Position numbers and translations under genes: made by a program. A stretch of DNA of 64,000 nucleotides from the NCBI RefSeq assembly GCF_902832885.1, contig NZ_CADFDK010000002.1:496001-560000 (forward strand), read 5' to 3'. The number at the start of each line of letters is the position of its first letter. The stretch's first letter is position 1. Below the pieces are notes generated by a model. That model was not told where the DNA came from. It did no database searches and saw only the letters and a list, made by a program, of their open reading frames with translations. This stretch comes from Burkholderia seminalis DSM 23518. GTDB lineage: Bacteria; Pseudomonadota; Gammaproteobacteria; Burkholderiales; Burkholderiaceae. Below, in pieces: positions 1 through 64,000 of the stretch.

Positions 1-1195
1 GCTCGCGCTCCTGAAACGCGAACGCGGGGCCGAGATCGGGCGACTCGGCAAGCTCGTCGAGCCACAGATCCGGTTCCGGTCGATAACGATCCTTCCAGCG
101 GCGCACGTGCGCGCCGAACGACGCGAATTCGTCGCGCGTCGTCCAGTCCGAATGAAAGCCCGTCGCGAAGATCAGGAAGTCGACCGGGTAGCGCCCGCGC
201 GGCGTCGTGACGTCGAGGCCGTCCGGGCGGTCGGCCAGTGTCTCGATCGGGCTGCCCGCATGGAAATGCGCGCGTGCGTGGCGCGAGACGCGCAGCACGC
301 TGTCGCGCGGCGGCGGCGTCTGCGACGTCAGCGCGTAGTGCATGAAGCGCCACTTCGTCGCGTCGTCGAGATCGGCGTAGCCGTGCACGAGCCCCGGGCT
401 GCCGATGCCGGTCAGCTTGTTGATGCGCGGGATGTCCGCGCGGCGGAAGAACAGGTCGACGCGTGCGGCGCCGGCTTCGAGCGCGGTGCCCGCGTTGTCG
501 AACGCGGACGCGCCCGCGCCGACCACGCCGACACGCTTGCCCGCGAGCGCGGCGAAGTCGATCGGTTCGGACGAGTGAGCCCAGCGCGAGCGCGGTGCGC
601 GTTGCGCGACCGGCGGCACGTACGGACCGCCGAGCCCGTCGCGGCCGGTGGCGAGCACGACGTGCCGTGCGAGCAGCGTCCGCGCTTCGCCGTTGCCGCG
701 CACGTCGAGCGCGAGCAGTCCGTCTTCGCGCGGGCGCAGCGCGACGAGCGTCGTGTCGTTGCGCACCTGCAGGTCGAGCACGCGCCGGTACCAGCGCAGG
801 TAGTCCATCCATTGCGTGCGCGGAATCTTGTAGAGCGCGTCCCATGCGTCGCGGCCGTGCTGCGCTTCGAACCAGGCGCGGAACGTCAGCGCGGGCAGGC
901 CGAGCGCGGGGCCCGCGAGCTGCTTCGGCGAGCGCAGCGTCTCCATCCGCGCGAACGTGATCCACGGCCCTTCGTAGCCGGCTGGCGCGCGGTCGATCAC
1001 GCACTGGTTGTCGATGCCGAGCAGGCGCAGTTCGGCGGATGCCGCGAGCCCCGCCATGCCGCCGCCGACGATCGCGACGTCGAGCACGCGCGCGCCGTCG
1101 GCTTCTTGTGGCGGCACCCACGACGGCGCGGGCAGGTCGAGCCAGCGCAGGTCCTGCGCGAGCCGGGCCTCGAGGGCGTCGAGCGGGGACGTCAT
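1..1195 (-). CDS. FAD/NAD(P)-dependent monooxygenase-like oxidoreductase, C-terminus cut by window edge
   Basis: About 398 codons are visible and the 3' end lies beyond position 1. The protein begins MTSPLDALEARLAQ and carries a first Rossmann FAD motif (IVGGGMAGLAASAEL, near residue 36) and a second, NADPH-type motif (VGVVGAGASAFDNAG) in mid protein, the layout of the flavin-containing monooxygenase family. The ATG at 1195 overlaps the TGA of the upstream LysR gene in an ATGA junction, so the two are probably one transcript. The strict Baeyer-Villiger fingerprint FxGxxxHxxxW is not evident, so the reaction (N-, S- or C-oxygenation) is not assigned. Clustering with a LysR gene and an amino-acid-type importer suggests oxidation of an imported organic acid or amine; that is inference. 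Confidence 0.75.
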   Translation of the reverse strand, partial: MTSPLDALEARLAQDLRWLDLPAPSWVPPQEADGARVLDVAIVGGGMAGLAASAELRLLGIDNQCVIDRAPAGYEGPWITFARMETLRSPKQLAGPALGLPALTFRAWFEAQHGRDAWDALYKIPRTQWMDYLRWYRRVLDLQVRNDTTLVALRPREDGLLALDVRGNGEARTLLARHVVLATGRDGLGGPYVPPVAQRAPRSRWAHSSEPIDFAALAGKRVGVVGAGASAFDNAGTALEAGAARVDLFFRRADIPRINKLTGIGSPGLVHGYADLDDATKWRFMHYALTSQTPPPRDSVLRVSRHARAHFHAGSPIETLADRPDGLDVTTPRGRYPVDFLIFATGFHSDWTTRDEFASFGAHVRRWKDRYRPEPDLWLDELAESPDLGPAFAFQERE

Positions 1196-2205
1196 GCGGC
1201 CTCCGGGCGCGTGCGGCGCGGACGTGCGGTGCGGGGCGCACGCGATGCCCGCTCGCTGCGCAGCCGGTCGCCGCGCAGCAGCGCGTCATGCGCGGTGGCG
1301 TCGTGAAAGATCACGTCGCCGAGCAGCGTGCGCGTCGTGCGGTGCAGCGCGTCGAGCAGTGCATCGACGGCTGCCGTGCGCGGCTTGCCGGCCGGCGTCG
1401 CGACGCCGAAGGCGAACGGAATGTCGACGTCGAGCGGACGCGCGACGACGCCGTCCACCGGCAGCGCGACACCGGTGGCCGGATCGACGATGCCGATTCC
1501 GATGCCCGCGCGCGCGGCCATCACCGCATTCAGCGACGCATTGGTTTCGACGAACACACGCGCGTCGACGCGTGCGGCGGCGAACGCCGCGTCGATTCGC
1601 TGGCGCAGCCGGTGCCGGTTCGCGACCGTCACGATGCGGCGGCGCGCGAGGTCGCGCAGCGCGATGCGTGGCTTCGCCGCGAGCGGATCGCCGGCGGGCA
1701 GCACGGCGACGCAAGGCGTCTGCGCGATCCAGTGCACGTCGAGCCCGGCATGCGCCATCGGCAGCGTGACGACGCCGACGTCGGCCGTGCCGGCCAGCAC
1801 TTCGTGCACGACATGCTCGGCTGACTCGCTGCGCAACTGGTAATGCGGCGCGTGCACGTCGTCGGGCAGCGCGGCCAGCGCGGCCGGCACGAGCGTGGCC
1901 GCGAGCGACGGCGTCGCCGCGATGCGTACCGGTTCGGCCGTTGCGTCGCCGAGCGCGCGAGCACGCGCCTCGATCGCGCGCAGGCCGACCAGCGAGCGCT
2001 CGACTTCCTCGTACAGCAGGAAGGCGCGCCGCGTCGGCGTGACGCGCGGGCCGTGCCGATCGAACAGCGCGTAGCCGAGATCGGCTTCGAGCTCCTGGAT
2101 CTGCCGCGTGACGGCCGGCTGCGAGCGGCCGAGCAGTTCGCCCGCGCCGGTCACGCTGCCGGCCGACATGACCGCGGAAAAGGCTTCGAGTTGATGCAAC
2201 TCCAT
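1192..2205 (-). CDS. LysR-family transcriptional regulator
   Basis: A 337-residue protein starting MELHQLEAFSAV. The N-terminal winged helix-turn-helix covers roughly residues 1-60 (GSVTGAGELLGRSQPAVTRQ) and is followed by a LysR substrate-binding fold. A longer frame exists, but the family start matches the ATG at 2205. The C-terminus has an extra Arg-rich tail (about 30 residues) not typical of the family. The stop overlaps the start of the monooxygenase gene by 4 bp. The gene is divergent from the liv-type importer, the classical arrangement for a LysR protein that controls both itself and the divergent operon. A T-N11-A box lies 15 bp upstream of the start. Confidence 0.88.
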   Translation of the reverse strand: MELHQLEAFSAVMSAGSVTGAGELLGRSQPAVTRQIQELEADLGYALFDRHGPRVTPTRRAFLLYEEVERSLVGLRAIEARARALGDATAEPVRIAATPSLAATLVPAALAALPDDVHAPHYQLRSESAEHVVHEVLAGTADVGVVTLPMAHAGLDVHWIAQTPCVAVLPAGDPLAAKPRIALRDLARRRIVTVANRHRLRQRIDAAFAAARVDARVFVETNASLNAVMAARAGIGIGIVDPATGVALPVDGVVARPLDVDIPFAFGVATPAGKPRTAAVDALLDALHRTTRTLLGDVIFHDATAHDALLRGDRLRSERASRAPRTARPRRTRPEAA

Positions 2206-2560
2206 GACGCGTTCCGATGATGCGATTTGCGCATTGTAGGAGTGCGAGCATGCGTGATTCATATAATGATTTTTGCTATCGACAGCGCGAAAACTGCGAA
2301 GCGTGCGATCGTGTCGGCGGCGGGGGGCGCACGCAAACACCTCGATTGCGATCGTCGCCATGAAGAAAACGCCCATCGAATCAACGCGCTGCGGTGCGTG
2401 CCGATGCATCGTGCGAAGCGGGGCGAACGGACGACCGTTCGCGGGCGTGATCCGCTTCGCGCCGCGCGCGATATCGATATGCGCAAAACTTCGTTGGATC
2501 GTCCCGACCCGGATGGTTACATGCCCTCACTCTTTTCGACTGACTGAAGCTGGGGGACGC
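2206..2560. promoter_or_regulatory. Divergent promoter region between LysR and importer genes
   Basis: This 355-bp stretch has no convincing gene. It is locally AT-rich around 2255-2285, where TATAAT-like and ATTCATATAATG sequence occurs, consistent with a promoter. A LysR-type dyad TGCG-ATTTG-CGCA (T-N11-A) spans 2221-2233, close to the LysR start, where autoregulators usually bind. The rightward gene has only a modest ribosome site (GGGGGA) ahead of ATG 2561. Confidence 0.5.
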
Positions 2561-3754
2561 ATGAAGGTTTCGGGGAACGACGCACGCGGCGCATGGCGGC
2601 GCGTGCTGGGCACGTTGGCGGCGCTCGCTGCCGCATGGGGCTTGTCGACGGGCGGGGCGCTCGCGGCCGGCGTGTCGGGCGAGCCGGTGGTGATCGGCGT
2701 GAGCGGGCCGCTCACGGGCCAGGACGCGCAATACGGCGAACAGTGGAAGCGCGGCTTCGATCTCGCGCTCGACGAGATCAACGGCAGCGGCGGCATTCAC
2801 GGCCGGCCGCTCGCGATCGACTTCCAGGACAGCCGCAGCGATCCGCGCCAGGCCGTCGCGATCGCGCAGAAGTTCGTCGCCGATCCGCGCATCGCGATCG
2901 AGCTGGGCGACTTCTCTAGCGCGACGTCGATGGCCGCGTCGCCGATCTATCAGCGCGGGCAACTGGTGCAGTTCGGCTTCACGAACTCGCATCCGGATTT
3001 CACGAAGGGCGGCGACTACCTGTGGAGCACCGCGCTGAGCCAGGCCGAGGAGCAGCCGCTGCTCGCGCGTTATGCGGTGAAGGAACTCGGCTTCAAGCGG
3101 ATCGCGGTGCTGTACCTGAACACCGACTGGGGCCGCACCAGCAAGGACATCTTCGCGAAGGCGGTCGCCGGGTTCGGCGCGCAGGTCGTCGCGGCCGAAG
3201 GCTACCAGCCGGCGGAAAAGGACTTCCGCTCGACGCTCGTGCGGATCGGCGCGTCGAACCCCGATTCGATCGTGCTGATTTCCTACTACGCGGACGGCGC
3301 GCAGATCGTGCGGCAGGCGCGCACGTCGGGCGTCGCGCTGCCGATCGCGGCGGTCGGCTCCGTGTATTCGCCGAAGTTCCTCGAACTGGGCGGCACGGCC
3401 GTCGAAGGCGTCTATACGGAATCGAACTTCTTCCCGGCCGAGCCGCGCCCCGAGGTGCAGGCGTTCGTACAGCGCTATCGCGCCAAATTCCACGCCGATC
3501 CCGATTCGTTCGTCGCGCGTGCCTACGACGCGTTGATCCTGTCGGCCGAGGTGCTGCGCCGCTACGGCACGACGCGCCAGGCCGCGCACGACGGCTTCGC
3601 GAAGGTCAGCGACGTGCCGAGCGTGATCTTCGGCAAGGTGCGCTTCGATCCGCAGACGCGCCGCGTGGCCGGCGCGCGCACCGTGTACCTGGTCGTGAAG
3701 CAGGGGCAGTGGGCGCTGTGGGACGGCGCGAAACCGCAGCTCGCCGCGCGCTGA
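2561..3754 (+). CDS. Branched-chain amino acid-type ABC transporter, periplasmic binding protein
   Basis: A 397-residue secreted protein. The N-terminus has a basic stretch (GAWRRV), a hydrophobic core ([16 protein letters not shown]) and an ALA cleavage region, so it is exported. The mature part begins with [18 protein letters not shown] and contains [16 protein letters not shown], a hallmark of LivJ/LivK-like Peripla_BP_6 receptors. It is the first gene of a four-gene importer (receptor, fused permease, two ATPases) spaced by 38 bp from the permease. Ligands of this family range from leucine to aromatic acids, amides and urea. The neighbouring monooxygenase hints at a non-standard ligand, but the sequence does not settle it. 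I chose ATG 2561 because it precedes the signal peptide. Confidence 0.88.
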
Positions 3755-3792
3755 TTCCGCATGAACCGCATGCAAGTGACGGACGCATCGTG

Positions 3793-5604
3793 ATGGCTTC
3801 CTGGCTCGACTACACGCTCAACGGTCTCATCGTCGGCAACATCTACGCGCTGCTCGCGGTCGGGCTCGCGCTGATCTTCGGCGTGTCGCACCTGATCAAC
3901 TTCGCGCACGGCTCGGTCTACATGGTCGGCGCGTTCATCGGCTGGCTGTGCCTGACGCGCTTCGGCCTGCCGCTGCCGGTCGCGCTGGCGGCGGTCGTCG
4001 TCGGCTGCGGCGCGCTCGGCATCGCGATCGAGCGGATCGGGTTGCGGCCGCTGCGCCACGCGGCGCGCATCGCGCCGCTGCTCGCGACGATCGGCATCAG
4101 CTTCATCCTCGATCAGCTCGCGCAGCTTGCGTTCGGCGCGGATCCGCGTGCGGTGCCGACGCCGCTGCCCGACTGGCATGTGCGGATCGCTGGCGCGACG
4201 CTCGGCTCGCTCGACCTGCTGATCGCGGGTATCGGCATCGCGGCGGCCGCGCTGCTGTACGGCTTCCTGCGTTTCACGCGGCTCGGCTGGGCCGTCCGCG
4301 CGACCGCGCAGGATCGCGACGCGGCGCTGCAGATGGGCGTCGACGTCGACCGCGTGAACCAGACCGTGTTCGCGATCGCGTGCGCGCTCGGCGGCGTGAG
4401 CGGGCTCCTGGTCGGCATGTACTACAACAGCATCGATCCGGCGATGGGTTTCCAGGCGACGCTGAAGGGTGTCGTCGCGCTGCTGATCGGCGGGCTCGGC
4501 AACGTGCCGGGCGCGATCGCCGGCAGCCTGCTGCTCGGTCTCGTCGAAAGCTACGGCGTCGCGCTGTTCGGCACGAGCTATCGCGACCTGTTCGCGTTCG
4601 GGCTGCTGATCGTGTTCCTCGTGTGGCGGCCGAACGGCCTGTTCAGCGCCAACCGCGCGCTGCCGCCCGAGCCGATGACGGGCACCTTCCTCGCGGCCGC
4701 GAAGGCCGTGCGCGTGCCGCGCCCGGTGCTCGTCGCGCTGATCGCGCTGGCGGCCGTGCTGCCGTGGCTCGGCGCGTCGCCGTACGTGCTGCAGACGCTG
4801 ACCAATGCATGGCTGTACGGATTGCTCGCGCTGAGCCTCACGCTCGTCGCGGGCACGGTCGGGCAGATCTCGCTCGGCCACGCGGCGCTGCTCGTGATCG
4901 GCGCGTATGCGTCGGCGTTGTTGTCGTCGGATCTCGGCTGGTCGCCGGCCGTGACGATTCCGTGCGCGGGCGTCATCACGGCCGTGCTCGGCACGCTGCT
5001 CGTCTATCCGGCATTCCGGCTGCGCGGGCACTACGTGTCGATCGCGACGCTCGGCATCGGCGAAGTGGTGAGCCTCGTGATCCTGAACTGGGACGGCCTG
5101 ACGCGCGGCCCGCTCGGCATCACCGGCATCGCGCCGCTGCCGTGGGCGGGCACCGCGCGCGCCGCGTACTGGTTCACGTTCGCGGTGCTCGTCGCGTTCG
5201 CGCTCGTGCAGGTGCGGCTGCTGCGCTCGCATCTGGGCCGCACGCTGCGCGCGGTGCGCGAGGACGACGTCGCCGCGCGCGCGCACGGCATCGCGCCGAA
5301 CCGCTACAAGGCGATCGCGTTCGCGGTCGGCGGCGTCGCGGCGGGCGTGAGCGGCGGCATTGCCGCGCACCTGTACAGCTACATCAATCACCAGACCTTC
5401 GATTCGCAGGTGTCGATCCTCGCGCTGACGATGGTGATCCTCGGCGGGCTCGGCAACGTGCTCGGCGGCATCGCGGGCGCGATCGCGCTGATCGGGCTGC
5501 CCGAGCTGTTCCGCTGGGCGGCCGACTACCGGATGCTGATCTACGGCCTCGTGCTGCTGCTGCTCGTCCGGTTCCGGCCGCAGGGCCTGCTCGGTACGGT
5601 GTGA
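3793..5604 (+). CDS. Fused LivH-LivM ABC permease
   Basis: A single 603-residue reading frame holds both membrane subunits of a branched-chain-type importer. Residues 1 to about 290 are LivH-like ([20 protein letters not shown] at the start; [16 protein letters not shown]; ending VWRPNGLF). Residues about 310-603 are LivM-like ([46 protein letters not shown]; ending [12 protein letters not shown]). In most operons these are two genes. The linker ([16 protein letters not shown]) is in frame with no stop. ATG 3793 was chosen; GTG 3790 is immediately upstream. The transporter would be a permease heterodimer encoded as one chain, working with the two ATPases that follow. Confidence 0.9.
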
Positions 5605-5617
5605 GGAGAGGAATGCG

Positions 5618-6475
5618 ATGACGACCACTCGACCCTTGCTCGACGTGCAGGGATTGACGCGCCGCTTCGACGGCGTGACCGCGCTCGACGGCGCGAGCCT
5701 GACGCTGGCCGACGGCGAACTGCTGAGCGTGATCGGGCCGAACGGCGCGGGCAAGTCGACGCTGTTCAACCTGATCGCGGGGGCCGACCGGCCCGACGCG
5801 GGCCGCGTGACGTTCGACGGCCGCGACATCACGGGCACGGCGCCCGAACGGCTCGCGGCGCTTGGCATCGCGCGCACGTTCCAGCACGGCCGCGTGTTCG
5901 GCAACCTGAGCGTGCTCGACAACGTGCTGATCGGCGCGCATGCGCGGCTGCGCGCGGCGCGGCCGGGCTGGCCCGCGCTCGGTGCGGCCGCCGAGGTGCT
6001 GCGCGCGCTCGTGCGGCCGGCGTCGGTGCGGCGCGAGGAAGCCGCGCTGCGCGACGAGGCGCGCGCGATCGTCGCCGGGTTCGGCGAACGGCTCACGCCG
6101 CGCATCGATCATCCGGCGCACAGCCTGTCGTACGCGAACCGGCGGCGCGTCGAGATCGGCCGCGCGCTCGCGCTGCATCCGCGCCTGCTGCTGCTCGACG
6201 AACCGACGGCCGGCATGAACGAGACGGAGACGGCCGAGATGCTGCAGCTGATCCAGTCGCTGAAGGCGCGCGGGCTGACGATCCTGCTGATCGAGCACAA
6301 GCTCGAACTCGTGATGCGCGTGTCCGACCGCGTGATGGTGCTCGACAACGGCGTGAAGATCGCCGAGGGCGTGCCGCGCGACGTGCGGCACGATCCGCGC
6401 GTGATCGAAGCCTATCTCGGCCGCCGCCATGCGGGCGGCGCACCGGCCGATCGCACCGCCCGGGCGGCCGCATGA
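5618..6475 (+). CDS. ABC transporter ATP-binding protein, LivG-like
   Basis: A 285-residue ATPase. Walker A is GPNGAGKST (residues 40-48) and Walker B is LLLLDEPTAGM. The signature region reads LSYANRRRVEI rather than LSGGQ, which is normal for LivG proteins (LSYGxQRRLEI type). The C-terminal half has the LivG-typical ETAEMLQLI and IEHKLELVM. A good ribosome site (GAGGAGAGG) precedes ATG 5618, 13 bp after the permease stop. It couples ATP hydrolysis to solute import with the LivF-like partner encoded next, whose start overlaps this stop. Confidence 0.92.
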   Translation: MTTTRPLLDVQGLTRRFDGVTALDGASLTLADGELLSVIGPNGAGKSTLFNLIAGADRPDAGRVTFDGRDITGTAPERLAALGIARTFQHGRVFGNLSVLDNVLIGAHARLRAARPGWPALGAAAEVLRALVRPASVRREEAALRDEARAIVAGFGERLTPRIDHPAHSLSYANRRRVEIGRALALHPRLLLLDEPTAGMNETETAEMLQLIQSLKARGLTILLIEHKLELVMRVSDRVMVLDNGVKIAEGVPRDVRHDPRVIEAYLGRRHAGGAPADRTARAAA

Positions 6476-7236
6476 CCCTGCCTTCTTTCGGACCCGATAC
6501 GACGATGACCGACGCGCTGCTGAAACTCGAACACCTCGACACGTTCTACGGGCCGGTGCAGGTGCATTTCGACGTGAACTTCGAAGTCGGCCGCGGGCAG
6601 ATCGTCAGCCTGCTCGGCGGCAACGCGAGCGGCAAGTCGACGACGATGAAGCTGATCCTCGGCCTGATGCGGCCGAAGCGCGGCGTCGTGCGTTTCGACG
6701 GCGCCGACGTGACGGCGCTCGCGACGCCGCAGCGCGTGCGGCGCGGGATCGCGGCCGTGCCCGAGGCGCGGCGGCTGTTCGGCGACATGAGCGTGCGCGA
6801 GAACCTGCTGATGGGCGCGTACACGCGCGGCGATCGCGCGGCCGTGGCCGACGACTACGAACGCGTGCTCGACCTGTTTCCGCGCGTGCGCGAACGCTTG
6901 ACGCAGCGCGCCGGCACGCTGTCGGGCGGCGAGCAGCAGATGCTCGCGATGGCGCGTGCGCTGATGGCGCGGCCGAAGCTGATCTGCATGGACGAGCCGA
7001 CGATGGGGCTGTCGCCGCTTTACGTCGACAAGGTGCTCGAACTGATCGACGCGATCAACCGGCAGGGCGTGACGGTGTTCATGGTCGAGCAGAACGCGAG
7101 CCTGGCGCTGGAGATCGCGCATTACGGGTACGTGCTGCAGACGGGGCGCGTGGTGCTCGAAGGGCCGGCGAAGGCGCTGCTCGACGACGAGCGCGTGCGC
7201 GATGCGTATCTCGGCGGGGAGGCCGTGGCGGCGTAG
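6472..7236 (+). CDS. ABC transporter ATP-binding protein, LivF-like
   Basis: A 254-residue ATPase starting in an ATGA overlap with the LivG-like gene. Walker A is GGNASGKST (about residues 49-57), with N-A-S in place of the usual N-G-A. The signature is LSGGEQQMLAMARAL and Walker B is MDEPTMGLSP. The C-terminus has MVEQNASLALEIA, typical of LivF. An internal ATG at 6505 (MTDALLKLEHL) would remove a 11-residue leader and aligns better with family starts; the upstream start is kept because of the overlap. It is the last gene of the importer operon, ending 16 bp before the convergent DinB-like gene. Confidence 0.9.
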   Translation: MTLPSFGPDTTMTDALLKLEHLDTFYGPVQVHFDVNFEVGRGQIVSLLGGNASGKSTTMKLILGLMRPKRGVVRFDGADVTALATPQRVRRGIAAVPEARRLFGDMSVRENLLMGAYTRGDRAAVADDYERVLDLFPRVRERLTQRAGTLSGGEQQMLAMARALMARPKLICMDEPTMGLSPLYVDKVLELIDAINRQGVTVFMVEQNASLALEIAHYGYVLQTGRVVLEGPAKALLDDERVRDAYLGGEAVAA

Positions 7237-7252
7237 CGGGCCTGGCGTCAGC

Positions 7253-7816
7253 CTATCGCACTGCGGGTGCCGGATTCGCCGCTTCGGTTTTTCCCTGCAG
7301 CCTGCGCGCGGGTTCCGTCCGGTGCAGGTGAACGGCGTAGGTGTCCCACGGCAGTTCGATGGCTCGCCCCGAGCGTGCCGCCGCCTGGCTCATCAGGCGT
7401 CCGGCTTCGCCGCGATGATAGCCGCCGTGCGTGACGACATGGGTCAGCATCTCTTCGCGAGTCATGTATCCGCTGTCGCCGTCGGTGAACGTGAACGGAA
7501 TCGATTCGGACAGCATTCCGGGCGTGGCGGCGTCGGCATAGTCGAGATACCAGCGATCGAGCGACGCGAAGGCCGCACGCAGTGCGTCGGGCTCCGGCGT
7601 GTCGGGTGTGTTGTCGGACACGAAGCCATGGCGCTCGCCGGTCAGATGCGCGGCGAAGATCCGGTTGACGACGAGGCAATGGTTCATCAGCCGCAGCGCG
7701 AGATGGCGCGCTTCGGCGTGTTGCCCCGCATCGAGCCCGGCGATGGCCGCCAGCATGTCGTCATTCGCCCATGCCTGGTAGCGCAGCATGCGGGACAGGA
7801 GTGCGTTCGCGCTCAT
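7253..7816 (-). CDS. DinB-family protein
   Basis: A 187-residue protein of the DinB/YfiT four-helix metalloenzyme-like fold. It begins MSANALLSRMLRYQAWANDDML, the common DinB opening (LxxxMxxYNxWAN). Metal-ligand histidines are visible in LMNHCLVVNRIF and in LTHVVTHGGYHRGEAG (HxxxH plus following H), the family's triad. A strong ribosome site (GAGGAAA) lies upstream of ATG 7816. Members are thiol-dependent or stress-related enzymes of mostly unknown substrate. It is divergent from the disrupted TetR gene 68 bp away, which probably controlled it. Confidence 0.85.
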   Translation of the reverse strand: MSANALLSRMLRYQAWANDDMLAAIAGLDAGQHAEARHLALRLMNHCLVVNRIFAAHLTGERHGFVSDNTPDTPEPDALRAAFASLDRWYLDYADAATPGMLSESIPFTFTDGDSGYMTREEMLTHVVTHGGYHRGEAGRLMSQAAARSGRAIELPWDTYAVHLHRTEPARRLQGKTEAANPAPAVR

Positions 7817-7883
7817 GGTCGTTTCCTCGGGGGTTTCACCTAATATGTGAGCTTCGGCACCATTATTTTCGGTCGGAGTCCGC

Positions 7884-8529
7884 ATGTCCACTCGCGTTTC
7901 CAATGCCGCCGCCGCGATGCGGAAAGCCCCGCGCCAGGCGCGTTCGCGTGCGACCGTGGACGTGATCGTCACGGCCGGGGCTCGCGTTCTCGATACGCAC
8001 GGGTGGGCCGGATTCACGACCAACGAAGTCGCGGAGGTTGCCGGCGTCAGTATCGGTTCCGTGTACCAGTACTTCCCGAACAAGCTCGCCTTGGTCGATG
8101 CGATCCGGCGCCGGCATTTCGACGACGTGCTGGCCGTGCTGCAACGCGCGCATGACCGTCGGGCAAGCGCCGGGCGTCTCGTCGAAGGCTTGATCGGCGA
8201 CCTGATCGCCGCGCACCGCGATCACCCGTCGCTGCACCGGGCGCTGCTCGATCTGCCCGATCCGGGGGGGCGCGAAGGACGCGTACGACGCGTTCCAGAA
8301 GGCATACTTGCGCCGCTATGCGCTGATCGTTGCCGCCTGTCGCGGGCGTGCGCCCGTCAAGGCCGATGCCATGACGGCGCAGGTGCTGTCTTCCGCGCTC
8401 GAAGGCGTCGTGCACAATGCGGCCCGGCGCGGGCTGCTGGACGATCCGAAACTGAAGCGCGAACTCGTCAGGCTGGCGCGCGGCTACCTGGAGGATCCGC
8501 GCGATCGCGCGGCAAAGGCGCATACGTGA
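7884..8529 (+). pseudogene. TetR-family regulator interrupted by a frameshift in a G7 run
   Basis: The N-terminal DNA-binding domain is intact: ARSRATVDVIVTAGARVL, then TTNEVAEVAGVSIGSVYQYF as the TetR helix-turn-helix. After LLDLPDPGG the reading frame turns into Arg-rich nonsense. If one G is removed from the seven-G tract at 8264-8270, the frame continues as GGAKDAYDAFQKAYLRRYAL and runs to the stop at 8527-8529, ending LEDPRDRAAKAHT with a normal TetR length of about 214 residues. As sequenced, the frameshifted protein would run on to 8585 with an unrelated tail. The cause may be a sequencing or assembly error, a true null, or slippage-based switching. The DinB-like gene next door is the likely target. 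Confidence 0.85.
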
Positions 8530-8613
8530 GCCGCGGCGAAAATCATGACGGACACCGAAACTCAGGTAGATTGATGCTTTCCTGATCTCGAACGCCACGG
8601 GGGCTACCGCGCC

Positions 8614-9060
8614 ATGTTGACTTATTCGATTCAGAAGGTCGGCTACGATTACAAGCAACTGGATCCGCAGGGCGCGACGGATTACGCGTCGTTCACGCAT
8701 GCCTTCGACGCGTTCCCGTGGGCGGCGCAGCATGCCGAGTGGGACGAGACGCAGGAAGGCCCGTTGCCGGCGCTCGTGCTGCAGCATGCCGGCGATCAGA
8801 GGGCGTTGTGGGTGACCGCGTTGAGCGACGCGCGTTCAGGCGGCTTCCAGCTGAATGTCGTCTCCATGCGGATGAAGAAAGGGCTCTTCGGGATCGGGAA
8901 GGGGACGCTGGAGCAGCACGTCGACACGATCGACGTCGATACGCGTGCGGATGTCGATACGCTGTGCCGGTTGTTCTGCGATCGCCAGTACGACGAGCTG
9001 GATCGACGGGTAGCGCGGCATGCGGAGCGCAACCGGTTCGACGACGACAACGACGACTGA
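8614..9060 (+). CDS. Conserved-looking protein of unknown function
   Basis: A 148-residue cytoplasmic protein beginning MLTYSIQKVGYDYKQLD and ending in an acidic tail (RFDDDNDD). There is no signal peptide, membrane segment or recognisable catalytic motif. Mid protein has WVTALSDARSGGFQLNV and KKGLFGIGKGTLEQHV. Codon use matches neighbouring genes, so it is probably real, but I do not recognise the family. It follows the broken TetR gene by 84 bp and converges on the histidine kinase gene. Confidence 0.6.
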   Translation: MLTYSIQKVGYDYKQLDPQGATDYASFTHAFDAFPWAAQHAEWDETQEGPLPALVLQHAGDQRALWVTALSDARSGGFQLNVVSMRMKKGLFGIGKGTLEQHVDTIDVDTRADVDTLCRLFCDRQYDELDRRVARHAERNRFDDDNDD

Positions 9061-9097
9061 GCGTCTGCCGCGCGCGGGATGGCACTGATCCGACGGC

Positions 9098-10519
9098 TTA
9101 TGCTTCTTCCGCGCCGGTTCCGGCTGCCCGCGGAAACGTCAGCACCACCGCGAACCCGCCCGCATCGGGAAACGCGAACCCCACGCGCCCGCCGTGCGCC
9201 TTCATCACTTCCTGCACGATCGCGAGCCCGAGCCCTGACCCCGTGCGCCGCTCGCTGCCGTCCGGCGCGATCCGCACGAACGGTTGCAGCGCCGCGTCCC
9301 AGTGCTCGCGCGGTATCCCGCGGCCGTTGTCGGTCACAGTCAGCGTGACCGCGCCGTCAACGTTGCCCATCGTCGCGACCGATACGACGATGTCGTCCGC
9401 GTGACCGTGCAGCAGCGCATTGTGCAGCACGTTCGACAGCGCTTCCTGCAGGCTGATGGCGTCGCCGTCGATCCGCGCCAGCGGCGCGTCGCTCGCGAAC
9501 GCAACGGCGACATCGCGTTCGCCCGCGAGCGGAATCGTGCGGCCGAGCACTTCCTTCGCGAGCGCGACGAGGTCGACGGGCTGCAGCGGCACGGCTTCGG
9601 TGCGATGAATCACCATCGCATGATTGAGCAACTGGCCGGTGAGCCGGCCGACGTCCGACGAGGTCGCGCGCAGCGCATCGAGCCGCGCCGCGCGGCGCGC
9701 GGGATCGGATTCGCCGTCGAGCAGCTCGATCTGCGCGTCGAGCCGCGCCAGCGGCGTGCGCATTTGATGCGCGGCGTCGGCGATGAAGCGCTGCATCGCG
9801 TTGATCCGTTCGGCGAGACGGTGCATCAACCCGTTGATCGAGCCGATGATCGCGTCGATCTCGCTCGGCGTGTCGACGGCCACCGGCCGCAGGTCGGCCG
9901 GGTCGCGCGCGGCGATGATCGTGCCGATCTGCGCGAGCGGGCGCAGGCCGCGCCGGATCGCGAGGCCGCTCGCGCCGATCGCGAGCACGCTCATCAGCAG
10001 GATCAGCGTCCATACCTTGATGCTCATGTCGTTCGTCAGCTGCTGGCGCGCGTTGGTTGTCTGCGCAACGGTCACGAGCGCCCAGCCCGGCGTGTTTTCC
10101 TCGGGCATGTAGCGCGCGATCGTCGCGGTGCGGATGCGGTGCCCCTGGTAGACGGCATTCGCGAACGCGGGGCCCTGTTTCGCGGCCGCGAGCGTCGCGG
10201 GGCTCGCGAGATCGTTGTAGCCGGCCACGACGACGCCGCGCGAATCGACGACCTTGTAGTAGACGAGGTCGTAGCGCGACAGCGTCGACAGCGCGCCCAC
10301 CGGCGGATTCAGCGCGAGCACGCCGCCCTGCACGTAGAGGTTTTCCGCGACCTGGATCGATGCGCCCGCCAGCAACTGGTCGTATGCCCGCTCGGCCGCG
10401 ACGCCCGCGTAATAGCGCGCGATCGCCGCGAGCGCGAGCGCGCCGGTCGCGACGACGAGCGCGATGAACAGCAGCGTGCGCCCGAACAGCGTCTTCGGGA
10501 ACCAGTCAGTGCGCCGCAA
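9098..10519 (-). CDS. Sensor histidine kinase, TctE/QseC-like
   Basis: A 473-residue kinase. Residues about 10-30 (TLLFIALVVATGALALA) and a second segment (WTLILLMSVLAIGASGLAI) are membrane helices flanking a periplasmic 2CSK_N-like sensor domain. Then come a HAMP-like linker (RRGLRPLAQIG), the phospho-acceptor box AHQMRTPLARLDAQ, the N box EALSNVLHNALLHG, and G boxes DNGRGIP and GSGLGLAIV. No ATG fits. A TTG at 10519 (LRRTDWFPKTLF) gives a 14-bp overlap with the response-regulator gene, implying translational coupling; the exact start is uncertain. It should phosphorylate the OmpR-type regulator encoded upstream. Confidence 0.85.
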   Translation of the reverse strand: MRRTDWFPKTLFGRTLLFIALVVATGALALAAIARYYAGVAAERAYDQLLAGASIQVAENLYVQGGVLALNPPVGALSTLSRYDLVYYKVVDSRGVVVAGYNDLASPATLAAAKQGPAFANAVYQGHRIRTATIARYMPEENTPGWALVTVAQTTNARQQLTNDMSIKVWTLILLMSVLAIGASGLAIRRGLRPLAQIGTIIAARDPADLRPVAVDTPSEIDAIIGSINGLMHRLAERINAMQRFIADAAHQMRTPLARLDAQIELLDGESDPARRAARLDALRATSSDVGRLTGQLLNHAMVIHRTEAVPLQPVDLVALAKEVLGRTIPLAGERDVAVAFASDAPLARIDGDAISLQEALSNVLHNALLHGHADDIVVSVATMGNVDGAVTLTVTDNGRGIPREHWDAALQPFVRIAPDGSERRTGSGLGLAIVQEVMKAHGGRVGFAFPDAGGFAVVLTFPRAAGTGAEEA

Positions 10520-11171
10520 TCTGATACCCCATCCCGCGCGCGGTGCGGATCTCGACCGAGCTGCCCTGCAGCTTCTTGCGCACACGCGTCACGTACTGCT
10601 CGACCGCGTTCGTGGTCGGCTCGTTGCCGAAGCTGAACAGCTGGTTCAGCAGTTCGTCCTTCGAGAAGATGCGCTGCGGGCGGCTCGCGAGGATTTCGAG
10701 CAGCGCGAACTCCTGCCGCGACAGCGACAGCGGCTGGCCGTCGAGTTCGGCGAGGCGGCTGCTGCGGTCGATCACGAGGCCGCCGAGCGTCAGCACGTCG
10801 TTCGCGTGGCCGCTGTTGCGGCGCAGGAGCGCCTGCACGCGTGCGTCGAGCTCGCGGTAGTCGAACGGCTTCACGAGGTAGTCGTCGGCGCCGAGGCCGA
10901 GGCCGCTCACGCGGTCGTCGATCGCCGAGCGCGCGGTGACGAGCAGCACGGGCGTCGTGCTGCCCGACGCGCGCAGGTGGCGCAATACCGTGAAGCCGTC
11001 CATGCCGGGCAGGTTCGCGTCGAGCACGACGAGGTCGAAACGCTCGACGCGCAACAGCCCGTGCGCGGTCGCGCCGTCGGTTTCGAGATCGACCGCGTGG
11101 CCGAGCCGCGCCAGGCGGTTGCGGATCGCCGCGCCGATTTCGGCATCGTCCTCCACGACGAGAATGCGCAT
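10506..11171 (-). CDS. OmpR-family response regulator, TctD-like
   Basis: A 221-residue regulator. The receiver domain begins MRILVVEDDAEIGAAI, with the acceptor aspartate at about D51 (LVVLDANLPGMDG) and the switch Lys in DYLVKPFDYREL. The C-terminal winged helix has LSLSRQEFALLEIL and TNAVEQYVTRVRKKL. It is the first gene of the pair with the kinase and is divergent from a binding-protein/MFS gene set, a common layout in which the TctD-type regulator activates transport of the sensed carboxylate. That link is inference. Confidence 0.9.
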   Translation of the reverse strand: MRILVVEDDAEIGAAIRNRLARLGHAVDLETDGATAHGLLRVERFDLVVLDANLPGMDGFTVLRHLRASGSTTPVLLVTARSAIDDRVSGLGLGADDYLVKPFDYRELDARVQALLRRNSGHANDVLTLGGLVIDRSSRLAELDGQPLSLSRQEFALLEILASRPQRIFSKDELLNQLFSFGNEPTTNAVEQYVTRVRKKLQGSSVEIRTARGMGYQIAAH

Positions 11172-11315
11172 GGTGCCGTTTTGCAGGTAAGTGGATAGGG
11201 TTTTCCCGGGGCCGGGATGTCAGCATTTTCTCAGACTCGGTCGATAACCTGTGTCGAGCCGGAAGCAGCAGGCAAGGACGGCATTAATACCAGAAATATT
11301 CAAGGAGACGGCAAC

Positions 11316-11411
11316 ATGCAGCATGTCACGGGCGCGACGAACGCGCGACGCGGCGCGACGGCGGCCTTCGCGCGGCCGTGTGCCGCCCGTCGCGGGGCGG
11401 CGTGCGCATGA
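11316..11411 (+). CDS. 31-codon leader ORF coupled to the binding-protein gene
   Basis: This small frame starts with ATG 11316, preceded by a near-perfect ribosome site (AAGGAGACGGCAAC), and ends TGA 11409-11411, overlapping the ATG of the next gene in an ATGA junction. The 31-residue product is rich in Ala and Arg and has two Cys; it resembles no family I know. The downstream gene itself lacks a clear ribosome site, so ribosomes finishing this frame may re-initiate there. It could be a regulatory leader peptide. It could also be a chance frame created by an annotated-start problem, but the spacing and ribosome site argue for translation. Confidence 0.5.
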   Translation: MQHVTGATNARRGATAAFARPCAARRGAACA

Positions 11412-12424
11412 CGATGTCGCCACGCCGCCGCGCATTGATCGCCGCCGGGCTCGGCGTGCTCGCCGCACCGTCGCTCGTGCGGGCGAAACCGCGCACGGTG
11501 CGGATCTCCAAGGGCTATGGCGTGCTGTACCTGCCGCTGCTCGTGATGGAGAAGCAGCGGCTGTTCGAGCGGCACGCGGCACGCCACGGCGTGCGCGACG
11601 TCGCGGTCGACTGGGTGCTGCTCGACGGCGGCAATTCCGTCAACGACGCGATGATGGCCGGCACGCTCGATTTCGCGGGCGCCGGCGCGCCGGGTTTCAT
11701 CGAACTGTGGGCGCGGGCGCGCGGCATTCCGAACGTCGAGGTGATCGGCATCAGCGGGCTGTCGACCACGTCGCTGTCGCTGAACGCGAACCGCCCGGGC
11801 CTGGCGTCGCTGCGCGACTTCGCGCCGTCCGACCGGATCGCGGTGCCGGGCATTCGCACGTCGCTGTCGGCCGTCGTGCTGCAGATGGTCGCGAGCCGGC
11901 AACTCGGCCCGCGGCATTTCGCGCAGCTCGATTCGATTACCGTGAACCTGCCGCATCCGCAGGCGATGCAGGCGCTGATCCGCCGCGAGAACGGCGTCAC
12001 CGCGCACTTCACGTCGCCGCCGTTCTCGACGCTCGAGTTGCGGCAGCCGGGTATTCATCGCGTCGTGAGTTCGGTCGACGTGCTCGGCCCGCTGACGCTC
12101 GACGTCGTGTTCGCGCCGAAGCGGCTCGTCGATGCGGAACCCGCGCTCGCCGTCGCGTTTCTCGGCGCGCTCGACGAAGCGAACCGCCTGATCGCGCATG
12201 ACCCGCGCGCGGCGGCCGCGCTGTATGCGGCGTCGTCGGGCGTCGGCGTGTCGCACGACGACGTGATGCGCATGCTGGCCGCGCCCGACACGCGCTTCTC
12301 GGTGCTGCCGAACCAGCTGATGGACTACGTCGAATTCCTGTACCTGGCCGGCACGATCAAGGCGAAGCCGCGCGCGTGGCACGAGATGTTCGCGCCGATG
12401 CTCGACGATTACCGGTCGGGCTGA
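11408..12424 (+). CDS. ABC transporter substrate-binding protein, SsuA/NMT1-like
   Basis: A 338-residue exported protein. The N-terminus MTMSPRRRALIAAGLGVLAA with cleavage near SLVRA is a Sec or weak Tat signal (three Arg before the hydrophobic core). The mature protein opens with VRISKGYGVLYLPLLVMEKQRLF and includes DGGNSVNDAMMAGTLDFAGAG, the pattern of periplasmic receptors for nitrate, sulfonate or taurine-like ligands. No ABC permease or ATPase follows; an MFS carrier does, so it may serve as an orphan receptor or with a distant ABC. Starts at 11408 and 11414 are both possible. Confidence 0.8.
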   Translation: MTMSPRRRALIAAGLGVLAAPSLVRAKPRTVRISKGYGVLYLPLLVMEKQRLFERHAARHGVRDVAVDWVLLDGGNSVNDAMMAGTLDFAGAGAPGFIELWARARGIPNVEVIGISGLSTTSLSLNANRPGLASLRDFAPSDRIAVPGIRTSLSAVVLQMVASRQLGPRHFAQLDSITVNLPHPQAMQALIRRENGVTAHFTSPPFSTLELRQPGIHRVVSSVDVLGPLTLDVVFAPKRLVDAEPALAVAFLGALDEANRLIAHDPRAAAALYAASSGVGVSHDDVMRMLAAPDTRFSVLPNQLMDYVEFLYLAGTIKAKPRAWHEMFAPMLDDYRSG

Positions 12425-12451
12425 TCGCCCCCCGTTCAACGAGACATCCGG

Positions 12452-12478
12452 TGCCCGCGCGACGGCTGCGCGCGGGCA
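12452..12478 (+). repeat. Intercistronic stem-loop
   Basis: TGCCCGCGCG (12452-12461) pairs perfectly with CGCGCGGGCA (12469-12478) around a 7-nt loop. It lies 27 bp after the binding-protein stop and 43 bp before the MFS start. No T run follows, so it is a weak terminator at best, or an mRNA-stability hairpin between the two genes. Confidence 0.5.
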
Positions 12479-12521
12479 TCGGTTCAACCGATACGCAACC
12501 GATTCACGCAAGGAGCATGAA

Positions 12522-13832
12522 GTGACCGCTACCGACACCCTGGACCCCGCGTCCGCCGAAGAACAGCGCATCATGTCGAAGGTGGCGCGGCGCCTGCTGC
12601 CCATCCTCGTCGTGATGTTCCTGATCGCGTTCATCGACCGGCAGAACGTCGGTTTCGCGAAACTGCAGATGGTGCACAGCCTCGGGATGACGGAGGCCGC
12701 GTTCGGGCTCGCGTCGTCGCTGTTCTTCATCGGCTACCTGCTGTTCGAGGTGCCGAGCACGCTCGCGCTGCATCGCTACGGCGCGCGCGTGTGGCTCGCG
12801 CGGATCATGCTGACGTGGGGCCTCATCACGGTGCTGATGGGCTTCACGACGTCGATGCCCGCGTTCTGCTCGCTGCGCTTCCTGCTCGGCATCGCCGAGG
12901 CCGGCTTCTACCCGGGCGTGATCTATTACCTGACGCTGTGGTTCCCGCAGAGCTACCGCGCGAAGGTGCTCGGCATCTTCACGCTCGGCAGCGCGCTCGC
13001 GAACATGCTCGGCTCGCTGGTCGGCGGCGTGCTGCTGAGCCTGAACGGCGTGTGGGGCCTCGCGGGCTGGCAATGGGTGTTCGTGGCGACGGGCATTCCG
13101 GCCGTGGTCGTCGCGATCGTCGTGTTCCGCGTGCTGCCGGCGTCGTTCCGCGAAGCGCCGTTCCTCGACGAGCGCGAGAAGCAGATCGTCGCGGCCGCGC
13201 TGGAGCGCGAGAAGCCGGCGCAGGCCGAGCACGGCCAGCCGTGGAAGGCGCTGCTCGATCCGCGCGTGATGCTGTTCGCGGCGACCTACATGCTGATGTC
13301 GACGTCGCTGTACGGCGTCACGTACTGGCTGCCGACGCTCGTGAAATCGTTCGGCGTGTCGAGCAGCACGAACGGCTTCCTGAGCATGCTGCCGTGGGCG
13401 CTCGCGGTGCTGCTGCTGCTGTGGCTGCCGGCGAAGCTGCGTCGCGCGAAGAGCATCCTGCGCACGATCGCGATCGTCGCGGCGCTCGGCGCGCTCGGCT
13501 TCCTGCTGAGCCTCGTGCTGCCGTCGACGCCGCTGCGCTTCGTGGCGCTCGTGCTGGGCGGCGCGTGCATCCCGCTGCTGTATCCGTGCTTCTGGTCGAT
13601 GCCGCCGCGTTATTTCACCGGCGCGCGGGCGGCGGCGAGCGTCGCGGCGATCAACTCGATCGGCAACCTCGGCGGTTTCTTCAGCCAGAACCTGATGCCG
13701 TTCGCGGGCAAGGTGACGGGCACCGCGTTCGGGCCGATGATCGTGCCGATCGTGTGCCTCGCGCTGCTCGGCATCGGCGCGCTGGTCGCATGGACGCGAT
13801 CGGAGCGGGGGATGGTGGCGGCGCGGGTGTGA
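12522..13832 (+). CDS. MFS transporter, anion:cation symporter (ACS) type
   Basis: A 436-residue carrier with about 12 membrane segments. The first helix contains FLIAFIDRQNVGFAKLQM, the ACS-family signature, followed by GIAEAGFYPGVIYYLTLWFP with the conserved motif of tartrate/phthalate/glucarate permeases. The start is GTG 12522: AGGAG at 12511-12515 is 6 nt upstream. An ATG at 12517 reads only two codons (ATG AAG TGA) and is not the start. It probably imports the organic acid sensed by the upstream two-component pair; substrate unknown. Confidence 0.88.
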   Translation: MTATDTLDPASAEEQRIMSKVARRLLPILVVMFLIAFIDRQNVGFAKLQMVHSLGMTEAAFGLASSLFFIGYLLFEVPSTLALHRYGARVWLARIMLTWGLITVLMGFTTSMPAFCSLRFLLGIAEAGFYPGVIYYLTLWFPQSYRAKVLGIFTLGSALANMLGSLVGGVLLSLNGVWGLAGWQWVFVATGIPAVVVAIVVFRVLPASFREAPFLDEREKQIVAAALEREKPAQAEHGQPWKALLDPRVMLFAATYMLMSTSLYGVTYWLPTLVKSFGVSSSTNGFLSMLPWALAVLLLLWLPAKLRRAKSILRTIAIVAALGALGFLLSLVLPSTPLRFVALVLGGACIPLLYPCFWSMPPRYFTGARAAASVAAINSIGNLGGFFSQNLMPFAGKVTGTAFGPMIVPIVCLALLGIGALVAWTRSERGMVAARV

Positions 13833-14107
13833 CCGGCGGGCGGATTGCGGTTCCAGATACGTTTCGAACCCTGCTCGAACGTGATGTGGATGCGGCGGCG
13901 CACGCCGCGGACGCGATCGGGCAAGGTGTTGCCGTGCTGCGCCTGTTTCCGTTCACATGCCGCAAGATCGAGAATGGAAATCCGTTTTTGCGCGAGCTGA
14001 TCGTGTCCTTCGGCGCGTCGGGTTTTGTCCTGCTGTTCGAGATTGAAGCGGCCGAACAAGTTACGATTCTCGCGGTGCGACATCAACGGGAAGAGGATTA
14101 CCACTGA
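13829..14107 (+). CDS. RelE/ParE-type toxin, possibly N-terminally trimmed, without antitoxin
   Basis: The C-terminal two thirds read FTCRKIENGNP, LRELIVSFGASGFVLLFEIE, then VTILAVRHQREEDYH. This is the closing strand pattern of RelE/ParE-superfamily toxins (RELxIxFGxSGYVxLY...VLAVRHQRE). The best start is GTG 13829, overlapping the MFS stop, giving 92 residues against about 95-105 for the family. The first strand and helix look short, and no antitoxin gene precedes or follows it. Family toxins cleave mRNA or target gyrase. Here it may be a decaying remnant or a toxin silenced by position. Confidence 0.6.
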   Translation: MTGGRIAVPDTFRTLLERDVDAAAHAADAIGQGVAVLRLFPFTCRKIENGNPFLRELIVSFGASGFVLLFEIEAAEQVTILAVRHQREEDYH

Positions 14108-14144
14108 CGCGTGATCGATGCGGCGGCCGGCATCGCCGCCTCGG

Positions 14145-15938
14145 TCAGCGATCGGGCCGAGAACCCCCATTCCCGCCATGCGCGACCGCGACGGGCGCGT
14201 GCGTCAGCGGAATCTCGACGTCGACCGTCGTGCCTTCGCCGAGCGTCGTCGCGATCCGCAGCGTGCCGCCGACCAGATACGCGCGCTCGCGCAATCCCAC
14301 CAGCCCGAACGAACCCGACTTGCGCGGCACGCCGGGATCGAATCCCGCGCCGTCGTCGCGAATCGTCAGCGCGAGCGTATCGCCGCCGTGCACGAGTTCG
14401 ACGTCCGCATGCGACGCGGCCGCATGCCGCGCGACGTTCGCGAGCGCTTCCTGCGCGATGCGGAACACGGCCGTCGCGTACGGCTCGTCGAGTTGCAGCT
14501 CGGGCGGCTCGACGCGCAGCGAGCACGCAATCCCGTGACGGTGCCGGAAATCTTCCACGAGCCATTGCATCGCCACGGCGAAACCGAGGTCATCCAGCAT
14601 CAGCGGGCGCAGGTCCGACGCGATGCGCCGCGTCGCGGCCACCGCGCCGCGCGCGAGCGCATGCATCGCCGCGATCTTGCGCGCGAGCAACGCGTCGTCC
14701 TGCGGCACGCGGTCGATCAGCCATTCGAGATCGTTCTTCAGCGTCGCGAGCGTCTGCGCGAGTTCGTCGTGCAGCTCGCGTGCGATGCGGCGCTGCTCGG
14801 CTTCGCGCGCGCTGGCGCTGATCGCGGCGATCTCGCGCAGTTCCTCGCGTGACGTCTGCAGCGCCCGCTCCGCGCGCACGCGCTCCTCGACTTCGCGCCG
14901 CAGGTCGCGGTTCGACGCGCTCAGTTGCGCGGTGCGCGCGGCGACGCGCTGTTCGAGCCGTTCGTTCGCGTCGTTCAACTGCGCGCTCTTCTGCACGACG
15001 AGCAGATGCTGGTAGCGCGCGCCGGCCAGCGCGCGCACGGTCTGCGCATGCAGCCGGCCGTTCTCGAACAGCATCGCGAACAGCACGACGCCGGACGCGA
15101 CGAGGCCGTACGCGCGCCCCGCGTAGAAGCCGAGATCGTAGCGCCCGTGATTGAGCATCGACGACAGCGCGATATCGAACAGCCACGCGACGAGTACCGT
15201 CATCACCCACAGGTCGAGCACGGAATGGCGGCGCCGCTGCCGCCACATCAGCATCAGCGCGACCAGGTTCAGCCCCCAGACGATCGTGATCGCGTTCGTC
15301 ATCGTCGCGGCCATCCGGTTGCCGTTCATGATGCGCGGCAGCAGGTCGTGGCCGGCGGTCGCGAGCAGCGCGAGCGCGACCGTCGCGGCGGCCGCCGACG
15401 CGAGGCAGAACCCCACCGGAATCGCCGCCCGGCGCTGCGGGCTCGCGATCGGGCGGGCGCGCGGCGTCGCGCGCAGCAGCGCATACGCGGAAACGGCCAG
15501 CGGAAACCCGCCGTGCCAGAACAGGTACAGCCACGCGGTGGTCTGGTCGCCGCCGCCGAGCAGGCCGTGCGGTGCGAACAGCCCGGGGAAGGTCAGCATG
15601 TGCGTGCCGGCCATGAAGCCCGTGAACAGGTAGCCGCCCGCGAGCACGAGCAGCGGTTTCTGGCGCAGGATCGCGTACTGGCCGAGCAGCAGGCCGGCCG
15701 TCACCATGTCGTTGACGACGATCGCCGACTGGTACACGGGAATGAACGCCGAGCCCGGCGCGAGCGGCATGCCCGCGAACGGCGCGAGCGCGGCGAAGAT
15801 CACGGCCGACACGAGCACGGTCGCGAGCGCGAAGCGCCGTTCGCGCCGGCCCGGCGGCAGCGACGACATGAACAGGCGCGACGTGTCCGGATCGTCGTCT
15901 TCCGGCGGCGCGGGCGGGAGCCGGGACGCGGCCGTCAT
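14145..15938 (-). CDS. MASE4-domain sensor histidine kinase, NarL-partner type
   Basis: A 597-residue membrane kinase. Residues about 35-300 form seven or eight hydrophobic helices in the pattern of a MASE4 membrane sensor (RERRFALATVLVSAVIFAAL at the start; AWLYLFWHGGFPLAVSAYALL). A coiled region (LNDANERLEQRVAARTAQL) follows, then a HisKA_3 box AREAEQRRIARELHDELAQ and a HATPase domain (NVARHAAASHADVEL, DDGAGFD, FGLVGLRERAYLVGG). It overlaps the regulator stop by 4 bp (ATGA), forming a two-gene unit. The signal is unknown. Confidence 0.88.
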   Translation of the reverse strand: MTAASRLPPAPPEDDDPDTSRLFMSSLPPGRRERRFALATVLVSAVIFAALAPFAGMPLAPGSAFIPVYQSAIVVNDMVTAGLLLGQYAILRQKPLLVLAGGYLFTGFMAGTHMLTFPGLFAPHGLLGGGDQTTAWLYLFWHGGFPLAVSAYALLRATPRARPIASPQRRAAIPVGFCLASAAAATVALALLATAGHDLLPRIMNGNRMAATMTNAITIVWGLNLVALMLMWRQRRRHSVLDLWVMTVLVAWLFDIALSSMLNHGRYDLGFYAGRAYGLVASGVVLFAMLFENGRLHAQTVRALAGARYQHLLVVQKSAQLNDANERLEQRVAARTAQLSASNRDLRREVEERVRAERALQTSREELREIAAISASAREAEQRRIARELHDELAQTLATLKNDLEWLIDRVPQDDALLARKIAAMHALARGAVAATRRIASDLRPLMLDDLGFAVAMQWLVEDFRHRHGIACSLRVEPPELQLDEPYATAVFRIAQEALANVARHAAASHADVELVHGGDTLALTIRDDGAGFDPGVPRKSGSFGLVGLRERAYLVGGTLRIATTLGEGTTVDVEIPLTHAPVAVAHGGNGGSRPDR

Positions 15939-16588
15939 GCGTCGTCGGCGCCGGCGCCAGGATCGAGATCGTGGCGTACCGCGTAGCGGACCAGCGCCGC
16001 GTCGTGCGGCAACTCCATTTTCTCGAGGATCCGGGTCTTGTACGTGCTGACCGTCTTCGTGCTCAGCCCGAGCTCGGACGCGATCTGCGTGACGGTCTGG
16101 CCGGCGACGATGCGGCGCATCACGTCGAGCTCGCGGGCGGACAGCCGCTCGTGCGGCAACGTCCGGGCCGGCGCGCGCAGCGTGCGCGCGAGGCTTTCGG
16201 CCGCGGACGGGCTCACGTAGACGCCGCCGGCCGCGACCTTGCCGACGGCCTCGACGAGTTCGGCGGTCGCGCTGTCCTTCGTCAGGTAGCCGGTGGCGCC
16301 GGCCTTGAACGCGCGCGCGGCGTACTGCGCCTCGGCGTGCATCGTCAGCACGAGCGTGCGCAGCGACGGCGCGTGACTCTTGACCATCCGGATCAGCTCG
16401 ATGCCGGTCGGCGCGGGCATCGACAGGTCGAGCAGCAGCACGTCGGCGGCCGCGTGTTCGGCCAGCGCGAGCGTGGCCGAGCCGTCGCTTGCCTCGCCGA
16501 CGATCTCGAAACCGCCGGCCATTTCCAGGATGTAACGCAGTCCGTCCCGCATGACTGCGTGATCGTCAGCCAGAATTACCCTGATCAT
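15935..16588 (-). CDS. NarL/FixJ-family response regulator
   Basis: A 217-residue regulator beginning MIRVILADDHAVMRDGLRYI. The acceptor is D54 (VLLLDLSMPAPTG), with the switch Lys in GATGYLTKDS. The C-terminal LuxR-type helix-turn-helix reads LSARELDVMRRIVAGQTV and LGLSTKTVSTYKTRILEKM. It is the first gene of the kinase operon and overlaps its start. The upstream 320 bp are AT-rich and probably carry its promoter. Confidence 0.92.
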   Translation of the reverse strand: MIRVILADDHAVMRDGLRYILEMAGGFEIVGEASDGSATLALAEHAAADVLLLDLSMPAPTGIELIRMVKSHAPSLRTLVLTMHAEAQYAARAFKAGATGYLTKDSATAELVEAVGKVAAGGVYVSPSAAESLARTLRAPARTLPHERLSARELDVMRRIVAGQTVTQIASELGLSTKTVSTYKTRILEKMELPHDAALVRYAVRHDLDPGAGADDA

Positions 16589-16910
16589 CTAGCGGCCCTC
16601 TTCGGGATGACGCCGCGAACTGCATGTCTGGTTATCGACGCGGCCGTTCTTCTGACCAATATATTCCGCCGAATTCGAAAACGGTACTCATTCGGGAAAT
16701 TTTCGAGATGGCTGATCGACGAATGTGTACTGAAGCGAAATAATCGACCGGAAAGGGCACGACGTGTCGTGCGCGGCGGTCAGGGTATTCCCGGGTGACT
16801 GCCGTACCCGGGCCGGACCGGCGACGCGCTGCCCGGACCGTGCGTCGAGCCGCCGCGATTCGGGACTAAACTGGTGCCCGATGCCAATCCACCTACAGGG
16901 GAGCCCCGCG
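16589..16910. promoter_or_regulatory. AT-rich intergenic region between regulator and HEXXH protein genes
   Basis: No gene is supported in this 322-bp gap. The part from 16640 to 16745 is notably AT-rich for this window and includes the palindrome AATATATT near 16660 and several TTCGAA/TTCGGG stretches, suggesting the promoter of the leftward response-regulator operon. The right end holds a ribosome site (AGGGGAG) for the gene at 16911. Confidence 0.4.
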
Positions 16911-17363
16911 ATGATCGATCTTGCCGATATCCTGCCGTCCGCATTGCCCGCCGCGGTCGCATGGGCCGAAGCGGAAGCGGCGCGCGGGATCGCGCAGGGG
17001 GCGCCGCTGACGCCGGCGCAGGCGGACGACGCACGCGCGGTGGGCGTTGCCCGGCCGGAACGGATCCGCGTGGTGACCGTCGATCGCATGCCGTTCCCCG
17101 AGACGCCGTCGCTGGCCGCGATCGCCCGCGACACGGGGCTGCTGTCGCCGGGGACGATCGGTCTGACGCTCGGCCATGCGGTGTACGTGCTGCGCGGGCA
17201 GGACACGCGCCGCCTGCTGACCCACGAATTCCGTCACGTGCATCAGTACGAGGCCGCCGGTTCGATCGGCGCATTTCTTGCGCGCTATCTGCAGGAAATC
17301 GCGACGGTCGGCTATCACGACGCGCCGCTCGAGGTCGATGCGCGGCAGCACGAGTTCGATTGA
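16911..17363 (+). CDS. Small protein with HEXXH zinc-peptidase-like motif
   Basis: A 150-residue protein with no signal peptide or membrane segment. The only strong clue is THEFRHVHQYEAAGS: H105-E106-x-x-H109 matches the zincin HEXXH motif, and PLEVDARQHEFD near the C-terminus supplies acidic residues that could complete a metal site, as in DUF4157-like small metallopeptidase domains. I chose ATG 16911 because GGGGAG lies at good distance; an upstream in-frame ATG at 16881 is poorer. Function is not known. Confidence 0.6.
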   Translation: MIDLADILPSALPAAVAWAEAEAARGIAQGAPLTPAQADDARAVGVARPERIRVVTVDRMPFPETPSLAAIARDTGLLSPGTIGLTLGHAVYVLRGQDTRRLLTHEFRHVHQYEAAGSIGAFLARYLQEIATVGYHDAPLEVDARQHEFD

Positions 17364-17465
17364 CCGTTCACGCCGGCGCGAGCGCGCGCACCTCGCCATG
17401 ACCGTTCACCCTGCCATCGCCGATCCGGTGTTCGACCGCCGGGCCGTTTCGCCGCGGGGCGTGCG

Positions 17466-19484
17466 ATGAGCGACACGATCCACGCGTGGATCGGCGCGAT
17501 CGGCGCGCATCCGCTGCTCGTGCTGGCAATCGTGTTCGTGGCGGCGTGCGCCGAGGCGATCGCGCTGATCGGCACGATCGTGCCGGCCGGCGCCGTGATG
17601 TTCGCGGCCGGTGCGCTGATCGGCGCGGGCGCGCTCGACGGCTGGACGACGATCGGCATCGCGGCCGCCGGCGCGGTGGTCGGCGACGGGATCAGCTACG
17701 AGCTCGGGAGGCACTACCGCGGGATGATCCGCAACGTGTGGGCGCGCCTCGGCTACGCGAACGCCTATGCGCGCGGCGAGGAGTTCGTCCTGCGTCACGG
17801 GATGAAGAGCATCGTGCTCGCGCGCTTCCTCGCGCCGGTGCGTGCGGTCGTGCCGGTCGTCGTCGGCTGCGCGACGCTGCCGCGGCGGTCGTTTTATCCG
17901 GTCAACGTCGTCTCGGCGCTCGTGTGGGCGCCCGTACACGTCGCGCCGGGCATCGTGTTCGGCGCGTCGGCCGCGCTGGCCGCGGCGATCAGCGTGCGGG
18001 TCGCCGCGATCCTGCTGGTCGTCGCCGCGCTGGTCGTGCTCGTCTGGGTCGGCGTGCGCGTCGCGCTGCGGCGCGGCTGGCCGTTGCTGCGCCGCGCGCT
18101 CGTCGCAGCCGTGCATGCTTGCGTGCGCCGCTGGCCGCGGGTGGGCGCGCGGCTGCACGACGCGATCGCGGACGTGCGCGGCCTGCCGGGCGCGGTGCCC
18201 GTGCTCGCGCTGCTGTTCGCCGGCTGCGTGTGGCTGTTCGCGGGGATGGTGCGGGATGTCGTCGCGAACGATCCGCTGATGCACGCGGACATCGCGCTGT
18301 ATGCGTTCCTGCAGAACCTGCGCACGCCGCCCGTCGACGCCGCGATGAGTGCGCTTGCCGTGCTGCACGGGCACGACACGGGGCTGATCGTCGCGGCCGC
18401 GTTCCTCGTCTGGCTGATGATCCATCGCTGCTGGCTGACGTCCGCGTGGTGGCTCGCGACGGTCGGTGTCGCGGTCGTGCTCGTGCCGGCGTTCGGCGCG
18501 GGCGTGCCGGGCGCGACGCCCGCGAGCCTGCCGCCCGGCGCGCTGCACCTGCCGCTGCCCGATGCCGACGCCGCGTTCGCGATCCTCGCGAGCAGCGGCC
18601 TCGGCTGGGTGCTCACGCGCGACCGGCCCGCGCGATGGCGCATTCCGGTCGTGACGGCGGTCGTGCTGTGGATCGTGCTCGGCGGTTTCGCGCGGCTCTA
18701 CGTTGGCGACACCTGGCTGTCGGGCCTGCTCGGCGGCTGGAGTCTCGGGCTGGCCTGGTTCGCGCTGCTCGCCGGCGCCTATGCGTACTGGCGCGTGCGC
18801 GAGCAGGTGCAGCCGCGCGGCGCGCTGGTCGCGGTGGTCGTGGTGCTCGCGACGGCCGGCGTATGGACGGTTCCCGCGCAATGGCAGCTCGAGCGCGCGG
18901 CGCGCCCGCACGTCGGCGACGTGGTGGCGATGACGGTCGATCAGTGGCTGCACGGCGGGTGGCAGCGCGTGCCGATGCGGCGCACCGAGATCGGCGGCGA
19001 TCGCGAGGAATATCTGCCGTTGCAATGGAGCGCGACATCGGACACGCTCGACCGGCATCTCGCGCAGGCCGGCTGGCAGCGCGCGACGCCGTGGTCGCCG
19101 GCCACCGCGTTGCGCTGGCTGTTGCCGCAGGCGCCGGCCGACGCGCTGCCCGTACTGCCGCGCTATACGCATGGCGAAAGCACGCGCCGCGTGTTCGTCC
19201 GCGTCGATCCGGCCCATCCGGACAGCCGCCTCGTGCTGCGGCTGTGGCGCTATCCGTACGTGCTGGAGGACGCGCTCGGCATGCGGCCGCTGTGGTACGG
19301 CGCGCTGTATCGCGAGGCGCTGCACCGGCCGGCGCGGCTGATGACGATCGTGCGCACGACGCCGATCGACGATGCGGCGGCGATCGCGCAGGCGCTGGCG
19401 GTCGAGCCGACGATCGAGCGTCCGCCGGCGGGGATGACGGCCGCGCCGGCCGGGATGCTGCTCGTGTGGATGGTCAGGCCGTGA
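17466..19484 (+). CDS. DedA / PAP2-like / LssY three-domain membrane protein
   Basis: A 672-residue integral membrane protein. Residues about 1-200 are a DedA (SNARE-associated) domain: EAIALIGTIVPAGAVM, GDGISYELGRHYR and ARFLAPVRAVVPVVVG. Residues about 235-450 have the hydrophobic layout of a PAP2 phosphatase, but its catalytic motifs are gone: where PSGH is expected the sequence reads LPDADA, and SRxYxGxHWxxD reads ARLYVGDTWLSG. Residues about 460-665 resemble the LssY C-terminal domain. Relatives are annotated as bifunctional DedA/PAP2 proteins; here phosphatase activity is doubtful, so lipid flipping or envelope homeostasis through the DedA part is more likely. Confidence 0.85.
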   Translation: MSDTIHAWIGAIGAHPLLVLAIVFVAACAEAIALIGTIVPAGAVMFAAGALIGAGALDGWTTIGIAAAGAVVGDGISYELGRHYRGMIRNVWARLGYANAYARGEEFVLRHGMKSIVLARFLAPVRAVVPVVVGCATLPRRSFYPVNVVSALVWAPVHVAPGIVFGASAALAAAISVRVAAILLVVAALVVLVWVGVRVALRRGWPLLRRALVAAVHACVRRWPRVGARLHDAIADVRGLPGAVPVLALLFAGCVWLFAGMVRDVVANDPLMHADIALYAFLQNLRTPPVDAAMSALAVLHGHDTGLIVAAAFLVWLMIHRCWLTSAWWLATVGVAVVLVPAFGAGVPGATPASLPPGALHLPLPDADAAFAILASSGLGWVLTRDRPARWRIPVVTAVVLWIVLGGFARLYVGDTWLSGLLGGWSLGLAWFALLAGAYAYWRVREQVQPRGALVAVVVVLATAGVWTVPAQWQLERAARPHVGDVVAMTVDQWLHGGWQRVPMRRTEIGGDREEYLPLQWSATSDTLDRHLAQAGWQRATPWSPATALRWLLPQAPADALPVLPRYTHGESTRRVFVRVDPAHPDSRLVLRLWRYPYVLEDALGMRPLWYGALYREALHRPARLMTIVRTTPIDDAAAIAQALAVEPTIERPPAGMTAAPAGMLLVWMVRP

Positions 19485-19499
19485 GCGGGCGCGCGCCGC

Positions 19500-19796
19500 T
19501 CATGCATGCTCCGGCTGGGCCAGGACGACGGACCGGCGCAGGCCGACGGTCTTGAGCACCGCGAGCAGGGTTTTCCGCGTCGGGTTGCCGTTCGGGGACA
19601 GCGTGCGATACAGCGATTCGCGGCTGATGCCGGCTTCGGCCGCGACCGCGCCGAGCCCGCCATAGGCTTCCGCGACCGTGCGCAGCGCGAGCAGGCCGGC
19701 CGCGCGATTGTCGGGATCGTCGAGCGATTCCATCGCGACGCGCAGATAGGCGACCGCGCACGCGCCGCTCGCCGCGCATTGCCGCCCGATCGTCAC
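19500..19796 (-). CDS. Addiction-module antidote-like helix-turn-helix protein, toxin absent
   Basis: A 98-residue protein whose middle reads YGGLGAVAAEAGISRESLYR followed by TLSPNGNPTRKTLLAVLKTV. This is the helix-turn-helix of HigA-like putative addiction-module antidotes that normally pair with a RelE-like toxin. It starts with GTG 19796 in a GTGA overlap with the monooxygenase-esterase stop; an internal ATG (MESLDDPDN) is an alternative. No toxin gene is adjacent. It may have been kept as a small regulator of the monooxygenase operon it is translationally coupled to. Confidence 0.7.
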   Translation of the reverse strand: MTIGRQCAASGACAVAYLRVAMESLDDPDNRAAGLLALRTVAEAYGGLGAVAAEAGISRESLYRTLSPNGNPTRKTLLAVLKTVGLRRSVVLAQPEHA

Positions 19797-22243
19797 GCGC
19801 TCGCGGCCACCCGTGCCGACGCAAATCCCGCCAGCGTGCGCAGTGCATCGCGCGCCGAGCGCAGGTAGAACGCCTGCAGATGAAACACGTGCCAGCGCGC
19901 CGCGTGAATCTCCAGCCGGCACGGCACGCCGCACGCGCGTGCGTGATCCGCCAGCCGTTGCGCATCCGACAGCAGCACCTCCTGGTCGCCGGCCTGAATC
20001 AGCATCGGCGGCAGACCGCGCAGGTCGGTGTCGAGCGGGCCGCGCGCGGCGGTCGAGCCGGCGCCGTGATACCAGCGCAGCCCCTGTTCGAGCCAGCCGC
20101 GCCGGATCATCGGATCGTCGCGGCGGCGCGAGGCCAGCGTCGGACCGCCGAGCGCCGGGTCGGTCACGGGCGAGATCAGCAGCAGCGCGGCGGCGGCCGG
20201 ATCGCCGCGCGCGCGCAGCGCAATGGCGAGTGAGAGGGCCAGCGCACCGCCGGCCGAGTCGCCGGCGATCACGATCCGGTGCGGCGCATGACCCTGCGCG
20301 CGCATCGCGTCGTACACGGCGAGCGCATCGTCGAGCGCGGCCGGGCTCGGATGCTCGGGCGCAAGGCGGTAATCGGGCACCCACACCGGCAGGCCGGCAT
20401 CGTTCGCGAGCCGCGTCGTCACGCCGCGATGCGTATGCGGGCCGCCGAGGCAGAATGCTCCGCCGTGGAGATACAGGATCGCGCCACCCGTGTCGCCGCG
20501 TTTCGGCGCGACGACTTCGACCGGCACGTGGTGCGCGGACGTGCGATAGCGCAGCGTGCCGCCGGCACCGGGCATCAGCGGCGACAGCAGCGCGACGACG
20601 CGGCGCTGCGTGCGTGCACCGAACGGCGGCCCGATCAGCGGCCGGAACGCAACGCGCAGGAAGCCGCGCAGCGAAGCGGCGGCGAGCGCCTCCAGCCGAC
20701 CGGCCGGCGGCGCGATCACCGTGCCGTGCGCTGCCGCGGCCGACTCGGGCAACGGGCGCGTGAAGCGGTATGCGGACATGCCGCCGACACGCGTGATCCA
20801 CCGGTAGGTCAGCGTGAAACCCGGCCAGTTCGTGCTGTTGTGCCCCGCTGCATCGACGTACCAGCTCTTGCAGCCGCTCCAGACCGAACCGGCGAGCCGC
20901 TGCTGCACGTGCGCGTTGAAGCGCCGGTAGCGGCGCGTATCGACGTCGATCTCGCGCGCGCCGTCGCGCCGCATCGCCCGCACGCAGCGCATCACGTGCG
21001 CGATCTGGCTTTCGAGCATGTAGACGATCGAGTTGTGCCCGAGGTTGGTGTTCGGGCCGTACAGCATGAAGAAGTTCGGGAAGCCGGGCACGGTGAGCCC
21101 GAGATACGCCTGCGCGCCGCGTCGCCACGCGTCGTTCAGGTCGAGCCCGTCGCGGCCCGTGATGCGCATCGGCGACAGGAATTCGGTTGCCGCGAACCCC
21201 GTGCCGTAGACGATCGCGTCGACCGGATGCTGGACGCCGTCGACGGTTTCGATGCCGTCCTCGGTCACGCGCCGGATGCGTTGCGTGACGAGCGCGACGT
21301 TGTCGCGGCTCATCGTCGCGAGGTATTCGCTCGACAGCAGGAGGCGCTTGCAGCCGATCGGGTAGTCGGGCGTGAGCCGGGCGCGCAACGCGGGGTCCGG
21401 CACGTCGCGCGCGAGCAGCTTGCGGAACGGCCGGCCGACCGCCACCTTCATCAGCCCGTGCAGGCGCGTGAACGCGATCGCACGCGATTCGTAGCGGGTG
21501 TAGATCCACGCGCGATGCAGCTTCATCGCCCACGGCATCCGGCGAAACATCGCCTTTTCCCACGGGCGATACGCGCGGTCGGGACGCGGTATCACGTAGG
21601 CCGGCGAACGCTGGAACACGGTCAGCTGCCGCACGCTGCCGGCGATCGCCGGGACGAACTGGATCGCCGACGCGCCGGTGCCGACCACGGCCACGCGCTT
21701 GCCGGCGAGCGAATAGTCGTGATCCCAGTGCGCGGAGTGGAACGCGCGGCCGCGGAACGTGTCGATGCCGGGCAGGTCGGGCATCGCCGGGCGGCTCAAC
21801 TGGCCGGTGCCGCTGACGAGCAGGGCGGCGCTGAGCGTCGTGCCGTCGACGAGCGTGACGTGCCACAGCGCACCGGTTTCGTCGTAGCGCGCGTGCCCGA
21901 CTTCGGCGCCGAAGCGCAGGTGGCGTGCGAGCCCGTACTTGCGTGCGCAATGCTGCAGGTATGCATGAATTTCCGGCTGCGGCGCGAACACGCGGGACCA
22001 GGCCGGATTCGGTTCGAACGAAAACGAATACAGGTGCGAGGGCACGTCGCACGCGGCGCCCGGGTAGCTGTTGTCGCGCCATACGCCGCCGACGTCGTGC
22101 GAGCGTTCGACGATCACGAAATCGTGGATGCCGGCGCGTTGCAGCGCGACGGCCATGCCGATGCCGGCGAAGCCGGCGCCGATGATGATCGCGGCAAGCG
22201 GTGCGGCGGAGCCGGCGCAACGGGAAGGATCAGGCGACAGCAT
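19793..22243 (-). CDS. Baeyer-Villiger monooxygenase fused to an HSL-family esterase
   Basis: An 816-residue two-enzyme protein. Residues about 10-500 are a flavin monooxygenase: FAD motif IIGAGFAGIGMAVAL (about residue 18), the Baeyer-Villiger fingerprint FRGRAFHSAHW, and a NADPH motif VVGTGASAIQF. Residues about 560-816 are an alpha/beta hydrolase of the hormone-sensitive-lipase family: oxyanion HGGAF (593), GDSAGG with Ser663, Asp753 in QAGDQ and His785 in RWHVFH. The first domain would turn a ketone into an ester and the second would cleave it, so both steps of ketone degradation sit on one chain. ATG 22243 overlaps the GMC gene end. Confidence 0.9.
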   Translation of the reverse strand: MLSPDPSRCAGSAAPLAAIIIGAGFAGIGMAVALQRAGIHDFVIVERSHDVGGVWRDNSYPGAACDVPSHLYSFSFEPNPAWSRVFAPQPEIHAYLQHCARKYGLARHLRFGAEVGHARYDETGALWHVTLVDGTTLSAALLVSGTGQLSRPAMPDLPGIDTFRGRAFHSAHWDHDYSLAGKRVAVVGTGASAIQFVPAIAGSVRQLTVFQRSPAYVIPRPDRAYRPWEKAMFRRMPWAMKLHRAWIYTRYESRAIAFTRLHGLMKVAVGRPFRKLLARDVPDPALRARLTPDYPIGCKRLLLSSEYLATMSRDNVALVTQRIRRVTEDGIETVDGVQHPVDAIVYGTGFAATEFLSPMRITGRDGLDLNDAWRRGAQAYLGLTVPGFPNFFMLYGPNTNLGHNSIVYMLESQIAHVMRCVRAMRRDGAREIDVDTRRYRRFNAHVQQRLAGSVWSGCKSWYVDAAGHNSTNWPGFTLTYRWITRVGGMSAYRFTRPLPESAAAAHGTVIAPPAGRLEALAAASLRGFLRVAFRPLIGPPFGARTQRRVVALLSPLMPGAGGTLRYRTSAHHVPVEVVAPKRGDTGGAILYLHGGAFCLGGPHTHRGVTTRLANDAGLPVWVPDYRLAPEHPSPAALDDALAVYDAMRAQGHAPHRIVIAGDSAGGALALSLAIALRARGDPAAAALLLISPVTDPALGGPTLASRRRDDPMIRRGWLEQGLRWYHGAGSTAARGPLDTDLRGLPPMLIQAGDQEVLLSDAQRLADHARACGVPCRLEIHAARWHVFHLQAFYLRSARDALRTLAGFASARVAASA

Positions 22244-23948
22244 GGCGGGTTTCCTCGGGCTGGATGACGTCGTGTGCCGCGCGCGCGGCACGGGGGGAAT
22301 CGCAATCCGTCGCTGTCCTGACGGTCTCGCCGGCATGCGGCCGGTCCGGCACGCGGCGCACGCCGCGCATCAGGTCGACGGCCTTCTCGGCGATCATGAT
22401 CGTCGGCGCGTTGGTGTTGCCGCCGATCAGCGTCGGCATCACCGACGCATCGACGATGCGCAGTCCCTGCAGGCCGCGCACGCGCAGTTGCGGATCGACG
22501 ACGGCGAGTGCGTCGTGCCCCATCCGGCAGGTGCCGACCGGGTGATACACGGTGTCGGTGCGCCGCCTCAGCACGTCGCGGATCTCGTCGTCGGTCGTCA
22601 CGTTCGCGGTGAACAGGTCGCGCGTGATCCAGCTCGCGAGCGCCGGTGCTTCCATCAGCCGGCGCGTGATGCGGAAGCCCGCGACCATGTCGTCGACGTC
22701 GCGCGGATCGTCGAAGAACGCGGGGTCGATGCGCGGCGCCGCGAGCGGATCGGCGCTGTTCAGCGTGACCGAGCCGCGGCTGCGCGGCCGCAGCAGGCAC
22801 ACGTGGCACGACAGCCCGTGGCCGGCATGCGGCTTGCGCGCATGGTCGTCGACGAGCGCGACGACGAAATGCAGCTGGATGTCCGGCGCGGCGAGATCGG
22901 CGCGCGTTTTCAGGAACCCGCCGCCTTCCGCGAAATTCGACGTCAGCATCCCGCGCCGTTCGCGGCGAAAGCGCGCGAACTCGCGCAGCATCCGCAGGCC
23001 GCCGCGTGCGGACACGCCCATCGTGTCGACGCTGCGCGTGCGATAGCCGAAGATGAAATCCGGATGATCCTGCAGGTTGCGCCCGACGCCGGGCAGGTCC
23101 GCCAGCACCGCGATGCCGAACTGCCGGAGTGCGCGGCCCGGGCCGACGCCCGACAGCATCAGCAACTGCGGCGTCTGCAGCGCGCCGGCCGCGAGCACGA
23201 CTTCGCGCCGCGCGCGCAGCGTGCGGACCTCGCCGTGCTGGCGGACCTCGACGCCGATCGCGCGCGTGCCGTCGAACAGGATGCGCAGCACCTGCGCGTG
23301 CGTCTCGACCGTCAGGTTGTCGCGGCGGCCCAGATGCGGCAGCAGGTACGCGCGCGCCGCGCTCCAGCGTTCGCCGTGCTTCTGCGTGACCTGGTAGATC
23401 CCGATGCCCTCCTGCCGCGCACCGTTGAAATCGTCGGTGAGCGGCAGGCCGGCCTGTCGCGCGGCTTCCAGGTAGCGTGCATGGAACGGGTTGTCGGTGC
23501 GCAGGTCGCTGACCCACAGCGGGCCGTCGCGGCCGTGCCATGCATCGTCGAAGCGCTCGTTGTGCTCGCTCAGGCGGAAGTACGGCAGCACGTCGTCGTA
23601 CCCCCAGCCTTCGTTGCCGAGCGCGGCCCAGCCGTCGTAGTCGACACGATGGCCGCGGATGTAGACCATCGCGTTGATCGCCGACGATCCGCCGAGCGTC
23701 CTGCCGCGCGGCTGGTAGCCGATGCGTCCGCCGAGCCCGGGCTGCGGCACCGTGTCGAACGCCCAGTTGTTCAGGCGCGTGGACATCATCGCGACCGCGC
23801 CGGTCGGCACGTTGACGAGCGCGCCGTCGCCACGGCCGCCGGCCTCCAGCACGCATACGGTCACGGCCGGGTCCTCGGTCAGGCGCCCGGCGACGACGCA
23901 GCCGCCCGATCCGCCGCCGACGACGATGTAGTCGAACGTCTTGCTCAT
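22230..23948 (-). CDS. GMC-family FAD-dependent alcohol/choline dehydrogenase-like oxidoreductase
   Basis: A 572-residue flavoenzyme beginning MSKTFDYIVVGGGSGGCVVA (FAD Rossmann motif). Further marks are GRTLGGSSAINAMVYIRG and AAGALQTPQLLMLSGVGP (GMC signatures) and the catalytic pair in HPVGTCRMG (His) and GGNTNAPTIMIAEKAVDL (Asn). The ribosome site AAAGGAGACGATTCC is excellent. Next to a Baeyer-Villiger enzyme, it likely oxidises a secondary alcohol to the ketone used by that enzyme; this ordering of steps is inference. The 3' end overlaps the monooxygenase gene by 14 bp. Confidence 0.9.
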   Translation of the reverse strand: MSKTFDYIVVGGGSGGCVVAGRLTEDPAVTVCVLEAGGRGDGALVNVPTGAVAMMSTRLNNWAFDTVPQPGLGGRIGYQPRGRTLGGSSAINAMVYIRGHRVDYDGWAALGNEGWGYDDVLPYFRLSEHNERFDDAWHGRDGPLWVSDLRTDNPFHARYLEAARQAGLPLTDDFNGARQEGIGIYQVTQKHGERWSAARAYLLPHLGRRDNLTVETHAQVLRILFDGTRAIGVEVRQHGEVRTLRARREVVLAAGALQTPQLLMLSGVGPGRALRQFGIAVLADLPGVGRNLQDHPDFIFGYRTRSVDTMGVSARGGLRMLREFARFRRERRGMLTSNFAEGGGFLKTRADLAAPDIQLHFVVALVDDHARKPHAGHGLSCHVCLLRPRSRGSVTLNSADPLAAPRIDPAFFDDPRDVDDMVAGFRITRRLMEAPALASWITRDLFTANVTTDDEIRDVLRRRTDTVYHPVGTCRMGHDALAVVDPQLRVRGLQGLRIVDASVMPTLIGGNTNAPTIMIAEKAVDLMRGVRRVPDRPHAGETVRTATDCDSPRAARAAHDVIQPEETRHAVA

Positions 23949-23980
23949 GGAATCGTCTCCTTTGTTCGGTAGTCGATGGA

Positions 23981-24043
23981 TCAGCCGACGGGCGCCGGCA
24001 CGGGGGCGCAGGCGGCGGGATCGGTCGGGCGGCTCGGTCGCAT
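23981..24043 (-). CDS. 20-codon leader ORF upstream of the GMC gene
   Basis: The frame begins ATG 24043 behind an unusually strong ribosome site (CCAGGAGGAGACACC) and ends at a stop at 23981, 32 bp before the GMC start. The 20-residue product is Pro- and Ala-rich (it opens MRPSRPTDPAAC and ends VPAPVG). It is too short for domain recognition. The near-consensus ribosome site suggests real translation, as a leader peptide or a short effector; chance cannot be excluded. Confidence 0.45.
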   Translation of the reverse strand: MRPSRPTDPAACAPVPAPVG

Positions 24044-24187
24044 GGTGTCTCCTCCTGGGGCGATGGCGTCGTTCGGGTGACGACTGGATGACGCCGATGG
24101 TGCGGGCCGCACGGGGAAACACCAATGCTGCTTGGGGACAATTGTTTTAGTATTTGGGCCAAATCGGCGCTTCGAGGGTTTCTCCGC

Positions 24188-25219
24188 ATGAGCTTCTGGG
24201 ATTTCACCCGGAGTCCGGCCAGCGCCCGGCTGCTGGTCGATTTCGGCGACGAACGCGGCGTGCCGCACGCGACGCTGCTGGCCGGTACCGGCCTGGCGGA
24301 TGCGCAGCTCGACGATCCGAAGGTCGAGGTGACGGCCGCACAGGAGTTGCGGCTGACCGGCAACCTGCTGCGCGCGCTCGGCCGCGCGCAGGGCCTCGGC
24401 TTCGAGGTCGGCCTGCGCTATCACTTCTCCGCGTACGGCGTGTGGGGCTACGGGCTGATCGCGAGCGCGACCGGGCGCGACGCGCTCGCGCTGGCGATGC
24501 GCTTCCTGCCGCTCACGTATGCATACACCGTCATCACGTACCGCGAGGCGCCCGATACGGGCGTGCTCAACTTCGGCGCGCCGGAACTCGACGGCGACCT
24601 GAGCCGGTTCCTCGTCGAGCGCGACATGACGGCTGCTGCCGTGCTGCTGCAGGAAATCGCCAGCGGCGATTTCGCGTTGTCGCGCTTCACGCTGCAGGCC
24701 GCGCGTTCACCGTCGCTCGTCGCGCCGCGCATCGCCGGCATCGAGCCGGCCTTCTCGGCGCGCGCGAACAGCCTCGCGTTCGACCGCGCGTTTCTCGACC
24801 GGCCGTTGCCGCATGCGAATCCGCTGACGGTGTCGATGTGCGAGCAGATGTGCGGGCAACTCGTCGAAGCGCGGCGCGCGCGCGTGGGCACGTCGGAGAT
24901 GGTGCGCCAGTACCTGGGCTCGACGGCCGGCGGTGCGCCGTTTTCGCTCGAGGACATGGCGCGGCTGATGAACACGAGCCCGCGCACGCTCAAGCGCCGA
25001 CTGCAGGAGGAGGGCACGACGTTTCGCACGCTGCTCGCGCAGGCGCGCGGCGCGATGGCCGAGACATTGCTCGGCGATGCGCGGCTGTCGCTCGCGGAGG
25101 TGGCCGAGCGGCTCGGCTTCAGCGACCTGTCGAGTTTTTCGCAGGCGTTCAAGCGCTGGTACGGCGTGCCGCCGGGCGCGTATCGCAGTGCGGCGCGGCG
25201 GGCCGGCGACCGTCGATGA
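24188..25219 (+). CDS. AraC-family regulator (Arabinose_bd type), divergent from the GMC/BVMO operon
   Basis: A 343-residue regulator starting MSFWDFTRSPASARLL. Residues about 1-190 form the PF12625-like ligand domain found in OruR/VqsM-type activators; the C-terminal AraC domain has FSLEDMARLMNTSPRTLKRR and LSLAEVAERLGFSDLSSFSQ with the family end FKRWYGVPPGAYR. It is divergent from the GMC-monooxygenase operon with a 144-bp gap to the leader ORF containing ACAATTGT (24138-24145), so it is the likely activator of ketone/alcohol degradation. An upstream ATG at 24125 gives a longer but unconserved start. Confidence 0.88.
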   Translation: MSFWDFTRSPASARLLVDFGDERGVPHATLLAGTGLADAQLDDPKVEVTAAQELRLTGNLLRALGRAQGLGFEVGLRYHFSAYGVWGYGLIASATGRDALALAMRFLPLTYAYTVITYREAPDTGVLNFGAPELDGDLSRFLVERDMTAAAVLLQEIASGDFALSRFTLQAARSPSLVAPRIAGIEPAFSARANSLAFDRAFLDRPLPHANPLTVSMCEQMCGQLVEARRARVGTSEMVRQYLGSTAGGAPFSLEDMARLMNTSPRTLKRRLQEEGTTFRTLLAQARGAMAETLLGDARLSLAEVAERLGFSDLSSFSQAFKRWYGVPPGAYRSAARRAGDRR

Positions 25220-25274
25220 ATCGCGGTACGATCGACCGCTTGCCTGCCGACATCCCCCTCACGAGAGAACCCGC

Positions 25275-25784
25275 ATGATCACGATTCGCCCGATGACCGA
25301 CGACGATTTCCCGCGCTTCTGGCCGACCTATCGCGCCATCGTCGCCGCTCAGGAAACCTATGCATTCGATCCCGCGCCGACACGGGAAGCGGCGCGCGTG
25401 CTGTGGCTCGACGCGCCGCTTTGCACGTGGATCGCCGAGGAGGACGGCGTGGTGCTCGGCTCGTACTACCTGAAGGCGAACGCGGCCGGCCCCGGCAAGC
25501 ACGTGAGCAACTGCGGCTACATGGTGAGCGAGGCCGCGCGCGGCCGCGGCGTCGCGCGCCTGATGTGCGAACACTCGCAGCAGGTCGCGCGCGAGCGCGG
25601 TTTCCTTGCGATGCAGTTCAACTCGGTGGTCGCGACGAACGAGGTCGCGGTCGCGCTGTGGCGGAAGCTGGGATTCGAGATCGTCGGCCGCCTGCCGCGC
25701 GCGTACCGCCACGCGCGGCTCGGCTTCGTCGATTGCCTCGTGATGTTCAAGTGGCTCGGCGACACGCCCGCCGCCGAAGCCTGA
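25275..25784 (+). CDS. GNAT-family N-acetyltransferase
   Basis: A 169-residue acyltransferase starting MITIRPMTDDDFPRFWPTYR. The acetyl-CoA binding motif A is GYMVSEAARGRGVARLMCEH (RGxGxA type), and motif B region ATNEVAVALWRKLGFEIVGR is typical. The start at ATG 25275 has GAGAGAA upstream. It follows the AraC gene by 55 bp and converges on the M29-like peptidase gene. Substrate unknown; small-molecule acetylation is the family norm. Confidence 0.88.
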   Translation: MITIRPMTDDDFPRFWPTYRAIVAAQETYAFDPAPTREAARVLWLDAPLCTWIAEEDGVVLGSYYLKANAAGPGKHVSNCGYMVSEAARGRGVARLMCEHSQQVARERGFLAMQFNSVVATNEVAVALWRKLGFEIVGRLPRAYRHARLGFVDCLVMFKWLGDTPAAEA

Positions 25785-25804
25785 GCCCGCAAGCCGCCCC
25801 GTCG

Positions 25805-26758
25805 TCAGACGGCGAACGCGCCGTCGAACACGATCCGTTCGTCGAGCGCGAGCGTGCCGCGCGCGAAGATCAGGTCGAGGTGATGGCTGCCGTTTTCGCC
25901 GCCGCCGAGCCCGAGATGCAGGCCCGGATGGCGTTCCTCGAACCCGGCGTTGCGGCCGTACAGTCCGCGGATGCCGAGGTTCGTGCCGATGCCGAATTCC
26001 TCGATGCGCCGGTGGTTCGCGTGCCGGTCGAGATAGGTCGTGAAATCGCGTCGAAAGCCGGCATCGTCGGTGTCGAAATCGACGATCGTGCTGTTCTCGA
26101 CCCGCAGCGTCGCGAGCCGCTCGGCCACCTTGTACTTGATCGCGAACGGCACGGTGCCGAGAAACGTGCCGCTGAACACGACCGAGCCGTTCAGGTCGGT
26201 CACGTGCGTCGCGATCTCGCCGGGCACGACGTCGAGGTTGCCCATGCCGTCGACGCTCGTCCATTTCTGGTCCGGTGCGAGCGAGCCCGTCAGCGTGTTG
26301 CCGGCTTCGTCGATGAAGCGGATCCGTGACGCGCGTGCGGCCGCGTCGATCAACCGGCCGTTGCGTGCGGCGATGTCGTCGAGCGATTCGGCGAAGGCTT
26401 CGTCGAGATGCGGGCCGTAATCCTTGAACAAGACCGACTTGCTCCAGTGCTCGACGATCGCGGGGCGGATCGCGGCGAGGAACGGCGGCCCGCTCGGCGA
26501 GGGTGTCGGCAGGCACGACGAGTCGTACAGCAGCACGAACAGGTCGGCGTCATTGAGCGCGGCGGCGATGTCGGCGGGCGGGGTGCTTTCGAGGCAGAGG
26601 GTCGTGGCGTCGAGCGAATCGGGCAGGGCGGAAAACGCGCGCAACGCGATGTCGCGGTTGCGGGTGTCATGGCCGACCAGCAGTTTTCCCGACTCGCCGC
26701 GCGCCAGCTTGTCGTGCAGCGCGGGGTGAAACCCGAGCGCGCGGTGCAGGTTCAGCAT
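25805..26758 (-). CDS. M29-like metallopeptidase fold protein (aminopeptidase-like)
   Basis: A 317-residue protein starting MLNLHRALGFHPALHDKL. The C-terminal half has the M29 aminopeptidase ligand pattern: RIEEFGIGTNLGIRG (Glu253/254), HPGLHLGLGGG (His281) and SHHLDLIF (His292/293 with Asp295), all in the order seen in AmpS/AmpT. It is shorter than those enzymes (about 400) with a divergent N-terminal half. The same fold also includes the NicX ring-cleaving dioxygenase, so peptidase activity is likely but not proven. A GGAG site precedes ATG 26758. It is the second gene after a 40-codon peptide gene, with a stem-loop between, suggesting that the peptide is its substrate. Confidence 0.7.
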   Translation of the reverse strand: MLNLHRALGFHPALHDKLARGESGKLLVGHDTRNRDIALRAFSALPDSLDATTLCLESTPPADIAAALNDADLFVLLYDSSCLPTPSPSGPPFLAAIRPAIVEHWSKSVLFKDYGPHLDEAFAESLDDIAARNGRLIDAAARASRIRFIDEAGNTLTGSLAPDQKWTSVDGMGNLDVVPGEIATHVTDLNGSVVFSGTFLGTVPFAIKYKVAERLATLRVENSTIVDFDTDDAGFRRDFTTYLDRHANHRRIEEFGIGTNLGIRGLYGRNAGFEERHPGLHLGLGGGENGSHHLDLIFARGTLALDERIVFDGAFAV

Positions 26759-26775
26759 GCGTATCTCCGGAAGCG

Positions 26776-26799
26776 GCGGAAGGGCCGAGGCCCTTCCGC
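26776..26799 (-). repeat. Perfect 11-bp stem-loop between peptide and peptidase genes
   Basis: GCGGAAGGGCC (26776-26786) and GGCCCTTCCGC (26789-26799) are perfect inverted repeats separated by two bases. The structure sits in the 58-bp gap between the peptide stop (26817) and the peptidase start (26758). No T run follows on the minus strand, so it is more likely a partial attenuator or 3'-end stabiliser that keeps peptide mRNA in excess than a full terminator. Confidence 0.7.
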
Positions 26800-26816
26800 G
26801 AGAACGGGTGGCCCGC

Positions 26817-26939
26817 TCAGACCGGCCAGAGCGCGGTGCCGAACGGCACCACGGCGTCCTCGACCATCATGTCGACGGCCTCGGGGTGCGTGTCTTCCTG
26901 CATCCAGTCAAGCAATTCGATCTGCTGGGTGTCCTGCAT
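26817..26939 (-). CDS. 40-residue acidic peptide gene, candidate precursor or signalling peptide
   Basis: The frame opens at ATG 26939 after an ideal ribosome site (CAGGAGAATTGAC) and stops at 26817-26819. The peptide begins MQDTQQIELLDWMQED and ends EDAVVPFGTALWPV. It has nine Asp/Glu and no Lys or Arg, no Cys, two Trp, and a hydrophobic C-terminus. That biased composition in DNA that otherwise yields Arg-rich chance frames argues that it is a real gene. It lies first in an operon with the M29-like peptidase and carries its own AT-rich promoter region. Leader-plus-core layout (acidic N-terminal part, short hydrophobic C-terminal part) recalls ribosomally made peptide precursors, but no known modification enzyme is adjacent, so the role is open. 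Confidence 0.65.
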   Translation of the reverse strand: MQDTQQIELLDWMQEDTHPEAVDMMVEDAVVPFGTALWPV

Positions 26940-27424
26940 GTCAATTCTCCTGTGGTGAACATGAGTGATTCAACATGAAAGTGCGGTAGAAAATCTTGCC
27001 GCTCCTTGTTCGGTATTTCGTGAATGCCGGACAAGTGGCGTCGATATTAGTCTGATGATTTTGTTAATGCAATGCATTGCGACGTTTTTAGCCAAAGCGT
27101 GCTAAACACCGGCATTTTATCGAGGTCGACGGGAAAAGGAGGCCGATAAATAGAATAACGGGACCGACCTGATTTTCCAATTATCGGGATTCCGTTCGAT
27201 TAATGCATTCGGCCGTTTTTTATAATTCGACGTGCAATGGCGTCGATTATTTCGCATTGCGTGATTCATGAAAGACGATCGCGCACGCGTATCACGCGCA
27301 TATTGCGCGCGGGCCCGCGTGCGGCGATGCCTCCGGTTTTCTGGCACCATCTGACGATCTTGCGCGATGGCCGCGGCCGCGTGCGCCGTCGTCAGGACGG
27401 CATCACAACGATGGAGACGACCCG
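26940..27424. promoter_or_regulatory. AT-rich divergent control region with two palindromes
   Basis: This 485-bp gap separates the leftward peptide/peptidase genes from a rightward MFS gene and is clearly AT-richer than its surroundings between about 26965 and 27260. GCAATGCATTGC at 27069-27080 is a perfect 12-bp palindrome. TTTAGC-N8-GCTAAA at 27087-27106 is a second clean dyad 6 bp away. Both look like operators. I see no further gene; Arg-rich frames across it are not credible. Confidence 0.6.
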
Positions 27425-28675
27425 ATGCGTGCAGCGCCGCAACCGGAGCGCGCCGGCCCGACGCAGCCGGCCGCCGGCACCACCGATCCCGACCGCATGG
27501 CCGCGTGGCGGCTCGCGATCGGCCTGTCGCTCGGCAGCGCGATCGCGCTCGGCCTCGCACGCTTTTCGTATGCGCTGCTGCTGCCGCCGATGAAGGCCGA
27601 TCTCGGCTGGACCTTCGCGCAGGCCGGCGCGCTGAATACCGCGAACGCGGCCGGCTACCTGGTCGGCGCGCTGGCGTTTCCGCTGCTATCGCGGCGCTGG
27701 CGCGCGGGCACGCTGCTGGCGGCCGGCTGCGCGTTGACCGTGGTGCTGATGGCGACCTGCGGGCTCACGTCCGGCATGCACGCGCTGCTCGCGCAGCGGC
27801 TCGCAACGGGTATCGGCAGCGCGCTGATCTTCATCAGCGGCGGCGTGCTGGCCGCGCGGCTCGCGTCGGCGTCGCCGCGCGATGCGGGGCTGCTGCTCGG
27901 CCTCTATTACGGCGGTACGGGGTGGGGCATCGTCGCGTCGTCGCTGCTCGTGCCGGCCACGCTCACGCATGGCGTGCACGGCTGGCAGGCCGCGTGGTTC
28001 GCGCTCGCGCTCGCCTGCGTGCTGTTCTCGGCGGTGGCCATCGCGGCCGCGCATCGCATCGAGCGCGCACACGCGGCACCGGCGAGGCCGCGCGACGGCA
28101 CGGCACCGGCGGCAACCGCGCGCGCGGCCCGTTTCGGACTCGCGCTGGCCGGCTACGGCCTGTTCGGCGTCGGCTACATCGGCTACATGACGTTCATCGT
28201 CGCGCTGCTGCGCGGCGCGGGCATGAGCGGCACGGTGGTCGCCGCGTTCTACGTGATGCTCGGCGTCGCGACCGTCGTGTCGGCGCGGCTGTGGTCGGGG
28301 CTGCTCGACCGGATGCGCGGCGGGCAGGCGCTCGCGGTGCTCAACGCGCTGCTCGGCATCGCGACGCTGATGCCCGCGATGTTCGTGCATCCGGCCGCCG
28401 CGTTCGCGTCGGGCGTGCTGTTCGGCGCGACGTTCCTGTCGGCCGTCGCGTCGACGACGGCCTTCGTGCGGCACAACCTGCCGCCCGACGGCTGGGCGAA
28501 GGGGATCAGCGCGTTCACGACGGTCTTCGCATTCGGCCAGATCGCGGGGCCGGTCGCGATCGGCTGGGTGTCGGACAGCGCGGGGCTCGCGCGCGGGCTC
28601 GTGTATTCGGCGCTGACGCTGTTCGCGGGCGCGGCGCTTGCGGCCGCCCAGCGCGCGTTGCGGACGCCCGCGTAG
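27425..28675 (+). CDS. MFS transporter, YbfB/YjiJ-like
   Basis: A 416-residue carrier with 12 predicted helices. The first helix region IGLSLGSAIALGLARFSYALLLPPMKADLGW is the YbfB/YjiJ family opening (quoted here as a region, residues about 32-60), and YYGGTGWGIVASSLL lies after helix 4. A ribosome site GGAGACG precedes ATG 27425. It is divergent from the peptide/peptidase genes and converges on iacG 11 bp away. It could export a product of the former or belong with indole-acetate uptake; neither is shown by sequence. Confidence 0.85.
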   Translation: MRAAPQPERAGPTQPAAGTTDPDRMAAWRLAIGLSLGSAIALGLARFSYALLLPPMKADLGWTFAQAGALNTANAAGYLVGALAFPLLSRRWRAGTLLAAGCALTVVLMATCGLTSGMHALLAQRLATGIGSALIFISGGVLAARLASASPRDAGLLLGLYYGGTGWGIVASSLLVPATLTHGVHGWQAAWFALALACVLFSAVAIAAAHRIERAHAAPARPRDGTAPAATARAARFGLALAGYGLFGVGYIGYMTFIVALLRGAGMSGTVVAAFYVMLGVATVVSARLWSGLLDRMRGGQALAVLNALLGIATLMPAMFVHPAAAFASGVLFGATFLSAVASTTAFVRHNLPPDGWAKGISAFTTVFAFGQIAGPVAIGWVSDSAGLARGLVYSALTLFAGAALAAAQRALRTPA

Positions 28676-28686
28676 TCACGCGAACG

Positions 28687-29232
28687 TCACCGCACGTACG
28701 CGGTGCGCGAGACGCGATGAAACGCGCGGCTGAAGTAGATGAGGCTGTCGCCGTCGTCGCGCACGCGGATCGACGTCGCCTCGATGAACATCACCGAATG
28801 CGAGCCGACTTCCTTCATGTCGGCGATCGTGCCCTGCAGGCTGGCGAGCGCGTCGCGCAGCACGGGCACGTCCTGCTCGCCCCGATCCCACACGGGCAGT
28901 TCGAAACGCTGCGCCATCGGCAGGTCGGTGAGTCCCGCGAAATGCCGCGCGAGCAGCTCGTGCTCGGCCGGCAGCACGTTGATGCAGACGTGGCGGTTGC
29001 GCTCGAAGGTCGCGTGCATCGCGCTCGACCGGTTCAGGCACACGAGCAACGTCGGCGGCGTATCGGTGACGGAGCACACGGCGCTCGCGGTGATCCCGCA
29101 GCGGCCGTGCGGCCCGGCGGTGGTGATCACGTTGACGGCCGCGCCGAGGTGGGCCATCGCCTGGCGGAAGGCCTTCTGCGTGTCGGTCGGTTCGACGCGT
29201 GCCGGTCGCGGGATATCGGTCGTGGAAGACAT
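28687..29232 (-). CDS. iacG: Flavin reductase component of indole-3-acetate monooxygenase (IacG)
   Basis: A 181-residue HpaC-like flavin reductase: QAMAHLGAAVNVITTAGPHGRCGITASAVCSV covers the conserved flavin-binding opening (residues about 24-55), followed by LVCLNRSSAMHATF and CINVLPAEHELLARHFAG. It uses NADH to supply reduced flavin to a partner monooxygenase. Position beside the other iac genes identifies it as the IacA partner. A good ribosome site (AGGAGCACCC) precedes ATG 29232. Its promoter region is shared with a divergent FixJ-like regulator and holds a strong dyad at 29373-29399. Confidence 0.82.
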   Translation of the reverse strand: MSSTTDIPRPARVEPTDTQKAFRQAMAHLGAAVNVITTAGPHGRCGITASAVCSVTDTPPTLLVCLNRSSAMHATFERNRHVCINVLPAEHELLARHFAGLTDLPMAQRFELPVWDRGEQDVPVLRDALASLQGTIADMKEVGSHSVMFIEATSIRVRDDGDSLIYFSRAFHRVSRTAYVR

Positions 29233-29583
29233 GGGTGCTCCTGTTGGACGAAGGCGGCGATCGCGTCACGCTGTCGAGGCAGCGCCGGATCGCCGACGAT
29301 GATCCAAGCGTACGTCGCGAAAATGCGGGCGACCATTCGCACGATTGACGATGGACATGGCGTTCCCGCCAACGCATCTAAAGGTTCTACCTAGATGCGC
29401 GCCGCGCCGCGCGAAAAAAGCGCGATTGGGCGGACGTGCGGCACGCAAAAGGGTATTCAGCGGGTTTTCGGCTCGTTATGATGTGCCGCACACCCCCAGC
29501 GAACGACGCGCGCGACCCGCCGGCCACCGGCCTGTCGCGCGGCGCGTGCGACACCCATACCGATATTCAGCGAGACACCCGCG
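29233..29583. promoter_or_regulatory. Divergent control region of iacG and the FixJ-like regulator, with a 27-bp dyad
   Basis: No gene is supported in these 351 bp. CGCATCTA (29373-29380) and TAGATGCG (29392-29399) are perfect 8-bp inverted repeats. The 11-bp spacer itself contains the inner dyad AGGT-TCT-ACCT. This nested symmetry midway between the two divergent starts is a strong candidate operator, most simply for the adjacent response regulator. Confidence 0.6.
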
Positions 29584-30219
29584 ATGACGACGTCACCCGC
29601 ACCGATCGTATACATCGTCGACGACGACGGCGGCATGCGGACGTCGCTCGCGTGGTTGCTCGAATCGGTCGGCATTGCGTCCGAAGGGTTCGCGAACGCG
29701 GGCGAGTTTCTCGCGCGCTTCGACGCGAACCTGCCCGCGTGCCTGGTGCTCGACGTGCGGATGCCCGAGAAAAGCGGCTTCGACGTGCAGGCCGAACTGA
29801 ATGCCCGCGGCGCGACGTTGCCGGTGATCTTCGTCAGCGGGCACGGCGACATTCCGATGTCGGTGCGCGCGCTGCAGAACGGCGCGATCGATTTCGTCGA
29901 GAAGCCGTACAACTCGCAGCAGATGCTCGAACGCGTGCAGCGCGCGCTGCGGCTCGCGCAGCAGCGGCACGCGGTGAGCCAGCGCCACCGCGAGCTGCGC
30001 CAGCGGCTGGATGCGCTGACCGCGCGGGAGAAGGAAGTGCTGCGCGGCGTCGTGGACGGCAAGGGCAGCAAGCAGATCGCGTCGGACCTGTCGATCAGCG
30101 TGAAGACCGTCGACGTGCATCGCGCGAGCATCAAGGAGAAGCTCGGCGCGACGTCGATCGCCGCGCTCGTGCGCGACGTGATGGTCGTGTGGGGCGACGG
30201 CGGGGAGTCGTCGCGATAA
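29584..30219 (+). CDS. FixJ-like response regulator of the iac cluster
   Basis: A 211-residue regulator. The receiver starts PIVYIVDDDGGMRTSLAWLL with acceptor D57 (CLVLDVRMPEKSGFDVQ) and Lys in IDFVEKPYNSQQM, the FixJ type. The output domain is LuxR-like: LTAREKEVLRGVVDGKGSKQ and LSISVKTVDVHRASIKEKLG. No kinase is adjacent; the PAS-type kinase at 34621 in the same cluster is the best partner. Some Burkholderiaceae iac clusters are reported to use a two-component pair for induction by auxin; equivalence here is inference. Confidence 0.88.
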   Translation: MTTSPAPIVYIVDDDGGMRTSLAWLLESVGIASEGFANAGEFLARFDANLPACLVLDVRMPEKSGFDVQAELNARGATLPVIFVSGHGDIPMSVRALQNGAIDFVEKPYNSQQMLERVQRALRLAQQRHAVSQRHRELRQRLDALTAREKEVLRGVVDGKGSKQIASDLSISVKTVDVHRASIKEKLGATSIAALVRDVMVVWGDGGESSR

Positions 30220-30230
30220 GCCTGCCGCGC

Positions 30231-30974
30231 TCAGCGCATGTACAACCCGCCGTTGATGTCCCAGCACGCCCCGTTGGCGAAGTGCGCGTCGCCCGACGCG
30301 AGCAGCACGGCGGCATCCGCCACGAAACCGGCCGACCCGAGCTTGCCGCCCGGCAGGCTCGCGAGCACCTGGCGCAGCTTCTCCGGCGCGACGCTCTCGT
30401 ACACGATCGGCAGGTCGAGCGGGCCCGGCGAGATCGCGTTGACGGTCACGCCCTGCGCGGCGAGGTCGCGCGCGAACACCTTGGTCAGCGTCAGCGTGCC
30501 GCCTTTCGCGGCCGCATAGTGCGCGCCCGTCGCCGAGCCGCCGTTCTGTCCGGCGAGCGACGCGATGTTGACGATGCGGCCCGCGCCGCGCGCCGCGAAG
30601 TACTGGCCGAACACCTGGCAGCCGAACAGCACGCTGCGCAGGTTCACGTCGATCACCTGGTCGAACTGCTCGGCCGTGATCTCCATGGCCGGCACGACCT
30701 TCGAGGCGCCCGCATTGTTGACGAGCACGTCGATCGTGCCCCAGCGTGCGACGAGCGCATCGCGCGCGGCTTCGAAATCGCGTTTCGACGTGACGTCGAG
30801 CGGCAGCGCGATCGCGCGGGCGCCGCTCGGGTCGAGGTCGCGTGCATGCGCGCGAACGGCGTCGGCGGCGATATCGGCCAGTGCGACGCGGTAGCCGGCT
30901 GCATGGAAGCGCTCGGCAATGACGGCGCCGAGCCCGCGCGCGGCGCCGGTGACGATGACGACTCGATCTGACAT
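30231..30974 (-). CDS. iacE: Short-chain dehydrogenase/reductase, IacE
   Basis: A 247-residue SDR starting MSDRVVIVTGAARGLGAVIA (TGxxxGxG cofactor motif). NNAG is present, and the catalytic set is intact: Ser in IVNIASLAGQNGG and Tyr-x3-Lys in GAHYAAAKGG. It is the last gene of the iacA-B-I-H-E run, 59 bp after iacH. IacE is known to act early in indole-3-acetate degradation on the hydroxylated or oxo-indole intermediate. The stop is 11 bp from the convergent response-regulator stop. Confidence 0.8.
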   Translation of the reverse strand: MSDRVVIVTGAARGLGAVIAERFHAAGYRVALADIAADAVRAHARDLDPSGARAIALPLDVTSKRDFEAARDALVARWGTIDVLVNNAGASKVVPAMEITAEQFDQVIDVNLRSVLFGCQVFGQYFAARGAGRIVNIASLAGQNGGSATGAHYAAAKGGTLTLTKVFARDLAAQGVTVNAISPGPLDLPIVYESVAPEKLRQVLASLPGGKLGSAGFVADAAVLLASGDAHFANGACWDINGGLYMR

Positions 30975-31033
30975 GGTGCGTGGTTCCCTGGTTCGCGGGC
31001 GCATGCCGGTGGAAGCGGCGCCCGTATCGTGGT

Positions 31034-32158
31034 TCATGCGGCGAGGGCCGCTTCGAAGTGCGCCGCGATCGCGCAGACCTGTTCGTCCGCGCCCTTGCGC
31101 CCGACGATCTGCAGGCCGGCCTTCAGCGGCGAACCGGCGAGCGGCAGCGGCAGGCTGAGCGCCGGATGGCCGCTCAGGTTGAACGGCCGGATCAGCGACG
31201 ACATCGCGATGACCGACACGCCGTCGCGTGCCTGCTGCAGCGTGATCGGCAGCGCGGGCAGCGTCGGCAGCACCAGCACGTCGGCGTGCTCGAGCGCGGC
31301 ATCGACCTGCGCGGTGAAGCGTGCGCGGACGGTTTCGGCTTCGGCGAGCGCGGCCGGTGTCGTCGTCGCGGCCATGCGCAGGCGCGTATCGAGATCGGCG
31401 CCGAGCCGGCCCGTCGCGACCAGATGACCGAACGCGCGCGACGTTTCCGCGTTGATGACGGTGAGCCCCGCCGCGAACGCGGCCGGCATGTCGTCGAGCA
31501 CGACGGCGTGCGCGTGCAGGCCCGCGGCGCGAACGGCCGCATCGAGCGCGGCCGCGATGGCCGGATCGGCTTCGACCGTGACGTGCGCGACGGTAAAGCC
31601 TGCCGCGGATGCCGCGGCCTGCGCACGATCGAAGCCCGGTGCGATCGCGGCCATCACCGCGGCCAGCGTGCGGATATCGCGCGCAAACGGCCCGACGCAA
31701 TCGAGCGTCGTGTCGGCGGGCGCGACGCCGCGGCGCGATACGCGGCCGAACGTCGGCTTCAGGCCGGCCACGCCGCAGCACGCGGCCGGCCCCCGGATCG
31801 AGCCGCCGGTGTCGGTGCCGAGCGCCGCGTCGACGGCGCCGAGCCCGACGAGCGACGCGGACCCGCTCGACGAGCCGCCGGGAATGCGCGTCGCATCTTG
31901 CGGATTGACGGGCGTGCCCGTGTAGTCGTTGATGCCGGTCATGCCGAACGCGAGCTCGTGCATGTTCGCCTTGCCGGCAATCTGCCAGCCGGCGTCGAGC
32001 AGCAGGCGGACCACGTCCGCGTGATGTGCGGCCGGCGGCGCGTCGGCGAGCGCGCGGCTGGCCGCGCGGGTCGGATGGCCCGCGATGTCGATCGTGTCCT
32101 TGATCGCGATCGTGGGGCCGGGGCCGCCCAGCGTGAAGGTGTCGATGAAGCCTGTCAT
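31034..32158 (-). CDS. iacH: Amidase-signature enzyme, IacH
   Basis: A 374-residue amidase. The Ser-cisSer-Lys triad is visible: Lys20 in TIAIKDTIDI, the cis-Ser in RIPGGSSSGSASL (about 96-98) and nucleophile Ser120 in ALGTDTGGSIRGPAAC. The protein is shorter than many amidases (about 450). In the iac pathway IacH belongs to the standard gene set and is thought to cleave an amide or lactam-derived intermediate, though its exact step is not settled. It lies between iacI (31 bp) and iacE on the same strand. Confidence 0.82.
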   Translation of the reverse strand: MTGFIDTFTLGGPGPTIAIKDTIDIAGHPTRAASRALADAPPAAHHADVVRLLLDAGWQIAGKANMHELAFGMTGINDYTGTPVNPQDATRIPGGSSSGSASLVGLGAVDAALGTDTGGSIRGPAACCGVAGLKPTFGRVSRRGVAPADTTLDCVGPFARDIRTLAAVMAAIAPGFDRAQAAASAAGFTVAHVTVEADPAIAAALDAAVRAAGLHAHAVVLDDMPAAFAAGLTVINAETSRAFGHLVATGRLGADLDTRLRMAATTTPAALAEAETVRARFTAQVDAALEHADVLVLPTLPALPITLQQARDGVSVIAMSSLIRPFNLSGHPALSLPLPLAGSPLKAGLQIVGRKGADEQVCAIAAHFEAALAA

Positions 32159-32189
32159 GGTCGGTATCGCGCGAAAGCGGTGGAATGGA

Positions 32190-32711
32190 TCAGGACCGTG
32201 GCGCGGCGGCGAGCGGCCACGGGCCGTCGAGTACGCGTTCGGTGCGGAAATGACGGATCAGCCACGCGGAGCCGCTGGCCGCCGGCGCGAAATCGACGGT
32301 CAGCCGCGCGGCGATCAGCTCGGCCGAACCGTCCGCATAACGCGACGCCTGCAGCATGATCCAGCGGCCGCGCGCGCGCGTGTTGCCGGCGCCGATCTCG
32401 ATCGACTCCGACGTCAGGAAGTGCAGGTTCGCCGCGAAATGCGGGTCGGGCGGCAGGTAGCGGCCCAGCATCGCGACGATCGCGGCGGTGCCTTCGAGGC
32501 GGCCGAACTTGCGCGCGTAGTGCGGGCCGATGCCTTCCCACACGGCGTCGGCGGTGAACAGTTCGGCGAGCGACGGGCCGTCGCCGGCATCCTCGGGCAC
32601 GTCGCACAGCGCCATGTAGCGCGTGAGCGTCGCGCGGACCGCGCGCTCGGCGTCGAGCGCGGCCAGGCGCTGCACGAGCGCATCGATCGGGTCCGGCGGC
32701 AGGTCGCTCAT
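32190..32711 (-). CDS. iacI: SnoaL-like protein, IacI
   Basis: A 173-residue NTF2/SnoaL-fold protein: LTRYMALCDVPEDAGDGPSL, LFTADAVWEGIGPHYARKF and the closing WLIRHFRTERVLDG. Such proteins act as small cyclases, isomerases or dioxygenase-beta-like partners. Position next to iacB and iacH in the iac gene run supports IacI, a conserved member whose precise step is uncertain. The start ATG 32711 is 8 bp downstream of the iacB stop. Confidence 0.72.
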   Translation of the reverse strand: MSDLPPDPIDALVQRLAALDAERAVRATLTRYMALCDVPEDAGDGPSLAELFTADAVWEGIGPHYARKFGRLEGTAAIVAMLGRYLPPDPHFAANLHFLTSESIEIGAGNTRARGRWIMLQASRYADGSAELIAARLTVDFAPAASGSAWLIRHFRTERVLDGPWPLAAAPRS

Positions 32712-32719
32712 CGCGCGCC

Positions 32720-33097
32720 TCACGCCGCGGGCTTCCCGGCCGGCGGCACGGTCAGCGCGCGGCCGACGCGCGCCTCGATCTTGCCGTAGCGCCACAGGTT
32801 GTATTCGCCGACGGGCGTCGTGCGATACAGGTTGCATACGGCGACCGTCGTGTCGAAATCGGCGACGTCGGCCATGATGTAGAACGTCCACGGCGCGCCG
32901 TCGGCCTGGCCGACCACGAGGCGGTCGTCGTCCATCACGCCGAGCACGCGCACGCCGGGCATCGCTTCGACGGCCGCGAGCATCGCACCGTACGCCTGCC
33001 ACACTTCGCCGATCTTCTCGCGCGGCAGGTCGAAGAAGTTCTGCGACACGCCGCAGCAGAACAGGACGCGCAGCGGCAGCGGATTCGGGTCGGACAT
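32720..33097 (-). CDS. iacB: Small iac-cluster protein, probable IacB
   Basis: A 125-residue protein beginning MSDPNPLPLRVLFCCGVSQN and containing GEVWQAYGAMLAAVEAMPGV, WTFYIMADVADFDTTVAVCN and EYNLWRYGKIEARVGRAL. The secondary-structure rhythm resembles a dimeric alpha/beta-barrel (ferredoxin-like) fold, but no catalytic motif stands out. The identification as IacB rests on cluster position between iacA and iacI and on size. ATG 33097 is preceded by TGGAGAG. Confidence 0.62.
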   Translation of the reverse strand: MSDPNPLPLRVLFCCGVSQNFFDLPREKIGEVWQAYGAMLAAVEAMPGVRVLGVMDDDRLVVGQADGAPWTFYIMADVADFDTTVAVCNLYRTTPVGEYNLWRYGKIEARVGRALTVPPAGKPAA

Positions 33098-33180
33098 ATC
33101 GGGCTCTCCAGAGGAATCGATGGGGCGCATGAATCGGCCGGCGATCATGCGTGTTCAGGAACGGCTTCGGTCGACACGGG

Positions 33181-34374
33181 TCACAGATAGCCGGGAAACG
33201 GCGTCACGCCGGTGAACACCGCACCCGCGCCGTCGAAGTTGCCTTCGCCGAGAAACGCGTGCTGCGTGACGACCATCGCGTCGCGCAGCAGCCGCTGCAG
33301 CGGATGCGTGCGATAGATCGCCGCCGTGCCGCCGAGGCGGTACGCGCGTTCGACGACGCTCGCGCCTTCGCGTGCGATCTGCGTGGCCGCGAGCCGCAGC
33401 AGGCTGACCTGCTCGGGCGTCACCGGATTGCCGGCGAGGATCGATCGCCACACGGTGTCGGTCGCGTCGTAAAAAAACGCGCGCGCCGAGCGCAGTTGCG
33501 CCTCGGCCTTCGCGAGCTCGATGCGGTAGTACGCGCGATCGGCGAGACGCGGTGCGCCGGTCGTCGTTTGCCGGCCGCCCGACATCCGGTTCACGACGTC
33601 GAGCGCCGCGCGCGCGAGGCCGAGGTTGACGACGGCCAGCACCTGCGCCGCGTACGCGACGGTCGGGTAGCGGTACAGCGGCTCGTCGACGGTCGGTTCG
33701 CCGCCGCGTACGAAGGTCCACGCTTCCGGCACGAAGCGGTCGTCGATGCGCAGGTCGTGGCTGCCGGTGCCCTGCATGCCGACCACGTTCCAGTTCTCGA
33801 CGATCTCGACGTCGGCCGCGCGGAACACGGCCGTGCGCGGCTTGTTCGGTGCGGCGTCCTGTGCGCCCGGCACGGCGATGCCGACACCGAGCCAGTCGGC
33901 GCCCTTGCAGCCGCTCGCGAATTTCCACGTGCCGTTCACGCGCCAGCCGCCCGGCGCGGCCTGCGCCGGCTGCACCGGGAACAGGCCGCCCGCGAACACC
34001 TGGTCGGGACCGCTCGCGTACAGCTCGGCCTGCGTCTCGAGCGGCAGCGCCGCGAGATAGACGTTCGCGGAGCCGAAGCTCGCGACCCACGCGGCCGACC
34101 CGTCGGCCGTCGCGATGCGCTCGATCATGTCGAGGAACGCGGTCGGCGCGAGCGCGTCGCCGCCGAAGCGACGCGGCGTGCCCGCGCGATAGATGCCGGC
34201 CTGCTTGAACAGCGCGATCACGTCGCGCGGCACGTGCGACAGACGGTCGAATTCTTCACGGCGCGCGGCGACGGTCTCGATCACCGCGTCGAGCGGCGAC
34301 AACGGCGCGGCCATGGAACCTGCCACGGACGGCGAGGACGGCGCGGGTTCGATGGCGAGGGCGGCTTGCGGCAT
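33181..34374 (-). CDS. iacA: Indole-3-acetate monooxygenase, acyl-CoA-dehydrogenase-fold flavoenzyme (IacA)
   Basis: A 397-residue flavin-dependent monooxygenase of the acyl-CoA dehydrogenase/HpaH-like fold. Marks are FDRLSHVPRDVIALFKQAGI, RIATADGSAAWVASFGSANV, WRVNGTWKFASGC and QGTGSHDLRIDD. Such enzymes use reduced flavin from a separate reductase, here IacG. IacA performs the first oxygenation of the indole ring of auxin. The start ATG 34374 has a strong ribosome site (GGAGACAACC); upstream in-frame codons are unconserved. It heads the iacA-B-I-H-E run and is divergent from the cluster's histidine kinase. Confidence 0.86.
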   Translation of the reverse strand: MPQAALAIEPAPSSPSVAGSMAAPLSPLDAVIETVAARREEFDRLSHVPRDVIALFKQAGIYRAGTPRRFGGDALAPTAFLDMIERIATADGSAAWVASFGSANVYLAALPLETQAELYASGPDQVFAGGLFPVQPAQAAPGGWRVNGTWKFASGCKGADWLGVGIAVPGAQDAAPNKPRTAVFRAADVEIVENWNVVGMQGTGSHDLRIDDRFVPEAWTFVRGGEPTVDEPLYRYPTVAYAAQVLAVVNLGLARAALDVVNRMSGGRQTTTGAPRLADRAYYRIELAKAEAQLRSARAFFYDATDTVWRSILAGNPVTPEQVSLLRLAATQIAREGASVVERAYRLGGTAAIYRTHPLQRLLRDAMVVTQHAFLGEGNFDGAGAVFTGVTPFPGYL

Positions 34375-34620
34375 GGTTGTCTCCTGGGCGGACAAGGGTT
34401 CGGATGCGGGTGGCATGCGTGCCGTGCGGGGCTGGACCTGCGGCACGACGATGCAGCCAGTCTAGAAACGCCGAAAACACGCAGCAATTGGTGCGTTGGG
34501 CCGTGCGACTGGTGACGTTCCGGGCCGGCCTAAAGAAATCTTCAGGTGCGATCGGCGCGCGCCGGTGCTATGTTGGATTTCCGGCCGCGCGATGCCGCGC
34601 GCCTTCATCCGGATCCGATC
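34375..34620. promoter_or_regulatory. Divergent promoter of iacA and the PAS kinase, with two dyads
   Basis: The 246-bp gap contains CGCAGCAATTGGTGCG (34490-34505), a 16-bp palindrome with one mismatched pair, and CCTAAAGAAATCTTCAGG (34529-34546), an imperfect dyad with CCTnAAGA/TCTTnAGG arms. The second shares CTAAAG with the iacG-side dyad at 29373-29399. These are candidate sites for the cluster's regulators. Confidence 0.45.
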
Positions 34621-36099
34621 ATGAGTTTCCCCGAAGACGACGATTTCCACCGGCTGCTCGACGCGCTGACGACCTGCGTGCTGCTGCACGACGCGCGGAC
34701 GAAGGCGATCGTGTGGGCGAATCGCGCCGCGTGCATCGCGCTCGGTTTCTCCGTCGAGGAGTTGCTGCCGCTGAAGGCGCCGGACATGACGCGGCCCGAG
34801 CCGAAATACCAGCGCGAGATCGCGGTGAGTGCCTGGGATCGTGCGCTCGTCGACGGGCCGCAGGTGTACGAGTGGTGCTATCGCTCGCGTACGGGCGTCG
34901 ACATGCTGTCCGAGGCCACCGCCACCTACGTGCCGCTGCGCGGGCGCGACGTCGTGATGGTGCAGTTCCGCGACATCAGCGCGGAAGAGGCGGTTCGCCG
35001 GCAGTTGCGCCGCTACGAGGCGCGGCTGCGCGAGTTCATGCAGGATCTCGACGAAGGCATCGCGGTCGTGACGCCGCACGGCGGCGTGCAGTTCATCAGC
35101 GAATCGGGCCGCCGCGTGCTCGGGCTCGCGCCCGACGAACCGCTCGGCGCGGTGCTCGACTACTGTTCCGCGGCCGATCGCGACCGGCTCGTCGCACAAC
35201 TGCGCGATGCGCCGTCGGCGTACCCGTCCGCGCCGCAGCGCTACCGGATCGTGCGGCGCGACGGCTCGCCGTGCTGGCTGCGCATCCTGTGCCGGCAGGT
35301 CGAGATCGAAGGCGATCTCGACGGGCTGCTCGTGCAGTTCCGCGACGTGAGCGACGAAGTCGCGATCGAGGACGCGCGGCGTGCGGAGGCGCGGATGCTC
35401 GAATACGCGGGCCGCTACAACGCGATGGGCGAGATGGCGAGCGTGATCGCGCACGAGCTGAGCCAGCCGCTCGCGGCCGTGCGCAACTTCATCGAGGGCG
35501 CGGTGCGGCGGCTGAACGGCAACGGCGCCGTCGACGACGCGATCTGGGGGCTGCGCAGCGCGGACCGGCAAGCCGAGCACGCGGCGCTGATCATCAAGAG
35601 CGTGCGCGAATTCATCGTGAAGCGCGAGCCGGTCGTCGCGGTCGCCGACCTGCGCGACATCCTTGCCGATGTCGCTTACTTCATCGAGCTGCGCGCGAAG
35701 GAAGCCGGCGTGACGGTCGCGCTCGTGCAGGCCGACGTGCCGCTGCCGATCCGCTGCGAGCGCGTGCTGATCGGGCAGGTGATCCTGAATCTCGCGTTCA
35801 ACGCGATCGAGGCGTTCGCCGGCTGCGAGCGCCTGCCGCGTACGCTGACGCTCGCGACGGCAAACCTCGCCGGGCATGCGGAGCTGCGCGCGATCGACAA
35901 CGGTCCCGGCATCGCGGAAGGTGCGCACGACCGGTTGTTCGACGGTTTCTCGTCGTCGAAAGCCGGCGGCAACGGCATCGGGTTGTCGCTGTGCAAGAGC
36001 ATCGTCACGCGTCACGGCGGGCGGATCGCCGCGAGCCCGGCCGGCGGCGGCGGGCTCGACTGCCGCGTGACGTTGCCGCTCGCCGGCGCACCCGCGTAG
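34621..36099 (+). CDS. PAS-domain histidine kinase of the iac cluster, FixL/NtrB-like
   Basis: A 492-residue soluble kinase with no membrane helix. Two PAS domains (about residues 10-125 and 135-265; SFPEDDDFHRLLDAL, then LREFMQDLDEGIAVVTPHGG) are followed by the HisKA box MGEMASVIAHELSQPLAAVR and a HATPase domain with NLAFNAIEAF, DNGPGI and GGNGIGLSLCKSIV. The HELxQPL acceptor is the FixL/DctB type that pairs with FixJ-like regulators, so the partner is probably the orphan regulator at 29584. A soluble PAS sensor fits detection of intracellular auxin or an intermediate; that is inference. Confidence 0.88.
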   Translation: MSFPEDDDFHRLLDALTTCVLLHDARTKAIVWANRAACIALGFSVEELLPLKAPDMTRPEPKYQREIAVSAWDRALVDGPQVYEWCYRSRTGVDMLSEATATYVPLRGRDVVMVQFRDISAEEAVRRQLRRYEARLREFMQDLDEGIAVVTPHGGVQFISESGRRVLGLAPDEPLGAVLDYCSAADRDRLVAQLRDAPSAYPSAPQRYRIVRRDGSPCWLRILCRQVEIEGDLDGLLVQFRDVSDEVAIEDARRAEARMLEYAGRYNAMGEMASVIAHELSQPLAAVRNFIEGAVRRLNGNGAVDDAIWGLRSADRQAEHAALIIKSVREFIVKREPVVAVADLRDILADVAYFIELRAKEAGVTVALVQADVPLPIRCERVLIGQVILNLAFNAIEAFAGCERLPRTLTLATANLAGHAELRAIDNGPGIAEGAHDRLFDGFSSSKAGGNGIGLSLCKSIVTRHGGRIAASPAGGGGLDCRVTLPLAGAPA

Positions 36100-36143
36100 C
36101 CGCCGCGTCGCGTCGCGGCCGGGCAGCGACGCGCGGCGCGCGC

Positions 36144-36530
36144 TCATCGTCCCAGCGCCCGCGCGGTCTGGCCGCCGATGCCGAAGTCGGTGGCCGGAAT
36201 GTCCTTGATGATCACGCGCGTGGCTTGAAGCGGCGCGTCGAGCACGCTCGCGCCCGCGTCGGACAGCGCGGCGATCAGCGCGCGTTTCCGTGCGTCGGTG
36301 CGGCCGGCGATCAGGATCGCGACGATCACCGGCAGCGACGGCGGCGCGCCGTCCGCGGCACTGCGGCCGCCGAGGCCGACATGCGTCGCGGGCAGCTCGG
36401 TGAGCAGCACGCGCACGGATTCGGCCGGTGCGCCGATCGCGTCGACGGTCGCACCGGTCAGCCGCGCGATCAGCTCGGCCTTGCGTGCGTCGTCATGGCC
36501 GGCCGGCAGGAAAACTTCGAGTGTGGGCAT
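36144..36530 (-). CDS. Tandem 4-oxalocrotonate tautomerase-like protein
   Basis: A 128-residue protein made of two 4-OT-like repeats. The first opens MPTLEVFLPAGHDDARKAEL (Pro2, catalytic Pro1 after Met removal) and closes VRVLLTELPATHVGLGG. The second, from about Pro67, reads PVIVAILIAGRTDARKRAL and closes VIIKDIPATDFGIGG. Only the first has a free N-terminal proline, so the second copy cannot use the canonical base. It follows iacD by 65 bp on the same strand and may tautomerise a ring-opened or keto intermediate of auxin breakdown; it is not a standard iac gene. Confidence 0.8.
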   Translation of the reverse strand: MPTLEVFLPAGHDDARKAELIARLTGATVDAIGAPAESVRVLLTELPATHVGLGGRSAADGAPPSLPVIVAILIAGRTDARKRALIAALSDAGASVLDAPLQATRVIIKDIPATDFGIGGQTARALGR

Positions 36531-36595
36531 GGTGGTCCGGAAAGGTGAAGGTTGCCGGCTCACCTTTGCACTTGCAGCGGTGAACCGGCCGCGGC

Positions 36596-37099
36596 TTACA
36601 GCAGGAAGCCGATCGCGCTGAGTGCTTCGGTCGAGTCGATCAGGCGCACGACCTTCTCCGCGATCCGCATCTCGCCTTCGGCATCGACGTGCAGCGTGTG
36701 CGTGACGTCGGCCGCGAACAGCGTCGCGGCGCCGCGCTTGTACGCGACGACGACCTGCGCCGATTTCAGCGCGACGGTGTCGGCGCCGCCGCTTTCCAGC
36801 GTGAAGCGCGACACGGTGCGCACCGTGCGCGCCGCGTCGGTCGCCGAGGCCGAATAGCCGGACACCATCCGCTGCACGCGCTTCTCGCGCATGTCGTGGT
36901 CGTCGAACACGTAGTTCAGCGTCGCCGCGAAATCGGTCGCATCGGGGTCGATCGGCACCACGTAGTGGCCGGCGGGCTCCCACAAGTCGAGCCAGGCGCG
37001 GTAGTCGCGGCGGTCGAGCATCTCGGCTTCGCGCCACACGAATTCGACCGCGCGGGCGAAGGTCTGCTCGGAAAAGAGGGCGTTGCGGTCGTCCATCAT
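36596..37099 (-). CDS. iacD: Ring-hydroxylating dioxygenase beta subunit, IacD
   Basis: A 167-residue beta subunit of a Rieske oxygenase: FVWREAEMLDRRDYRAWLDL, WEPAGHYVVPIDP and the closing RIAEKVVRLIDSTEAL are typical. It starts in an ATGA overlap with the alpha-subunit stop (start 37099; a second ATG follows at once). The subunit forms the structural part of the oxygenase with IacC, needed for the middle steps that take the oxo-indole intermediate toward catechol. Confidence 0.86.
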   Translation of the reverse strand: MMDDRNALFSEQTFARAVEFVWREAEMLDRRDYRAWLDLWEPAGHYVVPIDPDATDFAATLNYVFDDHDMREKRVQRMVSGYSASATDAARTVRTVSRFTLESGGADTVALKSAQVVVAYKRGAATLFAADVTHTLHVDAEGEMRIAEKVVRLIDSTEALSAIGFLL

Positions 37100-38379
37100 C
37101 GTTGCTCCATCATCTTGCGCCATTGCTGGTAGGCCTCGCGCATGCCGGTCTCGTCGGTCGCATGGGCGGTCTTTTCGCCGTTCGCGGCGGTCGTTTCGCG
37201 GTTCAGCCCGCGGTTCACGAGGATCGGCACGTCGGGGCCCGCATGCGCGCCGCGCTGCACGCGCTCCCACGCTTCCGCGTCGTCGGGGCTGCCGAACCCG
37301 AACGGGCCCTGGAAGTGCTCGTGAATCCGCAACCGCTCGCGGTTCGCTTCGTCGGGGCCGCCGTCCATCGCGAGCGCGACGTGGCGAATCTCGGTTTCGT
37401 TCGCGGAGATCGGCCGCAGCACGCGGAAGAACGCCATCGACAGCGCGAGGTTCGGGAACAGGTTCAGGTTGAAGCCGACGCCCATCAGCGAGCGCACGAT
37501 GCGGCGCACCTCGTCCGGCGCGTGACGTTCGGCGAGCGTGGCCGCGAGCGGCGCGAAGCGCTCGGGCAGCGGCGCGCCGTCGTCTTCGTCGAGATCGATC
37601 AGCTCGGGCATCAGCACCGCGAGGCTGTGGCCGTTGCCGAGCCCGCGGCAGAACGCGTCCTCGCTCGTCATGAAGCTCGTGATCGCGGCGGCCGTCTCGT
37701 CGTCGATCGACTTCATCCACGACTTGTGCACGACCGGAAAGTGGTAGAGATCGGTGGTGTTCTCGAGCTGGATCTTCCAGTTGCCCTTGAACTTGAACTT
37801 GTGCTCGCCGTTCGCCTTGATCGGGTAACCGGCGCCCTGTTTCATGAACAGGTCGATCCACGGCTTCGCGCCGCCGAGGAAATCCTCGAGCGGCTCGACG
37901 GCGTCGTTGAAGCTCGCGAAGATCAGCCCCTGGTACACGCCGACGCGCAGCTTCACGAGCGGCAGGTCGCCCTTCTCGCACACGCCTTCGTAGCCGTCGC
38001 CGTACGGCAGCGCGCGCAGCGTGCCGTCGAGTGCGTACGACCAGCTGTGATACGGGCATGTGAAGCCTTTCGCGTTGCCCTTGTGCGCTTCGCACACGGT
38101 CGCGCCGCGATGGCGGCAGCGGTTCTGCAGCACGTTGATTTCACCCGTCCTGTCGCGTACGACGATCACCGGCTGGCGGCCGATCGTCGTCGTGACGAAG
38201 TCGCCCGGGTTCGGCAGCTCGCTTTCGTGCGCGACCCAGATCCAGGTGCGGTAGAAGATGCGGTCGAGCTCGGCTTCGAACAGCGCGGGGTCGTGATACA
38301 TCGCGGGCGCGATGCGGTCGGGTTGCACGAGACCGTGCAGCGCACGGGTGTCGATCGTCTGGTAGGCAATGTCGCTCAT
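37096..38379 (-). CDS. iacC: Rieske ring-hydroxylating dioxygenase alpha subunit, IacC
   Basis: A 427-residue catalytic subunit. The Rieske [2Fe-2S] ligands are Cys88, His90, Cys108 and His111 (NRCRHRGATVCEAHK and TCPYHSW). The mononuclear iron site is visible as ENTTDLYHFPVVHKSW with two His, plus a downstream Asp. It receives electrons from the reductase IacF encoded 2 kb away. The gene is divergent from a LysR regulator 139 bp away, and the iacC-iacD-tautomerase genes form one leftward unit. Confidence 0.9.
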   Translation of the reverse strand: MSDIAYQTIDTRALHGLVQPDRIAPAMYHDPALFEAELDRIFYRTWIWVAHESELPNPGDFVTTTIGRQPVIVVRDRTGEINVLQNRCRHRGATVCEAHKGNAKGFTCPYHSWSYALDGTLRALPYGDGYEGVCEKGDLPLVKLRVGVYQGLIFASFNDAVEPLEDFLGGAKPWIDLFMKQGAGYPIKANGEHKFKFKGNWKIQLENTTDLYHFPVVHKSWMKSIDDETAAAITSFMTSEDAFCRGLGNGHSLAVLMPELIDLDEDDGAPLPERFAPLAATLAERHAPDEVRRIVRSLMGVGFNLNLFPNLALSMAFFRVLRPISANETEIRHVALAMDGGPDEANRERLRIHEHFQGPFGFGSPDDAEAWERVQRGAHAGPDVPILVNRGLNRETTAANGEKTAHATDETGMREAYQQWRKMMEQR

Positions 38380-38518
38380 CGTCGTCGTGGGGAAAGAGCT
38401 GCGAAATCGGGCCGCGTCGCGCGCGGCATCGAGTACCCAGTCTCGTCTTCCGCTATATATCCGTCAAATTGATCTAAAATTGGCCGTTCAATAAATGCGG
38501 CAAATGATGGAGGCTACA

Positions 38519-39439
38519 ATGACGTCGGTCGATCATCTCGATCTGAACCTGTTGCGCGTATTCCAGGCGATCGTCGAGGAGCGCAGCCTGACGAAGGCCG
38601 GCGAGCGGCTTGCGCTGTCGCAGCCGGCCGTCAGCTATTCGCTCGGCCGGCTGCGCACGCTGTTCGACGATCCGCTGTTCGTGCGCACGCGCTCGGGCAT
38701 GCAGCCGACGCCGGTCGCGCTGGAGCTGGCCGGCATCGTCGGCAAGGCGCTCGACATGGTGCGCGTGGCGCTGCGCTACGCGGAGCGTTTCGATCCGGCC
38801 ACCAGCACGCGCACGTTCCGGCTGTCGCTGTCGGATGCGGGCGAGATGGCGTACCTGCCGGCGATCTGCCGGGCGCTGCGCGAGCGCGCGCCGCGCGTGA
38901 CGCTGAGCGTGCAGCCGCTGCCGGTGGAGGAGATCGAGGAAGCGTTGCGGGCGAGCCGGCTGGATTTCGCGATCGGCAACCTGCCGGAGCTGATGCCGCG
39001 CACGCGTCACCAGGTGCTGTTCGAGGAAACCTACGTGTGCATGACGGGCCGCCGGCGCGGGTTGCCGGCCGGCGCCGCGCTGGGTCTCGAGCCATTCGTG
39101 CGCGCCGCGCACGTCAACGTGAAGTCGGTCGAGCACAGCCATCACGCGCTCGACGACGCATTGCGCGCGCAGGGCGTGGGCCGCAACATCGCGCTGGAAG
39201 TCCCGCACTTCGTCGCGCTGCCGAGCGTGCTGTCGGTCACCGATCTCTATGCGACGCTGCCGAGGCGGCTCGCGCAGATCCTGAACCGCGACAACGCGTT
39301 CCGCCTCTATGACCTGCCCGTCATGCTGCCGCCCGCACCGGTGACGATGCACTGGCACGAGCATTTCCACGAGGACGAGGGCAACGCATGGATGCGTGCG
39401 CTGCTCGCCGAGATCGTCGAGCGTTTCGACGACGCATGA
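38519..39439 (+). CDS. LysR-family regulator divergent from iacC
   Basis: A 306-residue regulator of the NahR/LinR type: MTSVDHLDLNLLRVFQAIVE, then RLALSQPAVSYSLGRLR as the DNA-binding helix pair, and TFRLSLSDAGEMAYLP opening the effector domain. A ribosome site (TGGAGG) precedes ATG 38519. Divergence from iacC and the AT-rich gap (AATTGATCTAAAATT near 38470) point to control of the dioxygenase genes. iac clusters often use a MarR repressor instead; none is present here. Confidence 0.88.
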   Translation: MTSVDHLDLNLLRVFQAIVEERSLTKAGERLALSQPAVSYSLGRLRTLFDDPLFVRTRSGMQPTPVALELAGIVGKALDMVRVALRYAERFDPATSTRTFRLSLSDAGEMAYLPAICRALRERAPRVTLSVQPLPVEEIEEALRASRLDFAIGNLPELMPRTRHQVLFEETYVCMTGRRRGLPAGAALGLEPFVRAAHVNVKSVEHSHHALDDALRAQGVGRNIALEVPHFVALPSVLSVTDLYATLPRRLAQILNRDNAFRLYDLPVMLPPAPVTMHWHEHFHEDEGNAWMRALLAEIVERFDDA

Positions 39440-39463
39440 CGGCCGCGACGCGCGCGTCGAATC

Positions 39464-40453
39464 TCAGAGATCGAGCACCAGCACCGCCGAGCGCGCGCGC
39501 GACACGCAGCAGCAGATCACCGTGTTGCTCGCGCGTTCGGCCTTGCTGAGGCAGTGGTCGCGATGATCGGGCTCGCCGTCGAGGACGGGCACCATGCAGG
39601 TGCCGCACACGCCTTCGCCGCATGACGTATCGACTTCGATGCCGATGCGCGCGAGCGCGTCGACGATCGACGTGTCGGGCGTCACGCGCACCGATTGTCC
39701 GCTGCGTTGCAGCCGTACCTCGAAGCCGTCGACCGGACCGGGATCGGCGCCGGTCTTGCCCGCCTCGGCGGCGACGGGTTCCGCCGCGAAACGTTCGAGA
39801 TGGATCGAATCGTCGGGCACGCGCGTCGCGGCCGCCGCGACGACCGCGTCCATGAACGGCCCCGGGCCGCACGTGTAGACATGCGCGCGAGCATCGATCG
39901 GTGCGACGCAGCGGCCGAGTTCGGCCGCGAGCGTATCGGGCTCGACACCGTAGTGGAACGTCACGTGCGGCGCGAACGGCTCGGCCGACAGCGCGTCGAC
40001 AAAGGCCGCGTGCTCGCGGCTGCGTGCGAAGTAATGCAACTGGTAGCGCGCGCCGCGCTTGTGCAGCGCGTACGCCATCGACAGCAGCGGCGTGATGCCG
40101 ATGCCGGCCGCGATCAGCACGTGCTCGCTCGCGTCGTCCGTCAGGCGAAACAGGTTGCGCGGCGCGCCGATCGACAGCTCGGCGCCGACGGCCACGTCGT
40201 CGTGCAGCGAACGCGAGCCGCCGCGCGACCGCGCTTCCTTCTTCACCGCGAACAGGTAGCTGCCGCGCTCGTCGGGGTCGCCGCACAGCGAGTATTGCCG
40301 CGTGATGCCGGACGGCGCGGTGACGTCGATATGGGCGCCCGGTTCGTACGCGTCGAACGGCTGGCCGTCGACGCGCGAAACCCGGAAACAGCGGATGTCC
40401 TGCGCCGCGTCGATCAGCGCGTCGATCCGGACCTGGTGGCGGTTCGCTTGCAT
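39464..40453 (-). CDS. iacF: Phthalate dioxygenase reductase-type ferredoxin reductase, IacF
   Basis: A 329-residue electron-transfer protein. The N-terminal flavin domain has HIDVTAPSGITRQYSLCGDP, the NAD domain ends with HVYTCGPGPFMDAV, and the C-terminal plant-type [2Fe-2S] domain has CGEGVCGTC with the fourth Cys in RDHCLSKAE. Order FMN-NAD-FeS marks the phthalate dioxygenase reductase class. It should reduce IacCD. The start ATG 40453 (MQANRHQVRID) fits the family; the frame runs longer upstream without conservation. Confidence 0.87.
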   Translation of the reverse strand: MQANRHQVRIDALIDAAQDIRCFRVSRVDGQPFDAYEPGAHIDVTAPSGITRQYSLCGDPDERGSYLFAVKKEARSRGGSRSLHDDVAVGAELSIGAPRNLFRLTDDASEHVLIAAGIGITPLLSMAYALHKRGARYQLHYFARSREHAAFVDALSAEPFAPHVTFHYGVEPDTLAAELGRCVAPIDARAHVYTCGPGPFMDAVVAAAATRVPDDSIHLERFAAEPVAAEAGKTGADPGPVDGFEVRLQRSGQSVRVTPDTSIVDALARIGIEVDTSCGEGVCGTCMVPVLDGEPDHRDHCLSKAERASNTVICCCVSRARSAVLVLDL

Positions 40454-40604
40454 GGAAAATTCCGTGGGGTAGGAGGAGCGCGGCGCGGCAGGCACCGCGC
40501 CGTCATGCGATCGAGAATAGGGACGGGCGTCGCATAAATCAAATCGATTAAAAAGCAATGTCCTAATCAGTGGGGCGGATAATGGTCGGTTGGCGCGATG
40601 GCGC

Positions 40605-42002
40605 TCACCGCACGGCGATCGCGTCGCCCGCATCGGCTGCCGGCAGCGGCGCCGCCGCTGCCTGGCCGCGTTCGCGATCGAGGCTGCGGCGATAGTGCCG
40701 GCAGCCGGCGGCGAGCAGCAGCGCCGCGAGCGTGGCCGCCGCGACGTTGACGATCGACATCGAATGGCCGACCGCGGCCGGCGCGCCGAACACCCGATCG
40801 GTGAACAGCGCGACGACGGTCGTGCCGATCCCGAGCGCGATCAGGTTCGACACGAGCAGGAACAGCGCGGAGATCTGCGCGCGCATCTGGTTCGGCGCGA
40901 GCGTCTGCATCGCGGCGGTCGACGTCGGCATCGGGAACGACGCGAAGAACATCGCGACGACGAGCATGGCCAGCGACGCCGGCAGGCTGTCGAGCTGCGT
41001 GAACAGCGTGGCGGGAATCACCATGCAGGCGGCGCCGAGCGCGCCCGCGCGCATCGGCGCATCGGCACGGCCGCGCCGCAGCAGCCAGTCGTTGAGCCAG
41101 CCGCCGCAGAACACGCCGGCCGTGTTCGCGACCAGCAGCACGATGCCGAGCGTGTAGCCGGCTTCGACGGCCGTCATCCCGAAGCGGCGGATATAGAACG
41201 CGGGCGTCCAGCTCAGCAGGCAGTACAGCGTCATCGCATAGAACGAGAAACCGAGGTAGTGGCACGAGAAGGTCGCCCGATGCGTGCCGACGAAGCGCAG
41301 CGAGTCGCGCATCGACACGCGCCGCACGGCGCCCGAGCGATCCTGCGCGAGCCCCTTGCGCTGCGGGTCGCGCACGGTCGCGGCGAATAGCAGCGCGACG
41401 AGGATCCCCGGCAGCCCGACGATCAGGAACGTGACCTGCCATGCATGCACCTGCCCGACGACGGGCAGCGTGAACGCGCTCGCATGCTTGAGCAGCGCGA
41501 TCACGTAGCCGCCGATCAGGAACGCGACGCCGCCGCCGATGAACGAGCCGAGCGAATACACGGCGATCGCGCGCCCGAGCTTCTCCTTCGGGAAGTAGTC
41601 GGCGAGCATCGAATACGCGCCGGGCGACAGCGCGGCCTCGCCGACGCCCACGCCCATCCGCGCGACGAACATCTGCACGAACTGCTGGCTGAGCCCGCAT
41701 GCGGCCGTCGCGACGCTCCACAGCGCGATGCCGAGCGAGATGATGCGCGGGCGCGCATAACGATCGGCGAGATACGCGACGGGCAGCCCCATCACCGCGT
41801 AGAACAGCGAGAACGCGAAGCCGTTGAGCAGGCTGAACTGCGTGTCGGACAAGTGCAGGTCGCGCTTGATCGGCTCGATCATCAGCACGAGGACCTGGCG
41901 GTCGACGAACGAAAAGACGTACGCGAGCATGCAGATGACGACGACATACCATTCGTACGTATAGCGCTTGCCGTCGGCAGCGCGGGCCGGGGATGCGGAC
42001 AT
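40605..42002 (-). CDS. MFS transporter of the iac region
   Basis: A 465-residue carrier with 12 helices. It begins MSASPARAADGKRYTYEWYV, and the first helix ends FSFVDRQVLVLMIEPIKRDL, as in the spinster-like/aromatic acid MFS group; PVAYLADRYARPRII is the loop 2-3 motif and GVGVGEAALSPGAYSMLADY follows. CTGGAGA lies just upstream of ATG 42002. Placement at the end of the iac block beside a porin suggests import of indole-3-acetate or a related acid; not proven. Confidence 0.82.
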   Translation of the reverse strand: MSASPARAADGKRYTYEWYVVVICMLAYVFSFVDRQVLVLMIEPIKRDLHLSDTQFSLLNGFAFSLFYAVMGLPVAYLADRYARPRIISLGIALWSVATAACGLSQQFVQMFVARMGVGVGEAALSPGAYSMLADYFPKEKLGRAIAVYSLGSFIGGGVAFLIGGYVIALLKHASAFTLPVVGQVHAWQVTFLIVGLPGILVALLFAATVRDPQRKGLAQDRSGAVRRVSMRDSLRFVGTHRATFSCHYLGFSFYAMTLYCLLSWTPAFYIRRFGMTAVEAGYTLGIVLLVANTAGVFCGGWLNDWLLRRGRADAPMRAGALGAACMVIPATLFTQLDSLPASLAMLVVAMFFASFPMPTSTAAMQTLAPNQMRAQISALFLLVSNLIALGIGTTVVALFTDRVFGAPAAVGHSMSIVNVAAATLAALLLAAGCRHYRRSLDRERGQAAAAPLPAADAGDAIAVR

Positions 42003-42412
42003 GCGGATTCTCCAGGAGCGGGCGGTGGAAAAGCGCGGCAGCGGCCTTGCGGGCCGGGCGCCGTCGCGGCGCGAAAGCGTGCGGGTGACACGATCGGAGA
42101 CGCAGCGTAGTCGGCCAAATTCGGCTGCCATAGGCGGAGTGACAGCGGCGCCACACGGACATTTACCGACCCGGATAAAGAAAACACCGAGGCCGTGCTC
42201 ACGGGCCGCCGCGCGGCACGCGTGCGGCGGGGCGCGCGCGCATCATGCGGCGCATCTATAAGCGTTATGGCGCGCATTGCGTCGACATCCGAAATTGTCG
42301 TTTCTAGACTCGGCCCGTTTTTGATCGGCAGCGTTGGCCGTTGGCGGCGAACGCGCATCACACCACGCGGCGCGGCGCCGACCGACGCCGGCACTTCTAC
42401 GGGACGACGAAG
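42003..42412. promoter_or_regulatory. Divergent promoter region between MFS and porin genes
   Basis: No credible gene lies in this 410-bp gap. It has AT-richer islands at 42110-42190 and 42255-42310 (for example ATCTATAAGCGTTATGG and GAAATTGTCGTTTCTAGAC), fitting promoters for each direction. A GC-rich block around 42200-42245 contains CACGCGTG within an imperfect dyad. I see no sRNA or riboswitch I can support. Confidence 0.35.
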
Positions 42413-43531
42413 ATGAACCAACCGAACGGGCGGGCCGACCGGCTTGCCGTACCGCTTGCCGCGCTGCTCGCCTGCGCCGCGCTGCCGGCCGCCGCGCAAT
42501 CGAGCGTGACGCTCTACGGCCGCATCGATACCGCGGTCGAATACGCGAATGCCGGGCCGAACCATGTGGCGCGCATGGGCAGCGGCAACTTGTGGGCGTC
42601 GCAGTGGGGGCTGAAGGGCGTCGAGGATCTCGGCGGCGGCTACGCGACGATCTTCAAGCTCGAGGACGGTTTCAACGCGGGCAGCGGCGCGCTGTCGAAC
42701 GGCAGCGCGCTGTTCGGCCGCGAAGCGTGGGTCGGCATCACGGGGCCGTTCGGCGGCGTGCAGTTCGGCGAGCTTTACACGATCCTGCATACGACGCTCG
42801 TCACGTACAGCCTGCCGGGCCTCGGCGCGGGGCTCGCGTGGGGCAACGCGACCAACAATTTCGTCGGCCCCGCGTTCCTGCGCGTGCGCAACGCGATGCG
42901 CTACACGTCGCCGCGCTACGCGGGCTTCATGCTGCGCGCGATGGCCGCGCGCGGCACCAACGGCGCGGCCGGGCAGCCGGCGACGCTCGGCGACACGTAT
43001 GGCGCGGGCATCAACTACGTGCGCGGCGGCCTGTCGGTCGACGTCGACTACATGCAGCAGAAGTTCAGCCCCGTGGCGGCCTCCGCGCTCGGCGACACCA
43101 GCCCGGCCGCGAACGGCAACTACACGCTCGGCGCGATTTCGTACGACTTCAACGTCGTGAAGGTCGCCGCGCTGTACCTGCGCCATCGCGGCGGCCCCGA
43201 CGTCGCGGCCGCGATCGACAGCCAGAGCGCGTATCCGCACAGCGACATCATGGAGCTGAGCGCGACGGTGCCGATCGGGCGCGCGTCGCTGCTGTTGAGC
43301 GTCGGCCATTACCGGAAGGTCGCGGACAGCGACGGCAATGCCGATTCGTACGGCATCCGGTTCGACTATCCGCTGTCGAAGCGCACGGTGCTGTACACGG
43401 GCGCCGCGATGGTGCGCAACGGCGCGCATGCGCGCTTCGTCGTCAACGGCGCGGCGGGTGGCGGCGTCGCGGTCGCCAGGCCGGGCGCCACCGCCAGCTC
43501 GATCGTCGCGGGCATCCTCACGGCGTTCTGA
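42413..43531 (+). CDS. Outer-membrane general porin
   Basis: A 372-residue porin. The signal peptide has a hydrophobic stretch LAVPLAALLACAALPAAAQ with cleavage before QSSVTLYGRIDTAVEYANAG, the classic Burkholderia porin mature start. Later marks are SQWGLKGVEDLGGGYATIFK and FGREAWVGITGPFGG. It ends in Phe, as required for outer-membrane insertion, though the last residues (GILTAF) differ from the usual HxF end. ATG 42413 was chosen ahead of the signal. It would give passage to small hydrophilic solutes, perhaps auxin or the opine-type substrates coded nearby. Confidence 0.9.
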   Translation: MNQPNGRADRLAVPLAALLACAALPAAAQSSVTLYGRIDTAVEYANAGPNHVARMGSGNLWASQWGLKGVEDLGGGYATIFKLEDGFNAGSGALSNGSALFGREAWVGITGPFGGVQFGELYTILHTTLVTYSLPGLGAGLAWGNATNNFVGPAFLRVRNAMRYTSPRYAGFMLRAMAARGTNGAAGQPATLGDTYGAGINYVRGGLSVDVDYMQQKFSPVAASALGDTSPAANGNYTLGAISYDFNVVKVAALYLRHRGGPDVAAAIDSQSAYPHSDIMELSATVPIGRASLLLSVGHYRKVADSDGNADSYGIRFDYPLSKRTVLYTGAAMVRNGAHARFVVNGAAGGGVAVARPGATASSIVAGILTAF

Positions 43532-43563
43532 GCGTCTCGCCCGCGCCGCGCCCGCTCGCGCCG

Positions 43564-44601
43564 CTACGCGCAGGCGGGCGGCTGCGGCGCGAGCCATGCG
43601 TCGAACGGCGCCTGCTCGCCGATGTTGAACAGCTCGAGCAGCAGCGCGCGCAGCCAGCGATGGCCGGGGTCCGCGTCGAAGCGCCGGTGCCAGTACGCGT
43701 TGACGGCCCATTCGCCGGCACCCGCGATCTCGTACAGCGCGCACGGCTGCCGCGCGGCGAACGTGATCGCGATCGTCTCCGGCAGGATCAGCGCGTAATC
43801 GCCGTGTTGCAGCAGCGCGGGCACCACCATGAAATCGGGCAACGCGGCGCGCACGCGCGGCATCAGCGCGTGCCGTTCGAGCAGTTGCATCGACTGCGGA
43901 TGCGACGTGACCGCGACGAAGCGCAGCGCGTCGGGCGCGGCGCCGTCGAGCACGAAATCGTCGGGCAGCCCGGCGCGCCGCGCGGTGCGGCGCGGCATCA
44001 GCAGCACGCAGCGCTCGTGCAGCAGCGCGGTGCGCTGGAAGTGGCTCGAGGCGTCGGCGAAATGCCCGAGTGCGAAGTCGATGCGCCCCGATTCGAGCGC
44101 GACGTTGAGCTGGCATTCGTCGACGTGCAGCGTCTCGATCACCGCGCCCGGCGCGCGGCGGTCGAACGCGGCGAGCAGCGTCGGCAGGAACGCGCTCGCC
44201 GCGAAATCGCTCATATGCAGGCGGAACACGCGCTGCGTGCTGTCGGGCGTGAAACGCGACCCTTCGTCGAGCACGTCCTGCAGGATCGCGAGCGCCTTGT
44301 CGACCGAGATCGCGAGCCGCTGCGCGCGCGGCGTCGGTTCGACGCCGGTGCCGGTGCGCACGAACAGCGCGTCGCGGAACATCAGCCGCAGCCGGCCGAG
44401 CGCATGGCTGACCGACGGCTGCGTGACGCCGAGCCGTAGCGCCGCGCGGCCCACGTGCCGCTCCTCGTAGACCGCGCGAAACGTCTTCAACAGGTTGAGA
44501 TCGAGATCCTGCACGCGCAAGCCGTCGGGCGAGTCGGCGTCGTGCGATGAAGGTTCGGGGCGGGCCGGCGTCAGCGGGCGGCCGGTTGCGGCGTGCATCA
44601 T
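43564..44601 (-). CDS. LysR-family regulator coupled to an AraC gene
   Basis: A 345-residue regulator with an unusual 30-residue N-terminal extension before the family start VQDLDLNLLKTFRAVYEERH. The DNA-binding helices read LGVTQPSVSHALGRLRLMF and the effector domain opens VFRLHMSDFAASAFLP. ATG 44601 overlaps the stop of the AraC gene (ATGA); a GTG near residue 30 would give the usual length. It converges on the porin gene, a plausible target. Confidence 0.85.
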   Translation of the reverse strand: MMHAATGRPLTPARPEPSSHDADSPDGLRVQDLDLNLLKTFRAVYEERHVGRAALRLGVTQPSVSHALGRLRLMFRDALFVRTGTGVEPTPRAQRLAISVDKALAILQDVLDEGSRFTPDSTQRVFRLHMSDFAASAFLPTLLAAFDRRAPGAVIETLHVDECQLNVALESGRIDFALGHFADASSHFQRTALLHERCVLLMPRRTARRAGLPDDFVLDGAAPDALRFVAVTSHPQSMQLLERHALMPRVRAALPDFMVVPALLQHGDYALILPETIAITFAARQPCALYEIAGAGEWAVNAYWHRRFDADPGHRWLRALLLELFNIGEQAPFDAWLAPQPPACA

Positions 44602-45566
44602 CGTGTCTGCCTCGCGGTAACGGAAGGCGCATGGCCGTAACGCCGCGCATAGGCCTTCGCGAAATGGCCGAAACCGTGGACGCCGTGCGCGATCAGCACG
44701 TCGGTCACGCTGCGCGCGTCGCCGCGTTGCAGCGCCGCGTGTACGGCCGTGAGCCGGCGTTCGCGCACGTACGCGGCGGGGGTGGTGTCCAGGAACGCGC
44801 GGAACGCGTGCTGCAGCGTGCGCGGGGCGACGCCCGCGACGGCCGCCAGCGCGGCGAGCGCGAGCGGCTCGCCGAGATGCGCATCGACGTGGTCGCACGC
44901 GCGGCGCACGTATGCCGGCAGCGGCGGCGTACGGTGCGCGAGCGCGTCGCTGTACGCATGCGGCAGGTGCGTGAGCAGCAGCGACATCAGCCACGCGGTG
45001 AGGTCCGCGCCGAATACGGGCGACGCGGTGCCGATGCCCGGCCGGGCGCCCAGCCGGCACAGGTATTCGAAGGTGGGCAAGACGAGCGCGGCGCCCGTGT
45101 CGCCGCTCGCGAGCGCGAACTGCAGCGGCCGCGTGAGTGTCGTCTGCAGCATGTCCTGCAGCTTGCGTTCGAGCGCGCCGCGCTCGAGGCGCAGCACGAG
45201 ATTGCGGCAATCGGGGCTCGTGCGCAGGCGGCTCGCGCGCGCGGGCGACGACACCGTCAGCTCGCCGGGGCCCGCGCGCGCAACGACATTGCCGGCCCGC
45301 AGCTCGCACGCGCCGGCGAGCGTCAGCCTGAACAGGAAATGATCGGCGTCGTCGCCGAACTCGATGTGCGTTTCGCGGCCGTAGCAGAGTTCAAGCAGCG
45401 CGCCGTGGTGCAGCGGCACTTCGTACAGCTCCGCATGAAACGGATCGCGGCCGCACGCGGCCATCCGGTGCGGCCCGAGCCGGTGCGCGACCGCGCGTTC
45501 GACGTCGTCGGGCGCCTGCAGCGTGCCCAGCCGGTTCGGCGCATGGCGGGAAAGGGCGATGTCCAT
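44598..45566 (-). CDS. AraC-family regulator divergent from opine dehydrogenase gene
   Basis: A 322-residue regulator starting MDIALSRHAPNRLGTLQAPD. Residues about 1-190 form an AraC-binding-like ligand domain (HIEFGDDADHFLFRLTLAGA); the C-terminal AraC DNA-binding domain has LALAALAAVAGVAPRTLQHA and HGVHGFGHFAKAYARRYGHAP. It is the first gene of a two-regulator unit with the LysR gene and lies 149 bp from the divergent opine dehydrogenase gene. Two 9-bp direct repeats 20 bp apart between them match the spacing of AraC half sites. Confidence 0.86.
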   Translation of the reverse strand: MDIALSRHAPNRLGTLQAPDDVERAVAHRLGPHRMAACGRDPFHAELYEVPLHHGALLELCYGRETHIEFGDDADHFLFRLTLAGACELRAGNVVARAGPGELTVSSPARASRLRTSPDCRNLVLRLERGALERKLQDMLQTTLTRPLQFALASGDTGAALVLPTFEYLCRLGARPGIGTASPVFGADLTAWLMSLLLTHLPHAYSDALAHRTPPLPAYVRRACDHVDAHLGEPLALAALAAVAGVAPRTLQHAFRAFLDTTPAAYVRERRLTAVHAALQRGDARSVTDVLIAHGVHGFGHFAKAYARRYGHAPSVTARQTR

Positions 45567-45621
45567 TCGTAGACCTCGTGGCGGATGCCGGGGCGCGGCG
45601 GGATGCGCAGCGCCGCGATTG

Positions 45622-45650
45622 CGTTGCGCGAACGGGCGTGTCGTTGCGCG
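45622..45650. promoter_or_regulatory. AraC-type operator candidate: direct repeats at 20-bp period
   Basis: CGTTGCGCG occurs at 45622-45630 and again at 45642-45650, exactly two helical turns apart, between the divergent AraC and opine dehydrogenase starts. AraC-family activators typically bind tandem direct half sites about 20-21 bp apart near the -35 region. Confidence 0.55.
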
Positions 45651-45715
45651 TTTTGAAGCGACGCGGCGCGGGCCGCCGCGTAGTCTCGGAAACACTCAAT
45701 CACCGGGAGACGGCA

Positions 45716-46822
45716 ATGAAGGTATGTGTTCTGGGCGGCGGCCACGGCTGCCATGCGGCGGCCATCGACCTGCTCGAGAAGGGCCACGACGTGACGTGGT
45801 GGCGGCGCGACCGGGAGCCGCACGCGCGGCTGCGCGAGCTTGGCGTGCTGAACGTGACCGACTATCGCGGCAAGCGCGCGGTGACGCTCGGCGATGCGCC
45901 CGGCGCGATCCGCCTGACCGACGATCTCGCGGCCGCACTGCGCGGCGCGCGGCTCGTCGTGGTGCCGCTGCCGTCCACGTCGCACGATGCACTCGCCGCG
46001 CAGGTCGCGCCGCTGCTGGCGGACGGTCAGGTCGTGTTCCTGCCGCCGGGCACGTTCGGCAGCTTCGTGTTCGCGCGCGCGGCGGCCGATGCCGGCAACC
46101 GTTCGCGCGTCGCGTTCGCCGAAACGGGCACGCTGCCGTATCTCGTGCGCAAGCATGGCGACAACGAGGTGGTGATCAGCGCCTATGCGACGCGCCTGCC
46201 GACCGGCGTGTTGCCGGCGAGCGCGGCCGGCTGGGCGTTCGACGTGCTGCGCGCGGGCTATGCGTCGGTCGAGCCGGTCGAGGATGCGTTGTCCGGCGCG
46301 CTGATGAACGCAGGCCCGGTGATCCATCCGCCGTTGATCCTGATGAACGCCGGGCCGCTCGAGCACTTCGACGCGTGGGACATCCACAACGAGGGCACGC
46401 AGCCGTCGATCCGCCGCGTGACGAACGCGCTCGACGCCGAGCGCATCGCGGTGCGCGAAGCGCTCGGTTACCGCGCGCCGCATTTCCCGCTCGCGGATCA
46501 CTACGCGGCCGAAGGGGACGAGTGGATGTACGGGCGCGGCGCGCACGGCAAGCTGACCGAGAGCGGCGACTGGCGCGAGAAGATCGATCTGCGCACGCAT
46601 CGCTACATGCTCGAGGATACCCGGCTCGGGCTGTCGTTCGTCGTGTCGTGCGGGCGCCGGGCCGGCGTGCCGACGCCGGTCGCGCAGGGGCTGCTGAGCA
46701 TCGCGAGCGCGGTCGCGGAGCGCGACCTGTACGCGGAAGGCCGCACGCTGGAGCGGCTCGGGCTGGCCGCGCTGTCGAACGACGCGCTGCGCGCGCTGCT
46801 CGGCAACGGGTACGCGGCATGA
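45716..46822 (+). CDS. Octopine/nopaline dehydrogenase-family protein
   Basis: A 368-residue NAD(P)-dependent enzyme. It opens MKVCVLGGGHGCHAAAIDLL with the Rossmann motif, and the opine-dehydrogenase C-terminal domain has NAGPVIHPPLILMNAGPLEH and DIHNEGTQPSIRRV, which includes the catalytic His-Asn environment. Family members reductively join an amino acid and a keto acid, or run the reverse to break opines. GGGAGACGGCA precedes ATG 45716. It overlaps the next gene by 4 bp, and the surrounding oxidase and importer genes favour a catabolic role. Confidence 0.85.
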   Translation: MKVCVLGGGHGCHAAAIDLLEKGHDVTWWRRDREPHARLRELGVLNVTDYRGKRAVTLGDAPGAIRLTDDLAAALRGARLVVVPLPSTSHDALAAQVAPLLADGQVVFLPPGTFGSFVFARAAADAGNRSRVAFAETGTLPYLVRKHGDNEVVISAYATRLPTGVLPASAAGWAFDVLRAGYASVEPVEDALSGALMNAGPVIHPPLILMNAGPLEHFDAWDIHNEGTQPSIRRVTNALDAERIAVREALGYRAPHFPLADHYAAEGDEWMYGRGAHGKLTESGDWREKIDLRTHRYMLEDTRLGLSFVVSCGRRAGVPTPVAQGLLSIASAVAERDLYAEGRTLERLGLAALSNDALRALLGNGYAA

Positions 46823-47829
46823 AGGCGGCCGCCGATGTGACGCGCATCCACGTGCTCGGCGCGGGGCGCATGGGGCAGGGGATCGCGCTCGTGTTCGCGT
46901 ACGCGGGCCTCGACGTGACGCTGATCGACTTCAAGCGGCGCGATGCGGCCGGCTGGCGCGCGTTCGGCGAGCGCACGCGCGACGGGATCGCCAGGCCGCT
47001 GCACGCGCAGGTCGCGCTCGGCGGCATCGATGCCGCGCAGGCCGCAGCGGTCGTCGCGCGCATCGCGCTCGTCTCGCACGACGGCGCGGCGGACGCGGTG
47101 CGTGACGCCGATGTCGTGTTCGAGGCGCTGCCCGAGGTGCTGGACGCGAAAGCCGACGCGCTGCGCTGGCTCGGCGAGCACGTCGATGCGCGGGCAACGA
47201 TCGCGTCGACCACATCGACGTTCGTCGTCACGGAACTGCAACGCCATGTCACGCATCCCGCGCGGATGCTGAACGCGCACTGGCTCAATCCCGCGCTGCT
47301 GATGCCGCTCGTCGAGATCAGCCGCAGCGACGCGACGGACCCGTCCGTCGTCGACATGCTTGCCGCGCTGCTCGGGCGCGTCGGCAAGAAGCCGGTGATC
47401 TGCGGGCCGGCGCCCGGCTATATCGTGCCACGCATCCAGGCGCTCGCGATGAACGAGGCCGCGCGGATGGTCGAGGAGGGCGTCGCCAGCGCGGAGGATA
47501 TCGACACGGCGATCCGCACCGGCTTCGGGCCACGCTTCGCGGTGCTCGGGCTGCTCGAATTCATCGACTGGGGCGGCTGCGACATTCTGTACTACGCGTC
47601 GCGGTATCTGGCCGGCGAGATCGGCCCGCGCTTCGCCCCGGCCGCGAGCGTCGTGCGCAACATGGAAGCCGGGCGCGACGGCGTGCGTACCGGCGCGGGT
47701 TTCCACGACTATGCGGACGTCGACGTCCCCGCGTACATGCGGCAGCGGCTCGGCGAATTCGCGCGGCTGCTCGAGCACCTGGGGCTCGCGCCGGCGTTCG
47801 ACGGCGCGCGGCGCGACGCCGGGCGCTGA
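46819..47829 (+). CDS. 3-hydroxyacyl-CoA dehydrogenase-family protein
   Basis: A 336-residue NAD-dependent dehydrogenase: IHVLGAGRMGQGIALVFAYA is the cofactor motif, VVFEALPEVLDAKADALRWL and TSTFVVTELQRHVTHPARML carry the family's catalytic loop, and HWLNPALLMPLVEISRS plus PGYIVPRIQALAMNEAARMV follow. The His of the 3HAD catalytic pair falls in NAHWLNP. It is translationally coupled (ATGA) to the opine dehydrogenase. Single-domain members also act on free hydroxy acids (gulonate, carnitine type), so a CoA substrate is not certain. Confidence 0.85.
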   Translation: MKAAADVTRIHVLGAGRMGQGIALVFAYAGLDVTLIDFKRRDAAGWRAFGERTRDGIARPLHAQVALGGIDAAQAAAVVARIALVSHDGAADAVRDADVVFEALPEVLDAKADALRWLGEHVDARATIASTTSTFVVTELQRHVTHPARMLNAHWLNPALLMPLVEISRSDATDPSVVDMLAALLGRVGKKPVICGPAPGYIVPRIQALAMNEAARMVEEGVASAEDIDTAIRTGFGPRFAVLGLLEFIDWGGCDILYYASRYLAGEIGPRFAPAASVVRNMEAGRDGVRTGAGFHDYADVDVPAYMRQRLGEFARLLEHLGLAPAFDGARRDAGR

Positions 47830-47840
47830 CCGTCGCGCGA

Positions 47841-49178
47841 TCATGCGGCGTCGCCGCGTGAGCCGTCGGCGTGCGGGGTGCGCGTCTCGCGCATCACGCA
47901 CAGGGTCGCGACGGTCACGAGGCCGAGCGCGACGAGGAACAGCGACACGGGCCACGACGCGTGATAGCGCGCGAGCAGCGCGGTGGCGATCAGCGGCGAC
48001 ATCCCGCCCGCGAAGATCGACGCGACCTCATGCCCGAGCGCGACGCCCGAGTAGCGTACCTCGGTGCTGAACAGCTCGCCGACGAGCGCGGGCAGCGTAC
48101 CGATCATCGCGCCGTGGCTCACGGCCGTGCCGACCGTCAGCGCGAGCCAGACGAGCGGCGTCGCGCGCGTATCGAGCAGCCAGAAGAACGGAAACGCGCA
48201 TGCGACGAGGCTCAGCGCGCCGATCAGGTACACGGGCTTGCGGCCGATCCGGTCGGACAGCCGGCCCCACGCGAGCATCGCGCCCATCTCGACGATCATC
48301 GCGATCATCACGCCGGTCAGCATCACGCCGTTCGGGATGCCGAGGTACTTGCCGTAGACGAGCGAGAACGCGAGAAAGATGTACGCACCGCCGTTCTCGG
48401 CCACGCGCAGCCCCATCGCGAGCAGGATTTCCTTCGGATGGCGGCGGATGCACTCGACGATCGGCAGGTGCGTGCGCGCGCCGCGCTGGCCGGCCTGCTC
48501 GAAGTCGCGGCTTTCCGGCAGGTGGCGGCGGATATAGATGCCGATCGCGAAGATGACGATGCTCGCGAGGAACGGCAGCCGCCAGCCCCAGGTGCGGAAC
48601 AGGTCGTCCGGCAGCGTCTGCGCGGCCAGGAACGCGGCCGACGACAGGACGAAGCCGCCGCCCACGCCGAGCTGGCTCCACGCCGCGTAGTAGCCGCGCT
48701 GCTCCGGCGGCGCGTTCTCGCTGATCATCAGTACACCGCCGCCCCATTCGCCGCCGGACGCGATGCCCTGCAGCAGGCGCAGCACGACGAGCGCGGCCGG
48801 CGCCCACAACCCGATCTGCGCATAGGTCGGCAGCAGGCCGATCGCGAAGGTCGACGCGCCCATGATCAGCAGCGTCCACACGAGCGACGCCTTGCGCCCG
48901 TAACGATCGCCGACGTGGCCGAACACGATCCCGCCGAGCGGGCGCGCGACGAAGCCGAGCGCGAACGCCGCGAACGCGGCGAGGCTGCCCGCGAGCGGCG
49001 ATGCGCCGGGCGGAAAGAACACATGGCCGAACACGAGCGCGGCAGCCGTGCCGTACACGAAGAAGTCATACCACTCCATCGCGTTGCCGGCGACGGAGGC
49101 GATGACGATCCGGCGCAGCTGCCGGTCGGCGAGCGGCCGGGCGGCGCTCGGGGATTGCACGGTGTCGGTCGGGTACAT
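47841..49178 (-). CDS. MFS transporter, metabolite:H+ symporter (MHS) family
   Basis: A 445-residue carrier. It has the MHS opening IASVAGNAMEWYDFFVYGTA, the loop motif GHVGDRYGRKASLVWTL, and RLLQGIASGGEWGGGVLMIS before helix 5. Twelve helices are apparent. Related proteins import proline/betaine, shikimate, citrate or alpha-ketoglutarate. It ends 11 bp from the convergent 3HAD-like gene and lies downstream of the oxidase/ABC operon on the same strand after a 165-bp gap. Confidence 0.87.
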   Translation of the reverse strand: MYPTDTVQSPSAARPLADRQLRRIVIASVAGNAMEWYDFFVYGTAAALVFGHVFFPPGASPLAGSLAAFAAFALGFVARPLGGIVFGHVGDRYGRKASLVWTLLIMGASTFAIGLLPTYAQIGLWAPAALVVLRLLQGIASGGEWGGGVLMISENAPPEQRGYYAAWSQLGVGGGFVLSSAAFLAAQTLPDDLFRTWGWRLPFLASIVIFAIGIYIRRHLPESRDFEQAGQRGARTHLPIVECIRRHPKEILLAMGLRVAENGGAYIFLAFSLVYGKYLGIPNGVMLTGVMIAMIVEMGAMLAWGRLSDRIGRKPVYLIGALSLVACAFPFFWLLDTRATPLVWLALTVGTAVSHGAMIGTLPALVGELFSTEVRYSGVALGHEVASIFAGGMSPLIATALLARYHASWPVSLFLVALGLVTVATLCVMRETRTPHADGSRGDAA

Positions 49179-49343
49179 GGCGGACTCTGAAGGGGGCGGG
49201 CGCGTGCCGTCTCGTGCAGCACTGCGGGCTAGTGTTGTCGGCCCGCCGCGTCCCGGTCAAATCCGCAGAAAAAGGGGAGTGTCATCACTCCCGCAAATGA
49301 TGGTCGCGGCGCGCGGTCCCGTGCCGCCGCGCGCCGCGGCCGG

Positions 49344-50390
49344 TTACCGCTCGATCTGCCGGTTCCAGCGCGTATCCCACTGCGCGCGGCGCGCGTTGAT
49401 CGCGGCCCAGTCGACCACCGTCACCTTGCGCACGAGATCGTCGACGTTGCCGAGGCTCTGCTGCATCGCGGCAGGCATCTTCGCGAGGCGGTTGGTCGGG
49501 ATCTGCTTGCCGGCCTCGGCCGCCTTCGTCTGCGCGGGCGCGGACAGCAGGAACTGCGCGAGCTTCTGCGCGAGCTGCGGATCGGGGTTGTTCGCGACCA
49601 CGCACAGGTCGACGAGCAGCAACACGGGGCCTTCCTTCGGGTTCGCGTACGCGACGGGAATGCCCTTGTCCTGCAGATCGCCGACGCCGGTCGGCGTGAG
49701 CGGGAACAAGCCGGCTTCGCCGGTCTGCACCATCTCGGAGATCTTCGCCGAGTTCGGGATGTACTCGACGACGTTCGGCCCGACCGTGCTCGCCCACTTG
49801 CTGAAGCCGGGCTCGACATTCTGCTCGTTGCCGCCCAGCAGCCGGTTGATCGCGAGGAAGCCGTGCAGCCCGAACGTGCTGCTCGACGCCGACTGGAACA
49901 CGACCTTGCCCTTGTATTTCGGGTCGGCGAAGTCCAGCCACGACGTCGGAGGCGCCCAGCCTTTCTCCGTGAACAGTTTCCGGTTGTACGCGATGCCGGT
50001 CATCCCGAGCTGCACGCCCGCGCCGACGTCGTCCTTCATCCGCGCGAACGGATACAGCTCCTTCAGCACCGGCGAATCGTCGAGCTTCTGGCACACGCCG
50101 AGGCTGACCGCGCGCGCCATCACGCCGTCGTCGAGGAACGCGACGTGGATCTGCGGCTTGTTGCGGTTCGCGAGCAACTTCGCGAGCACGTCCGACGACG
50201 TGCCGGGCACGACGACCACCTTTACGTTGTTCGCTTTCTCGAAGTCGGGCAGCACCTGGCTCGTATAGGCCTTCTCCATCGGCCCGCCGTTCATGCCGAC
50301 GTAGATCGTCTTCGTTTGCGCGAACGCGGGCGCGCCGGCGCCCGCGAGGCAGAGGGCGGCGGCCGCCGCGATCGTTCCGAGCAGTTTCAT
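49344..50390 (-). CDS. ABC transporter periplasmic binding protein, polyamine/iron-type
   Basis: A 348-residue exported protein. The signal peptide is MKLLGTIAAAAALCLAGAGA with cleavage at AFA. The mature part begins QTKTIYVGMNGGPMEKAYTS and has the PotD/family-1 pattern (GVQLGMTGIAYNRKLF, PTSWLDFADPKYKGKVVF). The start overlaps the oxidase gene by 4 bp, making it the last gene of a seven-gene operon that also encodes both permeases and the ATPase. The ligand is probably an opine-like or cationic amino-acid derivative. Confidence 0.87.
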   Translation of the reverse strand: MKLLGTIAAAAALCLAGAGAPAFAQTKTIYVGMNGGPMEKAYTSQVLPDFEKANNVKVVVVPGTSSDVLAKLLANRNKPQIHVAFLDDGVMARAVSLGVCQKLDDSPVLKELYPFARMKDDVGAGVQLGMTGIAYNRKLFTEKGWAPPTSWLDFADPKYKGKVVFQSASSSTFGLHGFLAINRLLGGNEQNVEPGFSKWASTVGPNVVEYIPNSAKISEMVQTGEAGLFPLTPTGVGDLQDKGIPVAYANPKEGPVLLLVDLCVVANNPDPQLAQKLAQFLLSAPAQTKAAEAGKQIPTNRLAKMPAAMQQSLGNVDDLVRKVTVVDWAAINARRAQWDTRWNRQIER

Positions 50391-51538
50391 TTGTGGGTCT
50401 CCTCTTGACGGAAAGGGGCGGTCGGCGCGGTTTGCGGTGCGAAGCGGCCGATCGAGAATGCATCGAGTGGCGTGGCGGTTTCGCCGGTCGTGACGAGGTC
50501 GGCGAGCACGTCGCCGACGCCCGGCGCGAGCAGGAAGCCGCCGCCGGAAAAGCCGAACGCATGCAGCAGGCGCGGCGTCGTGCGGCTCGCGCCGATGATC
50601 GGGTTGTGGTCGGGCGTGCAGCCTTCAACGCCGCTCCAGGTGCGGATCAGCAGCGCATCGCGCAGCGCGGGCAGCAGCGCGCACGCGTCGCGCATCACGG
50701 CGCGCGTCGTATCGACCGACGGCTGGCCGAATTCGCCGTCGCCGCGGCCGCGTCCGCCACCGATCACGCAGTTGCCGCGCGCGACCTGCCGCGCGTACAC
50801 GCCGCCGCCGTATACGCCGAGGTTGTGCGTGATGAACGGCGGCAGCGGTTCGGTCACCCACATGTTCGGGTAGATCGGCTCCATCGGCACGGCTTCGCCG
50901 AAGCGTTCGGCGATCGTGTTCGCCCACGCGCCGGCCGAGTTGATCAGCCACGTCGCGGTGCATGCGCGGCCGCCGGCCTGAAAGTGAAAGCGCGCGCCGT
51001 CGTGGTGCACGTCGTCGACGGGCGTGTGCTCGAACACGTCCGCGCCCGCCGCGCGGGCCGCGCGCGCGAACGCGGGCGACACGAGGCGCGGGTTCGCATG
51101 GCCGTCGGTTTCGCACAGCGAGCCGCCGAGCGCCGCGCGGCCGAGCCACGGGTAGCGGCGGCGGAATGCGTCGCCGCGCATCACCTGCAGCGGCAAGCCG
51201 TGTTCGCCGGCGAGCGCGGCGTACGCGTCGAGCGCGTCGAGATCGGCGTCGCTGCGCGCGAGCCGCAGATGGCCCGACACGACGAATTCGCCGTCGATGC
51301 CGATCAGTTCGGGCAGGCGGTCCCAGATGCGCCGCGCACGCAGCGCGAGCGGCAGTTGCTCGGCCGGCCGGCCCTGGCAGCGCACGCCGCCGTAGTTCAC
51401 GCCGCTCGCCTGCGCGCCGCAATCGCGCCGTTCGAACAGCCCGGTGCGCAAGCCGCGGCGCGTCAGCGCGAGGGCGGCCGACGCGCCGACGAGGCCGCCG
51501 CCGACGATCGCGACGTCGTAATGCGGGCGCTCACTCAT
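50387..51538 (-). CDS. FAD-dependent oxidoreductase, DAO family (opine/D-amino acid oxidase subunit B-like)
   Basis: A 383-residue flavoprotein starting MSERPHYDVAIVGGGLVGAS. It has the DAO-family fold with SGVNYGGVRCQGRP near the FAD site and the closing FGFSGGGFLLAPGVGDVLAD. In octopine/nopaline oxidases and HcnABC-type enzymes this subunit oxidises the C-N bond, while the A subunit and a small ferredoxin complete the complex; both are encoded directly upstream. ATG 51538 lies inside the preceding gene (8-bp overlap), and the stop overlaps the binding-protein start. Confidence 0.85.
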   Translation of the reverse strand: MSERPHYDVAIVGGGLVGASAALALTRRGLRTGLFERRDCGAQASGVNYGGVRCQGRPAEQLPLALRARRIWDRLPELIGIDGEFVVSGHLRLARSDADLDALDAYAALAGEHGLPLQVMRGDAFRRRYPWLGRAALGGSLCETDGHANPRLVSPAFARAARAAGADVFEHTPVDDVHHDGARFHFQAGGRACTATWLINSAGAWANTIAERFGEAVPMEPIYPNMWVTEPLPPFITHNLGVYGGGVYARQVARGNCVIGGGRGRGDGEFGQPSVDTTRAVMRDACALLPALRDALLIRTWSGVEGCTPDHNPIIGASRTTPRLLHAFGFSGGGFLLAPGVGDVLADLVTTGETATPLDAFSIGRFAPQTAPTAPFRQEETHK

Positions 51539-52970
51539 CGCGCGCCTCGTCGGGAATCGCCGCGACATCGTCGCCCGTGAGCGCGGCCGAGATCGGGAAC
51601 GGCTTCACGGGCGGTTGCGCACGCAACCGACCGACGTCGGCGAGCGGGCGCGCGGTTGCGGCGGCCAGCACGAGCGCGGCGGCGTCGCCGCACATGCGGC
51701 CCTGGCAGCGGCCCATGCCGACGCGCGTCAGCGCCTTCAGCCGGTTCAGCTCGGTCGCCGCGCCGTCGCGGACGCAGCGCCGCAGCGTGCCGGCGTCGAT
51801 CTCCTCGCAGCGGCACACGATCGTGTCGTCGGGGCAGTGCGCGGCCAGCTCGACCGGCGGCGCGAACGCCGTGTCGAGGCCCGCGCGGAATGCGCCGATG
51901 CGTGCGAGCGTGCGTTCGAGCGTTGCCGCGTCGGGTTTGCCGGATAACGACGGCGACGCGATGCCGGCGTCGTCGAGCAACGCGAGCGCCGCTCGCCGGC
52001 CCGATGCTTCGGCCGCGTCGGCACCCGCGATGCCCGCGCCGTCGCCGGCGACGTACAGGCCGCGCACCGACGTGCGGCCGGCCGCGTCGCGCTCGGGCAG
52101 CCACGCACGATTGAGTGGGTCGAACCCGAACCGGCAGCCGGCGAGATCGGCGAGCTGCGTTTCGGACCGCAGGCCGAAGCCGAGGCCGAGCGCGTCGCAG
52201 TCGAGCCGGCGCGGCGGGACGCCGTCGCCGTCACCGGCGGCGCGCCACGCCAGTCCCGTCACATGCCGGTCGCCGAGCACGCGCTCGAGCGTGACGCCCG
52301 TTTCGATCGCGACGCCCCGCGCGCGCAGCCAGCCGATGTAATAGAGCCCCTTCGCGAAGGTCGACGGCACGCGCAGCAGCGCGGGCGCGGCGGCGGCCTG
52401 ACGGCGCAGCGGGCTCGTGTCGAGCACGGCCGCGACCTGCGCGCCGGCCTTCGCATACTGATAGGCGACGAGGTAAAGCAGCGGGCCCGTGCCCGCGAAC
52501 ACGATGCGCCGGCCGATCGCGCAGCCCTGCGCCTTCAGCGCCACCTGTGCGCCGCCGAGCGTATACACGCCCGCGAGCGTCCAGCCCGGCACGGGCAGCA
52601 GGCGGTCGGTCGCGCCGCTCGCGACGATCAGGTGCGAGTACGGCACCGTCACTTCGCGGCCGTCCTGCAGCGTGTCGACGCGGCCCGCGCCGCACGACCA
52701 CGCGAGCGTATTCGGCCGGTAGTCGACCTGCGGCAGCAGCGCGGCCATCGTCCGGTGCGCGGCGTCGGCCTTGGTCGCCTCGAAACCGTACAGCGCGCGC
52801 TTGCCGCGCGTGAATGCGCCGCCGGCCGGCGGTTGCCGGTAGATCTGCCCGCCCCAGCGCGCGTTTTCGTCGATCACGACGGGGCGCAGCCCCGCGTCGA
52901 CCAGCGCTTCGGCCGCGCGCACGCCGGCCGGCCCGGCGCCGACGATCACCGGTTGCAGCCCGGCGCTCAC
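51531..52970 (-). CDS. NAD(P)/FAD oxidoreductase with BFD-type [2Fe-2S] domain (opine oxidase subunit A / HcnB-like)
   Basis: A 479-residue subunit. It opens with GTG 52970 (GTGA overlap) and reads SAGLQPVIVGAGPAGVRAAE, with the second nucleotide motif in RRIVFAGTGPLLYLVAYQYA. The C-terminus has a BFD-like iron-sulfur motif: IVCRCEEIDAGTLRRCV and GMGRCQGRMCGDAAALV. This architecture is that of OoxA/NoxA and HcnB, which pair with a DAO-type subunit. Substrate specificity cannot be read from the sequence. Confidence 0.86.
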   Translation of the reverse strand: MSAGLQPVIVGAGPAGVRAAEALVDAGLRPVVIDENARWGGQIYRQPPAGGAFTRGKRALYGFEATKADAAHRTMAALLPQVDYRPNTLAWSCGAGRVDTLQDGREVTVPYSHLIVASGATDRLLPVPGWTLAGVYTLGGAQVALKAQGCAIGRRIVFAGTGPLLYLVAYQYAKAGAQVAAVLDTSPLRRQAAAAPALLRVPSTFAKGLYYIGWLRARGVAIETGVTLERVLGDRHVTGLAWRAAGDGDGVPPRRLDCDALGLGFGLRSETQLADLAGCRFGFDPLNRAWLPERDAAGRTSVRGLYVAGDGAGIAGADAAEASGRRAALALLDDAGIASPSLSGKPDAATLERTLARIGAFRAGLDTAFAPPVELAAHCPDDTIVCRCEEIDAGTLRRCVRDGAATELNRLKALTRVGMGRCQGRMCGDAAALVLAAATARPLADVGRLRAQPPVKPFPISAALTGDDVAAIPDEARDE

Positions 52971-53299
52971 GATGCGTCTCCACTCGCGGGCCCGGCGGCC
53001 GTGACAATCCGCATGCCGTCGGCGATCGGCGTCGAGCATGCGCGCACGCGCGCGCCGGCTTCGGTGCGCACCCAGCAGTCCTGGCACGCGCCGATCAGGC
53101 AGAAGCCCGCGCGCGGCTGGCCGCTGAATTCGCTCACGCGCACGCGGCGCTGCGCGACGAGGATCGCGGTGAGCACGGTATCGCCGGCGAGCGCCTGCGC
53201 GGGGCGGCCGTCGAGCGTGAACGCGACGGCGGCGCGCTCGCGTTCGGCGATGCGAACGAACTGTGCGCCGTCGGTGGAACGGGAAACGGAAGTCGTCAT
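52967..53299 (-). CDS. Small [2Fe-2S] ferredoxin-like subunit (OoxC/HcnA-like)
   Basis: A 110-residue protein of the Fer2_4 type: FTLDGRPAQALAGDTVLTAI followed by GQPRAGFCLIGACQDCWVRT, which holds three of the cluster cysteines; the fourth is in RVRACSTPI. It is the electron-carrier third subunit of opine or hydrogen-cyanide-type amino acid oxidases. The ATG shares one base with the upstream permease stop (TGATG), and its own stop overlaps the next gene (GTGA). Confidence 0.86.
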   Translation of the reverse strand: MTTSVSRSTDGAQFVRIAERERAAVAFTLDGRPAQALAGDTVLTAILVAQRRVRVSEFSGQPRAGFCLIGACQDCWVRTEAGARVRACSTPIADGMRIVTAAGPASGDAS

Positions 53300-54093
53300 C
53301 AGTGTTGGCCGATCAGGATGCGGTTCAGGCCGTACACGCGATCGAGCAGCAGCATCGCGCCGGCGGTGATGAAGATGACGAGCGCCGACACCGACGCCAT
53401 CATCGGGTCGATCGATTCGGTCGCGTACATGTACATGCGCACGGGCAGCGTGACCGTCTGCGGCGACGTGACGAAGATCGACATCGTCAGTTCGTCGAAG
53501 CTGTTGATGAACGCGAGCAGCCAGCCGCCCGTGATGCCGGGCACGATCATCGGCAGCGTGATGCGCCGGAAGGTCGTCCACGGGTCCGCGCCGAGCGAGC
53601 ACGCGGCCTGCTCGATGCTGCGGTCGAGGCCCGCGACGGACGCGAGCACGAGCCGCATCACGAACGGCGTGATGACGATCATGTGCGCGAGCACGAGCCA
53701 GGCGAACGAGCCGGTCGCGCCGATCAACGCGAAGAAACGCAGCAGCGCGATGCCGAGCACGAGACCGGGAATCACGAGCGGCGACAGCAGCAGCCCGTTC
53801 AGGAACGCGCGGCCGGGAAACGCCGCGCGGCCGATGGCGAGGCCCGCCGGCAGCGCGATCGCGAGCGACAGCGTGGCCGACGCGAACGCGAGCTTCACGC
53901 TGTTGAGGAACGCGGTGACGAAGTCGGGATAGTCGAGGATCGCGCGGAACCAGCGCAGCGACAGCCCGCGGGTCGGCAGCGTCAGCGTTTCGTCGGGCGT
54001 GAACGCGACGAGCACGACGATCACGAGCGGCGCGAGCACGAACAGGATCACGAGCGTGTGGAAGGCGAGGGCAACGGGGCCGTTCTTTCTCAT
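53299..54093 (-). CDS. ABC transporter permease, PotC-like
   Basis: A 264-residue membrane protein with six helices, beginning MRKNGPVALAFHTLVILFVL. The cytoplasmic ATPase-contact (EAA) loop reads EQAACSLGADPWTTFRRITLP. It ends VYGLNRILIGQH. It overlaps the PotB-like gene by 4 bp upstream and the ferredoxin gene by 1 bp downstream. Confidence 0.9.
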   Translation of the reverse strand: MRKNGPVALAFHTLVILFVLAPLVIVVLVAFTPDETLTLPTRGLSLRWFRAILDYPDFVTAFLNSVKLAFASATLSLAIALPAGLAIGRAAFPGRAFLNGLLLSPLVIPGLVLGIALLRFFALIGATGSFAWLVLAHMIVITPFVMRLVLASVAGLDRSIEQAACSLGADPWTTFRRITLPMIVPGITGGWLLAFINSFDELTMSIFVTSPQTVTLPVRMYMYATESIDPMMASVSALVIFITAGAMLLLDRVYGLNRILIGQH

Positions 54094-55067
54094 CGCGATG
54101 CGCCTCCGAGGCTGCGCGCGTAGCGGCGTTCGAGCGCGCGGTAGTAGGTGAGCATCACGACGAGGTTCGCCACCAGCAGCAGCACCGCGATCGTCGCGCC
54201 GAGCGGCCAGTTCAGCGAGCCGAGGAATTCGTCGTAGACGGCCGTGGCCGCGACCTTCAGCCGGCGTCCGCCGAGCAGGCCGGGGATCGCGAACGCGCTC
54301 GCCGACAGCCCGAACACCATCAGGCTGCCCGACAGCACGCCCGGCATCAGTTGCGGCAGCACGATGCGGCGCAGCGTCGTGAACGGCGATGCGCCGAGCG
54401 ACAGCGCCGCGTGCTCGGTCTGCGGATCGAGCCGCTGCAGCGCGGTCCATACGGGAATCACCATGAACGGCAGCATCACGTGCACCAGCGCGATCACGAT
54501 CGCGAAGGTCGTGTATTCGAGCTTGTACGGCCCGAGGCCGGCGAGCCCGAGCGCCTGGTTCACGAGCCCGCTCGTGTTCAGCAGCATGCTCCAGCCGAAC
54601 GCGCGCACGACCACCGACACCAGCAGCGGCGCGAGGATCGCGAGCAGGAACAGCGAGCGCCACGGGTCGCGCATTTTCGACAGCACGTATGCTTCCGGCG
54701 TGCCGATCGCGACGCAGATCGCGGTCGTCAGCGCGGCGATGCCGAACGTGCGCGCGAAGATCGTGTGGAAGTACGACGAGCCGAGCACGTCCGCGTAGTT
54801 GCCGAACTGGAGCGCGGCGATCGGGCCGGTGGCCGGGTCGAAGCGGTAGAAGGTCAGTACGAACGTCATCGCGAGCGGCACGAGCACGAGCGCGGCGAAC
54901 AGCACGAACGCGGGCGCGCACATCAGCCACAGCGGCGCATGTGCGCGCCAGGTCGCGCGCATCGCGTGCGCGGCGGCGGCGCGTGCCGGTACGGCGTCGG
55001 CGGAAACCGCGGCCGCGAGCGCGGACGGCGCGCCGTCGGTCGGGAGCGGGCGGACAGGCTGTCCCAT
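54090..55067 (-). CDS. ABC transporter permease, PotB-like
   Basis: A 325-residue membrane protein. A 40-residue Ala-rich N-terminal extension precedes the first helix (PLWLMCAPAFVLFAALVLVP). The EAA loop is EHAALSLGASPFTTLRRIVLP region, with GVLSGSLMVFGLSASAFAIP following. The start abuts the ATPase stop with no gap and the stop overlaps the PotC-like start by 4 bp. Confidence 0.9.
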   Translation of the reverse strand: MGQPVRPLPTDGAPSALAAAVSADAVPARAAAAHAMRATWRAHAPLWLMCAPAFVLFAALVLVPLAMTFVLTFYRFDPATGPIAALQFGNYADVLGSSYFHTIFARTFGIAALTTAICVAIGTPEAYVLSKMRDPWRSLFLLAILAPLLVSVVVRAFGWSMLLNTSGLVNQALGLAGLGPYKLEYTTFAIVIALVHVMLPFMVIPVWTALQRLDPQTEHAALSLGASPFTTLRRIVLPQLMPGVLSGSLMVFGLSASAFAIPGLLGGRRLKVAATAVYDEFLGSLNWPLGATIAVLLLVANLVVMLTYYRALERRYARSLGGASR

Positions 55068-56150
55068 TCAGGCCTCCCGGCGCATCACGCGCACCGCGTC
55101 GCTGTGCCAGTCGATCCCGACCGGCGCGCCTTCCGAAAGCGGCTCCGCGCCTTCGTTCTGGCAGCACACGAGCACTTCGCCGAGCGCGCTGTCGACGCGG
55201 TACAGCCACTGGCTGCCGAGGAAGAAGCGGCTCGTGACGGTCGCGGCGAAGCGGCCCGCATCGGGCGCGCACAGCCGCAGCTTCTCGGGACGGATGCAGA
55301 CCGACACCGCATCGCCGACGCGCATGTCGCGCTCGCGCGGCGGCAGGTGCGCGGTGCGGCCCGTCTCGGCGAGGTCGTGCCCGAGGTCGATGCGCATGGC
55401 GTCGCCGTCGTGCGCGACGATCGTGCCGGGCAGCAGGTTCGCCTTGCCGATGAACTGCGACACGAAGCGGTTTTCCGGGCGCTCGTACGCGCGGTACGGC
55501 GTATCGGTCTGCGTGATGCGGCCGGATTCCATCACGACCACGCGATCGCTGATCGACAGCGCTTCCGACTGATCGTGCGTGACCATGATCGTCGTCGTGC
55601 CGATCTTGCGCTGGATCGCGCGCAGCTCGAACTGCATGTCCTCGCGCAGCTTCGCGTCGAGGTTCGACATCGGTTCGTCGAGCAGCAGCACCGGCGGCTC
55701 GATCACGACCGCGCGCGCGATCGCGACGCGTTGCCGCTGGCCGCCCGACAGCTCGCGCGGGAAGCGGTGCGCGAGCGTGTCGAGACGCACGAGCGCGAGC
55801 GCCGCACGGATGCGTTCGGCGCGCTCGGCCTTGTCGACGCCGCGCATGTCGAGGCCGAAGCCGACGTTCTCCGCGACGCTCATGTGCGGAAACAGCGCAT
55901 AACTCTGGAACACGATGCCGAGCCCGCGCCGGTTCGGCTTCAGGTGCGTGATGTCCTGCCCGTCGAGTGCGATGCGGCCGCGCGTGACGTCGACGAAGCC
56001 CGCGATCATCTGCAGCGTGGTGGTCTTGCCGCAGCCGGACGGGCCGAGCAGCGACACGAACTCGCCTTGTTCGACCGACAGGTTGACGTCGGCGACGGCG
56101 GTGAGTTCGCCGAAGGTTTTCGTCAGGTCCGTAAGCGTGAGAAACGACAT
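55068..56150 (-). CDS. ABC transporter ATPase, PotA-like
   Basis: A 360-residue ATPase. Walker A is GPSGCGKTT (36-44), signature LSGGQRQRVAIARA, Walker B LLLDEPMSNLDAKLRE and switch VTHDQSEAL. The C-terminal TOBE-like domain (SVCIRPEKLRLCAPDAG) is typical of PotA/FbpC. It is the first gene of the seven-gene oxidase/importer operon; the divergent IclR gene lies 294 bp away and probably controls it. Confidence 0.93.
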   Translation of the reverse strand: MSFLTLTDLTKTFGELTAVADVNLSVEQGEFVSLLGPSGCGKTTTLQMIAGFVDVTRGRIALDGQDITHLKPNRRGLGIVFQSYALFPHMSVAENVGFGLDMRGVDKAERAERIRAALALVRLDTLAHRFPRELSGGQRQRVAIARAVVIEPPVLLLDEPMSNLDAKLREDMQFELRAIQRKIGTTTIMVTHDQSEALSISDRVVVMESGRITQTDTPYRAYERPENRFVSQFIGKANLLPGTIVAHDGDAMRIDLGHDLAETGRTAHLPPRERDMRVGDAVSVCIRPEKLRLCAPDAGRFAATVTSRFFLGSQWLYRVDSALGEVLVCCQNEGAEPLSEGAPVGIDWHSDAVRVMRREA

Positions 56151-56251
56151 GGGAAGCTCCGGGTTCGCACACCGCGTGGCCGGTGTACCGATGTCGCGGA
56201 CTCTAGCCAGCCATATTTCGGCGCGTCAATTTCGAATTCTGCTGAACGGGA

Positions 56252-56270
56252 GGAATTTCGGAAAAATTCC
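56252..56270. promoter_or_regulatory. Dyad in the IclR/ABC-operon divergent region
   Basis: GGAATTT (56252-56258) and AAATTCC (56264-56270) are perfect 7-bp inverted repeats over a 5-bp spacer, and an overlapping CGGAA-AAA-TTCCG dyad extends to 56271. A further GGAATTTCGG half site occurs near 56380. AT-rich palindromes of this size are typical IclR operators; binding by the adjacent IclR protein is inference. The rest of the 294-bp gap shows no gene. Confidence 0.5.
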
Positions 56271-56444
56271 GATGAGTGGAACGGATGGCGAAATCGCGTG
56301 CGAATCGTTCCGTTGGGTGACGTGTGGCCGAGCCACGAAACGCGCGCGTCAATCCCGTGCACACCCGGATGCCCGTGGAATTTCGGCGGGACGACAATGA
56401 CGGCTACCGTATTCCGTTCAGTGAAATCATCGAGGAGAGCCGGC

Positions 56445-57332
56445 ATGCAGGAACCCCATTCGACCGGAACGTCGCCGGCCGCACGCGCGCCGCGCCCGGA
56501 CGTGGACACCGCCGATGCGGCCGGCGCGCCGGGCACCGGCATGCTGCAGCGCGCGTTCGCGATCCTGCGCGCGCTGGCCGGCATGCAGCAGGATGGCGTG
56601 CGCGTCACGCATCTGGCGAAGGCCGTCGGGCTCACGCAGGGCACCGCGCACCGGATCCTGCAATCGCTGATCGCCGAAGGGATGGTCGAACAGGACGAGC
56701 AGTCGAAGCTGTACCGGCTGAGCGTCGACTTCTTCGCGCTCGCCGCGCAGGCCGGCAACCCGAGCAGCATGCGCACGCTGTGCCGTCCCGCGCTGCTGAG
56801 GCTGTGCGCGAGCCTCGGCGAGACCATCTTCCTGCTCGTGAAGAGCGGCTTCGACGCCGTGTGTCTCGACCTGTGCGAAGGGCCGTTTCCGATCCGCTCG
56901 TTTACCGGCGACATCGGCGGACGCATCGCGCTCGGCGTCGGGCAGGGCAGCCTCGCGATCCTCGCGTTCCTGCCCGAAGCCGAACGCGAGGAAGTGATCC
57001 GCTTCAACGTGCCGCGCATTCGCGGCTACGGCGTGCTCGACGAGGTGTACCTGCGCACCGAGATCGAACGCGTGCGGCAACTCGGCTACGCGGGCCGCAA
57101 CAGCGGCGTGCTCGACGGGATGGCTGGCGTCGCGGTGCCGATCCTCGATCGCACCGGTTATCCGGTCGGCGCGTTGAGCGTCGGCACGCTCGCGTCGCGC
57201 CTCGGCGACGACCGCATGCCGATGGTCGTCGAACTGCTGCGGCGCCAGGCCGACGCGATCGGCCCGCGTACCAATCCGTTCGACGCCGCGTTGCGGCGGC
57301 CGATGCACGGGCTGTCGGGGAAAACCGTCTAA
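56445..57332 (+). CDS. IclR-family transcriptional regulator
   Basis: A 295-residue regulator. A 30-residue flexible N-terminus precedes the winged helix (GMLQRAFAILRALAGM, HLAKAVGLTQGTAHRILQSL) and the IclR effector domain (GETIFLLVKSGFDAVCLDLC, GYAGRNSGVLDGMAGVAVPI). GAGGAGAG lies upstream of ATG 56445. Divergent orientation points to control of the oxidase/importer operon. Confidence 0.9.
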   Translation: MQEPHSTGTSPAARAPRPDVDTADAAGAPGTGMLQRAFAILRALAGMQQDGVRVTHLAKAVGLTQGTAHRILQSLIAEGMVEQDEQSKLYRLSVDFFALAAQAGNPSSMRTLCRPALLRLCASLGETIFLLVKSGFDAVCLDLCEGPFPIRSFTGDIGGRIALGVGQGSLAILAFLPEAEREEVIRFNVPRIRGYGVLDEVYLRTEIERVRQLGYAGRNSGVLDGMAGVAVPILDRTGYPVGALSVGTLASRLGDDRMPMVVELLRRQADAIGPRTNPFDAALRRPMHGLSGKTV

Positions 57333-57411
57333 CGCACGTCGCGCGTCGCCGTTTCGTCGGCTTGCCGACGCGCGCCATTCACGTCCGATCAAAGCGTGTG
57401 TTGTCCAGCGG

Positions 57412-57465
57412 GCCGGTGCCGCGCACGCGCAGTCGACGGTGACGCTGTACGGGTTCGTCGACGAT
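57412..57465 (+). pseudogene. Porin gene remnant (end of signal peptide and first strand only)
   Basis: In one frame the sequence reads AGAAHAQSTVTLYGFVDD, which is the signal-peptidase site and first beta strand of a Burkholderia porin (AHA cleavage, then QSTVTLYG). Upstream there is no start or hydrophobic core, and after this stretch the frame becomes Pro/Arg-rich with no porin features. It is a short scar, probably left by deletion or recombination; the intact porin at 42413 has the same motif. Confidence 0.65.
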
Positions 57466-57601
57466 TGTCCTCGTCGACCTGTTCCGGCCGCGCATGATGC
57501 CGATGAACATGCCTGTCTATCGCGTGACGTGTTCCGCGAACGCGGCCGACGTATGCACGACGATGGTCGGCGGCCGCGCGTCGTCGCGGGCGAGCGTGGC
57601 G

Positions 57602-58687
57602 TTACTTCCTTCGCGACCGATAGAGCGTGGGCCAGTCGCCGGGCGCGACACCGCCGCACGTCTCCTGCCGGGCCGCGGACGACATGCGAAAGGCCTGGCC
57701 ATCCCAGATCCATTCGGCCCGAAACCCGCAATCGGTCAGCCCGCGTCCTTTGCCGAAAGTCGACAGGGTGCCGGTAGCGGGATCGAAGTTCGGTTCGAAC
57801 AGCAAGGCGTCCGACACGCCGCCCTCGGCATCGCTCAGCTTGACGGGCTCCGGCGCGCCGCCACCGGTGCGCGGGGCGATGAACACGTCCGACGATCCCT
57901 GGTACGCGCCTTGAATGCAGGGAAGAAAAACCAGCGCCGTTTTGGCGTCGAGCGCATACGCCGCCTCTTCGAGATACTTCGACGCATTCTCTTCGCACCT
58001 GCTGGCATCCCGGACACGTTTCGTGCGCGCGATCAAGCTCTTTTCCTCCTGCGCGGACAGCTGCGCGGCGATCTTCCGCGCCGGCACGACCGGCAGCGGC
58101 GGCGCGGGCGGGACCTGCGACGCGAGCGCCGCGCCTTTGCGGATCAATGCGGTCGCGCCGCCGGCGCGCCCCTGCCGATCATCGATGCGCAAGAGGGCGG
58201 CGACCATGCCGTCGAGCGGAATGTAGGTGCTGGCATCCGATCCGAGCGCGAGCTTCGCGCCGTTGCGAAGCCGGGAGACGAACGCGGCGACGGCGGCCGG
58301 CCGTGTGGTCGACAGGGTTGCGATGTTGTTGGTGTGGTCGACCTTGATGTGCCAGGCCGACTCGTCCAGCCGCAGCGGCGCGCCGTCAATCCGCAGATCG
58401 CCGAGATCGTCACGGGTGTCGGTGGCCACGCTCACCCGCGCTTCGAGCGCGCCGTTCGGTCCGGCCGCGCGAATGAAGCGCAAGTCCGCACCGGTTTCGC
58501 CGCCGCTCGCGAAACTCTTCGCCTCGCAGGTCAGGCCGTTGTCGCAGGCGACCAACCACGACTTGTAGGTGTCGTAGCTCGGCGCGCCGACTTCCCGGGG
58601 CGGCGTTGCGCCGGCGGCGAGCGGGGCGCCGGCGATCGTGAAAAGGGCAATGACCACGGCGCGTGCGTTGAGGGATCGAGTGCTCAT
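57602..58687 (-). CDS. DUF1176-type exported protein
   Basis: A 361-residue protein with a clear signal peptide (RAVVIALFTIAGAPLAAGA). The mature part opens EVGAPSYDTYKSWLVACDNG and contains LTCEAKSFASG, then DASRCEENASKYLEEAAY and LTDCGFRAEWIWDGQAFRM, with several Cys likely forming disulfides. This is the pattern of the DUF1176 family of envelope proteins of unknown function. The ATG at 58687 was chosen for the signal peptide. Confidence 0.75.
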   Translation of the reverse strand: MSTRSLNARAVVIALFTIAGAPLAAGATPPREVGAPSYDTYKSWLVACDNGLTCEAKSFASGGETGADLRFIRAAGPNGALEARVSVATDTRDDLGDLRIDGAPLRLDESAWHIKVDHTNNIATLSTTRPAAVAAFVSRLRNGAKLALGSDASTYIPLDGMVAALLRIDDRQGRAGGATALIRKGAALASQVPPAPPLPVVPARKIAAQLSAQEEKSLIARTKRVRDASRCEENASKYLEEAAYALDAKTALVFLPCIQGAYQGSSDVFIAPRTGGGAPEPVKLSDAEGGVSDALLFEPNFDPATGTLSTFGKGRGLTDCGFRAEWIWDGQAFRMSSAARQETCGGVAPGDWPTLYRSRRK

Positions 58688-58924
58688 GTCTTTCCGCTGA
58701 GTCGAGGATGAAGCGCATCGTAGCGCAACCGAGGCGCCGGAAATGAAAAATCCCGATCCGTCGCCCGTTCCGATCGAGTGGCGTTTTTCGAGGGTTATAC
58801 GACCTTTGCGCCATTGGCGTCGCGTTCCATACTGCAGTGGAAGGTCAAGCCGGGAACCGCGCACGAACGCGAACGCGTTTCGCGCTTTCGGCCCGATCAA
58901 TCACGACATGAAAAGGAACGGAAG

Positions 58925-59671
58925 ATGAGGCTCAAGAACAAGACGGCGTTGATCACGGGCGGAACCAGCGGCATCGGTCTCGCCACCGCGAAGCTGTTCG
59001 TTGCGCAAGGCGCCCGCGTGGCGGTGACCGGCCGCGACGATAGCGTGTTTGAACGCGTGAAGGCCGAGCTCGGCGAGCAGGCGATCGTCCTCAAGGGCGA
59101 CGTCCGTTCGCTCGACGACATGCGGGCGATCGCCGCCGACGTCAAGGAAAGGTTCGGCGGCCTGGATATCGTGTTCGCCAATGCCGGCTGGGCGTTTCCG
59201 TCCGCGGTCAACGACATCGACGACACGCTCTACGACCAGATCATGGACATCAACGTCAAGGGCGTGGTGTTCACGCTTCAGGCGGTGCTGCCGCACTTGC
59301 GGGAAGGATCGTCCGTCATCCTCAATACTTCGTTCGTCGCGCAGACCGGCAAGCATGGCATCTCGTTGACCGCGGCCGCGAAGGCCGCCGTGCGCTCGCT
59401 TGCCCGCAGCTGGTCCTACGAGTTTCTCGACCGGAAGATCCGCTTCAACGCGATCGCGCCCGGTGCGATCGACACGCCGCTGCTCTCCAAATGGGGCATG
59501 CCCGACGAATGGGTGCGCGACCGCAAGGCCGAGTTCGCCGAAGCGATTCCGGTCGGCCGCATGGGCAAGGCCGAGGACATCGCCTACGCGGCGCTCTATC
59601 TGGCCAGCGACGAATCGTCCTACGTCGTCGGCACCGAACTGGTCGTCGATGGCGGTGCGTCGCAGCTTTAA
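58925..59671 (+). CDS. Short-chain dehydrogenase-like protein lacking the catalytic tyrosine
   Basis: A 248-residue SDR: TALITGGTSGIGLATAKLF carries TGxxxGIG, NAG is present, and Ser136 sits in ILNTSFVAQTG. The catalytic Tyr-x3-Lys, however, reads Thr149-x3-Lys153 (ISLTAAAKAAVRSL), so the general base/acid Tyr is absent. Two base changes separate the ACC codon from a Tyr codon. It may be a non-catalytic NAD(P)-binding protein or use another residue. It leads a rightward run with a DJ-1-like and a SnoaL-like gene. Confidence 0.85.
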   Translation: MRLKNKTALITGGTSGIGLATAKLFVAQGARVAVTGRDDSVFERVKAELGEQAIVLKGDVRSLDDMRAIAADVKERFGGLDIVFANAGWAFPSAVNDIDDTLYDQIMDINVKGVVFTLQAVLPHLREGSSVILNTSFVAQTGKHGISLTAAAKAAVRSLARSWSYEFLDRKIRFNAIAPGAIDTPLLSKWGMPDEWVRDRKAEFAEAIPVGRMGKAEDIAYAALYLASDESSYVVGTELVVDGGASQL

Positions 59672-59822
59672 GGCCGCGGCGCGCGATGCCGGAGCCCGAC
59701 ACGTCATCGCGGCGCATTCACCACCCGATCTCACGCCCGCCACGTCTTGCGTCGTGGCGGTTGTTCAATCCGGCCCGTCCTGGGTGCGCTCGCAGGGGGC
59801 CGCAGTGCAAGGAGAAATCATC

Positions 59823-60677
59823 TTGACCGACAGTAGCGATAACGAGGCGTCCGTCAATCAACTCACGCGTGCCGGCCGTTCGCGCCGCGATGCGCTCAGG
59901 CTGGGTGGCGCCGCCGCGCTCGGCGCCGCGCTGGGCGGCGGGGCGTTGTTCGGACACGCCACGCCCGCGCTCGCGCAGGCCGGTGGCGACGGCGTACTCG
60001 CGCAGAACGAGCCGCTCAATATCCTGATCGTCAATTACGACGGAGGGACGCTTCTCGATTTCGCGGGCCCGAGCGAGATTTTCCACCGGCTGCCGAATAC
60101 GAACGTGCGCTACGCGAGCCTCGACGGCGGCAACGTGACGCTCGAATTCGGCGTCGTGTACGGCAATACCGAGCGGCTGGCCGATATCGAGAAGACCGAC
60201 GTGATTCTGGTTCCCGGCGGGTCCGATTTGAGCGCGCCGATGCGCCCGGCGTACCAGGCGCAGATCCGGCGTCTGGCGCAAGGCGCGAAACACGTGACGT
60301 CGGTCTGCAACGGATCGCTCGTGCTTGCCGCGACGGGCGTGCTCAACGGCAAGCGCAGCGCGTGTCATTGGGCGTTCGTCAACAAGCTGGCCGAGTACGG
60401 CGCCATTCCCGTTCCCGAGCGCTTCGTCGAAGACGACGACGGCCGCTTCATGAGCGGCGGCGGCGTGACGGCGGGCATCGACTTCGCGCTGCGCGTGGCC
60501 GCGAAGCTGCGCGGCCAACGGGCCGCCGAATTCACGCAGCTCGTGATCGAATACGATCCCGCTCCGCCGTTCCATTCTGGTCATCCGAGGGACGCGCGAC
60601 CGGAAGTGATCGCGATGGTCGACAAGGAACTGCCCGGCGCATCCAGGGGGCTCGCGCGCATCCCCGGCGTTCGTTGA
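59823..60677 (+). CDS. Tat-exported DJ-1/PfpI-family protein
   Basis: A 284-residue protein. The likely start is TTG 59823, with AAGGAG 8 nt upstream; no ATG fits. The N-terminus has a Tat motif SRRDALRLGG followed by a hydrophobic, Ala/Gly-rich core and ALA cleavage, so the folded protein is exported. The mature domain is DJ-1/PfpI type: LIVNYDGGTLLDFAGPSEIF and the nucleophile elbow SVCNGSLVLAATGVL, as in isonitrile hydratase and GlxA sensor domains. Export of such a protein is uncommon. It lies 151 bp after the SDR gene. Confidence 0.78.
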   Translation: MTDSSDNEASVNQLTRAGRSRRDALRLGGAAALGAALGGGALFGHATPALAQAGGDGVLAQNEPLNILIVNYDGGTLLDFAGPSEIFHRLPNTNVRYASLDGGNVTLEFGVVYGNTERLADIEKTDVILVPGGSDLSAPMRPAYQAQIRRLAQGAKHVTSVCNGSLVLAATGVLNGKRSACHWAFVNKLAEYGAIPVPERFVEDDDGRFMSGGGVTAGIDFALRVAAKLRGQRAAEFTQLVIEYDPAPPFHSGHPRDARPEVIAMVDKELPGASRGLARIPGVR

Positions 60678-60798
60678 ACGCCTCGGCCCATGTTTGCGAT
60701 GCCATTCGCCGGCGTCAATGAAGGCGCAGGCGACGCTGGCTGCGCCACCGCCCAATCGGGCAACCGCTTCAATTCAAGCCCAAACCGGAAATCACTCG

Positions 60799-61281
60799 AT
60801 GCAACGAATTCGTTTTTGTACAGCCGCGCTTGCAGCGTGCGTATCCCTTTTCGCATTCACGGCGCCGGCTGTTGCCGGCGGTTCGCAACGTCTGCCCGAA
60901 GCGGCCATCAAGGCCGAAAACGCGCGCTGGGCCGATGCCTTCGCGCGAGGGGACTATGAAGCGATCGGCCGCCTCTATACCGACGACGGCGCGCTCCTGC
61001 CGCCCGGCGGCGACAAGGTCACGGGGCGCCGCGCGATCGTCGAATATTTCTTGAACGGGTATGCCGGATCGAAACCCGGCACCGTCTCGTTCAGCAACTA
61101 CGAGTTTTACGGTAGCGATCGGGCCGTGACGGAAGTGTCGGATGCGGAGGTGCGCGACCACGACGGCAAGCTCAAGATCCGCGCGAAGCAGACGCTCGTC
61201 TTTCTGAAGCAGGGCGGCGCGTGGAAGCTGCATCGCGACATGTGGAGCGATTACGCGCCCGTCAAGACCGACGGCCATTGA
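60799..61281 (+). CDS. Exported SnoaL/DUF4440-like protein
   Basis: A 160-residue protein with a signal peptide (CTAALAACVSLFAFTAPAVA). The mature domain has the NTF2-like pattern: NARWADAFARGDYEAIGRLY, TDDGALLPPGGDKVTGRRAI and the closing KQGGAWKLHRDMWSDY. Such proteins bind small ligands; activity unknown. It closes the SDR/DJ-1/SnoaL run and converges on the GlxA-type regulator. Confidence 0.82.
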   Translation: MQRIRFCTAALAACVSLFAFTAPAVAGGSQRLPEAAIKAENARWADAFARGDYEAIGRLYTDDGALLPPGGDKVTGRRAIVEYFLNGYAGSKPGTVSFSNYEFYGSDRAVTEVSDAEVRDHDGKLKIRAKQTLVFLKQGGAWKLHRDMWSDYAPVKTDGH

Positions 61282-61374
61282 AGGTCCGGCGACAGGGCGC
61301 GTCGCGTACCGATGCGCCACCAGCCGGTTGAAGTGACGTCGAACCCGTAGCGCGCTGAGCGGCCAGGCGGTCGA

Positions 61375-62322
61375 TCAGCGTGCTGCGTTCGACCGGCTCT
61401 CGCGTCGAATCGCTTGCGGCGGGTGCCCATGCAGTTTGATGAAGGCTCGCCGCATCCGTTCGGGATCGGTGAATCCCACCGCCAGCGCAATCTGTTCGAT
61501 CGGTTCGCTGCCTCCCTGCAGGCGCAGCCGCGCGGCTTCGACGCGCAAGCGCTCGACCGCCTTCGCGGGCGTTTCGCCGGTTTCCCGGCGAAAGGCGCGG
61601 CCGAACTGCCGCAAGCTCAATCGCGCGGCCTCGGCCAGCCGTTCGACAGGCAATGCTTCCGCCAGATGTTCCCGCGCGAAATTCAGTGCGATGCGGATGC
61701 GATCCGATTCCGGTTCCATCTGCGACATCGCGGAGAACTGGGATTGCCCGCCGGGTCGTCGATACGGAACGACCAGCAGCCTGGAGACCGCGCGTGCAAT
61801 CTCCGCACCCATGTCCTTTTCAATGATGCCGAGCGCCAGGTCGATGCCGGAGGCGATGCCCGCCGACGTCCAGACGCGGCCGTCCACGACATAGATGCTG
61901 TCGCCGTCGACCTTGATGCGAGGGAAGCGCGACTGCATCAGCGCGGCGTATCGCCAGTGCGTCGCGGCCCTCAAGCCGTCCAGCGAGCCGGTTTCCGCGA
62001 GCAGAAACGCGCCCGTGCACACGCTGGCGACCCGCGGTGTCCTGGCGGCCAGTTTTCTGGCGGCGGCGATATTGTCCGATGTCTGCATCGGCGCGATGTC
62101 GCCGCCCACGAACACGACGGTGTCGAACGTGCGCCTGCCGATCGGTTTCGTGTCGATCGCAAGGCCCGTATTGCCGGGAATCGGGCCGCCCGATGGCGAG
62201 ATCACATGAAGGTCGTACGGCGTATGGCCGGCCGCCGTGGCCACCTGATTGAAGGCCGACAACGGGCCGCCAAGGTCGAGTGCATCGTAGCCACGGCAAA
62301 TGAAGAATCCAATTCGATGCAT
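61375..62322 (-). CDS. GlxA-family AraC-type regulator with DJ-1 domain
   Basis: A 315-residue regulator. Residues about 1-180 form a DJ-1/PfpI-like sensor (MHRIGFFICRGYDALDLGGP; Cys in SVCTGAFLLAETGSLDG). The C-terminal AraC domain reads LPVERLAEAARLSLRQFGRA and IEQIALAVGFTDPERMRRAF. It sits convergent to the exported DJ-1 gene set and probably regulates it. The start ATG 62322 fits the family. Confidence 0.88.
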   Translation of the reverse strand: MHRIGFFICRGYDALDLGGPLSAFNQVATAAGHTPYDLHVISPSGGPIPGNTGLAIDTKPIGRRTFDTVVFVGGDIAPMQTSDNIAAARKLAARTPRVASVCTGAFLLAETGSLDGLRAATHWRYAALMQSRFPRIKVDGDSIYVVDGRVWTSAGIASGIDLALGIIEKDMGAEIARAVSRLLVVPYRRPGGQSQFSAMSQMEPESDRIRIALNFAREHLAEALPVERLAEAARLSLRQFGRAFRRETGETPAKAVERLRVEAARLRLQGGSEPIEQIALAVGFTDPERMRRAFIKLHGHPPQAIRRESRSNAAR

Positions 62323-62478
62323 GACAGCGCGGAAACTCGGAAACGCGGAGAGGCGTATTTTACCGAGAACCCTCAAATCGTGCCGTTCGGCCCGAAACGA
62401 GGGAAATACGTCGTTGACAGCGCCATCGATGGCCGCGCGGCCGGCAAGGTGCGACGAAACGTTTGCGCGAAACGCGAA

Positions 62479-62505
62479 GCGCCCCGCCGTTTGCGGGCGG
62501 GGCGC
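62479..62505 (-). terminator. Stem-loop after the GNAT gene
   Basis: GCGCCCCGCC (62479-62488) pairs perfectly with GGCGGGGCGC (62496-62505) around a 7-nt loop, 22 bp downstream of the leftward GNAT stop. The T run after it is short, so efficiency is uncertain. Confidence 0.5.
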
Positions 62506-62527
62506 GGTTGTCATGCGAGGGCGCAGG

Positions 62528-63049
62528 TCAGCGGCGGTAGATGTATTCGAGGTCGGTCGATTCACCGACCTGGAAATGGTACGTGCCGACTTGCCGGAAA
62601 CCCGCCTTCTCGTAGAACGCGATGGCCTTCGCGTTGCCGGACCACACGCCCAGCCATACCGGGCCGGGCCGCGTCTCGGCGAGATAGTGCAGCGCGGCGT
62701 CGAACAGCGCGCGTCCGGCGCCGGTGCCCTGGATACCGCGGCGAAGGTAGATTTGATGTATCTCGCCCGAACCGTCCGCGACTTCCGGATGCGGGAGTTT
62801 GCACGGCCCCGCATGTGCGTAGCCGACCAGCGTGCCGTCGTCGTTTTCGGCCACCCACGTGCGGCATTGCGGGTCGACGAGTTGCGCGCTGATCGTTTCG
62901 ACCGAGTAGCTGCGCGCCTCGTACGCGGCAAGGTCGTCCGGCGGATAATCGATGCCGAAACCGTCCTGCAGAAAGGTTTCGCGAAACGTCTCGCGCTTCA
63001 GGTCGGCAAGCGCGGCTGCATCGGCCAGTGTCGCAACGCGGATCAACAT
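62528..63049 (-). CDS. GNAT-family N-acetyltransferase
   Basis: A 173-residue acyltransferase starting MLIRVATLADAAALADLKRE. Motif A is IHQIYLRRGIQGTGAGRALF (QGTGAG), and GVWSGNAKAIAFYEKAGFRQ with GTYHFQVG completes the family pattern. The frame runs further upstream into a dehydrogenase scar, but the family start is ATG 63049. Confidence 0.88.
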   Translation of the reverse strand: MLIRVATLADAAALADLKRETFRETFLQDGFGIDYPPDDLAAYEARSYSVETISAQLVDPQCRTWVAENDDGTLVGYAHAGPCKLPHPEVADGSGEIHQIYLRRGIQGTGAGRALFDAALHYLAETRPGPVWLGVWSGNAKAIAFYEKAGFRQVGTYHFQVGESTDLEYIYRR

Positions 63050-63364
63050 CGGAAGTTTCTCGCTTCGGTGGTCGGGCGGACAGTGTATCGCGAGCGGCAT
63101 CGGGCCCGCGTTGTTGACGACGACGTCGATGCGGCCATGCTCGGCGAGCGATTCTCCGACGATGCGGCGGCGGGATTCGGTGTCGGGTACGAAAACCGTC
63201 CCGGTCCAGGCGCGAGTACGCGCGCCGGTTCAACACGCCGCCGACGCGCGGCGCGGCAACGCGAAAGACGCTGGCGCGTGCCCGAGCGGCGCGGCAAACA
63301 TGCCGATGGTTGACCGCCGACGGACATGCTAGGATTTCCGTCAAACAACTTCGGAGACGCTGCG
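63050..63364. other. Intergenic stretch with gene scar
   Basis: This 315-bp gap has no intact gene. Its left half contains a leftward short-chain dehydrogenase fragment (63089-63199). The right half (63200-63320) is GC-rich, without recognisable coding features, and ends with a ribosome site (GGAGACGCTGCG) for the gene at 63365. Confidence 0.5.
63089..63199 (-). pseudogene. Short-chain dehydrogenase remnant
   Basis: Read leftward, the sequence gives DTESRRRIVGESLAEHGRID, directly followed by VVVNNAGPMPLA. Helix plus GRIDVVVNNAG is the central strand of an SDR enzyme. Nothing of the cofactor motif or the catalytic YxxxK remains, and the frame runs into the GNAT leader. It is a roughly 37-codon scar. 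Confidence 0.65.
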
Positions 63365-63748
63365 ATGCCGTTCATCTGCGAAAACGTTGAATGTCGTGCC
63401 GTGCTGGCGCGCGGGCAGGTCAAGGCCCGTCAGGAGGACGCGGGGTGGTGTTTCTACTGCCCGGACTGCAAGGCCAGGAACGAGTTGATGGATATCGGCA
63501 CGGTGGTGGGCCACGCCGAGCTGGTTCAGCCTGAGCGGGCGAGCCCGCCGCACAAGGTCGTCGCGACGGCCCGGCCGCTGGACGACGGCACGTATGCGGC
63601 GCAATTGAGCGTCCAGCGCGCGCTCGCGGTGAAGGGCACATTCGCGGCCGAAGAGCACTGGGATCAGCTCGGCGTGTTCGGCGACCCGCAGGAAGCCGTC
63701 GCGCATGCGCAGTCGTTCGCGGCGGATCTGTTGCAACGCGCGGCTTAG
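63365..63748 (+). CDS. Small zinc-ribbon-like protein of unknown function
   Basis: A 127-residue cytoplasmic protein starting MPFICENVECRAVLARGQVK. Cysteines at 5, 10, 29, 32 and 35 (CENVEC and CFYCPDC) look like a zinc ribbon. The rest (VVATARPLDDGTYAAQLSVQ, GVFGDPQEAVAHAQSFAADL) resembles no family I can name. GGAGACG lies upstream of ATG 63365. Confidence 0.65.
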   Translation: MPFICENVECRAVLARGQVKARQEDAGWCFYCPDCKARNELMDIGTVVGHAELVQPERASPPHKVVATARPLDDGTYAAQLSVQRALAVKGTFAAEEHWDQLGVFGDPQEAVAHAQSFAADLLQRAA

Positions 63749-63785
63749 TGTACGGCCGCGCGCCGAATGGCGCGGCACCGCGCCA

Positions 63786-63826
63786 CGCGCGGATCGCGGC
63801 GGGCGTCATGACCGCGGATCCGCGCG
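63786..63826. terminator. Bidirectional stem-loop between convergent genes
   Basis: CGCGCGGATC (63786-63795) and GATCCGCGCG (63817-63826) are perfect 10-bp inverted repeats over a 21-bp spacer that itself has GCGG/CCGC pairing. It sits between the convergent zinc-ribbon and MBL-fold genes. No clear T run is present. Confidence 0.45.
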
Positions 63827-63854
63827 CCGGATGTGACCGTCTCCGTTCGTGATC

Positions 63855-64000
63855 TCACGCATCGGTCTCGTCAAGCAGGCCGTATCCCTCTTTCGTTCGC
63901 GTGACGCGTGCGAACCCCGCTTCTCCCAAATGCATGCCGGCGATCAGCAACCCCTCCGCGCTGACCCGGTCCAGCAGCCGCGATCGTGTGGTGGCGGCCT
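63855..64000 (-). CDS. MBL-fold metallo-hydrolase, C-terminal fragment cut by window edge
   Basis: The last 47 codons of a leftward gene. AATTRSRLLDRVSAEGLLIA, then GMHLGEAGFARVTRTKEGYG match the C-terminal end of MBL-fold hydrolases, where the last metal-ligand His region (AGxHxxxxGFARV) is found. The catalytic HxHxDH motif would lie outside the window. Confidence 0.6.
   Translation of the reverse strand, partial: AATTRSRLLDRVSAEGLLIAGMHLGEAGFARVTRTKEGYGLLDETDA

Follow-up and report, generated by a model that had tools for sequence, protein, structure and literature searches.

A conserved acidic peptide gene paired with the gene of a CgnB-like protein: a probable two-gene RiPP-type system in Burkholderia and other bacteria

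Results and Discussion

Location and coding constraint of the short frame

Does a 40-codon frame in front of a peptidase-like gene encode a peptide, and what might the neighboring protein do with it? The window, i.e. the whole stretch of 64,000 nucleotides that was analyzed, belongs to a genome of 7.97 Mb, whose nearest named relatives as judged by the neighboring protein are Burkholderia. On its minus strand a frame runs from an ATG at position 26939 to a stop codon ending at 26817, with the translation MQDTQQIELLDWMQEDTHPEAVDMMVEDAVVPFGTALWPV. The ribosome-binding site CAGGAG (26947–26952, minus strand) is located 7 nt 5' of the ATG, and its GGAG portion is retained in an alignment of 18 Burkholderia rows. 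The peptide contains nine Asp/Glu residues, one His and neither Lys nor Arg. A 317-codon ORF with its own GGAG follows on the same strand after a gap of 58 bp (26758–25805). Frame, ribosome-site spacing, acidic composition and gap had all been described in the original prediction and were confirmed. The composition is indeed unlike that of chance frames, as had been argued: among the 81 first-ATG frames of 35–60 aa in the window, the peptide is the only one free of Lys and Arg, and also the only one combining at most one Lys/Arg with at least nine Asp/Glu.

The assignment of 26817–26939 as the gene of a putative precursor is based on sequence, conservation, dN/dS and co-occurrence in the genus. 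For 28 Burkholderia frames (21 distinct) the dN/dS ratio over all pairs was 0.124, and for 29 Pseudomonas frames it was 0.109; the pairs are not independent of one another. The coding constraint that had been suggested as a check is thus evident in Burkholderia (~0.12) as well as in Pseudomonas (0.11). In the Burkholderia set, 7, 5 and 22 of 40 columns vary at codon positions 1, 2 and 3, respectively, and pS amounts to 0.204 compared to a pN of 0.029; the ratio is reversed when the identical DNA is read in the two shifted frames. Ungapped identity to the window averages 0.958 within the frame and drops to 0.345 in the 60 bp beginning 123 bp 5' of the ATG. The 40-codon frame is a real gene under purifying selection in two genera separately, with a conservation far beyond chance.

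We compared 81 peptides (78 from the loci described below, the window's own and two of a diverged type, with start codons chosen by a script), which comprise 44 distinct sequences of 37–45 residues. Five residues (L, W, M, T, W) are invariant throughout, and the distinct peptides follow the pattern LxxW...(TH)xxAVxMMxxxAVVPFGTAxWP. The conserved C-terminal part that an alignment had been expected to reveal is present: AVVPFGTA(L/M)W(P) is almost fixed. Such constancy across genera would be easier to reconcile with a signal or cofactor-like role than with an antimicrobial that evolves fast.

Pairing with the downstream gene and distribution

A search of a genome collection with the 317-residue protein yielded 209 relatives, the best 80 of which were fetched. 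They stem from Burkholderia, Paraburkholderia, Photorhabdus, Xenorhabdus, Chromobacterium and Pseudomonas, and a homologous small frame adjoins the protein gene in 78 of these 80. In both relatives without the peptide (L071 and L079), little sequence is available on the side concerned. The stretch in front of the match in L071 is 184 bp long, shorter than the motif distance in its relatives L067 and L069, although the motif sits closer in other Photorhabdus. The sequence of L079 ends right behind the protein, on the side where the Xenorhabdus loci L077 and L096 carry the peptide. In these two loci the peptide gene is located downstream of the protein gene and keeps the five invariant residues.

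Among 65 genomes of the genus the protein was found in 51 (E ≤ 0.001) and the peptide in 50 (E ≤ 0.01), with agreement in 64; the sole disagreement (G057) concerns a fragmented assembly, where the protein is represented by a stretch of 85 residues. The conservation of the frame beside protein homologues, a central expectation of the original prediction, is therefore borne out both by the loci and by the concordant presence in the genus. A diverged protein type with 47–49% identity occurs in five genomes, in four of them next to the main copy and in one (G027) alone. Each diverged protein has its own diverged peptide, ending in AVIPFATALWA, 19–55 bp ahead of the open frame. The peptide is also present at locus L151 from another family of the same class. 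Peptide and adjacent protein are tied one-to-one as a unit.

Only 8 of 398 genomes of a phylum sample and 3 of 369 of a class sample (own genome included) gave protein matches, which amounts to a patchy distribution. In a tree of 17 proteins, which carries a long-branch warning, the Paraburkholderia humisilvae copy clusters with Pseudomonas (support 100/99); this placement suggests a transfer or an ancient duplication. A phage collection gave no match, and a plasmid collection gave matches on three Burkholderia replicons, without an annotated gene underneath. At locus L152 (genome G486, 1.7 Mb) the protein gene is decayed into two fragments with internal stops, and a pattern scan found no peptide there.

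Predicted fold and presumed metal site of the 317-residue protein

The protein (25805–26758, minus strand) was characterized by a structure model, a fold search, a profile match and its invariant residues. In the predicted model the M29/CgnB fold spans nearly the whole length, in agreement with the peptidase-type fold originally assigned. The window protein matched no Pfam family, and an NCBIfam scan likewise gave no meaningful family. In a search to E 1, one of 17 members of alignment A3 matched Peptidase_M29 (PF02073), with an E-value of 0.0019 that falls short of the curated cut-off. An hhalign comparison of the family with seven M29 proteins gave a probability of 0.2% (E 0.28); an intermediate, L127, aligned to the family with 98.6% and reached PF02073 at E 0.00053, again short of the cut-off. 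Because the direct comparison is weak, the case for a link to M29 depends on the structure model together with this intermediate.

The presumed metal ligands E254, E275, H281, H293 and D295 (codons E254 to D295 at 25874–25999, minus strand) are invariant in alignments A1, A3 and A6. Together with E181, which is likewise invariant in A1, they form a carboxylate-rich presumed site. When the PDB was searched with profile A6, in which the distant member L127 is included, the best match was CgnB, a metal-containing protein of crocagin (RiPP) biosynthesis that binds the precursor peptide; the match was non-significant (E 0.22). CgnB emerged solely with this profile; neither the single protein nor the close family (A1, to E 10) retrieved it from the PDB by phmmer or profile search. 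In this match the five presumed ligands are in register with five of the six zinc ligands of CgnB (E252, E274, H280, H291 and D293). E181, located outside the aligned part, is a candidate counterpart of the sixth (E161). CgnB and CgnE (PDB-entries 6zsv, 6zsu) share with the protein an M29-derived fold and the lack of a Pfam family over cut-off; the identity in structural alignments is 12–15%. The protein appears to be distantly related to CgnB. The original statement that no familiar modification enzyme is adjacent holds in part, as the neighbor itself resembles a distant relative of a RiPP-modification protein.

The fold initially suggested that a true M29-type peptidase trims the peptide and releases its C-terminal part. 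The predicted fold and the single sub-threshold Pfam match would agree with this. Compared to the M29 enzymes AmpT (2ayi), AmpS (1zjc) and PepS (4icq), however, the protein is shorter (317 versus about 400 residues) and lacks ~20 residues before the HxD motif, so that 12 instead of 33 residues separate the metal-binding His from HxD. In M29 enzymes the Tyr that follows the metal-binding His is catalytic. This residue (Y346 in alignment A2, seven residues after the His) is invariant in the seven M29 proteins, and its column faces a variable residue in the family, E288 in the window protein. Moreover, no aminopeptidase activity was observed for CgnB (PMC10070186). Judged from the model, the protein has an M29/NicX fold; it is not a normal M29 aminopeptidase. 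The proposed trimming was not supported, and we regard it as unlikely.

NicX, rather than CgnB, ranked first in the fold search with the predicted structure. NicX is a 2,5-dihydroxypyridine dioxygenase (7cup, 7cn3), a mononuclear Fe(II) enzyme that acts on a small molecule through an H/S/H/D site. As an alternative, the protein would be a NicX-like Fe(II) oxygenase that oxidizes the Trp or Thr of the peptide, with no CgnB-like role. The NicX ligands (H265, S302, H318 and D320; PMC7910607) appear to differ from the carboxylate-rich, CgnB-like invariant columns, and we consider an oxygenase of this kind highly improbable.

All 17 members of alignment A3 are acidic (pI 5.1–6.2). In a linked peptide-protein model the pLDDT was ~58 for the leader and below 50 for the core, and the peptide was placed without confidence; we therefore make no claim about docking.

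Transcription signals and hairpins

A terminator- or attenuator-like stem-loop of 10 bp, identified in a stem survey, is located between the two genes (26776–26799, minus strand). For this survey, intergenic stretches were taken up to the first matched codon, or 100 bp behind relocated peptides. Stems of 8 or more uninterrupted bp were present in 67 of 73 distinct stretches compared to 389 of 2190 mononucleotide shuffles. The intergenic folding energy is moderately low (median z of −2.0, with 36 of 71 stretches at or below −2; script-made shuffles), and the stem sequences are wholly different between genera. Some Pseudomonas and Chromobacterium loci have a terminator-like T-run after the stem; the window copy has none. 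In the Xenorhabdus loci L077 and L096 the relocated peptide is again followed by a hairpin. The hairpin suggests that the peptide mRNA ends separately and is abundant.

A short ORF with a conserved C-terminus and a Pro at or near the stop, followed by a hairpin and a structural gene, is also what a cis-acting leader or arrest peptide controlling downstream transcription or translation would look like. This is very unlikely, since in L077 and L096 the peptide, with its invariant residues, and the hairpin sit behind the protein gene. At loci with the peptide upstream, the distance from its stop to the first matched codon moreover varies from 57 to 239 bp.

The hairpin bears on a further alternative as well, namely that the peptide is an unmodified micro-protein serving as subunit or regulator (activator, inhibitor or chaperone) of a metalloprotein that acts on a small molecule. 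The strict one-to-one linkage, the conservation of the N-terminal LxxW and AVxMM along with the C-terminus, and a small-molecule dioxygenase as first-ranked fold match are in line with such a role. On the other hand, the hairpin would suggest unequal amounts of the two products rather than a 1:1 complex, and the peptide stops abruptly after the conserved W or WP, as a core would. We consider a micro-protein of this type rather unlikely.

A second hairpin is located in the 5' UTR near the presumed transcript start (27000–27040, minus strand). Of 26 distinct Burkholderia leaders 19 were aligned, leaving out seven more distant ones; 94.4% of the cells are paired and the covariation score is 0.218, and neither value was reached in any of 500 shuffles. 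For two other measures the shuffles reached the observed value more often, in 57 of 500 for pairs changed on both sides and in 78 of 500 for additional pair types. Pseudomonas leaders fold at a similar place, less regularly. A comparison with Rfam gave nothing near gathering scores, this hairpin included. Directly 5' of this hairpin, a promoter-like block TTGCAT-17-TAATAT (27044–27072, minus strand) is kept in most aligned Burkholderia leaders; a sigma-70 consensus scan found no site, this block included. Further 5', a dyad TTTAGC-8-GCTAAA (27087–27106, minus strand) has a near-invariant left half in 18 Burkholderia upstream regions, with a right half that varies in the most distant rows. From its sequence, it is possibly the operator of some regulator.

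Neighboring genes

To look for further partners, ORFs of at least 90 aa were surveyed in 26 loci chosen across genera. No convincing third partner conserved across genera was found in these loci, and neither a second copy of the protein nor an oxygenase-like common neighbor was seen. Two clusters of neighbors cross genera: an amino-acid-permease-like one (c1), on differing sides in seven Pseudomonas and three Xenorhabdus loci, and another (c2), shared by L058 and four Xenorhabdus loci. Neither resembled a common operon partner, and both were judged incidental.

Six neighbors from the window were traced by tblastn (at least 40% identity) and occurred at Burkholderia loci as follows: MFS in 22, GNAT in 25, AraC in 13, GMC in 12, flavin-reductase in 20 and response-regulator in 20 of 28. 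At the same threshold none of them was found at any of 52 non-Burkholderia loci. They were dropped as operon partners because they were found at Burkholderia loci only; MFS, GNAT and AraC are, in addition, on the opposite strand.

In Paraburkholderia rhizosphaerae (L059) a 229-aa ORF (7019–7708) lies closely 3' of the protein gene on the same strand. It has no Pfam match and no meaningful PDB match, and a search run without a positive control found a homologue in none of the 65 genomes of the genus. It could be a lineage-specific tailoring partner. Within the window, a single 847-aa ORF (19793–22336, minus strand) combines an FMO-like flavin-binding monooxygenase part with an Abhydrolase_3 alpha/beta hydrolase and adjoins the GMC oxidoreductase and the AraC-type regulator. 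It looks like a Baeyer-Villiger monooxygenase-esterase fusion, a function suggested by its domains.

Proposed system and relation to known pathways

A short encoded precursor with conserved parts beside a presumed enzyme is a trait of RiPP pathways, and a two-gene, RiPP-type system is the best and, in our judgment, a reasonably probable reading of the pair. The 40-residue peptide would be the ribosomal precursor. Its acidic, probably helical N-terminal region with the invariant LxxW and the conserved AVxMM would serve as the recognition part and the C-terminal AVVPFGTA(L/M)W(P) as the core. By analogy to CgnB, the protein with its CgnB-type metal site would bind the acidic leader and modify or present the core, most likely at or near its invariant Thr and Trp. 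The intergenic hairpin would yield more peptide than enzyme, and the product might be finished by housekeeping or unlinked enzymes. As there is no adjacent oxygenase, the protein would be sufficient alone or have a partner elsewhere in the genome.

Several observations weigh against this RiPP-type reading. Taken by itself, the sequence similarity to CgnB is weak, and NicX tops the fold matches. The protein and the peptide are both acidic, so that charge attraction does not explain binding and recognition would have to differ from the charge-based mode proposed for CgnA; nor did the linked model place the peptide confidently. In the crocagin precursor the leader is basic and the core is Ile-Tyr-Trp, and the reaction depends on the oxygenase CgnC (PMC10070186); a CgnC-type partner is not conserved at the surveyed loci.

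The two systems share a short precursor gene nearby and a conserved Trp at or near the precursor C-terminus. CgnA, however, has 21 residues and ends in IYW, whereas the peptides described here are acidic, have 37–45 residues and carry the core VVPFGTAxWP. The 26 surveyed loci (ORFs of at least 90 aa) also differ from the crocagin cluster in that no second, metal-dead CgnE-type copy, no CgnC-type oxygenase and no other conserved cluster genes were seen. CgnB binds the crocagin precursor, and the ring forms efficiently when CgnC and CgnE are present as well (PMC10070186), so the catalytic role of CgnB itself is hard to isolate. A stand-alone CgnB-like protein with one precursor would reveal what the fold itself does to a peptide, with two genes to express.

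PQQ and mycofactocin are made from short precursors (PqqA and MftA) with cores nearly unchanged across genera, by radical-SAM clusters. The short precursor and near-constant core of the present pair resemble these systems; the single enzyme gene does not. As a tentative extension, the pair may represent a minimal RiPP family, in which a lone metal-dependent CgnB-like enzyme acts on an acidic precursor to give a near-unchanging small-molecule product, i.e. a peptide-derived cofactor or intracellular signal in the manner of PQQ or mycofactocin, common to Burkholderia, Pseudomonas, Photorhabdus, Xenorhabdus and Chromobacterium.

Crocagin-like clusters are already known, and antiSMASH 7 detects crocagins (PMC10320115). 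In the crocagin survey CgnB/CgnE homologues, with 21–42% identity, are reported from about 100 genomes, and candidate precursors of the single-copy cases are given in supplementary lists (PMC10070186). With 12–15% identity in structural alignments, and with CgnB missed by single-sequence and close-family searches, the present branch probably lies outside that homologue set, although we are not sure of this. A literature search found no paper on the peptide-protein pair, part of which may appear in those supplementary lists, and the strings VVPFGTA, VPFGTALWP and VPFGTAMWP were not found in the texts searched. The pair looks like a very small, so far uncharacterized peptide-natural-product system, present in bacteria of several groups that live in soil or with plants and insects. 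Well-studied bacteria of soils and insects would thus have an unnamed small peptide in common, an example of how short precursor genes go unnoticed.

The intermediate L127 (genome G461, 4969–7003) is a distant relative of 397 aa, for which alignment A6 shows the five C-terminal ligands as well as a counterpart of E181. No VVPFGT-type peptide was seen among the ORFs listed for this locus. The end of L127 overlaps the next ORF (6056–7003), which contains an HEAVH stretch of the HExxH type; the two may form another peptide-modifying pair, distinct from the present one, that makes use of this fold.
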